In this document: positions 1 to 47,363 of the stretch, piece after piece
Layout: every line of letters starts with the position of its first letter
How positions within the stretch are numbered: the first letter of the stretch is position 1
NCBI GenBank assembly: GCA_903876445.1
Contig: CAIQZX010000126.1
Span: 1 to 47,363, forward strand
Direction: 5' to 3'
DNA length: 47,363 nt
Origin: an uncultured Pseudomonadota bacterium
GTDB lineage: Bacteria; Pseudomonadota; Gammaproteobacteria; Methylococcales; Methylomonadaceae
Translations under genes and position numbers: made by a program
The notes under the pieces: generated by a model
Told to the model about the DNA's origin: nothing
The model's input: only the letters and a program-made list of their open reading frames with translations
Databases searched by the model: none

Positions 1-568
1 AAGACCACGAGGAACCATTATCAAGCGTGTATTTCCACGATGCTCCCACTTTCAAACCATTAACGGTAATCGTATCATCGTTAGAAATTCCATCGCTTGA
101 ACTTGCGCCCATTGAATCTGTTGTTAACACAAATTCAGGAATAACAGGAGCTACACTTAAATTAGAGGATGTTAATGTGATTGGCGAATCTGTGCTGTAT
201 TTTGACGTAATTGTTAAACCCGAATTATCGTCAGTTCGCACAATGGCTAATTCTTTTCCGTCATCAAACTTCACCGTAAAAGATTCACCGCCAGCAATTG
301 CTCCAAAAGTGTAAGTTTGCGAACCAGCAGTTAGAACAACCGAATTACCGATAATTTTCGCTTTAACGGTTGTGGCATCGATACCCTTTAGAATAAAAAC
401 GTCGCCTGTGGTTATGTTTGGGACTTTGTACGAAGCGGTTGCGGCAGTAGAAAACTCAACCAAGTCAGCAAAATTTGAACCGTAAAACATATTCACAACT
501 CCACCTGTTGTATCACCAGTGAACAGTTGTTTTGTTTGAATAATGTTGTTGGAAATTGCGATAGTCAT
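1..568 (-). CDS. Large repetitive adhesin-like protein, N-terminal part only (runs off the left edge)
   Basis: An open frame starts at ATG 568 on the minus strand and stays open for 189 codons to the window edge. It has an AGGAAG ribosome site just upstream. The visible part begins with MTIAISNNIIQTKQLFTGDT and has no signal peptide. It is rich in T, S, G, N and D. Near the edge it carries a segment with the key words DGISNDDTITVNGL and WKYTLDNGSSW, the pattern of Ig-like repeats in BapA-type and other type I-secreted surface proteins. It starts 12 nt after the stop of the 1154-residue Ig-like protein at 581-4045, so the two are almost certainly co-transcribed. The role as an exported surface or biofilm adhesin is inferred from the repeat class. 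The C-terminus, where a secretion signal would lie, is outside the window. Confidence 0.8.
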   Translation of the reverse strand, partial: MTIAISNNIIQTKQLFTGDTTGGVVNMFYGSNFADLVEFSTAATASYKVPNITTGDVFILKGIDATTVKAKIIGNSVVLTAGSQTYTFGAIAGGESFTVKFDDGKELAIVRTDDNSGLTITSKYSTDSPITLTSSNLSVAPVIPEFVLTTDSMGASSSDGISNDDTITVNGLKVGASWKYTLDNGSSWS

Positions 569-580
569 AGTTCTTCCTAA

Positions 581-3500
581 TTAAATGATTTCAATGGCAG
601 AATTACCGAGGAACGTGTTGAGTTCCGCAAATGAGTCGATTGAACCGCCAACTGCTGCGCGAGAACCAGTCAATCCAAGTAATACAATTTCTTGCAGGTG
701 GTTACTTGTGCCAATCCCTGTAATTTCAATGGTGCCTGCATTGTCGTTAATACCATAAAGATTTAGACCGTCTAAAGCTGTTGTAGCTGTAGCTCCTGTT
801 GCTGATGACGTTGCAGTTGTATTAAAAATCAGTTTATCGCCAGCACCGAATCCAGTAATCGTAACGTTTGCATCGTAAGTAGACGACGTAATTCCATTGC
901 TACTATCGAGTTGGAAAACATAAGTGTCGTTGCCTTTATTTGTACCTGTATCAAAAGCAACAGCTGAACTACCAACGGCACTTTGATTGCCATTGATAAC
1001 ATCATTTCCTGTAGTTTGACTTGTAACAGGACTAGCAAATGTACCATTTGCAGCAGTAGTGAATGTTTTTGTTGCACTCGTTGCGTAAGCATTCCCCGCT
1101 AAATCTTTTACAATCCCTGCTGGAATCGTTACTGAATAGGAATAACCTTTTTCTAATCCAGTTGGACTAATAGTTGCTGTCCAACCAGAAACGGCAGTTG
1201 AAATAGAGACTGTATGAGTGGGATCTATTGTATTTGTGATGGTAACGTTACTGCTACCAGCCTGAATAGCTTCACTAAATGTTAAAACGATATTGCTTGA
1301 AATTTCCACATTTGTTGCGTTATTAGCCGGTGTACTTGATGATAATGTTGGGCTGATAATATCGGCGGGAGGTGTGTAAGTAGGCGTTAGGTCTGGTGTT
1401 TTCGTGGTTGGAGTAACAGAAGTAGTAATTGGTGTTTCCGATCCAACCTTAATACTATTGTCAGCGGAAGTTCCTGTCAGCGTAGTTCCCAGAGAGGCTA
1501 GTGAAGTTAACGCAGTTGCGCTATTTGGATCGAATGTTTTTGCTGCATCTTGTAATTGACTAGCTGCGCCTTCTTGTGTGAATTTAGAAACGTTCGCCAT
1601 ACTTGCAAGTAAATCGGTTGTATTACCACCCGTTGTGATAACGGCTGAAATGTTGTCTGTTGCATCTTTAATAACACTCGCCACCGTGTCTGCCATTTTA
1701 GCAATTTTGGCTTCAAAATTAGCTGTTGTACCCGTAACGGTTTTTGTGACTTCTTTTGCACTGTCATTCAAAATGCTTGTTAATAATGTTTTATCTGCCA
1801 AATCAATGATACCGTCTTTGTCACTGGTGATTGCAGATACCAATGATTTCAAAAGTGCGTCACCTGATTTTTCGGTAGTAACTTTATCACCGCCTGCACC
1901 TTGTAATACTTCGCCAGCAGTCACTAAAAAGTTAGCGATTTTTGCCGCACTTGCCATTAAATTGGTCGCGAGGGCTTTATCAGCGGTAGATGCAGTTGTT
2001 AATGAGGAAATCGGGTCATAGCTTTTCAAATCGACTTGCGTCGCATCAAAACCAAAGGCTTTAGCCACCGCTTTTTCAGCATCATCAACCGTTAAGCCTT
2101 GTTCAACAAAGCCTTGCTGTAATGTTGTTAATGGCGTAATAGCTGTTGAGCCTTCAGGCGCTTTTAAAGTGCCTTTAAATGCTTTGCCTGTACTTTCATC
2201 CGTACCACCTGAAACAATAATAGCTCCATTGCTATTTGTTAATTTAAAAGAGCCACCTTTTTCTGTTGTTGCTGTTGCTTCACCCGCATCTAAAACCCCG
2301 TTGCCATTCGCATCAGCAAAAACGGTTGCTCCTGCTAAATAACCATCAACGGCTTTACCCGTTAAAGAAGAATCAGTTGTTTTGAAATTTAAAACCGTTA
2401 TATCGCTAATTCCCGCAAAATCATTATTCGCGGAATCTTTCAATGCACCTTTATCAATCAAAACGTTATACCCTTTTCCACTTTCTAAATCCGTTGTTGG
2501 GTTAATCGTTACGACTTTTCCGTTTATACCGACTTGAGCATCTGTAACTGAAATTGTGCGTGTATCTGAGCCATTGCTAATAACAAAATTTCCTTTTCCT
2601 GCGACAACATTTTCGTCAAATGTCAAAACGATGTTGCTATCTTTGGCGATATTTAAACTGTCATCGGCTGGTGTAATACTTACTAATTTTGGCGGTAGGT
2701 TTTCTATTTTTGGCGGGACGTTTTCTATTGTCGAAAAATTAAAAGCCGTTGTTTCATTGATTCCGGCAAACGCATTTCCTGTTGCATCTTTGATAACGCC
2801 TGAAGCAATTTGCACGCTGTAATTATTTCCGACAACTAAATCAACGCTTGGATTGATTGTTACAATGTTTTTATTGATGGTGACTTGTGAGCGGTCTGCA
2901 ATCGAAATTTTTGTGTATGTTGTGCCGTTGCTAATAACAATATCACCACTGCCCACTTGCACAGCTTCGCTAAATGTTAAAACGATGTTGCTCGTTGCTA
3001 AAACAGAAGAAGAATCATCACTAGGTGATGCTGAAATTAAAGTGGGTGGCTGGCTGTCATGGCTTGAAAAATTCAATGTTTTAGCCGCAAATTTATTACC
3101 CGCTTTATCTGCAATCACACCATCCGCAATTTGAATGCTGTAATTTTTATTTTCCAACAAATCCGTTGTTGGGTTAATTGTTAGAATGTTATTGTTAACA
3201 GTGACTTGCTTGCTGTCAGTTAAAGGAATTTTGTTATATTTCGTACCGTCACTGATTACAATATCACCAATTCCTGTTTTAATCGCTTCGTTAAAAATTA
3301 ACGTTAAATCTGAGTCAATAGCTATATTTTGGGCATTGTTAATCGGTGATGATTCAACTAAAACGGGCGCAATTTTATCTGTAACGACCGCATATTTAGT
3401 TGAAAACTTAAATCCGTCGCCATTTCCTGCAAATGAATTCCCGGCTAAGTCTTGAACGGCATCAGCAGTGACTTTGACACTATAAGTGCTACTTGCTTTT

Positions 3501-4045
3501 AGATTATCAGTTAAATTGACCGTTAGTTTTGAATCTTTAATGGTAACTTGAGAATCATTGGTGGGAATAGTTAAGATATTTCCAGCATTATCGTTAAAGA
3601 TTATCTTGCCCGTGCCGACTTTAATCTTTTCGTTAAAAACCAATTCGATATTTCTATCGGTTGAAATTGATTTATAACCATTTCCCGGTGTAGAGAATTT
3701 TAGTTGCGGAGCTAGTGTGTCTTTTGTATCAAAACTGAAGGTCGTTCCGGCGTATTTATTATTTGCTAAATCTGCAATAGCCGTTGATGGAAATTTAACG
3801 GTGTAGTGCTTGTTAGGTAGTAAATCTTTATCGGGATCGATAGTGAGCGTATTGAGCTGAATTTGTTTGCTTGTAACGGGAATTTCGCGAGAATCCCCGT
3901 CTGTACTAAGAGTAATTTTACCTGTACCTGCTTTAACTTTTTCGTTGAAAGTGAATACCAAGTTTTTGTCTAGTTCCACACCATTATCGGTAGATTTTGG
4001 TGTTGACAGTTTAAGTTTAGGGGCTATTTTGTCAGTTTTTGTCAT
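581..4045 (-). CDS. Multi-domain bacterial Ig-like (Big_5 type) secreted protein, 1154 aa
   Basis: Six Ig-like repeats of the SbsA/Big_5 type are visible. Each has a P-x-L-x-S-x-P opening, a VLTFxExV strand and a KDxAGNxFAG ending. They lie at about residues 5-108, 110-215, 223-328, 330-440, 448-552 and 950-1045. Between the fifth and sixth lies a distinct module (about 560-900) with a calcium-binding-like loop DANGNGVLDAGE followed by a long A/T/K-rich helical stretch. The last 100 residues (NDVINGN, then GNDTYVFQL, ending FLGNSAIEII) resemble the C-terminal export region of type I-secreted proteins. There is no N-terminal signal peptide, in keeping with type I secretion. It is the first gene of an operon with the truncated gene at 1-568. 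A CRP-like operator lies about 166 bp upstream. Surface adhesion is an inference; no catalytic motif was seen. Confidence 0.88.
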   Translation of the reverse strand: MTKTDKIAPKLKLSTPKSTDNGVELDKNLVFTFNEKVKAGTGKITLSTDGDSREIPVTSKQIQLNTLTIDPDKDLLPNKHYTVKFPSTAIADLANNKYAGTTFSFDTKDTLAPQLKFSTPGNGYKSISTDRNIELVFNEKIKVGTGKIIFNDNAGNILTIPTNDSQVTIKDSKLTVNLTDNLKASSTYSVKVTADAVQDLAGNSFAGNGDGFKFSTKYAVVTDKIAPVLVESSPINNAQNIAIDSDLTLIFNEAIKTGIGDIVISDGTKYNKIPLTDSKQVTVNNNILTINPTTDLLENKNYSIQIADGVIADKAGNKFAAKTLNFSSHDSQPPTLISASPSDDSSSVLATSNIVLTFSEAVQVGSGDIVISNGTTYTKISIADRSQVTINKNIVTINPSVDLVVGNNYSVQIASGVIKDATGNAFAGINETTAFNFSTIENVPPKIENLPPKLVSITPADDSLNIAKDSNIVLTFDENVVAGKGNFVISNGSDTRTISVTDAQVGINGKVVTINPTTDLESGKGYNVLIDKGALKDSANNDFAGISDITVLNFKTTDSSLTGKAVDGYLAGATVFADANGNGVLDAGEATATTEKGGSFKLTNSNGAIIVSGGTDESTGKAFKGTLKAPEGSTAITPLTTLQQGFVEQGLTVDDAEKAVAKAFGFDATQVDLKSYDPISSLTTASTADKALATNLMASAAKIANFLVTAGEVLQGAGGDKVTTEKSGDALLKSLVSAITSDKDGIIDLADKTLLTSILNDSAKEVTKTVTGTTANFEAKIAKMADTVASVIKDATDNISAVITTGGNTTDLLASMANVSKFTQEGAASQLQDAAKTFDPNSATALTSLASLGTTLTGTSADNSIKVGSETPITTSVTPTTKTPDLTPTYTPPADIISPTLSSSTPANNATNVEISSNIVLTFSEAIQAGSSNVTITNTIDPTHTVSISTAVSGWTATISPTGLEKGYSYSVTIPAGIVKDLAGNAYATSATKTFTTAANGTFASPVTSQTTGNDVINGNQSAVGSSAVAFDTGTNKGNDTYVFQLDSSNGITSSTYDANVTITGFGAGDKLIFNTTATSSATGATATTALDGLNLYGINDNAGTIEITGIGTSNHLQEIVLLGLTGSRAAVGGSIDSFAELNTFLGNSAIEII

Positions 4046-4174
4046 AGTGTTTTCCGAATAGAGAAGTCTCTTTGTGTGAATGGTAGCAAATTTTAAATTG
4101 ATGTATTATTTCAATTGCCTAACTAAATGATACTTTACTGATACTTCAAATTTATAATAATTTGATTTATATGG

Positions 4175-4224
4175 TATTAAGTTTTTAATCAGATTTTGAA
4201 AAGTGTGATACTGGTCACACTTTT
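4175..4224 (-). promoter_or_regulatory. CRP/Vfr-type operator with class II promoter geometry for the Ig-like protein operon
   Basis: A perfect 10-bp inverted repeat with a 6-nt spacer spans 4199-4224. Its core is TGTGA-TACTGG-TCACA at 4204-4219, which is exactly the TGTGA-N6-TCACA consensus of CRP-family regulators. On the minus strand a TAATAC hexamer (4175-4180) would place a start near 4168-4169. The operator centre (4211.5) would then sit at about -42, the class II activation distance. The same dyad could act as a weak terminator for ftsK, whose stop is at 4273, but the U tract is short. The operator reading is favoured because of the exact consensus. Confidence 0.55.
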
Positions 4225-4272
4225 TAAATGGGAAATTGGTAATTGTTGCCGGCTATATTGTTATCATTAAAT

Positions 4273-6840
4273 TTAATGAGGCGGTGCCAATACAACACGA
4301 GTACCATTGTTTTCAGCTGCACTTACTACGCCAGCATTTTCCATTTCTTCAATCATCGACGCAGCACGGTTATAACCTACTTTAAAGCGACGTTGTACAC
4401 TTGAAATCGACGCTTTTCGTGATTCAGTTACAAAACGTACCGCTTCATCATAAAGTGGATCCGATTCGCTGCCACCACCGTAACTATTACCACCAAAGCC
4501 GTCATTTGAATCCGCACTTTCTTGCAAGATTTCTTTTAAATAATTCGTGGGGCCTGTTTGTTTTAAAAATTCCACTACTCGATGCACTTCGTGATCATCC
4601 ACAAATGCACCATGTGCGCGAATCGGAATGCTTGTTCCTGAAGGTAAAAATAACATATCACCATTTCCTAAAAGCGTTTCCGCGCCACCTTGATCTAAAA
4701 TTGTCCGCGAATCAATCCGTGATGAAACTTGAAATGAAATTCGAGTCGGAACGTTTGCTTTAATCAAGCCCGTCAAAACATCAACCGATGGTCGTTGCGT
4801 GGCTAAAATTAAATGAATTCCCGCCGCGCGTGCTTTTTGTGCCAAACGCGCAATCAATTCTTCGACTTTTTTACCTACAATCATCATCATGTCGGCTAAT
4901 TCATCAATCACAATCACAATACTAGGCAACGTCGAAAGCGTTGGGAAATCTTCGCCATCTTCAAGCGGATTTATCATTTGGAACATCGGGTCACGAATGG
5001 TTTCACCTCGCGCTGCCGCATCTTCAATGACTTGATTAAAGCCTGCTAAATTTCGTACACCCATTTTTGACATCAATTTGTAACGGCGTTCCATTTCACC
5101 AACTGCCCAGCGCAAAGCATTACTCGCTTCTTTCATATCCGTTACGACAGGCGTTAGCAAATGCGGAATTCCTTCATAAACGGACAATTCCAACATTTTG
5201 GGATCAATCATAATTAAACGAACTTGTTCGGGATTAGCTTTATAAAGCAAACTCAAAATCATGGTGTTAATGGCGACAGATTTGCCCGACCCCGTTGTAC
5301 CCGCAACTAAGGCGTGAGGCATTTTGCCCAAATCAGCACAAATTGGAATGCCTGCAATATCTTTTCCCATTGCTAACGTGAGCATCGATTTTGATTTTTC
5401 AAACGCCGTTGATTTCAATAATTCGCGTAATGTGACCATTTCACGTTCACGGTTTGGAATTTCTAAACCGACGACAGGTTTGCCTGGAATAATTTCGACG
5501 ATTCGCACGCTAGTTACTGATAATGAACGCGCCAAATCTTTGGATAAACTACTAATTCGACTGACTTTTACGCCGGCGGCAAGCTGTAATTCAAAACGAG
5601 TAATCACAGGACCCGGATGGAAACCAACGACCATTACCGCAACGTTAAAATCAGCTAAAATATCCTCAACTAACCGCGACATTTCTTCTAGGTCTGTTTC
5701 TGAATAACCAATAACTTTTGTGTCGCGTTCATCAAGTAAATCAAGCGTTGGCAGTTTATTTTTTTTCGGGTAAACGACAGTTTTAAGTTTTTTCTCAACA
5801 GTTTTTTTAGGTGCTTTTTGTTCAGTAGTTGTGGATTTCTCAACGGCTTTTTCAGCTTTTTCAACAATTTTTTCAGCGTGTTCAATAACTTCCGTTTTAA
5901 CGTGCTTAACCGTTTCGACTAATTTATCGAACTTTTTACTTAGAGGTGTTTTGATTGGCTTATCGACTTTTTCGACCGTGTTTGACAGCTCTGGCGTAGA
6001 TTTTAGCTTTGTTTTCTTTGGAGTTTTTTTTTGAGTAGTCGGCTCTTCTTCTAACTCGTCAATGTCATTTAATAATTCATCAAATTCCATTTCATCATGT
6101 AATGCTTCTTTATCTTCAGTGTTATCAACAAATTCTTCGACAGGCTCTAATTTGGATTTTGGGGGATTTTTTTTGCGAACGGGAATTTCTTTTTCTTTAA
6201 CTAATTTTGTTTCCGCTGGTGGTGGCGCGTAACGATGTAAAATTTCCAACGTATTTCTGTAAATAGCGTTACCCATTATAAAACTATGCTTGCCAATAAA
6301 ATCGAGAGCGGAAAGTAATGAAATTTCAGTTACCAATCGCAAACCCGCGAATAAAACGACTAGTAAAAATAACGTTGCACCAGAATTACCGAATGCGACC
6401 GCTAAACTTGAACCAACTTCTTGCCCTAAAATCCCGCCAGTATTGCGTGGTAATTCGATTCCCGTGCGTAAAATATAAAAATTAAACAGTGCGTCAGCAG
6501 AAATAATGGTAGCAATTGCTCCCAACCAATGTAATGTCAACATGGTTCGCGATTGCTCAGGACGGCGATTACTATAAGTCAAATAACCTTGCCAAGTAAT
6601 GATGAATGGAAATGTGTACGCACAAAGTCCAAAAAAACTTAGCATAAAATCCGCAAGCCATGCCCCAAATACACCACAGGCATTTGAAATAGTTTGAATT
6701 GACCCGCTGTGTGTCCAGCCAGCATCATCATTATTAAAAGTAATAAGTGAAATTAAGAAGAACAATGCGCTCGCAATGACACTCAATAACGCAACTTCGC
6801 GCAAACCTCGAAATGTTTTTTCTTCCATCACTGCAGCCAT
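4273..6840 (-). CDS. ftsK: DNA translocase FtsK
   Basis: This is a septum-located, ATP-driven DNA pump that segregates chromosome termini and activates XerCD recombination. In order it shows an N-terminal four-helix membrane anchor (about residues 14-170), a K/E/P/T-rich linker (about 210-370), the alpha/beta motor with Walker A GTTGSGKS (about 510-517) and Walker [13 protein letters not shown] (about 640), and a C-terminal gamma winged-helix domain (last 65 residues, [20 protein letters not shown]) that reads KOPS sites. An in-frame ATG exists at 6879, but I chose 6840 (MAAVMEEK). It has an AAGAG ribosome site, and a TATAAT -10 element at 6881-6886 would put the transcript start near 6874, downstream of 6879. 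At 855 residues it is at the short end for proteobacterial FtsK because the linker is short. Confidence 0.96.
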
Positions 6841-6880
6841 AAAAAATACTCTTTTTAAAAAATTTATGAAATAAAACATG

Positions 6881-6909
6881 ATTATAGAATAATAATCGGA
6901 TTATTTACA
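6881..6909 (-). promoter_or_regulatory. Predicted sigma-70 promoter of ftsK
   Basis: On the minus strand a perfect TATAAT (6881-6886) lies 17 nt from a weak -35, TGTAAA (6904-6909). It predicts a start near 6874 and so supports the downstream ATG of ftsK at 6840. This is a prediction from sequence only. Confidence 0.4.
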
Positions 6910-7043
6910 TTAAATTCTACTTTGTTTCTGTGTCGATATTTGGGTACATATTTTTTTTTAAAGACAGTTCAGCTTTGACATTTGGACAAAAATGTTGCAT
7001 TTTATTGACTCCCATTTGTAATTTTAGGTAAGAAAATTTAATT

Positions 7044-7691
7044 ATGCAAAAAGAAGAATTTGCCAAATATATCCGAGTTCGTGCTAAAGAATTAGGTTTA
7101 AGCATCACTAAACTTGCACAACAAACTGGAATTTCCCGTCAGTCGTTATATGACTTGTTTAGCGGAACAACAGAACAAGCTAAATTGTCTACTATAATTA
7201 ACCTTGCAAATACTTTGCAAGTACATCCGATTTACTTGTTCCGTCATTTATTAGATCAAATGGAATCACCACGTTACGGTTCATTGCAAGCTGGTTCGCC
7301 AGATTCGATGAAATTTATTCGTGATGTAACAATTCCTGATAACTTAGAAGTTAAAGTTGGTACTGTTTTCACAAAAACATGGGAAATTCAAAACGTAGGT
7401 CAATCCACATGGACTAATCGCAAGTTGGTTTGCATGGATCAACCCGTCGATTCATCTTATACGCCACCACGTTCAAAAAAATTAACCACCTGTCGCGGTT
7501 TGAGTCCAGCTGTACGCGAAGTGGAAATCAAAGAAACAAAAGCAGGAAAATCTGTAAAAGTGAGTGTTGAATTTACTGCGCCAAATTATCCTTGCAGCGT
7601 TCTTTCTTATTGGAAAATGACTGATGATGTAGGCAAAATCTGCGCTTTAGCAAGTGAAGGTTTATCTTGCTACGTTCAAGTTATTGAATAA
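7044..7691 (+). CDS. XRE-family HTH protein fused to an NBR1-type Ig-like domain, 215 aa
   Basis: Residues about 5-65 form a Cro/C1-type helix-turn-helix; the recognition region reads LAQQTGISRQSLYDLFSGT. After a linker, residues about 100-213 match the Ig-like (four-tryptophan, NBR1) domain: TIPDNLEVKVGTVFTKTWEI, NVGQSTWTNRKLVCMD, then SYWKMTD near the end. Three of the signature tryptophans (KTW, STW, YWK) are visible. DNA binding by the N-terminus is well supported. What the Ig domain senses or binds is unknown. The gene diverges from ftsK and is followed by a strong terminator, so it is monocistronic. A TTGACA box at 6975-6980 may be its -35, but the -10 is weak. Several cysteines (CMD, TCRGL, YPCS, KICAL, LSCYV) make a redox or disulfide-sensitive fold conceivable, though this is speculative. 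Confidence 0.85.
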   Translation: MQKEEFAKYIRVRAKELGLSITKLAQQTGISRQSLYDLFSGTTEQAKLSTIINLANTLQVHPIYLFRHLLDQMESPRYGSLQAGSPDSMKFIRDVTIPDNLEVKVGTVFTKTWEIQNVGQSTWTNRKLVCMDQPVDSSYTPPRSKKLTTCRGLSPAVREVEIKETKAGKSVKVSVEFTAPNYPCSVLSYWKMTDDVGKICALASEGLSCYVQVIE

Positions 7692-7710
7692 AAATCGGTT
7701 TTTCTGATTT

Positions 7711-7746
7711 AAAAAACCCGCCCATCTTTATATGGGCGGTTTTTTA
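7711..7746. terminator. Bidirectional intrinsic terminator between the XRE gene and gatB
   Basis: An A6 run, a GC-rich stem (CCGCCCAT pairing with ATGGGCGG, one bulged C) and a T6 run sit between the convergent stops at 7691 and 7761. The layout is symmetric, so it can serve both strands. Confidence 0.85.
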
Positions 7747-7760
7747 TTGCCTAATCATTT

Positions 7761-9197
7761 TTAGGACAATTTTGCTTTTAAAATTTTATTGATTTCAGCA
7801 GGATTGCCTTTACCTTGCATCGCTTTCATTACTTGACCGACAAAAAAACCAAACATTTTTTCGTTTCCACTACGATATTGTTCGATTTGTTTTTCATTTG
7901 CCGCAAGAATTGTATCGATAATTGCCTCAATAGCTCCTGTGTCGGTGATTTGTTTTAAGCCTTGCGTTTCAATAATTTCGTCGGCAGATTCTGAGCCTTT
8001 CCATAAAAATTCAAAAACCTGTTTCGCAATTTTTCCGGAAATTGTGTCGTCGGCAATTCGAGTCACTAAACCCGCAAAACGTTCGGCGTTAATTGGTGAA
8101 GCGGTAATTTCTAATTCGGCACGATTTAATGCGGCGGATAATTCGCCAGTTATCCAATTTGCACAAAGCACGCCGTCACAATTTGAAATTCTCACGACAT
8201 TTTCAAAATAATCTGCCATTTCGCGTGACGACGTTAAAATAGTTGCACTTTCATCGTTCAATTTGTAATCCGCCTTGAAACGGGCTTTTTTTGCTTCAGG
8301 TAGTTCGGGTAAGGTTGCTCGAATTTCGTTTTTTAATTCTTCACTGATAAATACCGGTAATAAATCCGGATCTGGAAAATAACGGTAATCGTTTGCTTCT
8401 TCTTTACTACGCATAGATCGGGTTTCATCTTTTACGGAATCATATAAACGGGTTTCTTGAACAATTATGCCACCGTTTTCAATCACTTCAATTTGGCGTT
8501 CAATTTCGTAGTTAATCGCTTTTTCAACAAATTTAAATGAATTGATATTTTTGATTTCTGCACGAGTACCGAATTCGATTTGCCCTTTAAGACGCACAGA
8601 AACGTTCGCATCGCAACGAAATGATCCTTCCTGCATATTTCCGTCACAAATTTCTAAATAGCGCACTAAATCATGAAGTTTTCGCATATAAGCTACTGCT
8701 TCTTTGGCGGAACGCATATCGGGTTCTGAAACAATTTCCAATAATGGCGTTCCTGCACGGTTTAAATCGATGCCAGTTGAACCATGAAAATTTTCGTGTA
8801 ATGATTTTCCGGCATCTTCTTCTAAATGCGCTCGTGTCACACCAATGCGTTTTGTTTCACCATCGATTTCTATATCTAAAAATCCTTTTCCGACAATCGG
8901 TAATTCAAATTGGCTAATTTGATAACCTTTTGGTAAATCGGGATAAAAATAATTTTTTCGCGCAAAAACAGAATAAGGCGCAATTTCAGCGTTAATCGCC
9001 GTGCCGAAAATAACCGCTTTTCTTACTGCATCTTCATTTAGAACTGGTAAAACACCTGGCATCCCTAACGAAATAATACAGGCTTGAGTGTTGGGTTCAG
9101 CACCATAAGCTGTCGATGCACCAGAGAAAATTTTAGATTTTGTCGCTAATTGAGTGTGAATTTCTAAGCCGATAACGGCTTCCCATTGAGTGTTCAT
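7761..9197 (-). CDS. gatB: Asp-tRNA(Asn)/Glu-tRNA(Gln) amidotransferase subunit B
   Basis: GatB is the kinase and tRNA-binding subunit of GatCAB, which converts misacylated Glu-tRNA(Gln) or Asp-tRNA(Asn) to the amidated form. At 478 residues it is full length. It begins with the typical [13 protein letters not shown] and carries the family signature [16 protein letters not shown] (about 146-161), [19 protein letters not shown] (about 262-280) and a C-terminal YqeY-like tail ending [16 protein letters not shown]. An AAGGAAC ribosome site precedes ATG 9197. gatA and gatC would be expected just upstream, but here the next gene is divergent flgP. gatCA must therefore lie elsewhere, or gatB is transcribed alone. 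Confidence 0.97.
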
Positions 9198-9236
9198 GTT
9201 TGTTCCTTTTGGATAATAAAAAATGACTTTCGTGCT

Positions 9237-9265
9237 ATTTTACACATTGTTAAATTTGATGTTTA
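9237..9265 (-). promoter_or_regulatory. Predicted sigma-70 promoter of gatB
   Basis: On the minus strand, TAAACA (9260-9265), a 17-nt spacer and TAAAAT (9237-9242) match four and five of six consensus positions. It overlaps the predicted flgP promoter on the other strand. Confidence 0.4.
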
Positions 9266-9284
9266 ATCGGCGTGATATTCTAAA
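9256..9284 (+). promoter_or_regulatory. Predicted sigma-70 promoter of flgP-flgT
   Basis: TTGATG (9256-9261), a 17-nt spacer and TCTAAA (9279-9284) lie about 50 nt upstream of the flgP start. No convincing sigma-28 or sigma-54 flagellar promoter was found in this 144-bp gap. Confidence 0.4.
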
Positions 9285-9341
9285 TTTAAGAAATTCCATT
9301 TTTTGCCGTTACAGCCGCCTACTAACAAAAGGAAAACCAAC

Positions 9342-10040
9342 ATGAATCATCCTATTTTTAAACCGATTATGATCGGTATGCTATTAGCCAATTTATCGGC
9401 GTGTTCATTATTAACAAATTCCTCTTCCGAAAGTTATTCCGTTCAAACAATAGGTAAAAGACTAACCGCATCAGGTTATGGCACAGCGGAGAAGAGTGAT
9501 AAATACTCGTTGCCACAAATTAAACTGATGGCAATGCGTTCGTCAAAATTAGATGCTTACCGCAGTTTAGCTGAACAAGTTTATGGTGTGCGTTTGCGTG
9601 GTATGACAACAGTCGAAAACATGATTGTGACGCACGATAGTTATAAATCCTATGTTGATGCTTATTTGCGTGGCGCGAAAGTGTTGCGTACTGTAGCAAT
9701 CAACCATGATAAATACGCAGGTGACGATACATTTGAAACAGTCGTCGAGCTTGAACTTACGCCGCGTTTTTATGAATGTATGAATGGCACTCCAGAGCTA
9801 ATTAACGAATGTTTACAGCAACCTATGCCAAAAGCACCAGAGCCAGAATTATTAACACCATTTTCTAGTGTTTCGCCAAAAGTTCAGCCTACAGCCACGT
9901 TTGCCGCGAATGTAAATTCAACAACACTTGTAGCTACTGCAAATTCAACCCCAGCTCATTGTAATAGCATGGATTGTTATGATTATCCTGTAACATCCGG
10001 TTTTAATCGTCCTTTAAACCATTCTTTCTTTTTGGAATAA
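9342..10040 (+). CDS. flgP: LPP20-family lipoprotein, FlgP-like outer-membrane flagellar ring component
   Basis: The start at 9342 (MNHPIFKPIMIGMLLANLSAC) is chosen over an in-frame ATG at 9303. It has an AAGGAAAA ribosome site and opens directly into a lipoprotein signal with lipobox LSAC, cysteine at about residue 21. The mature part holds an LPP20-type core (ITASGYGTAE-like opening, then LMAMRSSKLDAYRSLAEQVY, a VRLRGMTTVENM strand and VVELELTPRFYECM), followed by a low-complexity P/A/T-rich tail. LPP20 proteins include FlgP, which builds an outer-membrane-associated disk around the flagellar basal body in Vibrio and Campylobacter. The next gene, 4 nt downstream, looks like FlgT. That is the main reason for calling FlgP rather than a generic LPP20 lipoprotein. 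No flgO is visible beside it. Confidence 0.75.
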   Translation: MNHPIFKPIMIGMLLANLSACSLLTNSSSESYSVQTIGKRLTASGYGTAEKSDKYSLPQIKLMAMRSSKLDAYRSLAEQVYGVRLRGMTTVENMIVTHDSYKSYVDAYLRGAKVLRTVAINHDKYAGDDTFETVVELELTPRFYECMNGTPELINECLQQPMPKAPEPELLTPFSSVSPKVQPTATFAANVNSTTLVATANSTPAHCNSMDCYDYPVTSGFNRPLNHSFFLE

Positions 10041-10044
10041 ATAC

Positions 10045-11292
10045 ATGACTACGCACTTATTTAGAGTCGCAACATTGAGTGCGTTATTGTGTATAACGGC
10101 TTGTGCAAATCAATCTGTTACGCAATCGGTAGTTGCGTCATCTCCAGCTATTGCGACTGTTGATGGTCAAGCTGTTATTCAAAATGGCGCGGTTTTATTA
10201 GCTAAAAAACAAGCGTTACAAGATGCTATTCGTGTCGCTTCACAACAATCGTCAGTCGCTATTCATAGTCAGTCAACTGTTAAAAATAATAATTTAATGC
10301 TTGATTCGACAACCATGCGAGCTGCCGCTGCGGTCAGTAACACGCGAATTTTAAAAGAATGGCAAGCTGATGGCATTTATTATGTTAAAGCCATGGTTGA
10401 ATTATCACCAACCGGAATGTGCCAGCAAATTTATCGTAAACGCATGATAGCAACGGCGTTTCCGCGTGTAGTACAAGAACAAATTAGCGATTACGAAACG
10501 AATGATTTAGACAATGGCATTCCTCGTGAAATTAACAATTTATTGATGGAATCTAGCCAATTTATTGGCATTAACGCTACAAATATCGCACTTTATCCAC
10601 GTCCAGATTTAGCTCCTGAATTGCAAGAAAATAACAACAATTATCAGGTTTCGAAAGTAATGCAAATAGCGAATAAATCTGGCGCACAATTCGTGTTATC
10701 AGGTGTAATTCGAGATTTAGAAATTGCTTCAGACGAATACATGAATGGTAGTGGCATTAAAGCATTGGTAAATAGCTGGGGACGACATATTTCTGGCAAG
10801 CGAAATATCGGTATTGATGTTTATGTTCATGATGGTATGACAGGGGCTTTGTTGTTGCAGCGTCGTTATGTTGATAAGTCGGAAGGAAGTGTCATGATTC
10901 CTGCTAGTTATACTGTCGGAAGTGATGGTTTTCGCTCAACTGAAACGGGTGAGAAAATCACTGAAATTATCAATAAAGCCAGCAATGATATTCAGCAGTC
11001 GTTAAGTTGTTATCCATTTTCCACTCGAATTGTGGAGATTAAAGGTAATAAAATTTTCATTGATGCCGGCGCACAAGAAAAACTTAATGTTGGCGATCAG
11101 TTGATTGTTTATAGTGCTGGAAGTGGTGGTGGATTACATTTGGACGGTGGTAGCAGTTATATTACTAATGATAAACAACCGATTAGTGTTTTTACTGTTC
11201 AGAATGTTACACCGCGTTATTCAATTGGAAGTATTGAAGGATCTGTCAGTCAGTCAGGCATCAAAGTAGGCGATTGGGTTCGATCACAGTAA
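10045..11292 (+). CDS. flgT: FlgT-like flagellar H-ring assembly protein, predicted lipoprotein
   Basis: The 415-residue protein has the FlgT three-part layout. Residues about 38-125 are the LPP20-like N domain (AVIQNGAVLLAKKQALQDAI, then WQADGIYYVKAMVELSPTGMC). Residues about 135-325 are a TolB-N-like middle domain that begins RKRMIATAFPRV and contains SGAQFVLSGVIRDL. Residues about 330-415 are a small beta-barrel-like C domain (GNKIFIDAGAQEKLNVGDQL, ending IKVGDWVRSQ). In Vibrio, FlgT forms the H ring around the LP ring and helps recruit MotX/MotY. The N-terminus has a signal sequence ending in a lipobox-like ITAC, so this copy may be lipid-anchored, which is not usual for FlgT. It follows flgP by 4 nt, in one operon, and ends before a hairpin at 11307. 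Confidence 0.78.
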   Translation: MTTHLFRVATLSALLCITACANQSVTQSVVASSPAIATVDGQAVIQNGAVLLAKKQALQDAIRVASQQSSVAIHSQSTVKNNNLMLDSTTMRAAAAVSNTRILKEWQADGIYYVKAMVELSPTGMCQQIYRKRMIATAFPRVVQEQISDYETNDLDNGIPREINNLLMESSQFIGINATNIALYPRPDLAPELQENNNNYQVSKVMQIANKSGAQFVLSGVIRDLEIASDEYMNGSGIKALVNSWGRHISGKRNIGIDVYVHDGMTGALLLQRRYVDKSEGSVMIPASYTVGSDGFRSTETGEKITEIINKASNDIQQSLSCYPFSTRIVEIKGNKIFIDAGAQEKLNVGDQLIVYSAGSGGGLHLDGGSSYITNDKQPISVFTVQNVTPRYSIGSIEGSVSQSGIKVGDWVRSQ

Positions 11293-11306
11293 GTAGATAA
11301 CAACGT

Positions 11307-11335
11307 ACCCCACGAAATCGTTAAGTGGGGTTTCG
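11307..11335 (+). terminator. Intrinsic terminator of flgP-flgT
   Basis: The stem ACCCCAC / GTGGGGT with an 11-nt loop is followed by TTTCGCTATT. It sits between the convergent stops of flgT and tonB. The T tract is modest. Confidence 0.6.
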
Positions 11336-11346
11336 CTATTCACGGG

Positions 11347-12132
11347 TTAATGCTGGAATCTAATTGTTTTTGTACCATCAAAACTGATTGCTTTTCCATT
11401 AACAGTTTTAGGTTCAAATTCCATTTCCATAAGACTTTCTTTAATTTCATTTTGCGTGTCTTCGTCAAACACATCCGTAGGTTCGACATTTTTGACGGAA
11501 ATTCTTTGCACTTTTCCACTTACATCAACAGCAATTAAAAATGAAATTGAGCCTGCAAAATTTCGTCTCGCATATCGGCGTTTTAAGCGATTTTCAATAC
11601 TCGAGCAATTTTCACAATTTCCACCCGAAATAGCCTCCTCTTTTCCATGTCCAGACGTTTCCGTCGGTTTTGCAATTGACTTTGTAACGGGAGGATTTGC
11701 GGCAATAGGGATTTCTACGGCTTGCGGAATCGGTGTACTTTCATATTTCGGAATGCTTAGTTCTGTATTTTCTGCGACTGTTGTGACCACTTTCGGTTGC
11801 GTAATTATTTTTTGGGGTGTGACTTTTTTTACTGTTACAGGCTTAACCAGTGTTGGTTGTGGTTTTATAACAGGCTTAATCGGTTCTTTTTTAACAACTG
11901 GGGCGGGCGGCGGTTCTTTTATAGGTTCAATAATGGTTTTTGCTTTCGGCAGCATGACAATCTCAATCACTTTTGGCTGTTTTTTAGCAGCTGGTATGAT
12001 GGGTTGTAACAACCAAATTGCGGCTGAAAAGTGCAGAGCCGCAACAATAACTAAAACAAAGCCTCTTATTCGCCCAACATTGTGGGTTGGGCGAAAATGG
12101 GCAGTTTCAAAAATACTCATAGAATTTGTCAT
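11347..12132 (-). CDS. TonB-family energy transducer, 261 aa
   Basis: It shows a short cytoplasmic N-terminus, one membrane helix (about residues 25-47, RGFVLVIVAALHFSAAIWLL), a long P/K/V/T-rich periplasmic spacer (about 58-150) and a C-terminal TonB fold (about 168-261: IENRLKRRYARRNFAGSISF, VDVSGKVQRISV, ending TIRFQH). TonB couples the proton-motive force, through ExbB/ExbD, to outer-membrane receptors. No exbB or exbD is nearby. An odd CENC cysteine pair lies just before the TonB domain (about residues 173-176). The gene begins 19 nt after the stop of the MFS symporter, so the two share an operon. No good ribosome site is visible at 12132; an alternative ATG lies at 12120. Confidence 0.85.
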   Translation of the reverse strand: MTNSMSIFETAHFRPTHNVGRIRGFVLVIVAALHFSAAIWLLQPIIPAAKKQPKVIEIVMLPKAKTIIEPIKEPPPAPVVKKEPIKPVIKPQPTLVKPVTVKKVTPQKIITQPKVVTTVAENTELSIPKYESTPIPQAVEIPIAANPPVTKSIAKPTETSGHGKEEAISGGNCENCSSIENRLKRRYARRNFAGSISFLIAVDVSGKVQRISVKNVEPTDVFDEDTQNEIKESLMEMEFEPKTVNGKAISFDGTKTIRFQH

Positions 12133-12151
12133 GACAAAATCAAAAAAAGAG

Positions 12152-13423
12152 TTAAATTAAATACAACCTTTTCGTATCACGACGGCGTTTCACTTCCCAT
12201 ACGCAAAGCAACGAAATAAATGCCGCTATCATAACGTAAATAGCAATCGGATAATTTGAGCCTGTTCCTGTAATTAAAGCTGTAATTAACATTGGCGATG
12301 TACCTCCAAAAATTGCAGCGGCTAAATTACATGACAATGACATTCCCGTATAGCGAGTTCGAGCTGGAAAAAGCTCCGTAACCAATGTCGGAATTGGTGC
12401 GATATAAAACGCGATAATGCTAGCAAAAACAACCTGCGAAACTAGCGCGAATGTAAAAGTTTGATAATCCAGTAAATAAACGTAAGGAATTGCAAATAAT
12501 AAATAACATCCGGTGACAATTTTCATCAATCGTTCACGGTTTTTTGTATCACACAAAATTGCTGAAATTGGCGCACAAATCATCATTACACCCAATACAA
12601 TCAAGTAAATCGTCAGCGCATCGGCACTGCTAAAGTGCATGAATTTGACCATAAAACTCGGCATGAAAACCGTTTGAATATAAAACGGAATCGTTACTGC
12701 TAAATATAAACCAACACCTAATAAAACTTCTTTGTAATTGTTTTTGAAAGTTTCGCTAATTGGTGATTCTGAAACGTGTCCTGCTTCTTGTGCCTCAATA
12801 AATACAGGACTTTCATTTAATTTTGTCCGGATATACAAACCTACTAAACCAATGAAAAATCCCAAAACGAATGGAATTCGCCAGCCGAATGTATCGAAAT
12901 CTTCGGGCGACATGAATTTCGCTAATAATGCTGAAATCATCGTGCCGAAAAATAAGCCAATCAACATACTAATCATCGATAAACTGCCAACTCGATTTTT
13001 ATTAGCCGGTTTGGCGTGTTCGACGAGATATACGATTGAACCGCCGAATTCGCCGCCAATCGCCACGCCTTGAACTAAGCGAATTAATGTCAAAAGGATT
13101 GGCGCGTAAATTCCAATCATGGAATACGTCGGCAATAAACCAATACACGCTGTTGGAATCGCCATCATTAAAATTGATAAAGATAACGCATTTTTGCGTC
13201 CGTATTTGTCACCGATGTAACCAAACATCATTGCACCCAATGGACGCATTAAAAAGCCAATCGCAAAAATACCAAAGGTAGCAATTAACGCGACAGCGTC
13301 GTCGCCAGCAGGGAAAAAATGTTTACTGATTAACGCAGTGAATGTGCCATAAAGTGCATAATCGTACCATTCTAAGCCGTTGCCAAGCATTGTTGAGGCG
13401 ACGACTTTTTTCATTTGAGACAT
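12152..13423 (-). CDS. MFS transporter, metabolite:H+ symporter (MHS/ProP-like) family
   Basis: This 423-residue, 12-helix inner-membrane permease opens with the MHS-family pattern VVASTMLGNGLEWYDYALYG. It has the MFS loop motif GDKYGRKNALS between helices 2 and 3 and RLVQGVAIGGEFGGS in helix 4. Relatives (ProP, ShiA, KgtP, CitA) import small organic solutes such as betaine, shikimate, 2-oxoglutarate or citrate by proton symport. The actual substrate cannot be told from sequence, and there is no long C-terminal coiled coil of the osmosensor ProP. AGGAT precedes the ATG. A TATAAT lies at 13457-13462, just upstream. Confidence 0.88.
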   Translation of the reverse strand: MSQMKKVVASTMLGNGLEWYDYALYGTFTALISKHFFPAGDDAVALIATFGIFAIGFLMRPLGAMMFGYIGDKYGRKNALSLSILMMAIPTACIGLLPTYSMIGIYAPILLTLIRLVQGVAIGGEFGGSIVYLVEHAKPANKNRVGSLSMISMLIGLFFGTMISALLAKFMSPEDFDTFGWRIPFVLGFFIGLVGLYIRTKLNESPVFIEAQEAGHVSESPISETFKNNYKEVLLGVGLYLAVTIPFYIQTVFMPSFMVKFMHFSSADALTIYLIVLGVMMICAPISAILCDTKNRERLMKIVTGCYLLFAIPYVYLLDYQTFTFALVSQVVFASIIAFYIAPIPTLVTELFPARTRYTGMSLSCNLAAAIFGGTSPMLITALITGTGSNYPIAIYVMIAAFISLLCVWEVKRRRDTKRLYLI

Positions 13424-13456
13424 AATAAATCCTGTGAATTTTTATTCGAGGGGGCA

Positions 13457-13462
13457 ATTATA
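13457..13462 (-). promoter_or_regulatory. Predicted -10 element of the MFS-tonB operon
   Basis: A perfect TATAAT on the minus strand lies 34 bp upstream of the MFS start, in the 89-bp gap after pyrC. No good -35 is found at the right distance, so the promoter may need an activator. Confidence 0.35.
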
Positions 13463-13512
13463 GCGGATTGCGTAAAAATATGAGGCGATTAGCAATCGAT
13501 TCAAATATCAAA

Positions 13513-14547
13513 TCAGATGTCAATTACGTTTTGTATTTTCCAATGCAGCGATTCACCCGCTTTTAACGGTGTAATCTCGGCATAATTTGCAGGAACAATC
13601 CAATCACATTTTTCCAATGTCACAGTTTCAGTGTTTCGCGGCAAATTGTAAAAATCCGAACCATAAAAACTGGAAAAACCTTCCAATTTATCCAACGCAT
13701 CCGCTTTTTCAAACGCTTCTGCATAAAGTTCTAATGCCGCAAATGCGCTGTAACACCCCGCGCAACCACAATTATTTTCTTTTAAATATGTTAAATGAGG
13801 CGCACTATCTGTTCCTAAAAAGAATTTTGGATTACCGCTCGTAGCCGCTTTCACTAAAGCCAAACGATGTGTTTCGCGCTTTAAAATTGGCAAGCAATAG
13901 TAGTGCGGCTTAATACCACCCGCTAAAATGGCGTTGCGATTAAATAATAAATGTTGCGGTGTAATTGTAGCGGCAATTTTTTCGCCTGCGGATTCGACAA
14001 ACTCAACCGCTTCTTTTGTCGTTAGATGTTCTAACACAATCCGCAATGCCGGAAAATTCGCCGTAATTTCAAGTAAGTAACGTTCAATAAACACTCGCTC
14101 CCGATCAAAAATATCACAATTATCTTCTGTTACTTCTCCATGAATTAACAATGGGAGATTATATTTTTCTAAAGCGGCTAACAATGGATAAATTTTTGTT
14201 ATATCTGCCACGCCAGCATCTGAATTTGTCGTTGCGCCAGCAGGGTAAAGTTTAAATGCGTGAATGTGTTCGCTGTCTGCGGCGAGTTTAATTGCGTTAA
14301 TTGTCGTTGCTGCCGTCAGATATAGCGTCATTAGTGGCTCAAAACTTATGCCTTCAGGAACGGCGTGTAAAATTTCATTTCGATATGCTAATGCCTGTGC
14401 AACTGTTGTAACGGGCGGTTTCAAATTCGGCATAATAATCGCTCTCGCAAATTGCCGGGCTGTATGTGGTAAAACGGTTTTTAAAATTTCACCATTGCGA
14501 ACATGTAAATGGCAGTCGTCGGGGCGAGTAATTGTCAATGTTTTCAT
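13513..14547 (-). CDS. pyrC: Dihydroorotase (class II, homodimeric)
   Basis: PyrC closes carbamoyl-aspartate to dihydroorotate, the third step of pyrimidine synthesis. At 344 residues it has the family's usual length. The zinc-binding HxH occurs at residues 13-15 (RPDDCHLHVRNGE). The lysine that is carboxylated to bridge the two metals lies in HAFKLYPAGATTNSDAGV (about 95-112). The next ligand histidines are in LLIHGEVTE and LEHLTTKEA, and the catalytic aspartate is in FFLGTDSAPH. All key residues look intact. It is transcribed away from the fmdB-like gene and toward the MFS-tonB pair, 89 bp downstream. Confidence 0.97.
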   Translation of the reverse strand: MKTLTITRPDDCHLHVRNGEILKTVLPHTARQFARAIIMPNLKPPVTTVAQALAYRNEILHAVPEGISFEPLMTLYLTAATTINAIKLAADSEHIHAFKLYPAGATTNSDAGVADITKIYPLLAALEKYNLPLLIHGEVTEDNCDIFDRERVFIERYLLEITANFPALRIVLEHLTTKEAVEFVESAGEKIAATITPQHLLFNRNAILAGGIKPHYYCLPILKRETHRLALVKAATSGNPKFFLGTDSAPHLTYLKENNCGCAGCYSAFAALELYAEAFEKADALDKLEGFSSFYGSDFYNLPRNTETVTLEKCDWIVPANYAEITPLKAGESLHWKIQNVIDI

Positions 14548-14647
14548 AATTGCATCCTAAATCTGTAAAATAAGGGCATTCTATAGGTATACGCCTTGAA
14601 AAATGAACAAAAAACATCATTATTTTTATTTTTAGGAGTTTTAGAAA

Positions 14648-14884
14648 ATGCCCATTTACGAATATCAATGCAAAGCCTGTGGTAATGAACATGAAGCCTT
14701 GCAGAAACTCAGCGCAGAGCCATTGAAAGAATGTCCCAAATGTGACGAACCTGAATTAGTGAAAAAAATTTCTGCCGCTGGTTTTCGTTTAAAAGGATCT
14801 GGATGGTATGAAACCGACTTTAAAAGTGGAACAAAAAAGAATGTAGTTAGTGACAGTGCTGCTACATCGACAACAGCGACTTAA
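14648..14884 (+). CDS. FmdB-family zinc-ribbon protein
   Basis: A 78-residue protein that starts MPIYEYQCKACGNEHEALQK and has two cysteine pairs (CKAC near residue 9 and CPKCDEP near residue 33), forming a zinc ribbon. The conserved GFRLKGSGWYETDF follows, then a polar, low-complexity tail. This family is called a putative regulator (FmdB), but its molecular role is not established. In many proteobacteria it lies upstream of aspS. AGGAG lies 10 nt before the ATG. Confidence 0.9.
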   Translation: MPIYEYQCKACGNEHEALQKLSAEPLKECPKCDEPELVKKISAAGFRLKGSGWYETDFKSGTKKNVVSDSAATSTTAT

Positions 14885-14896
14885 TTTCTCATAGGC

Positions 14897-15072
14897 AATA
14901 AAAAGCCCGCTTTTAAGAGCGGGCTAGCTTGAGCAATTATTTTTATTATTTTCTTGTCGTACTAAGTCTTTTACTCAGCGACGCGGCTCAAGTGAAAAAA
15001 TTTCTAACTAGATTATTGTTATTGTTATTTCGCTTTTTCAAGCTACCAACCTAAACGCTTTCGTGTGAAAGC
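14897..15072 (-). ncRNA. Candidate structured small RNA with two (ARN)n Hfq-type tracts
   Basis: On the minus strand a promoter, a structured body and a strong terminator together define a transcript of about 176 nt. The 5' end forms a perfect hairpin (CGCTTTC / GAAAGCG, 15056-15073). An 18-nt stretch at 15012-15029 reads AATAACAATAACAATAAT, six consecutive A-A-N triplets, and a 15-nt one at 14936-14950 adds five more. Between them lies a GTCG-CTGAGT / ACTTAG-CGAC hairpin (14956-14982). The 3' segment 14925-14934 can pair perfectly either with 15038-15045 (TAGCTTGA/TCAAGCTA) or with 14986-14992 (CTTGAGC/GCTCAAG), but not both. The transcript ends in AGCCCGCT-loop-AGCGGGCT plus T5. No open frame fits. 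(ARN)n is the distal-face target of Hfq, so an Hfq- or Crc-titrating role like CrcZ is possible. It does not match 6S, tmRNA, 4.5S or RNase P RNA as I know them. Confidence 0.5.
14899..14930. terminator. Intrinsic terminator of the candidate small RNA (also downstream of the fmdB-like gene)
   Basis: The stem AGCCCGCT (14904-14911) / AGCGGGCT (14918-14925) has a 6-nt loop. On the minus strand it is followed directly by TTTTTATT, a proper terminator. On the plus strand the T tract is absent at the stem, so it mainly serves the minus-strand RNA. Confidence 0.75.
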
Positions 15073-15078
15073 GGGCGC

Positions 15079-15108
15079 ATTTTAGCCGCAAAAAAACAAT
15101 TGTGTCCA
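15079..15108 (-). promoter_or_regulatory. Predicted sigma-70 promoter of the candidate small RNA
   Basis: TGGACA (15103-15108), an 18-nt spacer and TAAAAT (15079-15084) each match five of six consensus positions. The predicted start is near 15072, exactly at the foot of the 5' hairpin. Confidence 0.55.
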
Positions 15109-15264
15109 TTTAAAAAACAGATTGTTTATCCATTATGAAATAAAGGTTAATGAATACAGTTTATTAGCGAATGATCTCCAAATGAGATTCTGGCAAAGTT
15201 TGCCCCTATAAATCGACATAATGCTGTATTATTTGCAATAAATTAAACATTATTGCTAACTCAA

Positions 15265-17019
15265 ATGACTAATCTTTATTATCACGGCGTAAAAAAAGCC
15301 ATCACACCACGTCCAATTTCTGAAAAAAGTGATGACTTTGGTGGATTATCACCAATTTTGAAACGCATTTTTTTAGCGCGTGGATTAACGACAAGTGAAC
15401 AGTTAGATCGTAGTTTATCCAAACTGCCATCCCCGTTTCTATTGTCAAATATGGAAACGATGATATTGCATTTAATCGACGCATTAAAACATCAAAAGCG
15501 AATTTGCGTTGTCGCCGACATCGATGCCGACGGAGCGACTAGCTGCGCTGTAGCGATAAAAGGTTTGCGATTGTTAGGGGCTGAAAATGTAGATTTTGTA
15601 GTCCCCAATCGCTTTGAACACGCTTATGGTTTAACACCTGAAATTGTTGAACTTGCAGAGCAAAAACAGGCACAAGTCCTGATTACTGTTGATAACGGAA
15701 TAAGTAGTCACGAAGGCGTTTTAATTGCTAAAGAACGTGGAATGACAGTTTTAATAACAGATCATCATTTGCCGGCAAAGACTTTACCTTCCGCCGATGC
15801 CATTGTGAATCCTAATTTGTTAGATGACGATTTTCCGAGTAAATCAATTGCAGGTGTTGGAGTAATTTTTTATGTTTTATCCGCATTACGACGGCAATTA
15901 CGCGAGCAAAATTGGTTTGAAAGTCAAAACATACTGGAACCAAATTTTGCTCAATTACTGGATTATGTCGCACTTGGAACCGTTGCGGATGTTGTCGCTT
16001 TAGATCAAGTTAATCGTTCACTTGTTCATCAAGGTTTATTACGCATCAAAGGCGGAAAAGGTCATGCGGGGATTTTAGCGTTAATTGCTGTTGCTGGAAA
16101 AAATCCCGAAACCTTACACGCCAGTGATTTTGGTTTTAGTGTCGCGCCACGATTAAATGCCGCTGGACGAATTCAAGATATGTCGCTGGGAATCAATTGC
16201 TTGCTTGAGGATGACTTTGTCGTCGCGCAACAAATGGCGGCGCATTTAGATTCTTTGAATACTGAACGCCGCGAAATCGAACATACGATGAAACAAGAAG
16301 CGATGAATTTGTTACACGATACTTTCGCGCTTGATAAACCGCATGAAAAATGGGGGGTGTGTTTATTTGATCAAAACTGGCATCAAGGCGTAATTGGCAT
16401 TTTAGCGGCACGAATTAAAGATCGCTTGCATCGCCCAGTGATTACTTTTGCACCTGCTGGAAACAATTTATTGAAAGGTTCGGGGCGGTCAATTGAAGGC
16501 GTACATTTGCGTGATGTTTTAAGTGATATTACGACGGAACAACCGAATTTAATTTTACAATTCGGTGGACATGCGATGGCGGCGGGGTTGAGTATACATA
16601 CGCACAATTTGCCATTATTTTCGATAGCATTTGATGAGATGGTTGGACGACGTTTATCAAAAATTGATTTACAACAAAAAATTCTTTCAGATGGTGAATT
16701 AAGTGATGCCGATTTGAGTTTGGAATTTGCCGATTTATTGCAAAATATAACAACATGGGGGCAACATTTTCCCGAGCCAGTTTTTCACGGTGTGTTTGAA
16801 GTTGTTCAAGTCAGGATTTTAAAAGACCAGCATTTGAAATTGTTAGTACGAATAAATGCCGCTTGTAAAGAAATAGATGCTATTGCTTTTAATGTTGATA
16901 GACCTGAAATGTGGCAAGGAATGCGTTCCGTACTTTTAGCTTATAAACTAGATATAAATGAGTATCGAGGTAATCGGAATTTGCAGTTAGTTGTTCAGTA
17001 TTTAGAAAAAATATTGTGA
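15265..17019 (+). CDS. recJ: Single-stranded-DNA-specific 5'-3' exonuclease RecJ
   Basis: RecJ degrades single-stranded DNA in the RecF pathway and in mismatch and base-excision repair. The DHH-family metal motifs are intact: VADIDADGATS (about 81-91), VTDNG-like ITVDNGISSHEG and LITDHHLPA (about 163-171), then the DHHA1 domain with GVIGILAARIKDRLHRPVI and QFGGHAMAAGLSI, plus an OB-fold tail. The 584-residue length is normal. ATG 15265 is chosen; a TTG four codons upstream (15253) is possible, and neither has a good ribosome site. The start lies about 190 bp beyond the small-RNA promoter, and the two diverge. Confidence 0.95.
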   Translation: MTNLYYHGVKKAITPRPISEKSDDFGGLSPILKRIFLARGLTTSEQLDRSLSKLPSPFLLSNMETMILHLIDALKHQKRICVVADIDADGATSCAVAIKGLRLLGAENVDFVVPNRFEHAYGLTPEIVELAEQKQAQVLITVDNGISSHEGVLIAKERGMTVLITDHHLPAKTLPSADAIVNPNLLDDDFPSKSIAGVGVIFYVLSALRRQLREQNWFESQNILEPNFAQLLDYVALGTVADVVALDQVNRSLVHQGLLRIKGGKGHAGILALIAVAGKNPETLHASDFGFSVAPRLNAAGRIQDMSLGINCLLEDDFVVAQQMAAHLDSLNTERREIEHTMKQEAMNLLHDTFALDKPHEKWGVCLFDQNWHQGVIGILAARIKDRLHRPVITFAPAGNNLLKGSGRSIEGVHLRDVLSDITTEQPNLILQFGGHAMAAGLSIHTHNLPLFSIAFDEMVGRRLSKIDLQQKILSDGELSDADLSLEFADLLQNITTWGQHFPEPVFHGVFEVVQVRILKDQHLKLLVRINAACKEIDAIAFNVDRPEMWQGMRSVLLAYKLDINEYRGNRNLQLVVQYLEKIL

Positions 17020-17075
17020 AAATTAGTCGTCAATGACAGTATGTGAATTTTTAATCGTTATAAAAAAGGAAAGTC

Positions 17076-17372
17076 ATGAATTCAAAACAAGTGGAATTAG
17101 AAGCAGCAGTGTTTCGCCGTTTGATGTCACATTTACAAACACACACTGAAGTTCAAAATATCGAGTTAATGATTGCGGGCGATTTTTGTCGAAATTGTTT
17201 AGCCAAATGGTATGTCGCTGCCGCTGACGAACAAAATGTGGCATTAAATTATGAACAGGCACGCGAAATTATTTATGGAATGCCTTACGATGAATGGAAA
17301 ATAATGTTTCAAACCGAAGCTACGCCTGAACAAATTGAGATTTATAACGCAAAGCAAAATAGGAGTTATTAA
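17076..17372 (+). CDS. DUF1244 family protein
   Basis: A 98-residue protein with the family core IAGDFCRNCLAKWY (about 49-62) and an R/E-I-x-YGMPYDEWK segment (about 64-80). The function is unknown. The conserved C-x-x-C suggests a metal or redox site, an inference only. An AAGGAAAG ribosome site precedes the ATG. It lies 56 nt after recJ and 2 nt before the methyltransferase, so at least the latter is co-transcribed. Confidence 0.9.
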   Translation: MNSKQVELEAAVFRRLMSHLQTHTEVQNIELMIAGDFCRNCLAKWYVAAADEQNVALNYEQAREIIYGMPYDEWKIMFQTEATPEQIEIYNAKQNRSY

Positions 17373-17374
17373 AA

Positions 17375-18103
17375 ATGACTGAGAAATATGATGCGTTATT
17401 TTCAGGTGTTATTGGGCAAGATTACGAAATGCTCAATTTAATTTGTCCATCAGCGGTAAAAATGAGTCATTTAGTTGGCGAAACGTTAAAAAATTATCAT
17501 GCTACGCAAGCCAAATCATTAACAATTGTTGAATTAGGTGGTGGGACAGGAATTACGACACTCGCATTACTTAACGCAAGTGACAATACTAAAATACTCA
17601 GTGTTGATAATGAACCTGTGATGCAAGAACAGGCAAAAAAACATTTAAACACTTGGTTTGCAATGGGGCGATTAACATTTTCATCGGATGACGCATTAAC
17701 CGCCTTACAGAACACACCAACCGCAAGTGTTGATGTTGTTGCATCGGCTTATACATTGCACAATTTCCCTCATTCATATCGTGAAGAAGTCGTACAGGAA
17801 ATTTTTCGTGTTTTAAAATCTGGCGGGCAATTTATAAATGGTGATCGTTATGCTTTGGATGATATTTCGCAACATACACGCTTAACGCAGAATGAAATTG
17901 CGGATTATTTTCGCGTCTTGATTGCGGAGCAAAAATTAGATTTGCTTGAGCATTGGATTATTCATTTGTTCAACGATGAATCTGAAAATTACATCATGCG
18001 TGAAACACTGGCATTGAATCAATTACGTCATGCAGGATTTTCTAATGTTAATATCGCCCCTCGCATTGGCGTAAATGCGTTGGTAACCGCGAATAAAATC
18101 TAA
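17375..18103 (+). CDS. Class I SAM-dependent methyltransferase
   Basis: 242 residues with a Rossmann-like methyltransferase fold. Motif I is VELGGGTGITTLALL (about 49-63), the acidic residue closing strand 2 is in ILSVDNEPVM, and a post-motif region is DVVASAYTLHNFPHSYREEV, followed by IFRVLKSGGQFINGDR. It resembles UbiE/tRNA cmo5U-type enzymes, but the substrate cannot be set. AGGAG lies 11 nt before ATG 17375, and the stop of the DUF1244 gene is 2 nt upstream. A terminator at 18113 ends the unit. Confidence 0.88.
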   Translation: MTEKYDALFSGVIGQDYEMLNLICPSAVKMSHLVGETLKNYHATQAKSLTIVELGGGTGITTLALLNASDNTKILSVDNEPVMQEQAKKHLNTWFAMGRLTFSSDDALTALQNTPTASVDVVASAYTLHNFPHSYREEVVQEIFRVLKSGGQFINGDRYALDDISQHTRLTQNEIADYFRVLIAEQKLDLLEHWIIHLFNDESENYIMRETLALNQLRHAGFSNVNIAPRIGVNALVTANKI

Positions 18104-18112
18104 TTTGATAAT

Positions 18113-18149
18113 AAAACCGCCTTTTAGTGCATAGCAAGTGGCGGTTTTT
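18113..18149. terminator. Bidirectional intrinsic terminator
   Basis: AAAACCGCC (18113-18121) pairs with GGCGGTTTT (18140-18148) around an 18-nt loop between convergent genes. Runs of A and T flank the stem, so both directions can use it. Confidence 0.75.
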
Positions 18150-18167
18150 CTTTGTTAATTTTTACGA

Positions 18168-19475
18168 TTACAAATAGTTATAAGCAAATTTTGCAATTTG
18201 TGAATAAGATGTATCGCCAATAAAAAATTCTGACCAACGACTTGGATCAAACTTAATATCCTCACTGTCCCATTTAAATAATTTAATCAAACTTTCCATT
18301 AACTTTTTATCCATATAAACATAGTTCATCGCAACACGATTACTCATGATAATGGGATTGTAATTATCTTCAGTTCGACGCACGATGAAACAGCCTGAAC
18401 GATATAAACTGTACAAAATTTTAAATACAGATGATTGATCATCGGGTTCAAAATTGAGTGATTTTGTGACTTGTTCGGAAGCGGCTTTTAAACCAACACC
18501 GCCATAAGGTTCGCTTTCGGCTAATAAAACATCGAGTTGTTGATAAATTTTTTCGCGCATGGCGTGAGCGGGGAAATCTGTTTTTAAACTTAATTTTGTT
18601 TTGATAAAGTTATTGTAAATCCGTTTCATATCTTCACCCGCTGGTGCGGATTGTTCTTGTTGCGCTTGATTTTGACCTTGGAAATTAGAAATAGCGGTTT
18701 CGTTTTCTATACTATTACATGATAAAACTGGATCCAAATCACCAAGATGGCGCGGTGTAATAGCCACCATATTTAGACGTTCGACTTTACGGCACAAATC
18801 GCCAAAACCTTGAAATGAATTATAAGCACTAAAATCAATGGCATGACTGCTTTTCATAGAGGCGGCGATGGTTGATTGATTTGTCTTTAAACCGTGATCC
18901 GTGTTGTAACGAATTTTATCAATCAATAAATCAATCAAATTATTCTCGTCATTATTCACGGAAGATTCAATTTTTTTCACCCCATAATCATTTTTACCAA
19001 AATCTTCGTGATAATAAAAAATGTCGCACGCACTACGGTAAAGTTCGCCAACAGTATTTTTTGTGCTGCCGATGCCAATTATTGTTTTGCCAATTTCTTT
19101 GAGCTTTGAAAAAACAGGCATATAGTCACGGTCATTAGCAATAATCGCAAAAATGTTAATGTCGGGATGGGTGTAAGCAATTGACATAGCTTCGATGGCT
19201 AAACGAATATCAGAAGTATTTTTATAGCCGTTGTAATAAGGAATGTCTTCATGACGAATCAAATTAGCTTGTAACATTTCCCGTAGTTCTTTTTTCCGTG
19301 TTTCTGAAATAGGCAATTTCATAATGTCACCAAACGAGCGACGAATACTAATATCACCGTGTTCTGTGAGTTTTTTAATTTCTTTTTTGATGTCTAACGG
19401 CAAATCATCATCGAGACAAAAACCAACGAAATTATCTAAATCTATAAATAAAGCGATTCTATTTTTCTTTTCCAT
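18168..19475 (-). CDS. NYN (PIN-like) domain protein with OST-HTH/LOTUS domain, 435 aa
   Basis: The N-terminal NYN/LabA-type domain (residues 1 to about 155) keeps the acidic residues of the PIN-like nuclease fold: IALFIDLDNF, NTSDIRLAIEAMSI and IFAIIANDRDYMPV. Residues about 170-255 match an OST-HTH (LOTUS) RNA-binding domain: LIDLLIDKIR, STIAASMKSSHAIDFSAYN, FGDLCRKVERLNMVAI. A third, alpha-helical region (about 285-435) has no family I recognise. ATG 19475 (MEKKNRIALF) is chosen; a GTG 17 codons upstream gives an implausible lead-in. The domain pair is seen in bacterial and eukaryotic RNA-metabolism proteins, so RNA cleavage or RNA binding is likely. The gene is monocistronic and diverges from bamA. 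Confidence 0.85.
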   Translation of the reverse strand: MEKKNRIALFIDLDNFVGFCLDDDLPLDIKKEIKKLTEHGDISIRRSFGDIMKLPISETRKKELREMLQANLIRHEDIPYYNGYKNTSDIRLAIEAMSIAYTHPDINIFAIIANDRDYMPVFSKLKEIGKTIIGIGSTKNTVGELYRSACDIFYYHEDFGKNDYGVKKIESSVNNDENNLIDLLIDKIRYNTDHGLKTNQSTIAASMKSSHAIDFSAYNSFQGFGDLCRKVERLNMVAITPRHLGDLDPVLSCNSIENETAISNFQGQNQAQQEQSAPAGEDMKRIYNNFIKTKLSLKTDFPAHAMREKIYQQLDVLLAESEPYGGVGLKAASEQVTKSLNFEPDDQSSVFKILYSLYRSGCFIVRRTEDNYNPIIMSNRVAMNYVYMDKKLMESLIKLFKWDSEDIKFDPSRWSEFFIGDTSYSQIAKFAYNYL

Positions 19476-19765
19476 TATATTTAACCATTTTTTAATTAGA
19501 AAATGACAGATTGTGAAAATTATCACGGTTTGTCACTTTGTATTATGTGGATGATTTAACAATTCGACAACTCATTAAATTAAATCCTCAGTTTGAGAGA
19601 GAAAATATAGGGGTGATTTACTTAAAACGGGTTAAAAGACTATTTTTCTGGACGATAAAGTCATCATTTATTTTCGCTCGGCTACATCCCTACAACCGCC
19701 TTGTGATACAATTCAAACAATCAAATCAAGCCCTACTTTTTGTTTTAATCGTTAGAATCTCGTCT

Positions 19766-22132
19766 ATGAAATTAAAAAAACTTTCTCGTATCATTTTACT
19801 TTGTTTAGCTATTACACCAATCGTTCACGCCGATGAAGAATTTGTTGTTCGAGATATTAAAGTCAAAGGTTTACAACGTATTTCCGAAGGTACTGTTTAT
19901 AACTATTTGCCTGTTACCGTTGGTGAACGTTTTTCATTAGACAATACCGCACCTGCTATTAAATCATTATTCAAAACTGGATTTTTCAAAGATATTTCCA
20001 TTGAACGTGATGGCTCGTCTCTAGTTATTAACGTCGTAGAACGCCCATCAATCGCAAAAATTATTTTTGAAGGCAATAAAGATTTAAGTAAGGACGATTT
20101 AGAAAAAGCACTTAAAAAAATTGGTTTATCAGAAGGAAAAACGTTTGACCGTCAATTACTGGATAAAGTTGAGCAAGAATTAAACCGCCAATATCTTAGT
20201 CATGGAAAATATGGCTTAACAATTAAAACAGAAGTGACCGATTTAACGCGAAACCGCGTGGCAATTTTTATCAAAATTTCAGAAGGTCGCGTCGCTAAAA
20301 TTAAAGAAATTAACATTGTCGGAAATAATGTGTTTGATGACGCAGAGTTGCTGAAAAAAATAGAATTAAATACCTCAAATTTATTGTCGTTCTATACGAA
20401 AGATGATCAATACTCAAAACAAAAACTTGGCGCAGATTTAGAAACCTTACGATCGTATTATTTGGATCGTGGTTATATCAATTTCAACATCGAATCCACG
20501 CAAGTCGCTATTACACCCGACAAAAAAGATATTTATGTCACGATTAACGTCAAAGAAGGCGACGTTTACAAGCTGGATAAAGTTAAACTAGCAGGAAATT
20601 TAGTTGTTCCAGCCGATGAGCTAATAAAACTTATGAAAGTTGGACCGGGAGAAGTTTTTTCACGCAAAAGTGCGACCGAAACGTCAAAAGCCATTTCGGA
20701 TCGTTTAGGTGATGATGGCTATGCGTTTGCAAATGTAAACATGGTTCCCGAAATTCATGAAGTCACAAAAACCGTGGATATGACGTTTTTTGTTGATCCT
20801 GCAAAACGGGTTTCAGTACGTCGCATCAATATCAAAGGCAATACTAAAACACGCGACGAGGTTTTACGTCGTGAAATGCGCCAAATGGAAGCAAGTTGGG
20901 CATCAAGTTCAAAAATTGAACGTTCAAAAACCCGTTTGGAGCGTTTAGGTTATTTTGAAGAAGTCGCTGTTGAAACGCCACCTGTTGCTGGAACGGCTGA
21001 TGAAATTGATGTGAATTACACTGTCACTGAAAAACCGTCAGGGAATTTAATGGCAGGGATTGGTTATTCGCAGGTTCAAGGGATTGTTTTGAATGCCAAC
21101 ATTTCACAAGACAACGTTTTTGGTTCTGGCAAGCGCGTTAATTTAGCGTTTAATAACAGTAACTATTTAACGAGCTATCAATTTGGATTTTATAATCCTT
21201 ATTTTACCGTTGATGGTGTAAGTCAGGGATACAACTTAGGTTATACAAAACGCGATGCTTCAGCAATTAACATTGCTAGCTATACAACAAATGTTATGAA
21301 CGCAGGCATTAACTTTGGTTTACCATTGAATGAATTTGACCAAATTCGTTTTGATTTCGATACAAAATATACGACGTTAGGAACAACTTCTTACACGTCA
21401 AATGAAATCTCAGATTTTATGGATAAAAATGGCGATTCATTTTTCACCTTTGCGCCAGCAATCGGTTGGACACATGACACATTGAACCGAGCTATTTTCC
21501 CAAATAAAGGCGGACAACAACGTTTTTCTGCATTGGCAACTGTTCCAGGAAGTGATTTGGAATACTATAAACTAAGCTACAAACACCAAATGTATTTCCC
21601 TGTCGCAAAAGATTTTACGTTCCGTGTTTTAGGTGAGGCGGGTTATGGTGAAGGTTATGGAAAAACTAACGATTTGCCATTTTTTGAAAACTATTTCTTA
21701 GGCGGTACGGGTTCATTGCGAGGTTTTAAAAATAATACATTGGGTGTTCGTGATACACATATAAACAGCTGCCAAAAATACACGACCGATAATCCAACTG
21801 CTATAGGCTGTCCTTATCAAAATTACCCATTAGGTGGTTCAACAAAGGTTATCGGTAGTGCAGAGTTGTTCTTCCCAGTTCCATTTATGCCTGATACAAA
21901 ATCCGTGCGGCTAGGTACATTTTTTGACGCAGGTTCTTTAAGCAATGGCTTTAACATGAATATGAAGTATTCAGCTGGGGTATCAGGTGAGTGGATGTCA
22001 CCATTTGGTGCTTTGTCTGTCAGTATTGCACAGCCACTAAATGCCTCACCTCTTGTTCAAGGTATAAATGGAAATACGACAACAGGTGATCAAAAACAAA
22101 TTTTCCAATTTAACTTTGGGCAAAACTTCTAA
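19766..22132 (+). CDS. bamA: Outer-membrane protein assembly factor BamA
   Basis: BamA is the essential Omp85 pore that folds beta-barrels into the outer membrane. The start at 19766 (MKLKKLSRIILLCLAITP) gives a signal peptide cut near HADEEF. An open frame extends 76 codons further upstream but lacks a signal. Five POTRA domains follow (about 24-425), for example FVVRDIKVKGLQRISEGTVY and RISEGRV-like repeats. The 16-strand barrel (about 430-788) has the lid motif GGTGSLRGFKNNTLG and a C-terminal phenylalanine (NFGQNF). The length of 788 is normal. skp follows after 87 nt. No rseP is seen upstream, where most gammaproteobacteria have it; a divergent NYN gene lies there instead. Confidence 0.96.
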   Translation: MKLKKLSRIILLCLAITPIVHADEEFVVRDIKVKGLQRISEGTVYNYLPVTVGERFSLDNTAPAIKSLFKTGFFKDISIERDGSSLVINVVERPSIAKIIFEGNKDLSKDDLEKALKKIGLSEGKTFDRQLLDKVEQELNRQYLSHGKYGLTIKTEVTDLTRNRVAIFIKISEGRVAKIKEINIVGNNVFDDAELLKKIELNTSNLLSFYTKDDQYSKQKLGADLETLRSYYLDRGYINFNIESTQVAITPDKKDIYVTINVKEGDVYKLDKVKLAGNLVVPADELIKLMKVGPGEVFSRKSATETSKAISDRLGDDGYAFANVNMVPEIHEVTKTVDMTFFVDPAKRVSVRRINIKGNTKTRDEVLRREMRQMEASWASSSKIERSKTRLERLGYFEEVAVETPPVAGTADEIDVNYTVTEKPSGNLMAGIGYSQVQGIVLNANISQDNVFGSGKRVNLAFNNSNYLTSYQFGFYNPYFTVDGVSQGYNLGYTKRDASAINIASYTTNVMNAGINFGLPLNEFDQIRFDFDTKYTTLGTTSYTSNEISDFMDKNGDSFFTFAPAIGWTHDTLNRAIFPNKGGQQRFSALATVPGSDLEYYKLSYKHQMYFPVAKDFTFRVLGEAGYGEGYGKTNDLPFFENYFLGGTGSLRGFKNNTLGVRDTHINSCQKYTTDNPTAIGCPYQNYPLGGSTKVIGSAELFFPVPFMPDTKSVRLGTFFDAGSLSNGFNMNMKYSAGVSGEWMSPFGALSVSIAQPLNASPLVQGINGNTTTGDQKQIFQFNFGQNF

Positions 22133-22219
22133 AACTATTTTTAGTTTATGACGCTTATCCCTTATAATTTAAACATATTTTTTTTATTTCAAACGATTTC
22201 ATCGGAGAATTCCATTTTT

Positions 22220-22720
22220 ATGAAAACCAAAATCGCGTTATTTTTAGGCTTAATTTTTGCGGCGAATATCAGTTATGCCGATTTAAAAGTGGGTTTTGTG
22301 AACATTCCAGCCGTACTTGAAAAAGCTCCTCAAGCTGAAAAAGCTAAAAAACGTTTAGAACAAGAATTTTCGCCACGCGATAAACAACTTGTTTCACAAC
22401 AAAAAGATATTCAAAACATGGAAGAACGTTTGAATAAAGATGCGGCTGTTTTAGGTGAAGCCGCGCGTGGTAATTTAGAAAAAGATATTTTAAATAAAAA
22501 ACGTGATTTCAAACGCACGCAACAAGAATTCAGCGAAGATTTTAATGTTCGTCGCAACGAAGAATTAGGTAAATTACAACGTCGTATTGTCGAAGCGATT
22601 CGTGGTATTGCGAAAGATCAAGGCTTTGATTTGCTATTAACAGACGGTGTTATTTATGCCAGCGAACAAATTGATGTTACCGCGCAAGTGCAACAAAAAT
22701 TAACGTCGATGCCAGAATAA
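22220..22720 (+). CDS. OmpH/Skp-family periplasmic chaperone
   Basis: The start at 22220 (MKTKIALFLGLIFAANISYA) has a GGAGAA ribosome site and yields a signal peptide of about 20 residues. The in-frame ATG at 22148 does not. The mature protein opens with the family's LKVGFVNIPAVLEKAPQAEK, then a long charged coiled coil, KRLEQEFSPRDKQLVSQQ to RRNEELGKLQRR (about 45-125), and closes with AIRGIAKDQGFDLLLTDGVI. Skp trimers hold unfolded outer-membrane proteins and pass them to BamA. Its place right after bamA is the standard one. In most gammaproteobacteria lpxD comes next, but here fabZ does. Confidence 0.94.
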   Translation: MKTKIALFLGLIFAANISYADLKVGFVNIPAVLEKAPQAEKAKKRLEQEFSPRDKQLVSQQKDIQNMEERLNKDAAVLGEAARGNLEKDILNKKRDFKRTQQEFSEDFNVRRNEELGKLQRRIVEAIRGIAKDQGFDLLLTDGVIYASEQIDVTAQVQQKLTSMPE

Positions 22721-22782
22721 GTTGTTTTCGTCTTTTGTGTTCCTGAACCCTATCTCCTGCCTTTAAAAGTGAAGTTAAAATC

Positions 22783-23226
22783 ATGTCTATAACATTAGAT
22801 ATTCTGCAAATTCAAGCCTTTCTTCCGCACCGTTATCCATTTTTATTAGTGGACAAAGTAGTGGAATGTGAGCCTGGTATTCGGTTATTAGGCGTGAAAA
22901 ATGTCACTTATAATGAGCCATTTTTTCAAGGTCATTTCCCTCAAAAACCCGTCATGCCGGGCGTATTGATTTTAGAAGCAATGGCTCAGACAACGGGTTT
23001 ATTGGCTTCTGAAACGGCTGGTGAAGAATTAAAAGGCATGATTTATTATCTTGTCGGTATTGATAAAGCAAAATTCAAACGTCCCGTTGTGCCTGGCGAT
23101 CAGTTAATGTTGGAAGCACGTTTTGTTAAAAGTAAACGTAATGTTTGGGCGTTTGAATGCAGCGCAAACGTTGATGGCGAATTTGTCGCTAGTGCTGAAA
23201 TTCGTTGTGCTGCTGTGGTTGAGTAA
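22783..23226 (+). CDS. fabZ: 3-hydroxyacyl-ACP dehydratase FabZ
   Basis: FabZ removes water from beta-hydroxyacyl-ACP in fatty-acid elongation. The 147-residue hot-dog-fold protein starts with the typical [20 protein letters not shown]. It has the catalytic histidine in [20 protein letters not shown] (about residues 46-65), with the glutamate at its end. The family's [19 protein letters not shown] follows. It competes with LpxA for the same hydroxyacyl-ACP pool, which fits the tight link to lpxA 3 nt downstream. Confidence 0.97.
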
Positions 23227-23229
23227 ATT

Positions 23230-24000
23230 TTGATTCATCCTACTGCCATTATCGATTCATGCGCTGAACTCGCCGAAAATGTGAGTGTCGGTGCGTTTTC
23301 AATTGTCGGCGCGGACGTTAAAATCGATTCAGGTACAGTTATCGCGCCACACGTTGTTATTAAAGGTCACACGTCACTTGGTAAAGATAACCATATTTAC
23401 CAATTTTGTTCGATTGGTGAAGATCCACAAGATAAAAAATACGCACACGAAATTACACGCTTAGAAATTGGTGATCGCAATGTAATTCGGGAATACACGT
23501 CGATGCACCGTGGCACACATCAAGATAATAGTTTGACGAAAATTGGCAGCGATAATTTGTTTATGGCTTACACGCACGTCGCACATGATTGTGTAATTGG
23601 CGATCATGTCATCATGGCCAATGGCGCGTCACTCGCTGGTCATGTTCGTTTGAACAGTCACGCGATTTTAGGCGGTTTTACGCTCGTACACCAATTTACC
23701 CAAATAGGTCAATATAGTTTTTCAGCAATGGGCAGTGCGATTACTCAAGATATTCCGCCATTTGTGATGGTGGGTGGTCGTCCGACTCGTCCGCACGGTA
23801 TCAATTCTGTTGGCATGGAGCGTAATGGTATTTCAGCAGAAGATATTCGTCTTATTCGAAAAGCCTACAAAATGATTTACAAAATGAATTTACGTCTTGA
23901 AGACGCAATTGAACAAATGGAAGATTTAGCCGGCGATAGCAAAGAATTATCGAATATGGTGAATTTTCTCCGCAACGTCACACGCGGCATTTTGCGTTAA
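23230..24000 (+). CDS. lpxA: Acyl-ACP--UDP-N-acetylglucosamine O-acyltransferase LpxA
   Basis: LpxA carries out the first step of lipid A synthesis, moving a 3-hydroxyacyl chain to UDP-GlcNAc. Its 256 residues form a left-handed beta-helix of hexapeptide repeats. The catalytic histidine is in MAYTHVAHDCVIGDHV, and LGGFTLVHQFTQIGQYSFSA and GGRPTRPHGINSVGMERNG are diagnostic. The C-terminal helical cap follows. The start codon is TTG (23230), 3 nt after the fabZ stop; no ATG or GTG gives the conserved IHPTAIID opening, so the rare start is real. lpxB does not follow; rnhB does. Confidence 0.97.
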   Translation: MIHPTAIIDSCAELAENVSVGAFSIVGADVKIDSGTVIAPHVVIKGHTSLGKDNHIYQFCSIGEDPQDKKYAHEITRLEIGDRNVIREYTSMHRGTHQDNSLTKIGSDNLFMAYTHVAHDCVIGDHVIMANGASLAGHVRLNSHAILGGFTLVHQFTQIGQYSFSAMGSAITQDIPPFVMVGGRPTRPHGINSVGMERNGISAEDIRLIRKAYKMIYKMNLRLEDAIEQMEDLAGDSKELSNMVNFLRNVTRGILR

Positions 24001-24004
24001 ATTC

Positions 24005-24571
24005 ATGTTAATCGCAGGCGTTGATGAAGCGGGGCGTGGTTGTTTAGCGGGCAATGTTTTTGCCGCCGCAGTGATTTTAAATCCTGATTTTCCGCTTATC
24101 GGTTTAGCCGATTCCAAAGCGTTAAGTGAAAAAAAACGTGAATTCTTATCAGCACAAATCAAAAAATATGCGTTGAGTTGGTCAATCGCTCAAGCAAGTG
24201 TTGAAGAAATCGACGACATCAACATTCTGCAAGCTACATTATTAGCGATGCGCCGCGCTGTGGAAGGTTTAAATGTTCAGCCAGATGAAGTGTTAATTGA
24301 CGGCAATCAACTTCCAAAAATATCAATCCCAGCACGCGCTATTATTCAAGGCGATAAAACCGTTCAAGAAATTAGTGCAGCGTCAATTTTAGCTAAAGTG
24401 GCGCGTGATGAATCTATGTATGAATGCGCTAAAATTTATCCCAATTTTTCTTTTACTAAACATAAAGGATACGGCACAAAACTCCATTGCGAAGAAATTG
24501 AAAAATTCGGCATTTTAGACATTCACCGAAAATCATTTAACCCCGTCAAAACCTTGTTACTTCAAAAATGA
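24005..24571 (+). CDS. rnhB: Ribonuclease HII
   Basis: RNase HII cuts RNA in DNA hybrids and starts removal of single ribonucleotides from DNA. The 188-residue protein begins IAGVDEAGRGCLAG, with two of the four catalytic acids, then LADSKALSEKKRE and, near position 125, SAASILAKVARDE with the later acidic residues. The C-terminal HRKSFNPVK is typical. It starts 4 nt after lpxA, and its stop overlaps the truA start by 4 nt (ATGA). Confidence 0.97.
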   Translation: MLIAGVDEAGRGCLAGNVFAAAVILNPDFPLIGLADSKALSEKKREFLSAQIKKYALSWSIAQASVEEIDDINILQATLLAMRRAVEGLNVQPDEVLIDGNQLPKISIPARAIIQGDKTVQEISAASILAKVARDESMYECAKIYPNFSFTKHKGYGTKLHCEEIEKFGILDIHRKSFNPVKTLLLQK

Positions 24572-25371
24572 AACGTATTGTTTTAGGTGTCGAATATGAC
24601 GGTAGTCGTTTTTTTGGTTGGCAATGGCAGGTTCAACAGCGCAACATCCAACACGAATTACAACAAGCATTGAGTAAAATCGCGCAACATCCCATTACGG
24701 TGCAATGTGCTGGCAGAACCGATACAGGAGTTCATGCGACTGAACAAGTTGTACACTTCGACACAACTGCTAGTCGTAGTTTAGAGGCGTGGCATCGTGG
24801 TACAAATACGCATTTGCCGCCTGACGTAAGAGTTATTTGGGCGCAAGAAGCAATTGGTGATTTTCATGCCCGTTATAGAGCAATTGCCCGTTTTTACCGT
24901 TATGTTATTTTAAACCGCGCCACGCCTTCGGCATTAAATAGACAAACAACATGGTGTCCGTTACCACTTGATGCTGAAAAAATGCACCAAGCCGCGCAGA
25001 GTTTAATTGGTCATCATGATTTCACCTCTTTTCGGGCGCAAGGATGTCAATCAAAAAGTCCGTTCCGAACGATGTATTTCATTGATGTTTACCGCAAAGG
25101 TGAATTAGTGATTATTGAATTATCCGCAAATGCGTTTTTACATCACATGGTGCGAAATATCGCGGGAGTTTTAATCGCTATTGGTTGTGAAAAACAGTCC
25201 GTTTCATGGACGCAAGAATTGCTGAATGTTAAAAGTCGAAAACTAGGTGGTGTGACTGCTCCGTCAGATGGTTTGCATTTAGCCGGTGTTTACTATCCGG
25301 AACATTACGGCATTATCAAAAATCCTATTTTTAATAAATTACCCGCCGATGCACAGCGTTTCAATAACTAA
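24568..25371 (+). CDS. truA: tRNA pseudouridine(38-40) synthase TruA
   Basis: TruA makes pseudouridine at positions 38, 39 and 40 of the tRNA anticodon arm. The 267-residue sequence has IVLGVEYDGSRFFGWQWQ at the start and the catalytic aspartate in CAGRTDTGVHATEQVVHFDT (about 47-66). RYVILNR, TSFRAQGCQSKSPFRTMY and NAFLHHMVRNIAGVLIAIG follow. It overlaps rnhB by 4 nt, indicating coupled translation. Confidence 0.97.
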   Translation: MKRIVLGVEYDGSRFFGWQWQVQQRNIQHELQQALSKIAQHPITVQCAGRTDTGVHATEQVVHFDTTASRSLEAWHRGTNTHLPPDVRVIWAQEAIGDFHARYRAIARFYRYVILNRATPSALNRQTTWCPLPLDAEKMHQAAQSLIGHHDFTSFRAQGCQSKSPFRTMYFIDVYRKGELVIIELSANAFLHHMVRNIAGVLIAIGCEKQSVSWTQELLNVKSRKLGGVTAPSDGLHLAGVYYPEHYGIIKNPIFNKLPADAQRFNN

Positions 25372-25387
25372 ACTTCAAAAATCACCC

Positions 25388-26455
25388 ATGTCAAAAGTCG
25401 TTAATATCAAGCAACATACTGAATCTGCGTCTCTTTCAAAAGCGCAGAAAAAATTTAACAGTTTGATTAAAAAAATCGATGTGCAAAAGAAAATTTTGCA
25501 GCATTGGGAAGAAAATAAACCGAAAATTTCACACCGTATTTATGGAGAATATCAGCCAATCGTTGATAGTTATAACGAAATCCGCGTGCAGCTTGTGCAA
25601 TTGTTCGATGAAGCTCATGCAGATAGTTATTTCAAAAAAAATGATAAAGCCAAACTTTCCGCCATCATTTGCAGTTTAGCCATTGATTTAATTCAGAAAG
25701 GAGCAGAAGAACTTAAAGAAATTTACGCTCGCCATAATGGACGGGATTTCGATTCTGAGCAAGAAGACATGAATGCCGACGTAAATGACATGATGAAATC
25801 GATGATGGAAAATATGTTCGATATGGAATTTGATGAGCATGATGATTTAAGCTCACCTGAAAAAATGCGCGAAACTATTGAGCAAAAAATGCAAGCTAAA
25901 CAAGCACATCAAGAAGCTCAACGCGCAAAACGGAAAAAAACGCCCAAGCAAATTGAAAAAGAAGCTCGAGAAAAAGAAGAGGCTCAAAATGCAAGTAAAT
26001 CAATTCAAGACGTTTTTCGTAAATTAGTCGCCGCTTTGCATCCAGATCGTGAACCCGACGAAGCGGAGAGAGAACGCAAAACAAAGTTAATGCAGCGTGT
26101 GAATGAAGCGTATGGTAAAAAAGATTTGCTGCAATTGCTCGCGTTGCAACTTGAAATAGAACAAATTGATCAATCTAAACTCAATACGATTGCAGAAGAT
26201 AAGCTCAAACATTTCAATAAAGTATTACAAGAACAACTTATTGAATTAGAAGAGGAAATTTCTGATGTCGAATTACCATTTCGCCTTCAGTTAAATGTGC
26301 CACCGTATTTAAAAATTACCCCGGAATTTGTGTTAAAAACCGTTTCACAAGATATTCGAAGTTTGAAACAAACGATTAAAGAAGTAGAAAAAGACATTAA
26401 AGATTTTCAAAATCCTGCGAATTTGAAAGCCTTGCTCAAAACTTATCGAATTTAA
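25388..26455 (+). CDS. J-domain protein with long flanking helices, 355 aa
   Basis: The start at 25388 (MSKVVNIKQHTE) is chosen because the upstream open frame overlaps truA and reads as its shadow; no strong ribosome site is seen. Residues about 25-200 are charged and helical (FNSLIKKIDVQKKILQHWEE, and a D/E/M-rich block near 150-175). Residues about 205-255 hold a minimal J-domain: DVFRKLVAALHPDREPDEAE with the HPD triad that stimulates DnaK, then MQRVNEAYGKKDLLQLLALQ. A helical tail follows. It is probably a DnaK co-chaperone with an unknown client. It lies 16 nt after truA. Confidence 0.8.
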   Translation: MSKVVNIKQHTESASLSKAQKKFNSLIKKIDVQKKILQHWEENKPKISHRIYGEYQPIVDSYNEIRVQLVQLFDEAHADSYFKKNDKAKLSAIICSLAIDLIQKGAEELKEIYARHNGRDFDSEQEDMNADVNDMMKSMMENMFDMEFDEHDDLSSPEKMRETIEQKMQAKQAHQEAQRAKRKKTPKQIEKEAREKEEAQNASKSIQDVFRKLVAALHPDREPDEAERERKTKLMQRVNEAYGKKDLLQLLALQLEIEQIDQSKLNTIAEDKLKHFNKVLQEQLIELEEEISDVELPFRLQLNVPPYLKITPEFVLKTVSQDIRSLKQTIKEVEKDIKDFQNPANLKALLKTYRI

Positions 26456-26479
26456 AATTAACAATTTAACGAGATTAAA

Positions 26480-27079
26480 ATGAATCATTTATCGTTTTAC
26501 ATTCATGGCAACGCGGATGGTCATAATGAAATTTTAGAAATGTTGACAAGTTTTTTAGCATTATTTGAAGGTTTCACAGCCAATGGCGGAACATCGAATG
26601 GCTCGAACTTTTTAGAGGGCATTGTTAGTCTCGCAAACATTCATCCGCTATTAGTGCATTTTCCAATTGCATTTTTAAGTTTATTTGTTGTTATTGATTT
26701 ATTAGGAACAGCAATTCACAAACCAGAATGGCGAAATTTTGCAAGTTGCTTATTATATTTAGGAACTGTTTTCGCTGGTTTTACGGTTTGGGCGGGAATG
26801 TGTGCTGCTGATACTGTGTCGCATGGTCAGAATGTTCACGCTATCATGGAACGTCATGAACAATTGGGAATTTCAATTCTTGCATTATCGATGGCGTTAT
26901 TAACGTGGCGATTACGTCGCCCTGTCGATGGCTGGGGTATTTACAATATCTTTTCAGTTGTGTTGCTTTGTGTGGTTATCTTGGGTGCCGATTTAGGTGG
27001 CTTGATGGTCTACAAATATGGTGTAGCAGTTCAAGCTGTAACAGTGTCAGACGAAGACAGACAGCATCATAATCATTAA
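26480..27079 (+). CDS. DUF2231 membrane protein
   Basis: 199 residues with four predicted membrane helices, at about 55-80 (HPLLVHFPIAFLSLFVVIDL), 88-112, 132-150 and 157-182. The HPLLVHFPIAF opening of the first helix is the DUF2231 hallmark. A histidine-rich end (DRQHHNH) and conserved HxxxH-like spacing (MERHEQLG) suggest a metal or haem site, but the function is unknown. It starts 24 nt after the J-domain gene and precedes the amiC promoter. Confidence 0.85.
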   Translation: MNHLSFYIHGNADGHNEILEMLTSFLALFEGFTANGGTSNGSNFLEGIVSLANIHPLLVHFPIAFLSLFVVIDLLGTAIHKPEWRNFASCLLYLGTVFAGFTVWAGMCAADTVSHGQNVHAIMERHEQLGISILALSMALLTWRLRRPVDGWGIYNIFSVVLLCVVILGADLGGLMVYKYGVAVQAVTVSDEDRQHHNH

Positions 27080-27097
27080 TGACAATTTAATTAGAGC

Positions 27098-27126
27098 GTG
27101 AAAAAACAATAACATACTGCTATAAT
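27098..27126 (+). promoter_or_regulatory. Predicted sigma-70 promoter of amiC
   Basis: GTGAAA (27098-27103), a 17-nt spacer and a perfect TATAAT (27121-27126) lie about 32 nt before the start codon. Confidence 0.55.
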
Positions 27127-27157
27127 CTAACCCATATTATCACTCATAGGTTATGGT

Positions 27158-28519
27158 ATGCGACGTTACTGGAAGTTGTGGATTGTTCTATTTAGTTTGC
27201 ACTGGTTTATTTCTGTCGGTTATGCTGACGACGCTTTGCGCGTAAATGCTTTGCGTTATTGGAGTACACCAGATCAGTCACGAATTACGTTTGATGTTAG
27301 TGCGGCAGCAAATCAAAACAGAGTGCAGTTTTTTGAAAACCCCGCTCGTTTAGTTATTGATTTACCAAATGCTGTTGTGACAAAAGAACTTACACAGCCC
27401 GCTGCGTCACACCCATTATTTTCAACGATTCGGGTTGGTGCAAAAAATGGCACTGATTTAAGAATCGTTATTGATTTGAAAAAACCACTTTCTAATAAAA
27501 ATACAACTTTGCATACTGACGCATTAGGCAATAATCGTTTTGTCGTTGAATTATTAGATAAAGGTTTAGCTAATAATAACCAAGCAATTGCAAAAACCGA
27601 TTCAAAAGTTGAAGCAAAAATCGAACAAAAACAATTAAATAAATTAGCTCCTGCTCAAACTCAAATTATTGCTGAAAAAGCAACGTCAAAAATTGCTTCA
27701 GTCGCCCAAATTGCAAAAAACACGCAAGAAATTGAAATCAAAAAATCAATTGAAAAAATCATTCCCGTCCAAGATACAAATACAGAAATTACCAAAGTAA
27801 AAGCTGTAAAACCTTTTATTGTAGCAATTGATGCAGGACATGGAGGTAATGATTCAGGCGCACAAGGTTCAGGTGGAACGTATGAAAAAGACGTTGTATT
27901 TTCGATTTCTAAAAAATTAGAAGCACTTATTAACGCTCAAACCGGAATGAAAGCGGTTATGGTAAGACAGGGCGATTATTACGTTGGCTTGCGTAAACGG
28001 ATGGATATTGCCCGTGCAGCTAAAGCTGATATTTTCATTTCAATTCATGCAGATTCTATTAAAGATACCGGTGTTCGTGGCGCGTCAGTTTACGCGCTAT
28101 CAACAAGTGGCGCGTCAAGTGAATCCGCTTATTGGCTTGCTCATAGTGAAAATTCGGTTGAATTTGTTGAAGGCGAACAACTTAGCGATGAAGAAAATGG
28201 TTTAACAAACGTATTATTGGATTTATCACAAAGCGCGACGCAAGAGGCGAGCGTTTTATTAGCAAATAAAGTGCTACATAATTTCGAAAGCGTTTCAGAA
28301 TTACATTTTGAATCCGTTCAAAAAGCAGGTTTTGCTGTTTTGAAATCGCCCGATATTCCATCTATTTTAGTTGAAACGGCATTTATTTCTAACCATGCGG
28401 AAGAATTGAAATTAGTGAATTCTGGTCATCAATTAAAAATTGCCACGGCAATTTTAAAAGGCGTTCATGGTTATATGAAGCAACCTAAAAATGAACAACA
28501 ACGTATCGCTGCGTTATAG
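27158..28519 (+). CDS. amiC: N-acetylmuramoyl-L-alanine amidase (AmiC/AmiB type) with AMIN domain
   Basis: A periplasmic peptidoglycan amidase that splits septal wall during cell separation. It has a signal peptide (about 1-24, cut after GYA), then an AMIN domain that targets the septum (about 27-135: ALRVNALRYWSTPDQSRITF). A K/Q/I-rich linker (about 140-215) leads to the Amidase_3 domain (about 222-440). Zinc ligands and catalytic residues are present: IDAGHGGNDSGAQGSG, the YEKDVV glutamate, FISIHADSI and SILVETAFISN. There is no LysM domain, as in AmiA/AmiC. amiC and amiB cannot be told apart with certainty. A terminator follows at 28541. Confidence 0.92.
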   Translation: MRRYWKLWIVLFSLHWFISVGYADDALRVNALRYWSTPDQSRITFDVSAAANQNRVQFFENPARLVIDLPNAVVTKELTQPAASHPLFSTIRVGAKNGTDLRIVIDLKKPLSNKNTTLHTDALGNNRFVVELLDKGLANNNQAIAKTDSKVEAKIEQKQLNKLAPAQTQIIAEKATSKIASVAQIAKNTQEIEIKKSIEKIIPVQDTNTEITKVKAVKPFIVAIDAGHGGNDSGAQGSGGTYEKDVVFSISKKLEALINAQTGMKAVMVRQGDYYVGLRKRMDIARAAKADIFISIHADSIKDTGVRGASVYALSTSGASSESAYWLAHSENSVEFVEGEQLSDEENGLTNVLLDLSQSATQEASVLLANKVLHNFESVSELHFESVQKAGFAVLKSPDIPSILVETAFISNHAEELKLVNSGHQLKIATAILKGVHGYMKQPKNEQQRIAAL

Positions 28520-28540
28520 TTACAAAATACGGTTTAAATA

Positions 28541-28565
28541 AAGGCGCGAATCGCGCCTTTTTTAT
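28541..28565 (+). terminator. Intrinsic terminator of amiC
   Basis: AAGGCGC-GAATC-GCGCCTT followed by TTTTATTT. It lies only 14 nt before the mutL start, so mutL may depend on its own promoter or on read-through. Confidence 0.75.
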
Positions 28566-28578
28566 TTGCAAAAATAAT

Positions 28579-30348
28579 ATGTCTATCCACATTCTTCCTA
28601 TTCAACTCGTCAATCAAATCGCAGCTGGTGAAGTTATTGATCGTCCAGCCTCGATTGTTAAAGAATTAGTTGAAAACTGTTTTGACGCGCAAGCAAAGCA
28701 AATTATTATTTATATTGAACAAGGTGGTTTACGTTTAATACGAATCAGTGATGATGGTGTCGGCATCGAAAAAGAGGATTTGCCACTCGCGTTGTCTCGC
28801 CATGCGACAAGTAAAATTTCAAGTTTAGAAGATTTAGAACACGTCACGAGCATGGGATTTCGCGGCGAAGCATTAGCGAGCATGAGTTCGGTTGCCAAAT
28901 TAACGCTCACTTCACGCATTGAAAATACGTCACATGGCTGGTCAGTTTGCAGTGATGGCGCGGAGCAATTTTTCGACATACAACCCGCCGCCCATCCAAA
29001 AGGAACAACCGTTGAAGTGCGAGATTTATTTTACAATACACCTGCCAGACGAAAATTTTTAAAAAGTGAAAAGACGGAATTTAGTCACATTGAAATGGCT
29101 ATAAAACGCATGGCGTTAAGCCGTTTTGCATTAGGTTTTTCTCTTTTTAACCAACAAAAAGAAGTTTTAAAATTCCCTCCTGCGTTCAATTTGGCTCAAC
29201 AAGAACATCGTGTTATGTCAATTTGTGGCGAAAATTTCATTGATAACGCATTACATTTAGATTTTGAAATCTCCGGTTTTTCACTAAATGGCTGGATTAG
29301 TGTACCTACTTTTTCACGCAGTCAAACGGATATGCAATTTTTTTATGTGAATGGACGATTAGTAAAAGATAAATCTATGTCACACGCAATTAAGCAGGCT
29401 TATTCCGATGTTCTTTTTCAGGGACGACATCCAACTTTTGTTTTATTTTTAACTTTAAATCCCGAAGAAGTCGATGTCAACGCACATCCCGCAAAATTAG
29501 AAGTGCGTTTTCGGGAAACGCGAGCGGTACATGATTTTATTGTTTCATGTGTTAAACGTACCTTAGCAAATGTACGTCCAGCAATTTCTAATTATAACGA
29601 ATTACTGAAATCAGAAAGCGAATTCAAACCTACACAAGATTTCTCACCGCGTTATCAGCAGCAGTCGTTGGAAATCTTAGAGCCAAAAATTTATCAAACG
29701 TTATATTCTGAACCGAAAGAAATTTCGATTGATAATAAAGAAGTGTTCGACACAAATCCAAATAGAATGATTCTAGGTTATGCCATTACGCATTTGCATG
29801 GCATTTATATTTTATCTGAAACCGCAACAGGCATGGTTTTAGTTGATACGCACGCCGCACATGAGCGAATCACTTACGAGCGTTTAAAACAACAATATGC
29901 AACGGGAAAAATTGCCACGCAACCGCTTTTGTTACCAATGAAAATTACGGTCACTAAATCGGAAGCGGAATTAGCTGAAAATTCAGAACATTTTTTCACA
30001 GAATTGGGTTTTGAATTAAATCGAATTGCTCCAGAAACACTATTGTTACGCGCTCAACCTGCGTTATTGCAAGATAGCAATGGCGAACAGTTAGTACGAG
30101 ATGTATTAGCAGATTTACTCGAACATGAAGAAAGCTATCGTATTCAAGGCGAATATAACGAAGTTTTAGCAAAAATAGCTTGTTATGGTTCAGTTCGAGC
30201 GCATCGCATTTTAACGCAAGATGAGATGAACGCACTATTACGCGAACTAGAGCAAACTGAACGTGGCGGGCAATGTAATCATGGTCGCCCGACATGGATT
30301 TCATTATCGACATCTGAACTCGATAAATTTTTTCTAAGAGGTCAATAA
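28579..30348 (+). CDS. mutL: DNA mismatch repair protein MutL, endonuclease-type
   Basis: MutL links MutS mismatch recognition to strand removal. The N-terminal GHKL ATPase is intact: IAAGEVIDRPASIVKELVEN, ISDDGVGIEKEDL, GFRGEALASM and the TTVEVRDLFYNTPARRKF region. After a linker the C-terminal domain carries DTHAAHERITYE (about 423-434, close to the DQHAx2Ex4E nuclease motif), ACYGSVRAHR, CNHGRPTW and FFLRGQ at the extreme end. These match the latent endonuclease MutL class found in bacteria without MutH. The 589-residue length is normal. The stop codon shares one base with the next ATG (TAATG). Confidence 0.95.
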   Translation: MSIHILPIQLVNQIAAGEVIDRPASIVKELVENCFDAQAKQIIIYIEQGGLRLIRISDDGVGIEKEDLPLALSRHATSKISSLEDLEHVTSMGFRGEALASMSSVAKLTLTSRIENTSHGWSVCSDGAEQFFDIQPAAHPKGTTVEVRDLFYNTPARRKFLKSEKTEFSHIEMAIKRMALSRFALGFSLFNQQKEVLKFPPAFNLAQQEHRVMSICGENFIDNALHLDFEISGFSLNGWISVPTFSRSQTDMQFFYVNGRLVKDKSMSHAIKQAYSDVLFQGRHPTFVLFLTLNPEEVDVNAHPAKLEVRFRETRAVHDFIVSCVKRTLANVRPAISNYNELLKSESEFKPTQDFSPRYQQQSLEILEPKIYQTLYSEPKEISIDNKEVFDTNPNRMILGYAITHLHGIYILSETATGMVLVDTHAAHERITYERLKQQYATGKIATQPLLLPMKITVTKSEAELAENSEHFFTELGFELNRIAPETLLLRAQPALLQDSNGEQLVRDVLADLLEHEESYRIQGEYNEVLAKIACYGSVRAHRILTQDEMNALLRELEQTERGGQCNHGRPTWISLSTSELDKFFLRGQ

Positions 30349-31280
30349 TGATTCAAATAGTAATTGGTATTGTTAAAAATGTTGCTGGCGAAATTTTTAT
30401 TACACGTCGTAATGCCGATTTGCATCAAGGTGGATTATGGGAATTCCCTGGTGGAAAAGTAGAAATTGGTGAAACATTATTTCACGCTTTAGCGAGAGAG
30501 CTAAAAGAAGAAATTGGTATTGATGTCATTCAAGCTACGCCGTTAATACAATTAAAGCATATTTATCCTGAATGGCTCGTGGAGCTTAATGTTTTTTTGA
30601 TTTCTGACTATGTAGGCGAAGCGAAAAGCTTACTTGGACAAAATATGGCATGGATTCGCGTTGAAGAATTAGAAGATTACACTTTCCCCGCTGCAAACAA
30701 GAGAATTTTAAAGGCTTTACGCTTGCCAAAGTATTATGCAATTTTGAATGATGATGAAGATAATAATTTATTATTTAAATTAAATCAGTTGCTCACGCAA
30801 AATATAAAACTGATTCAGTTACGATTGAAAAATTCACCTATTGAAAAGGTACATGACTTTTTTAATGTAGCGTACCCAATTTGCCAAGAAAATGGAGCAT
30901 TACTCATCGTTAATTCTGGAATAGCTGGGGCATTTGAAATGAAATGTGACGGCGTTCATTTAACAAGTCGTGATTTATTTTCTTTAAAAAAACGCCCAGA
31001 AAATTTACGATGGTTAAGTGCGTCTTGTCATAATTTAGATGAATTACAATATGCCGAAAAAATAGGCGTTGATTTTGCAGTGCTTGCTCCTGTACTTGTG
31101 ACAAAAACCCATCCCGAAGCTATCCCGTTGGGGTGGCGTATTTTTTCGGAATGGGTTAATCAGTGTAATTTACCGATTTATGCCTTAGGCGGTATGAACA
31201 AAACCGATTTACAAACCGCGCAAATCCATGGTGGACAAGGAATTGCAGGAATTCGTACATTTGAAATTAGCGTTGAATAA
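30348..31280 (+). CDS. Nudix hydrolase (MutT) fused to a thiamine-phosphate-synthase-like domain
   Basis: Residues 1 to about 128 are a MutT-type Nudix hydrolase with a perfect box, GGKVEIGETLFHALARELKEEIG (key residues G, GE, RELKEE), expected to remove 8-oxo-dGTP. Residues about 130-310 form a TIM-barrel domain of the ThiE/TenI type (GVHLTSRDL, SASCHNLDEL, DFAVLAPVLVTKTHPEA, ALGGMNKTDL). This fusion is common in gammaproteobacteria; whether the second half still acts in thiamine synthesis is uncertain. Translation is coupled to mutL by the TAATG overlap, making a DNA-fidelity operon. Its last 14 nt overlap the end of convergent pqqD. Confidence 0.93.
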   Translation: MIQIVIGIVKNVAGEIFITRRNADLHQGGLWEFPGGKVEIGETLFHALARELKEEIGIDVIQATPLIQLKHIYPEWLVELNVFLISDYVGEAKSLLGQNMAWIRVEELEDYTFPAANKRILKALRLPKYYAILNDDEDNNLLFKLNQLLTQNIKLIQLRLKNSPIEKVHDFFNVAYPICQENGALLIVNSGIAGAFEMKCDGVHLTSRDLFSLKKRPENLRWLSASCHNLDELQYAEKIGVDFAVLAPVLVTKTHPEAIPLGWRIFSEWVNQCNLPIYALGGMNKTDLQTAQIHGGQGIAGIRTFEISVE

Positions 31281-31539
31281 TCCAGCCATTTTCTAAGGCG
31301 ACATTTAAAAATGCGGCAACATCATTTGCTAGGTTTGAGGTTGCAAAAAGCGTTTCCAACTCGGCGACTAATGGCAAAAATGTTCGTGTACCGTCACATA
31401 ATTTCAAAATTTCCGCAGAGCTTTGATTTAATTCAACCATGCCTTCGGGGTATAAAATGACATATTTTTGCTGTGCTTCTTCCCACTGCAATCGATGTAA
31501 AGGTGAGAAATAAATAGGTAATTCTGGATTTAAATTCAT
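31267..31539 (-). CDS. pqqD: PqqD-family peptide chaperone (PQQ biosynthesis)
   Basis: A 90-residue protein matching PqqD over its length: FSPLHRLQWEEAQQKYVILY, PEGMVELNQSSAEILKLCDG and NDVAAFLNVALENGWI. In PQQ synthesis PqqD delivers the precursor peptide PqqA to the radical-SAM enzyme PqqE; related domains serve other RiPP pathways. It stands alone, with no pqqA, B, C or E in the window. It follows the TauE/SafE-like gene by 22 nt and overlaps the convergent Nudix-ThiE gene by 14 nt. No clear ribosome site is seen, so coupling to the upstream genes is likely. Confidence 0.85.
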   Translation of the reverse strand: MNLNPELPIYFSPLHRLQWEEAQQKYVILYPEGMVELNQSSAEILKLCDGTRTFLPLVAELETLFATSNLANDVAAFLNVALENGWIIQR

Positions 31540-31561
31540 AAATTTTTTTTAAGTGTGAAAA

Positions 31562-32395
31562 TTAACGACCGGTATTTTGTAAATTATTAAGCAGACCTTT
31601 GTAGTATTCGAGCATTTGCATCAAAAATAAAATTGTAGCATCGATTTCATTTTTAATATCATGAACAAAATTGTGGTGCATAAACGTTTCCATTGTATAA
31701 AACGATAAGCCCATGTAAATCGTGTTTAGCCCCATTCCAATCATGATAAACGCGGCAGATTTCAACATCAATCCACGGAAATGAGCGTTCATTTTTCCAA
31801 ACGCGATGCTGATGAATAACATTGTTGGTAACGTCCCCGCGCCAAACGTCAGCATTAACAACCCACCATCTAAAATTGTTGGTGCAGACGTTGCTTTGAC
31901 AGCCATAGCGAATGTGAGCGGGCATGGCATTAGACCGTTTAAAACACCTGCTAATGATGCGCCAATAATGCCACCTTTAGTTCGAGAAGCTGCGTAACCT
32001 TTGCGAATAAAGGCAATCGGAATCAAGCGGATTGAACCTTGAAATGGAATCCAGCCTAAAATTCCAAATGCTAGGATAATCACTACCGCGCCAATAAACA
32101 TTTGCAAAATACTTTGAACCTTCCCGAAAATGCCGCTTGAAACTAATACAACACCTAGTGTAGCGGCAGCAAAACCAACCATTGTATAAACGCTGATTCG
32201 TGCAAATTGATAAAATAAATACGGTAAATAGCTGCGTGTTGCATTCGAATTCATAAAATAACCCGATACTAACGCGCCACACATTCCTAAACAGTGTCCA
32301 CTTCCAAGCATTCCAGCCATAAATGCCAAGCCGTAATCAAAGCCGCCAGAAGCTGCCATGATGTGCATACTGTGATCCATTGTTGAATGATCCAT
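31562..32395 (-). CDS. Sulfite exporter TauE/SafE-like (DsbD_2 type) membrane protein
   Basis: 277 residues with six or so membrane helices. Two conserved cysteine motifs stand out: GSGHCLGMCGALVSG (about 32-46) and VLNGLMPCPLTFAMAV (about 150-165). They are typical of the DsbD-like or TauE/SafE-like family near copper-oxidase maturation genes. The N-terminus is M/H-rich (MDHSTMDHSMHIM), which suits metal, perhaps copper, binding. No cytochrome oxidase genes are here, so the role (copper handling, thiol transfer or export) is open. It lies 3 nt after the HAMP-like gene in an apparent four-gene operon. Confidence 0.82.
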   Translation of the reverse strand: MDHSTMDHSMHIMAASGGFDYGLAFMAGMLGSGHCLGMCGALVSGYFMNSNATRSYLPYLFYQFARISVYTMVGFAAATLGVVLVSSGIFGKVQSILQMFIGAVVIILAFGILGWIPFQGSIRLIPIAFIRKGYAASRTKGGIIGASLAGVLNGLMPCPLTFAMAVKATSAPTILDGGLLMLTFGAGTLPTMLFISIAFGKMNAHFRGLMLKSAAFIMIGMGLNTIYMGLSFYTMETFMHHNFVHDIKNEIDATILFLMQMLEYYKGLLNNLQNTGR

Positions 32396-32398
32396 AAA

Positions 32399-32959
32399 TT
32401 AAATTACCCGTTCTAATTCCTGCAATTGTGATTCTAATTCATTTAATACATCTCGTTGGCTGCCTGTTAAATTTAATCCAGCGCGTAATTCTTGAACGCG
32501 GTCGTGAATTCTATCTATACATTCTTCTTGAGCAGCGCGACGCAAATATAATTTGTTAACCATTTGACGGAATGCAGAACTTAATTTCCGAAAGTGTCCT
32601 TTTTCATTGTTAATACTCAAAACATCTAGCTCACCACCTTCACCAATTTGTTCGCATAATTCTTCTAAACGACGTAGTGGTGCTGAACTTTTGTTGTTAA
32701 TGTAAGTAGCGATTGCTGCGCTAATTGCCCCTGCAATAATCAATGTAATTAAATTTCCGACAAAAATAAAAACACCCAAACGCCCCCACGCTTCAACGAT
32801 ATTAAGATAAACAGTTGTTGGTGGTTCAGATGTAATCCAATAAATCAGAGCCGAATAACACCCACCGGCGACAAAAATTAACGCAAATAAACTCAAAAAA
32901 GTACGCCACAGAGCGGAAAGGTGCGGATTTGAGCGGCGACGACTAGAACGATAATCCAT
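32399..32959 (-). CDS. Two-helix membrane protein with a HAMP-like domain, 186 aa
   Basis: The start at 32959 (MDYRSSRRRSNPHL) is chosen over 33007, which lies inside the glycosyltransferase gene; AAGG lies upstream. Helices at about 16-43 and 58-87 flank a short periplasmic loop (about 30 residues at most). A HAMP-like stretch follows (APLRRLEELCEQIGEGGELD), then a coiled coil to the end. There is no kinase, cyclase or methyl-accepting region after the HAMP, so it is a stand-alone membrane linker of unknown role. Methanotroph and other gammaproteobacterial genomes hold similar small proteins, but I cannot name a family. Confidence 0.75.
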   Translation of the reverse strand: MDYRSSRRRSNPHLSALWRTFLSLFALIFVAGGCYSALIYWITSEPPTTVYLNIVEAWGRLGVFIFVGNLITLIIAGAISAAIATYINNKSSAPLRRLEELCEQIGEGGELDVLSINNEKGHFRKLSSAFRQMVNKLYLRRAAQEECIDRIHDRVQELRAGLNLTGSQRDVLNELESQLQELERVI

Positions 32960-32978
32960 GTTATTTTTTACCTTGAAA

Positions 32979-34217
32979 TTAGTTTTCAAAACTTTGAACC
33001 CACGCAAGTTGGCGTGGTAAACAAATTGTGTTCAAATCGTAAGTAGCTTGGGCAAATTTTCTGGCATTTTTGCCTAAACGGTCACGTTCTTTAGGCGAGT
33101 TTAGTAGTTCGCAAACATTATCGGCGAGTGCTTTTTTATCAAAGAAATCGACTAATCTACCCGTTTCGTTATGATGAATTGCCTCATGTAAAGGTTGCGT
33201 ATCACTCGCAACAATACAACAGCCAACGCTCATTGCTTCTAATAAACTCCAACTCAAAACAAACGGATAGGTTAAATAAATATGAACTCGTGACAACTGC
33301 AATAACGGAATAAAATGCAAATAATCAATATGCCCAAGAAAATGAATGCGTTTCATATCCAATTCTTCCAGGACTTCGTTTAAGAAAATATCTTTCCATT
33401 TTTTACCATCCGGTGCCTTTGAGCCATAACTTACGCCGTCTGCGCCAACGATTAAAATTCTAGCATTAGGACGACGACGCATAATTTCTGGCAAGGCTCG
33501 CATAAAAGTATGATAGCCGCGATAGGGTTCTAAATTACGATTCACAAAAGTAATGATTTCATCTTTACGAGTCAGTTTTATCGTGCCTCCACCATTCACA
33601 TTTAACGTCATTGTGACATTTGAATTTGGAGAGATTGCTTTTGTATCGATACCATCATGAATAACGGAAATGTGACTACGAAATGGTTCTGGAAAGGTAC
33701 TCGCTTGCCAGTAAGTTGGAGAAATTCCCGCATCTGCAATATCAAAATGCAATAAATTATTCGTATTTTTTAAACGTAACCGGCAATCGTTTGTCGGATC
33801 ATCATTGATAAATTCAGGGTCAAAATTTACGTCTGTGCCATGTGTGTGATAAAAGAATTCACAATAAATGGCGAGTTTTGCGCCTTCCCAAACATCTTTT
33901 AAAAACAAACTTTCGCCCCAGCCCGAATGCGCGATAATTAAATCAGGTGTAAAACCACTGTCGCGCAACTCCAATGCGGCTCTAAAACAGGCTTCACCAC
34001 GAATCACTTTTGTTTCAAAATCACTGACCCACGGATGGACATTTTGCGTTGTGCCGCGTGTGGCTTGATAAGAAATCAACCGCACACCATTCCAAGTTTC
34101 AGGCGCATTTTTTTGCATCGTAAACGCAATAACTTCATTGTTTGGATTTGCGGCAAGTTCTGGTGCTAAATGTTTAAATTGCCCTGGAAAATTTTGATGA
34201 ATAAATAAAATTCGCAT
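32979..34217 (-). CDS. Glycosyltransferase, GT4 family (GT-B fold)
   Basis: 412 residues with an N-terminal MRILFIHQNFPGQFKHLAPE, and a C-terminal GT4 region: NRNLEPYRGYHTFMRALPEI, the ILIVGADGVSYGS strand, IPLLQLSRVHIYLTYPFVLSWSLLEAMSVGC with the nucleotide-sugar-binding glutamate, and ASDTQPLHEAI. It probably adds a sugar to a cell-surface glycan or lipid; donor and acceptor are unknown. It is first in an operon with the HAMP-like, TauE/SafE-like and pqqD genes, after a 155-bp gap from kdsB. Confidence 0.88.
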   Translation of the reverse strand: MRILFIHQNFPGQFKHLAPELAANPNNEVIAFTMQKNAPETWNGVRLISYQATRGTTQNVHPWVSDFETKVIRGEACFRAALELRDSGFTPDLIIAHSGWGESLFLKDVWEGAKLAIYCEFFYHTHGTDVNFDPEFINDDPTNDCRLRLKNTNNLLHFDIADAGISPTYWQASTFPEPFRSHISVIHDGIDTKAISPNSNVTMTLNVNGGGTIKLTRKDEIITFVNRNLEPYRGYHTFMRALPEIMRRRPNARILIVGADGVSYGSKAPDGKKWKDIFLNEVLEELDMKRIHFLGHIDYLHFIPLLQLSRVHIYLTYPFVLSWSLLEAMSVGCCIVASDTQPLHEAIHHNETGRLVDFFDKKALADNVCELLNSPKERDRLGKNARKFAQATYDLNTICLPRQLAWVQSFEN

Positions 34218-34372
34218 AGTTAAAATTAAAAAGTTTTAAGTAAAAGGTTGTTGTATTGTAAGCAACGAATATGCCGATTGATTACAAAATCACAGTTATC
34301 AATGCTAAATTTGTATTTACTATCGGTAATAAATTCAATCTCGCGTAATTTTGGATATTCAATTTTAAATTT

Positions 34373-35155
34373 TTATACATTTAAGTTAATTTTGTTTTTC
34401 AAAATCGCCTCCACACGTTGTAAATCTTCAATTGTATCTACACCTGCTGGCGGTGTCTTTTCGACAATCTGAACTAAGATTTTTTCACCATGCCATAAAA
34501 TACGAAGTTGTTCTAATGCTTCAATTTTTTCGAGGGGCGAATTTTCCCACGCACAGTATGTTTTCAAAAATCCGGCGGTGTACGCATAAAGTCCGATATG
34601 TCTCAAATAATTTTCGTCATGAAAAGATAGGGTAAGGGGGACTGTAAATTTGGAACGGTTCCACGGAATAGGCGCACGACTAAAATACAGGGCGTAGCCT
34701 TTTTTATCTAACACAACTTTCACTGCGTTAGAATTGAAAATCTCGTCCGTGTCGTGAATTCTTGCCGCTAAAGTTGAAATTCCTGCTTGGTTTTGATTGG
34801 CTAGCGCATGTGCCACTTGACGAATATAATCGGCAGGTAAAAGCGGTTCATCACCCTGCAAGTTTACGATGATTGTATCGTCAGACCACCCAAATTTTTC
34901 TGCAACTTCGGCAAGCCGTTCGGTGCCGCTTTCGTGATTTTCGTGCGTTAAAATGGCTTGAAAACCTAAATCTGAAACGACATTTAAAATCCGCTCATCA
35001 TCTGTTGCTACAATAATTTCTTCAGCATTTGCTTCTTCCGCTCGTTCGCAAACATGACTAATCATTGGTTTGCCGGCAATCAATAATAAAGGTTTGCCGT
35101 GCAAACGTGTCGAACCAAAACGTGCGGGAATAACAACTTTAAACGGTGTACTCAT
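34373..35155 (-). CDS. kdsB: 3-deoxy-manno-octulosonate cytidylyltransferase
   Basis: KdsB activates Kdo as CMP-Kdo for lipopolysaccharide inner core synthesis. The 260-residue sequence starts [20 protein letters not shown] and has [57 protein letters not shown] and [10 protein letters not shown] at the end. All family motifs are intact. It overlaps the Trm112-like gene by 4 nt (ATGA). After its stop the same frame stays open for 48 more codons (34229-34372). Confidence 0.96.
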
Positions 35156-35346
35156 TTTGGTAGCGCATCCATTTCTTCTAATGATAAATGCCGAGCTTCT
35201 TCTTCTAACATGACCGGAATAGCATCACGAATTGGAAAAGCCAAACGGTCAGCGCGACAAATCAATTCTTGGGCTTCTTTTTGATAACGCAACGGACTTT
35301 TGCAAATCGGGCAAGCTAAAATTTCTAACAATTTTGGATCAATCAT
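35152..35346 (-). CDS. Trm112/YcaR-family zinc-ribbon-like protein
   Basis: A 64-residue protein beginning [20 protein letters not shown], with the CPxC pair, then [17 protein letters not shown], the standard family end. In eukaryotes Trm112 activates methyltransferases; the bacterial role is not settled. ATG 35346 is chosen over upstream codons: AAGAGAAA precedes it, and it overlaps the lpxK stop by 4 nt. It sits between lpxK and kdsB, its usual place. Confidence 0.93.
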
Positions 35347-36353
35347 AATGTTTCTCTTAAAAGTTTGGATTTGAATAAAGTTAAAAAGTTGGCAGTAAAT
35401 TCTGCCGATAAGTGTACCGTCACTGGCACAACCCAATGGTTTTCAGTCGCGAAGTTCTGACATTTCACCGCGTCTTTTTGAGTCATAAATACGCATTCAT
35501 TTTTAAATACAATTTCATCCGCTGTGAAAACGTGATGGTCAGGAAAACTGTGGTCGGTACGTTTTGAAATACCGGCTTTTTCTAATTGCTTAAAAAAGCG
35601 TTCTGGATTTCCAATTCCGGCAATTGCATGGCAAGATACATTTTTAAATTCGGTCAGTGGTTTTTTTTCACCGGTTTTTAAATTGATTGTGATGTCACCC
35701 ATTAACTGCATTTGCCATTCGTGCCATGCGGTATTTTCAGCAGGTTCGCCATTTACAACAACAAAATCTACGGAGTTTAATCGTTCAATCGGTTCTCTTA
35801 ATGGACCTGCGGGTAAACAAATGTTATTTCCAAAACGTCTGTCGCCATCAATAACCGCAATTTCAATATCACGTTTTAGCGCGTAATGTTGCAAACCGTC
35901 GTCAGCTAAAATCACATCACAAGGCGTATTTTTTAGTAAAAATTTACCGGCTTCGGCGCGTTTTGCTCCAACTGCCATGGGACAATCAGTTTGTTGAATA
36001 ATTAACAATGCTTCGTCACCGACTTCAGAAATTTTACTGGTTGGCAAAACCATTTTTGTTGTCGTTTCTCCCCCGTAACCACGGCTGATAATACCAACAC
36101 GATAGCCTTCTTTTGTCAGTAATTTAGCCAAATGAATACACAGCGGTGTTTTTCCCGTACCACCAACGGTAATGTTCCCCACAACAATTACAGGAACTGA
36201 CAGATTTTCACTTTTGTAATGTCCTATTTTATATAGCCATCTGTGAAATTTTGCAAAATCTGAATACAAAAATCCCAATGGTAATAAGGCAGTACCAATA
36301 AAATGATCTTTGTACCAAATATCAAGTAGATAGCGCGAGATAGTTTTTTTCAT
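35343..36353 (-). CDS. lpxK: Tetraacyldisaccharide 4'-kinase
   Basis: LpxK phosphorylates the lipid A disaccharide at the inner membrane. The 336-residue protein has a membrane-proximal N-terminus ([21 protein letters not shown]). The Walker A loop is in [20 protein letters not shown] (about 55-74), followed by ISRGYGG and [29 protein letters not shown]. It starts 5 nt after kup. Its usual partner msbA is not upstream; kup and nhaD are. Confidence 0.95.
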
Positions 36354-36358
36354 AAATT

Positions 36359-38251
36359 TTAAAGTTCGATTCGAACGCCCAGTTCAATAACTTTTTCAAC
36401 AGGAATTCTAAAAAAGCCAAGCGCACTGCTAGCATTGTGAAATAAAAATAGAAAAATACCACGTCGCCATGCTGGCATTTTACTACGACGTTTGAATGTA
36501 ATATGTTCATTTCCAAGAAAAAATGACACATTATTCATATCTAAATCTAAACCTTTCTTAATGGCTAAACTTAGTGCGTAACGTACATCGGGATTTTCTT
36601 TGAAGCCGAAATATAATTTAACGCGATAAAACTGTTTTTGATGTCCGAAGGTACGAATTTTAATTTGCTGTTCTTCATTATCAATATAAGGCTCATCAGT
36701 AATCACAATAGTTAAAACGATAATTCGTTCGTGAATAACATGATTATGTTCTAAATTATGCAATAAAACTTGTGGAATGCCGTGTAAATTTCTCGCTAAA
36801 TAAATTGCAGTACCTTTTACTGTTACTAATTCATGTGTTGCAATTTTATCTTCTAATTCTTCAAATAAAACTTTTTTCTCATCAAGGGCTTCGGCTAAAA
36901 CGGCGCGACCTTTCATCCATGTTGTCATTATTAAAAATAACACTGCACCAACAGCCAGAGGCAACCAACCGCCAGATAAAATTTTTAAACTGTTTGAAGA
37001 TAAAAATATCGAATCAACCAGCATAAATAAACCTAAAAATGAATACGTCACAATCGAATTCCAACGCCATAAAGCATGAATAACGATAAACGATAAAATT
37101 GTATCAATCATCATTGTGCCAGTTACGGCGATACCGTAAGCAGAAGCTAAATTGGATGACGATTTAAAACTGACAACCAGAATAAAAACTGAAAACATTA
37201 ACATCCAATTTACTGTCGGAACGTAAATTTGTCCGATTTCGCTATCTGATGTATGCGTCACGTTCATACGCGGGCAATAGCCCAATTGGATGGCTTGTTT
37301 TGTAATTGAAAATGCACCAGAAATTACCGCTTGCGACGCAATAACAGTTGCTAAAGTCGCTAAAACCAACATCGGATACAACATCCATGATGGCGCGAGT
37401 AAATAAAATGGATTTTCAATCGCTTCGGGATGTTGTAACAACAACGCGCCTTGTCCAAAATAATTGCAAAGCAACGCCGGAAATACAAAACCAAACCATG
37501 CGTAACGAATAGGTTTTAATCCAAAATGCCCCATATCGGCATATAACGCTTCTGCGCCTGTCATAACCAAAACGACAGAACCCATAATCAAAAAGCCTTT
37601 TACGCCCAATTCGCTTAATAAGTGAATGGCGTAATACGGATTGATTGCCATTAAAACTTGCGGTTGTTGAACAATTTGCATCACGCCCAAACTGGCTAAT
37701 GTTAAAAACCACAGAACCATCACAGGCGCGAAAATTTTGCCGACTTTTGCTGTGCCGTGCGATTGAATAATGAACAATCCCGCTAAAACACTTAACGTGA
37801 TTGGAATGACATAATGCTCTAATTTTGGCGCGATAACTTCTAAACCCTCAACGGCACTCAAAACCGAAATGGCGGGCGTAATAACACTGTCCCCGTAAAA
37901 TAACGTCGCACCTAAAATTCCCATCATGATGATGATATGTTTTTTGTCTGGATTATTTTTAGCCGTCGCCGTTGATGCTAACGCCGTTAACGCCATCACA
38001 CCACCTTCACCTTTATTATTCGCCCGCATGATAATAATGGCATATTTAATCGCAACAACTAACATCAAAGACCAAAAAATAAGCGATAAAACTCCTAAAA
38101 CATGGCTTGTCTCGAGTGTTAAATGTTCCCGAAAAATTTCTTTCATTGCGTACAACGGGCTTGTTCCGATGTCACCGAAAACGACCCCGATAGCAGACGC
38201 AGTTAGGGCTGCAAATTGTTTAGATGTTAGTTGTTTAGTATGATTTGACAT
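36359..38251 (-). CDS. kup: Potassium uptake protein Kup (KUP/HAK/KT family)
   Basis: A 630-residue potassium:proton symporter. About 12 membrane helices lie in residues 12-435, opening with SAIGVVFGDIGTSPLYAMKE, the family signature, and including GEGGVMALTALAS and YGDSVITPAISVLSAVEGLE. A C-terminal cytoplasmic domain of about 180 residues contains VPQVLLHN-like and FGFKENPDV segments. It is not the Trk or Kdp type. It starts 3 nt after the nhaD stop, so Na+ export and K+ import are co-transcribed. Confidence 0.96.
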   Translation of the reverse strand: MSNHTKQLTSKQFAALTASAIGVVFGDIGTSPLYAMKEIFREHLTLETSHVLGVLSLIFWSLMLVVAIKYAIIIMRANNKGEGGVMALTALASTATAKNNPDKKHIIIMMGILGATLFYGDSVITPAISVLSAVEGLEVIAPKLEHYVIPITLSVLAGLFIIQSHGTAKVGKIFAPVMVLWFLTLASLGVMQIVQQPQVLMAINPYYAIHLLSELGVKGFLIMGSVVLVMTGAEALYADMGHFGLKPIRYAWFGFVFPALLCNYFGQGALLLQHPEAIENPFYLLAPSWMLYPMLVLATLATVIASQAVISGAFSITKQAIQLGYCPRMNVTHTSDSEIGQIYVPTVNWMLMFSVFILVVSFKSSSNLASAYGIAVTGTMMIDTILSFIVIHALWRWNSIVTYSFLGLFMLVDSIFLSSNSLKILSGGWLPLAVGAVLFLIMTTWMKGRAVLAEALDEKKVLFEELEDKIATHELVTVKGTAIYLARNLHGIPQVLLHNLEHNHVIHERIIVLTIVITDEPYIDNEEQQIKIRTFGHQKQFYRVKLYFGFKENPDVRYALSLAIKKGLDLDMNNVSFFLGNEHITFKRRSKMPAWRRGIFLFLFHNASSALGFFRIPVEKVIELGVRIEL

Positions 38252-38254
38252 AGT

Positions 38255-39697
38255 TTAAAAATAACGACCATTGATTAAAAAGTGTGCCACGATACTACCA
38301 ACGTAGCCGAGTGCTATAACAGGCATCCATTTCAAATGATTAGTGAAAGTATAAATACCTTTTGCTTGTCCCATCAGCCCAACACCCGCCGCAGAACCAA
38401 CGGCTAATAAACTTCCGCCAACACCCGCTGTTAGTGTTACGAGTAGCCATTGACCTTGCGAAATATCAGGCATCATTGTCAAAACAGCTAGCATAATCGT
38501 GCCATTATCAATGAATGCGGAGGCTATCCCTACCATAATGTTTGCAATGGTTGGGTCAATCTGCCCGTATAAATAATGAGACGTTAATGTTAAATAACCA
38601 ATAAAACTCAAACCACTAACACTTAACATAACACCGTAGAAAAATAACAATGTATCCCATTCTAAATTTGCAACTTTTTGAAATACGTCAAACGATTGTT
38701 CTGATTGTGGAGGCGCATCAACATGAAGATCTAAAACATCTGGCATTCTTTCAGTTTTATCAGTTTTTTGTAAGTAATAACTGAAAAATTGTAAATATGT
38801 TAAGCCTAACATCATACCAGCAGCTGGGGGTAAATTCAGGAAGTTTTCAAAGCAGGTTGCAGAGACAATAGTTAGCAAAAATAAAATAATAATGACAACG
38901 CCACCACGTTTCATACTTTGAACTTCTGAAACTTTATCTGGCGTTTCGTTCGGAATCCAAAAACTCATTACCGCAGCGGGCAATGTAAAATTGATAATAG
39001 CGGGAATTAACAGTGAAAAGAAATCTACAAATGGCACAACATCTTTTTGCCAAACAAGCAAGGTTGTTATGTCACCAAACGGACTAAAAGAGCCACCCGC
39101 ATTCGATGCAACGACCACGTTAATACACGCAAGCGTAACAAATTGCCGATTATTTTTACCCATCGCTAAAATTACCGATCCCATTAACAATGCGGTTGTT
39201 AAATTATTACAAACCGACGAAATGAAAAAGGCTTGAATGCCAGTAATCCAAAATAATTGCCGATAAGTGAAATTTTTACTTAGTAGCCAAACCCGTAAAT
39301 TTTCAAATACACCGCGATCTTCCATCGCATTCAAATAGGTCATCGAAACCATAATGAATAAAAATAATTCCGCATACCCTTCTAGCGAAGCACGGAATGC
39401 AGCACCTACTTGTTCTGTCATTCCACCTTGAACATAAACAAATGCAATTAAAATCCAAATACCACTCGCAGCAAAAACCATCGGTTTTGATTTGCGTAAT
39501 GCTGTAATTTCTTCCGTCATCGCTAAAAAATATGCACCAGCAAATAAGATTAGCGCGGCATAACCAACCCAATGAGTCGTTAAATTAAGTTGCATTGCAT
39601 TTGAACTTTCTTCGGCAAAACTTAGTGACGGAAAAAAAAGAAAAAATACTAGAGCAAAAAAATGAGAGGTATTCATGATTGGGGAAGATTTTTTCAT
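38255..39697 (-). CDS. nhaD: Na+/H+ antiporter NhaD
   Basis: A 480-residue antiporter of the ion-transporter superfamily. It has a cleaved-signal-like first helix (MKKSSPIMNTSHFFALVFFL) and about 12 more helices, including SVCNNLTTALLMGSVI, NVVVASNAGGSFSPFGDITT and GIASAFIDNGTIMLAVLTMM. These carry the polar residues typical of NhaD. ATG 39697 fits a signal-type start; alternatives are 39727 and 39676, and none has a strong ribosome site. NhaD expels sodium at alkaline pH, which suits a marine or alkaline habitat, though weakly. It leads the nhaD-kup-lpxK-Trm112-kdsB run. Confidence 0.92.
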   Translation of the reverse strand: MKKSSPIMNTSHFFALVFFLFFPSLSFAEESSNAMQLNLTTHWVGYAALILFAGAYFLAMTEEITALRKSKPMVFAASGIWILIAFVYVQGGMTEQVGAAFRASLEGYAELFLFIMVSMTYLNAMEDRGVFENLRVWLLSKNFTYRQLFWITGIQAFFISSVCNNLTTALLMGSVILAMGKNNRQFVTLACINVVVASNAGGSFSPFGDITTLLVWQKDVVPFVDFFSLLIPAIINFTLPAAVMSFWIPNETPDKVSEVQSMKRGGVVIIILFLLTIVSATCFENFLNLPPAAGMMLGLTYLQFFSYYLQKTDKTERMPDVLDLHVDAPPQSEQSFDVFQKVANLEWDTLLFFYGVMLSVSGLSFIGYLTLTSHYLYGQIDPTIANIMVGIASAFIDNGTIMLAVLTMMPDISQGQWLLVTLTAGVGGSLLAVGSAAGVGLMGQAKGIYTFTNHLKWMPVIALGYVGSIVAHFLINGRYF

Positions 39698-39845
39698 ATA
39701 AACGAAATCCAAAAGGTGAAATGTCATAAATTAGTTGTGTATTCTAACTGTAACCACCAGATAGTGATAATTTTAGAGCTTTAATTCCGCTTGTTTATCT
39801 GCTATTTTGTCAAACTCAATCAAACAGTAAATTTTAGGACGAACT

Positions 39846-40502
39846 ATGAAAAAAATTTTTAGCTTTTTGTTTGTTGCCGCCATGAGTTCTTCAGCTGCTT
39901 ATGCGGAGACAAAATTCGCACCGGTTCATGCTGAAACACATAATAACGTTGCTTGCGTTAAAGTGACAGAAGACGAAGTTATCGCGTTATTTGACCGTTG
40001 GAATGCGGCTTTAGCAACATTAAATCCAGAAGAAGTCGCAGAGGAATACGCACACGACGCAATTTTATTGCCGACTGTATCCAATCAACCGCGTACTAAT
40101 CACGAAGAGATTAAAGATTATTTTGAACATTTTCTTCAAAAGAAACCGGTTGGAAAAGTTGATTTCCGCATTATCAAACTTGGCTGTAACACCGCTTCCG
40201 ATACAGGGCTTTATACATTCACGTTACATGAAAAAGATGGAAAGGTTAAACACGTTAAAGCTCGCTATTCTTTCGTTTATGAATATGACGATGATCAGTG
40301 GTTAATTGAGCATCATCACTCTTCGATGATGCCGGAAGATCTTATAAAAGCGCAAAAACACATGGAGTCGTATGAGAATTCTCAACAGCTGAATTCGTCA
40401 AAAAGCGTGAAAAGTTTGAAGAAAAATTCTCGCAAGAATAAGCATTCGCACATACATTCTCACATACATTCGCACAAACATTCACACAAGCATTCTAAGT
40501 AA
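39846..40502 (+). CDS. Exported SgcJ/EcaC (SnoaL/CaMKII-AD-like) protein with a His-rich tail
   Basis: 218 residues. A signal peptide (1 to about 20, cut after AYA) is followed by an NTF2-like cone fold: VTEDEVIALFDRWNAALATL, EEYAHDAILLPTVSNQPRT, ARYSFVYEYDDDQWLIEHHH and SSMMPE (about 30-160). This matches the SgcJ/EcaC or calcium-calmodulin-kinase-association family, which has no firm enzyme role in bacteria. The end is lysine/serine-rich, then nine histidines in the last 20 residues in (S/I/K)H steps, probably a metal-binding tail. AGGA precedes the ATG. It is monocistronic, with a terminator shared with glnA. Confidence 0.82.
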   Translation: MKKIFSFLFVAAMSSSAAYAETKFAPVHAETHNNVACVKVTEDEVIALFDRWNAALATLNPEEVAEEYAHDAILLPTVSNQPRTNHEEIKDYFEHFLQKKPVGKVDFRIIKLGCNTASDTGLYTFTLHEKDGKVKHVKARYSFVYEYDDDQWLIEHHHSSMMPEDLIKAQKHMESYENSQQLNSSKSVKSLKKNSRKNKHSHIHSHIHSHKHSHKHSK

Positions 40503-40511
40503 ATGAAAGTC

Positions 40512-40543
40512 AAAAAAAACGCCCCATTTTTGGGGCGTTTTTT
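40512..40543. terminator. Bidirectional intrinsic terminator between the His-tailed gene and glnA
   Basis: An A8 run, CGCCCCA-TTTT-TGGGGCG and a T6 run. The convergent stops at 40502 and 40569 both face it. Confidence 0.9.
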
Positions 40544-40568
40544 GAAATTACAAAATCTGAATTTCTAA

Positions 40569-41978
40569 TTACAAACTGTAGTACATATCATATTCAACAG
40601 GATGTGTACTCATACGCAAACGAGTAACTTCTTCCATTTTCAACGCAATGTAAGCGTCAATCACGTCGTTAGTAAATACGCCGCCTTTTGTTAAGAATTC
40701 ACGATCTTTGTCTAAAGCATCCAACGCCTGATCGAAAGAATGACAAACTTGTGGGATGTTTTTTTCTTCTTCTGGTGGCAAATCATACAAATCTTTGTCC
40801 ATCGCTTCACCTGGATGGATTTTGTTTTGAATACCATCTAAGCCCGCCATTAACATGGCAGAGAATGCTAAATAAGGGTTTGCAGTTGAATCCGGGAAAC
40901 GCACTTCGATACGACGACCTTTTGGGTTACGAACAAAAGGAATACGAATTGACGCTGAACGGTTACGCGCAGAATAAGCTAACATAACAGGAGCTTCAAA
41001 ACCTGGAACTAAACGTTTGTAACTGTTTGTTGAAGCATTAGTGAAAGCGTTTAAGGCTTTTGCGTGTTTGATGATACCGCCGATGTAATATAACGCTGTT
41101 TCAGACAAACCACCGTACAAATCACCTGTAAACAAGTTCACGCCATCTTTTGATAAAGATTGGTGAACGTGCATACCGCTACCGTTGTCACCAACTAATG
41201 GTTTTGGCATAAAAGTCGCTGTTTTGCCATAAGCGTGCGCGATGTTTGCGATAACGTATTTTAATTCTAAAACTTCGTCTGCTTTTTTCACCAATGTGTT
41301 GAAACGCACGCCGATTTCACATTGACCAGCCGTGGCGACTTCGTGATGATGAACTTCAGTGACTTGACCCATTTGTTCTAATGTTTGACACATTGCTGAA
41401 CGCATATCTTGGAATGAATCGACTGGCGGCACAGGGAAATAACCACCTTTGATGCCTGGACGGTGTCCAGTGTTACCATCTGGATAAACTTTTTCAGCAT
41501 TCCAGCCAGCTTCTTCAGAGTCGATTTTGTAGAAAGTGCCACTCATATCAGCACCCCAACGAACGTCATCAAAAATGAAGAATTCGTTTTCAGGACCGAA
41601 GAATGCGGTGTCTGCAATACCAGTAGATTTCAAGTATTCTTGAGCGCGTTTTGCCAAAGAGCGAGGATCACGTTCGTAACCTTGCATATTTTTTGGCTCG
41701 ATAATGTCGCAACGAATAACTAACGTGTTGTCATCGAAAAAAGGATCCATAACAGCTGTGCTTGGATCTGGCATTAAAATCATGTCAGATTCATTGATGT
41801 GTTTCCAACCAGCAATTGATGAACCGTCAAACATGTTGCCGTCTTCAAAAGTATCTTCATCAATCGAATGCGCTGGGAAAGTAACGTGTTGTTCTTTGCC
41901 GCGTGTGTCGCAAAAACGGAAATCAACGAATTTAACTTCGTTGTCTTTAATCATTTTAAGTACGTTTGCTACAGACAT
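40569..41978 (-). CDS. glnA: Glutamine synthetase, type I
   Basis: GlnA makes glutamine from glutamate, ammonia and ATP; it is the centre of ammonia assimilation. The 469-residue length and motifs are those of the dodecameric GSI-beta enzyme: [50 protein letters not shown] and [20 protein letters not shown]. The adenylylation tyrosine lies in DLYDLPPEE (about residue 398), so GlnE control is likely. AGGAGA precedes the ATG. It diverges from the porin-amtB-glnK-amtB cluster. An NtrC-like site lies 164 bp upstream, but no good sigma-54 promoter faces glnA. Confidence 0.98.
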
Positions 41979-42110
41979 TTAGAGCGTCTCCTAGAGTAAT
42001 TATTATTAAAATTTTGGTGCGTTTAGTCACAACCGTGATAACGATAACATTTTTTTTAAATGTAGCCACTAAAAAAAATAATGCCATGAATCATGTGTTT
42101 ATAGAGCCAT

Positions 42111-42127
42111 TGCACTGAAATAAAACA
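42111..42127. promoter_or_regulatory. Possible second, weak NtrC half-site
   Basis: TGCACTGAAATAAAACA has a good left half (TGCAC) and a poor right half. Its centre is 31 bp from that of the strong site, close to the 32-bp spacing of the two E. coli glnA enhancer sites. Confidence 0.3.
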
Positions 42128-42141
42128 CAAAATGTTATTTT

Positions 42142-42158
42142 CGCATCATTGTGGTGCA
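42142..42158. promoter_or_regulatory. NtrC (GlnG) binding site
   Basis: CGCATCATTGTGGTGCA matches TGCACCA-N3-TGGTGCA at 12 of 14 fixed positions. Its centre is about 96 bp upstream of the predicted start of the sigma-54 promoter at 42221, the normal range for an NtrC enhancer. Confidence 0.65.
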
Positions 42159-42220
42159 TAGATTGTATCAAATCAGATGTTTTAAATTTTAACTAATTGT
42201 TTTTGTTGTTTTTTAGTTAC

Positions 42221-42236
42221 TGGCATAATATCTGCT
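42221..42236 (+). promoter_or_regulatory. Sigma-54 (RpoN) promoter of the porin-amtB-glnK-amtB cluster
   Basis: TGGCATAATATCTGCT has the invariant GG at -24 and GC at -12, ten bases apart, and the flanking TGGCA. A start near 42246 leaves a 34-nt leader before ATG 42280. Together with the NtrC site it predicts induction on nitrogen limitation. Confidence 0.7.
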
Positions 42237-42279
42237 CATTTTAAACTATCAATAAAAATTAAAGTTAGGATTTTTACTT

Positions 42280-43524
42280 ATGAAAACAAGAAAAAAACGC
42301 AGTGAACACCCAATAATGCAAGCTGCTGCGAGTGGTTTGTTATTAGTCGGATTGGCAGCGAATGTTCATGCAGGCGCAATTGCGGATTTAACGGGTTACG
42401 ATGCAAATGAAACTTCGTTGTTAAAAAACAACGGTGTCACGGTAGGCGGTTGGGCAAATGCGGGTATCACTTACAACGCCGCCGGTTCAGATAATGGATT
42501 CAATGGTCCGGTTACATTTGGCGATCGTCATAGCGAAGTTCAGCTCAATCAGTTAAACCTTTTCATTCAACGCGCTGTTGCAACGGAAGGCTCTGGTTGG
42601 GATTTCGGCGGTCGTTTTGACGTGATGTTCGGTTCAGATTCTTTTTACACGCAGTCTTATGGCGCACAAGCAGGTCATTGGGATTTAAATCTTTTAGGTC
42701 ATGGAAATGACAAAAGTCGTTTTTATGATTTAGCTTTGCCACAAGCCTACGCTGAAATCTACGCGCCAATCGGTAACGGTTTGAACATTAAAGTGGGTCA
42801 TTTTTACACGCCAATTGGATATGAAACTGTTCCAGCACCAGATAACTTTTTCTACACTCACGCTTACACAATGCAGTTTGGCGAACCGTTTACGCATACA
42901 GGTGTTTTGTTAAATTATACAGTGGATGCCAACTGGGCAATTACAGGCGGCGCATTAACAGGCAGTCAAACTGGCGGTTGGGACGGTAGTTTTGATAAAC
43001 AACTCGGAAATTGGGGTGGCTTGCTTGGCGCAACTTGGACGAGCAACAGTAAAGCAACATCGTTTAATTTAGCAGGAACTTTTAGCGAAACTTCCGAAAC
43101 AAATAGTGCTGCATGGGCAATGTATAGTGCTGTTTTTAAACACAACATTACCGACAAAACACATTTAGTTTTACAACATGACCACGGTTTTGCAAATCGC
43201 GCTGCCGCCGACGGTTCAGACGCTGAATGGTACGGTGTAAATACCCATTTAGTTTATGACTTAACAGATACTCTATCAGCAGGTGTTCGCGGTGAATGGT
43301 TTAGGGATCAAAAAGGGGTTCGTGTTTTCTCACCTGCTAGAACAGCTGGTGGATTAGTAGGCTCAAGCTATTACGCTGTTACAACTGGTTTAAATTGGAA
43401 ACCTAAAACATGGTTAAGTGTTCGTCCAAATATCCGTTATGACGTAGCCGATGGTTCACGTCCATTTGGTAATGCAAAACAAGACCAATTTTTATTCTCG
43501 ACCGATTTTTCAGTCACTTTCTAA
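42280..43524 (+). CDS. Outer-membrane beta-barrel porin (BBP2/OmpL-like), nitrogen-regulated
   Basis: A signal peptide (about 1-31, cut at VHAGA) precedes a 380-residue beta-barrel with alternating strands and aromatic girdles: VTVGGWANAGITYNAAGSDN, LNQLNLFIQRAV, PQAYAEIYAPIGNGLNIKVG and the C-terminal FLFSTDFSVTF ending in F. The pattern matches the putative porin BBP2 family. The substrate is unknown. The gene lies right behind a sigma-54/NtrC promoter and 21 nt before amtB, so it probably admits ammonium or a nitrogen compound through the outer membrane. Confidence 0.85.
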   Translation: MKTRKKRSEHPIMQAAASGLLLVGLAANVHAGAIADLTGYDANETSLLKNNGVTVGGWANAGITYNAAGSDNGFNGPVTFGDRHSEVQLNQLNLFIQRAVATEGSGWDFGGRFDVMFGSDSFYTQSYGAQAGHWDLNLLGHGNDKSRFYDLALPQAYAEIYAPIGNGLNIKVGHFYTPIGYETVPAPDNFFYTHAYTMQFGEPFTHTGVLLNYTVDANWAITGGALTGSQTGGWDGSFDKQLGNWGGLLGATWTSNSKATSFNLAGTFSETSETNSAAWAMYSAVFKHNITDKTHLVLQHDHGFANRAAADGSDAEWYGVNTHLVYDLTDTLSAGVRGEWFRDQKGVRVFSPARTAGGLVGSSYYAVTTGLNWKPKTWLSVRPNIRYDVADGSRPFGNAKQDQFLFSTDFSVTF

Positions 43525-43545
43525 CCAAAGATTTTAGGGGGAAAA

Positions 43546-44937
43546 ATGAAAACACTTTTGCGTAATTTCACTGCATTTTCATTACTTGGCGCGAGTACGC
43601 TGAGTATCGCTGACGAAATCGCTGCACCCGTTGTAAATAAAGGCGATACCGCTTGGGTCATGATTTCGACGATTTTAGTTATTTTGATGATTATTCCTGG
43701 TTTAGCATTATTTTACGGTGGTATGGTTCGTGCCAAAAATATGCTGTCGATTTTGATGCAAGTGTTTGTTATTTTTTGCATGATTGCAATTTTGTGGGCA
43801 ATTTATGGCTACAGCATCGCCTTTACAGAAGGAAATGCGTTTTTTGGTGGAATGAGTAAGGTTTTCTTAAAAGGCATTACGCCTGATTCGCTCGCGGCAA
43901 CATTCACCAAAGGTGTTGCCATTCCAGAATTCATTTATGTAGCATTTCAATTGACTTTCGCTGCAATCACCCCCGCAATTATCATTGGTTCGTTTGCAGA
44001 GCGTATTAAATTTTCAGCGGTTCTATTATTCACATTTATTTGGTTCACGTTCTCTTATTTGCCGTTAGCACACATGGTTTGGTATTGGACTGGACCAGAT
44101 GCTTATACTGATGCAAATGCCGCTGAAGCAGCAACCGCTACCGCCGGCTTCTTGTTTCAAAAAGGCGCGTTAGATTTCGCTGGCGGTTCAGTGGTTCATA
44201 TTAACGCTGGCGTGGCGGGATTAGTCGGGAGTTTGTTAATTGGTAAACGTATTGGTTTTGGACGTGAATCACTCGCGCCACACAGCGTGACAATGACAAT
44301 GATTGGTGCGTCGCTCGCTTGGGTTGGCTGGTTTGGTTTCAACGTTGGCTCAAATTTAGAAGCAAACGGTTTAGCGGCATTGGTTTTTATAAATACGTTA
44401 TTGGCGGGTGCTGCGGCAACGTTGTCATGGATGGCAGCAGAATGGTTAATTCGTGGTAAACCTAGTATGTTAGGTGCTGCTTCAGGTGCAATAGCGGGTT
44501 TAGTTGTTATAACGCCTGCTTGCGGTTGGTCTGGTGTGATGGGTGCAATTTTCTTAGGTTTGGTATCCGGTGCAGTGTGTTTTTGGGCTGTGACAATGTT
44601 AAAAACTAAACTTAAATACGATGATTCCCTTGATGCGTTTGGGGTTCATGGCGTAGGTGGAATTTTAGGCGCATTAGGTACTGCTGTTGTGGCTAATCCT
44701 GCTTTGGGTGGTACTGGTGTTTGGGATTATGTTACGAATGCCGTCGCTGAATATAATTTTGGCGCACAATTTATTAGCCAATTTTGGGGCGTAGCGATGG
44801 CGGTAATTTGGTCGGCGATTGTTTCTTATGTCGCCTATAAAATTGTGGATATGATTGTTGGATTGCGTGTTAGCGAAGAAGATGAACGTCAAGGTTTGGA
44901 TGTTACCGCACACGGTGAAACGGCGTACCATATTTAA
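43546..44937 (+). CDS. amtB: Ammonium transporter AmtB (first copy)
   Basis: A 463-residue Amt/Rh channel with a cleaved signal (cut near SIADE) and 11 helices. The ammonium-pathway twin histidines are in GSVVHINAGVAGLVGSLL and DAFGVHGVGGILGALG. The external phenylalanine region, the FAERIKF motif and the C-terminal GlnK-binding tail (LRVSEEDERQGLDVTAHGE) are present. A loop of about 20 residues rich in A, T and D (DAYTDANAAEAATATAG) makes it longer than the second copy. AGGGGGAAAA precedes the ATG. It is separated from glnK by a 128-nt gap that holds an inverted repeat. Confidence 0.97.
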   Translation: MKTLLRNFTAFSLLGASTLSIADEIAAPVVNKGDTAWVMISTILVILMIIPGLALFYGGMVRAKNMLSILMQVFVIFCMIAILWAIYGYSIAFTEGNAFFGGMSKVFLKGITPDSLAATFTKGVAIPEFIYVAFQLTFAAITPAIIIGSFAERIKFSAVLLFTFIWFTFSYLPLAHMVWYWTGPDAYTDANAAEAATATAGFLFQKGALDFAGGSVVHINAGVAGLVGSLLIGKRIGFGRESLAPHSVTMTMIGASLAWVGWFGFNVGSNLEANGLAALVFINTLLAGAAATLSWMAAEWLIRGKPSMLGAASGAIAGLVVITPACGWSGVMGAIFLGLVSGAVCFWAVTMLKTKLKYDDSLDAFGVHGVGGILGALGTAVVANPALGGTGVWDYVTNAVAEYNFGAQFISQFWGVAMAVIWSAIVSYVAYKIVDMIVGLRVSEEDERQGLDVTAHGETAYHI

Positions 44938-44948
44938 ACGAAGTTACT

Positions 44949-44995
44949 GGTTCAAGGCTAAACAAATTGTTACAGTTTCGTTTTCACCTTGAACC
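44949..44995. repeat. 9-bp perfect inverted repeat between amtB and glnK
   Basis: GGTTCAAGG (44949-44957) and CCTTGAACC (44987-44995), spaced by 29 nt and followed by TTTT. It may be a weak terminator, an RNA-processing stem or an attenuator that sets the amtB:glnK ratio. It lies in the only large gap of the cluster. Confidence 0.5.
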
Positions 44996-45020
44996 TTTTA
45001 ACGGCTTTCACTATGATTGA

Positions 45021-45404
<384 letters not shown>

Positions 45405-45410
45405 AGAATT

Positions 45411-46712
45411 ATGCAAAAGAAAGTTAATTTTGGGACGCTGCTTTTTGCAGCGTCTTTTTTTATTTTGCCGCAAAATGTTTTTGCCACAGAATTAAATCAG
45501 GCAAACACTGCATGGGTTTTGACTTCAACAGCCTTGGTTTTGTTCATGACAATTCCAGGGCTTTCGTTATTTTATGGCGGTTTAGTTCGTAGCAAAAACG
45601 TGCTTTCAGTTTTAATGCAATGTTTTGCAATTACCTGTTTGGTTTCGCTTTTATGGTTAGCGGGTGTTTATAGTTTAATTTTCGCTGATGGTGGTGAATC
45701 ACAAGCGTGGATTGGTAGTTTTGCGAAAGCATTTTTGCCTGATATTAAAACGACAAATTTAATCGGCGATATTCCTGAAACCGTATATTTCATGTTTCAA
45801 ATGACATTTGCGATTATTACGCCTGCGTTAATCGTTGGTGGTTTTGCAGAACGGATGAAATTTTCTGCGATGCTTTGGTTTAGCGCGTTGTGGTTGATTT
45901 TGGTTTATATACCAATTTGTCATTGGATTTGGGGCGGCGGTTGGTTGGCGAAAATGGGCGCGATGGATTTCGCAGGTGGTATCGTCATTCATGTCAATGC
46001 AGGTGTTGCCGCATTAGTTTCGGCAATCGTGTTAGGCAAGCGCAAAGGGTTTCCAAATATCGCTATGCCACCACACAATATGACGATGGTCGTTACAGGC
46101 GCAGGAATGTTATGGGTGGGTTGGTTTGGCTTTAATGGTGGTAGCGCATTAACGTCTGACGGACGGGCTGGTATGGCTATTTTAGTTACCCATATTGCCG
46201 CTGCTGCTGGTTCGTTAACATGGATGGCAATCGAATGGCAAAAATACGGTAGACCGAGCGTTTTAGGTATTGTGACGGGAATGGTGGCGGGTTTAGGCAC
46301 AATTACACCTGCTTCAGGTTATGTTGGCACATTCGGCGCATTGGTGATTGGTGTGACAGCAGGTTTTGTCTGTTTTCATGCCACACAAATTGTGAAACGT
46401 AAATTGAAAATCGATGATTCACTCGATGTTTTCCCTGTTCACGGCGTTGGTGGTGTTATTGGTTCACTGATGACAGGCATTTTTGCAGCAACACAATTTG
46501 GTGGATTGGGTTTGCCTGAAGGCGTAACGATTTCACAACAAGTTGGTGTGCAAGCCTTAGCTATTTTAGTAACAGCGACATGGAGTGCAGTATTTAGCTA
46601 TGCAATTTTAAAAGGTTTAGATGCTTGGATTGGATTGCGTGTCACGAGTGACGAAGAAGTTCAAGGTTTAGACATCGCCTTACACGAAGAAACGGGTTAT
46701 CACAGCTTATGA
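45411..46712 (+). CDS. Ammonium transporter AmtB (second copy)
   Basis: A 433-residue Amt channel with its own signal peptide (MQKKVNFGTLLFAASFFILP, cut near VFATE). The twin histidines (DFAGGIVIHVNAGVAALVSA and VFPVHGVGGVIGSLMTG), FAERMKF and the tail LRVTSDEEVQGLDIALHEE are all intact. It lacks the insert of the first copy. The two copies have clearly diverged, so this is not a fresh duplication. An intrinsic-terminator structure lies within codons 8 to about 18. A terminator follows at 46851. Confidence 0.96.
   Translation: MQKKVNFGTLLFAASFFILPQNVFATELNQANTAWVLTSTALVLFMTIPGLSLFYGGLVRSKNVLSVLMQCFAITCLVSLLWLAGVYSLIFADGGESQAWIGSFAKAFLPDIKTTNLIGDIPETVYFMFQMTFAIITPALIVGGFAERMKFSAMLWFSALWLILVYIPICHWIWGGGWLAKMGAMDFAGGIVIHVNAGVAALVSAIVLGKRKGFPNIAMPPHNMTMVVTGAGMLWVGWFGFNGGSALTSDGRAGMAILVTHIAAAAGSLTWMAIEWQKYGRPSVLGIVTGMVAGLGTITPASGYVGTFGALVIGVTAGFVCFHATQIVKRKLKIDDSLDVFPVHGVGGVIGSLMTGIFAATQFGGLGLPEGVTISQQVGVQALAILVTATWSAVFSYAILKGLDAWIGLRVTSDEEVQGLDIALHEETGYHSL
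45434..45461 (+). terminator. Intrinsic-terminator structure inside the start of the second amtB
   Basis: GACGCTGC (45434-45441), a T5 loop, GCAGCGTC (45447-45454) and seven Ts (45455-45461) form a perfect GC-rich hairpin plus U tract. It lies 30 nt after the glnK stop, within the signal-peptide codons of the second amtB (start 45411). Translating ribosomes would cover or melt it. Confidence 0.65.
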
Positions 46713-46799
46713 AATCTATTTGAATCGTCGGTATACAATGACGCACCATACGGCGTAAAACTGAATCAAAACCGCTTTGCAAATGAATTTGTATTTTTG

Positions 46800-46843
46800 A
46801 TTGATGGTTTGGCTGGGAATAATTGATGGTTTGGCTGGGAATA
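46800..46843 (+). repeat. 22-bp perfect tandem duplication
   Basis: Two identical 22-bp units (46800-46821 and 46822-46843), with core GATGGTTTGGCTGGGAAT, lie directly before the terminator at 46851. Confidence 0.9.
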
Positions 46844-46850
46844 AAAGAAT

Positions 46851-46883
46851 AAAGGCGGCGTGTTGAATCACGTCGCCTTTTTT
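46851..46883. terminator. Intrinsic terminator after the second amtB
   Basis: AAAGGCGGCGTG pairs with CACGTCGCCTTT (one G-T pair) around a 6-nt loop, with T-rich sequence following. It lies 139 nt after the second amtB stop. Confidence 0.8.
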
Positions 46884-46981
46884 GCGATGTTGAGAGTGGG
46901 CAATTTTGGGAGCGAAGGACGAGCGCACGACGGGGCGGTTTATTTTGTAGCGCAAACTGCTTTTAACTCTCAAATTATTTC

Positions 46982-47128
46982 ATGAGCGATTTACGAACAT
47001 TTTTTCAGAATTCGTCGAGTTTTTACGGCAGTAACGCTAGTTTTATCGAAGATATTTACGAGCGTTTTTTAGAGAATCCTGAATCCAGTTGGCAAGCACA
47101 ATTTCGATAATTGCATCATGCAGCTAAA
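46982..47128 (+). pseudogene. Remnant of sucA (2-oxoglutarate dehydrogenase E1) N-terminus
   Basis: ATG 46982 opens 42 codons reading MSDLRTFFQNSSSFYGSNAS, then FIEDIYERFLENPESSWQAQFR, then TAA (47108-47110). This matches the N-terminal peptide of proteobacterial 2-oxoglutarate dehydrogenase E1, which has a similar block ending in W-x-x-F. After the stop the frame continues LHHAAKK before a terminator. The stop (TAA in place of a likely CAA codon) and the loss of the rest mark a decayed fragment. There is no ribosome site. A short real peptide cannot be ruled out. Confidence 0.55.
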
Positions 47129-47168
47129 AAAAACCGTACTCGAATTGAATACGGTTGGTGTTTTTTTG
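47126..47168. terminator. Bidirectional intrinsic terminator
   Basis: An A8 run, AACCGTA / TACGGTT with an 11-nt loop, then a T7 run a few bases on. On the minus strand the T tract follows the stem directly, so a minus-strand gene probably ends here. Confidence 0.7.
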
Positions 47169-47363
47169 TAAAACGGTTGCTTTAACTTTTGACGAATGTC
47201 ATTAACTCATCAATTAACGGCGTTAATAGTTGTGAATTCCATAGAAAAGTATCTATGTTCATCTAAACGCTTCAACGCCAACTGCTGCCGCGATAACTCG
47301 CATTAGTCTTACATAAGCTCTGCGTTCGTATAGCATTGACAACTCTCAATGCTCCTTTCACGA
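47169..47363. other. Unassigned right edge with a perfect hairpin and two tiny overlapping frames
   Basis: No family is recognised. On the minus strand two short frames overlap by ATGA: 47259-47336 (25 codons, contains RLMRVIAAAVGVEAFR) and 47182-47262 (26 codons, MNIDTFLWNSQLLTPLIDEL). A perfect hairpin, AGCATTGA-CAACTC-TCAATGCT, spans 47332-47353. The frames end at the terminator at 47126. They could be relics of a larger gene cut by frameshifts or the end of a mobile element. Confidence 0.3.

Follow-up and report, generated by a model that had tools for sequence, protein, structure and literature searches.

A conserved predicted small RNA of Methylococcales with two AAN tracts, a candidate decoy for Hfq

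The minus strand between fmdB and recJ in the window (the whole stretch of DNA that was analysed, 47,363 nucleotides long) carries a promoter, hairpins, A-rich tracts and a terminator in close succession. Do these make up a genuine RNA gene, and on what would such an RNA act? A sequence-only reading had proposed an undescribed small RNA (sRNA) with a bistable fold that might sequester Hfq. The promoter, the 5' hairpin, the two AAN tracts and the terminator that it described were all recovered at the positions it gave, and the elements of the predicted gene are as follows.

15109..15160, minus strand: A/T-rich upstream region, a possible UP element or activator site (12 genus loci)
15103..15108, minus strand: -35 hexamer TGGACA
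15079..15084, minus strand: -10 hexamer TAAAAT, from a promoter scan and homologue comparison
14897..15073, minus strand: predicted sRNA of about 177 nt, from the layout, its 5' end assumed to be the foot of the hairpin
15056..15073, minus strand: 5' hairpin CGCUUUC-ACAC-GAAAGCG
about 15045-15038, minus strand: UAGCUUGA, alternative partner of the 3' segment
15012..15029, minus strand: tract 1, AAN x6 (AAU AAC AAU AAC AAU AAU), candidate Hfq distal-face site
14986..14992, minus strand: 5' arm of the outer helix, CUUGAGC, from folding and homologue comparison
14956..14982, minus strand: inner hairpin between both tracts, from folding
14936..14950, minus strand: tract 2, AAN x5 (AAU AAU AAA AAU AAU), candidate Hfq distal-face site
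14928..14934, minus strand: 3' arm of the outer helix, GCUCAAG, which together with 14926-14927 has UAGCUUGA as its alternative partner
14897..14925, minus strand: intrinsic terminator with an 8-bp stem, a loop of 6 and a T-run
14925-14904, minus strand: terminator stem, adjoined by the T-run

The outer helix CUUGAGC/GCUCAAG (14992-14986 with 14934-14928) encloses the second hairpin and tract 2. Of the flanking genes, recJ (DHH, DHHA1 and RecJ_OB domains) is divergent from the sRNA and fmdB (Zn_ribbon_8) is convergent with it. We rejected a small-peptide gene, since 36 of 79 homologues lack a complete ATG-started frame; the longest frame among the 79 has 44 codons with GTG and TTG allowed.

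In a window as A/T-rich as this one, the promoter and the tracts, each taken singly, stand out only a little. The promoter TGGACA-N18-TAAAAT (15108-15079) agrees with the consensus at 10 of 12 positions, and five promoter-like sites were counted in 900 bases where 3.2 are expected. Five-repeat AAN sites number seven in the window against 3.3 expected, a count that 6 of 100 shuffles reach. The 2.8-Mb draft genome has a single copy of AAYAAYAAYAAYAAYAA, which lies within the sRNA and is the sole AAYx6 site there. The computed fold of the sRNA (-47.4 kcal/mol; shuffle mean -36.2) is better than those of 200 out of 200 shuffles.

Conservation is what places the sRNA beyond chance. BLASTN matched it in 12 of the 17 other genomes of the window's genus and in 8 of the 19 other family genomes searched, the latter mostly through the 3' end alone; secondary matches (L021-L023) were set aside as unrelated protein-coding sequence by their appearance. 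A pattern search of named records, which used CTCAA, the terminator and ATTG and made no use of the AAN tracts, returned 72 loci. We judged 66 of them to be homologues, and rejected six by eye as unrelated (L025, L041, L050, L054, L076 and L088). The titles of the homologous records name Methylobacter, Methylovulum, Methyloglobulus, Methylocucumis, Methylococcaceae, Methylococcales and an uncultured proteobacterium, and cultivated carriers include Methylobacter tundripaludum, Methylobacter luteus and Methylovulum miyakonense. The window is accordingly assigned to a Methylococcales methanotroph, whose family is probably Methylomonadaceae in GTDB. A covariance model (R1) was built from 46 pattern-found sequences, and its match in the window spans 14895-15090. 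At E<=0.001, R1 matched 183 of 237 family genomes, including 144 of the 173 of good quality, in 27 of 29 genera; a lack of conservation in relatives, which would have refuted the sequence-only reading, is not what was seen. The element is thereby confirmed as real at the level of sequence comparison.

Across the order, R1 at E<=0.01 matched 151 of 201 genomes in 39 of 48 genera; by row count, 41 matched genomes belong to four other families of the order, some with E-values near the limit. Across the class, at E<=0.001, it matched four of 369 genomes, namely the window's own, two more of the order, and G653, whose locus (L129; E 1.6e-4) has by eye no recognisable promoter or 5' domain. We rejected the last as a true class-level homologue, and the match looks like chance. 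An R1 match is absent from 5 of the 18 genus genomes, including one (G005) that is 97% complete. Some genomes, such as G171, G181 and G160 (genus g12), have two or more matches in different places; because both loci of G171 (L146 and L147) keep the promoter, the tracts and the terminator, paralogues exist. For the comparisons, set A3 left out seven near-identical sequences (L039, L056, L068, L069, L078, L089 and L095), seven genus duplicates and six truncated loci, and set A5 comprises 79 homologues chosen by hand from those found.

An Rfam search had been suggested as a check. At gathering scores, neither the window nor any of 27 homologous loci matched an Rfam 15 family, bar rRNA genes in L139, and no known class was recognised. 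The sub-threshold matches, which fall mostly on the 3' half of the sRNA or on its terminator, were taken as chance; the best are Trp_leader (E 6.5e-4; 28.8 bits, where the cut-off is 41), Arrc14, AgvB and isrK. In literature lying mostly outside subscription journals, we found no regulatory RNA of such kind in Methylococcales methanotrophs, and the passages of PMC10992012 that were available describe none. Judged by its conserved sequence, the sRNA is a real RNA family of Methylococcales that is uncatalogued in Rfam 15.

A promoter of its own, part of the original proposal, is strongly conserved. All 60 untruncated pattern-found homologues show T[AG]GAC[AG], a spacing of 16-18 and TANAAT, as the best-scoring hexamer pair that a script took for each homologue, and the Methylococcales sRNA would be transcribed from it. 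Upstream of the -35, a position-wise consensus of 12 genus loci shows conserved stretches around 15109-15131 and 15145-15160: GGAAA.AATCTGTTTTTTAAAT adjoins the -35, and further upstream lies a stretch resembling TATTTATTA. These A/T-rich stretches, weakly visible in a further 64 family loci but not visible in nine loci outside the family, are a possible UP element or activator site.

The surroundings of the gene vary. In 57 of the 93 loci compared, which include some duplicates, the sRNA follows, at a distance of 129-330 nt, a co-directional gene from a single cluster, whose representative is a BepA-like M48 peptidase scoring below the BepA NCBIfam cut-off. This recurrent neighbour would fit an RNA processed from the end of an upstream mRNA rather than encoded by a separate gene, but the promoter stays conserved at loci with different neighbours and the gene upstream in the window, recJ, is divergent, and we give this origin hardly any credence. 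The position between recJ and fmdB is found in the window's genome only, among the 93 loci, so that aligning the syntenic gap, as had been advised, would miss the sRNA in relatives. Within the window's genus, too, it occupies several places. The sRNA changes its gene neighbourhood and keeps its promoter. In seven of 13 genus loci (L002, L005, L007 and L010-L013), the upstream neighbour at about 120-160 nt belongs to a cluster represented by NnrS, which from its annotation we take to be nitric-oxide-related; its presence alongside the candidate globin targets discussed below may be a coincidence. A metal link through the neighbours was rejected, the TonB receptor of L026 scoring below every NCBIfam cut-off.

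Relatives were also compared for covariation, another of the suggested checks, and co-varying helices were found. In the model-fitted alignment of the 79 homologues, which is biased towards the model, 28 of 34 pairs change on both sides, 88% of cells pair as against 36-47% with slid partners, and none of 500 shuffles reaches any of five measures. The unfitted alignment of 46 sequences has 17 pairs with two-sided changes, a number reached by 16 of 500 shuffles, and a covariation score above all shuffles; its number of pair types is unremarkable (reached by 139 of 500 shuffles) and the RNAalifold covariation term is small. Helices 1 and 2 are the weakest, with 81% and 68% paired in the 79-homologue alignment, and by eye the outer helix is not obvious outside the family.

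The fold had been described as bistable, the 3' segment choosing between two partners and so exposing or hiding the A-rich tracts. Both pairings are indeed possible in the window's strain, where the segment can pair with UAGCUUGA over 8 bp or with CUUGAGC over 7 bp, and forced folds of -46.2 and -47.0 kcal/mol, respectively, lie only 0.8 apart. As a conserved mechanism the idea fares poorly, since only one of the 11 genus members has the 8-bp Watson-Crick alternative (three if G-U pairs count) and all 11 have the CUUGAGY/RCUCAAG helix, with 5-8 contiguous Watson-Crick pairs. Nor would the choice of partner affect the tracts: tract 2 stays unpaired in either computed fold, and the local structure of tract 1 does not change between them. 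Because the alternative is rare in the genus and leaves tract pairing unaffected, we do not take the switch as the mechanism and consider it very improbable.

The pair of AAN tracts, which the sequence-only reading had singled out as six and five repeats, persists in relatives. Across the 79 chosen homologues, the longest AAN run averages 5.56 repeats and the second 4.22, against 2.32 and 1.80 in dinucleotide shuffles. Both runs are reached by at most 5 of 100 shuffles in every one of the 79, and the same holds for ARN in 78. The second run is short in some homologues (two repeats in three, three repeats in ten). Since R1 contains the tracts, the homologues found with it are biased in this respect, and the pattern-found ones are unbiased. 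The third letter of the repeats is not fixed: T occurs there 414 times, C 131, A 62 and G 7. The predicted probability of being unpaired is 0.68 for tract 1, 0.82 for tract 2 and 0.42 for the rest of the sRNA; adenines outside the tracts reach 0.63, nearly as open as tract 1, which counts against a decoy role.

Two separated tracts of this ARN type would fit the distal face of the Hfq hexamer, and the RNA likely binds Hfq, to judge from these repeats. Because Hfq is encoded in the window's genome and in 56 of the 61 genomes searched, the CrcZ-like idea stands as a proposal. At position 25 of Hfq, we observed F in three family proteins (L176, L179 and L182, the last from the window's genome) and Y in two proteins (L172 and L173) of another family of the order. 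Y25 is a distal-face residue mutated in PMC4063720, as its available passages describe, and we counted the F of the family against the decoy reading.

The closest functional parallel is CrcZ of Pseudomonas, an RNA of 407 nt with six (A-R-N)n repeats that, in the accessible parts of PMC4063720, titrates Hfq via its distal face. Like CrcZ and the related CrcY, the sRNA is non-coding with several (A-R-N)n tracts, and from this likeness binding to the distal face would be expected. Counting stretches of n >=4, the sRNA has two, of six and five repeats, in about 177 nt, and CrcZ has six in its 407 nt. The promoter of the sRNA is sigma-70-like, whereas that of CrcZ is RpoN-dependent and CbrB-activated; the gene neighbours also differ, and relatives of the sRNA have a GGA domain, unlike CrcZ. 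The CrcZ/CrcY covariance model gave no match at the gathering score and is absent from the permissive lists of three representatives. A separate Crc was not found in the window's 96%-complete genome, whose one Exo_endo_phos protein matches an exodeoxyribonuclease (2jc5) at 1e-95 and Crc (4jg3) at 2.9e-67. We counted this negative result, along with the five genus genomes that gave no R1 match, against the decoy reading.

We weighed two main uses of such tracts. The first is that the sRNA is a decoy like CrcZ that acts mainly by occupying the distal face of Hfq, in a family that would ancestrally have had a module for binding CsrA. With two tracts instead of six, a decoy would need a high RNA level. 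The second is that the sRNA is an ordinary Hfq-dependent pairing sRNA. Class II sRNAs of this kind combine an ARN tract with an intrinsic terminator. The AAN tracts would then load Hfq and a conserved stretch elsewhere would pair with mRNAs. The ARN tracts and the terminator with its U-run fit this layout too, and the 5' domain contains a strongly conserved purine-rich stretch, which reads UUUAGGUAGGUAGC in the genus and GAGGRGG elsewhere. That stretch differs by lineage, however, and the AAN tracts do not; the sRNA also departs from class II in that it has a pair of long tracts, and the single 12-mer tested had no recurrent target. Its complement, CTACCTACCTAA, was counted 13 times over the 18 genus genomes; 10 of these sites belong to the sRNA gene itself, and BLASTN shows no similarity among the loci of the other three. 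This count, which covered exact 12-mers only, speaks against a seed in that genus-conserved 12-mer; the window's own copy of the UUUAGGUAGGUAGC stretch is different, and short or imperfect seeds may exist. We regard a pairing sRNA as quite possible but somewhat unlikely. The Hfq decoy comes close to an even chance without reaching it; it is the best single reading, although not far ahead of the pairing sRNA.

If Hfq were occupied by the decoy, mRNAs that carry a comparable AAN tract next to their ribosome-binding site would be freed from it. In the genus, AAYx5 tracts are followed within 40 nt by an ATG on the same strand at 12 of 41 loci and on the other strand at 4 of 41 (the counts are 10 and 3 for 25 nt, and 17 and 5 for 60 nt). 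The loci of this count, 40 hand-chosen stretches plus L205, are partly orthologous and hence not independent, so that the excess before start codons is no more than suggestive of competitors for the decoy. The candidates are mRNAs of truncated haemoglobins (Bac_globin). Among 17 genus copies (L277-L291 and L294 among them), 10 have in their leaders an AAN run of 3-6 repeats that stops 16-18 nt short of the start and immediately precedes the ribosome-binding site, and seven lack it; with the four leaders that led us to the gene excluded, 6 of 13 have the tract. Both close copies in the window's genome (L280, G000:C211; L293, G000:C91) carry it. Control of truncated-globin mRNAs by Hfq is possible, and A-rich leaders may be explained otherwise, such as by translation enhancement. 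The way in which the globin leaders were found, together with the openness of the other adenines, slightly lowered our estimate for the decoy. An AAY tract just upstream of the start was also observed in L205 (G014:C135), an unassigned ORF with a very long tract, in the protoglobin L263 (G003:C30) and in the YgaP-like membrane proteins L244 and L269. Five AAYx6 sites outside the known sRNA loci (L197, L198, L202, L204 and L205) were read and rejected as further copies of the sRNA (best 22 bits).

The comparison of homologues revealed a second domain, which the sequence-only reading had overlooked. Outside the genus, all 68 homologues have GGA in the 5' domain, and 61 have GAGGRGG (all 10 from outside the family and 51 of the 58 from the rest of the family); within the genus, GGA is found there in none of 11. 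The 5' end of relatives outside the genus is often a hairpin with GGA in its loop. Such a hairpin near the 5' end is possible in 42 of the 68; over 200 rounds of composition-only shuffling the number averaged 17.9 and never exceeded 27. ANGGA in a loop is a site for CsrA/RsmA, and the 5' GGA domain of most relatives probably also binds CsrA. CsrA is encoded in 57 of the 61 genomes searched and in 17 of 18 of the genus, and we rejected loss of GGA through loss of CsrA on the latter count.

RsmX/Y/Z and CsrB/C likewise have GGA in hairpin loops and linkers, and the RNA could in principle be mainly a sponge for CsrA, of the RsmZ/CsrB kind, with the AAN tracts accessory. The universal GGA of the 68 homologues, the prevalence of GAGGRGG, the excess of GGA loops over every shuffle and the wide occurrence of CsrA would agree with this. 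Yet no genus member keeps the 5' GGA even though nearly all genus genomes have CsrA, one to four GGA per RNA are few for a sponge, 26 of the 68 are without a GGA-loop hairpin, and no Rsm or Csr family is among the Rfam matches listed. Compared with the known sponges, the sRNA has fewer GGA (none in the 5' domain of the genus), two AAN tracts and no Rfam match, and we find a CsrA sponge improbable.

That a single sRNA should deal with both proteins has a precedent in McaS of E. coli, which is linked to Hfq and CsrA; we saw no homology between it and the sRNA. The ancestral RNA of about 180 nt may have been a double decoy, for Hfq by its AAN tracts and for CsrA by its GGA hairpin and GAGGRGG, from which the window's lineage shed the CsrA half, a history that we consider possible but rather doubtful. 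Under the Hfq decoy reading that we prefer, most relatives would probably bind CsrA through the 5' domain as well, and the window's genus would have kept the Hfq part only.

If the decoy reading is true, RNAs that titrate Hfq exist beyond Pseudomonas and its kin, and such titration may not need Crc. A double decoy, if true, couples two global post-transcriptional regulators in methanotrophs, with the window's lineage as a natural separation-of-function variant. Because the genus has naturally lost GGA and retained the AAN tracts, what each domain does can be tested directly, and the sRNA offers a handle on global regulation in methane consumers used in biotechnology.
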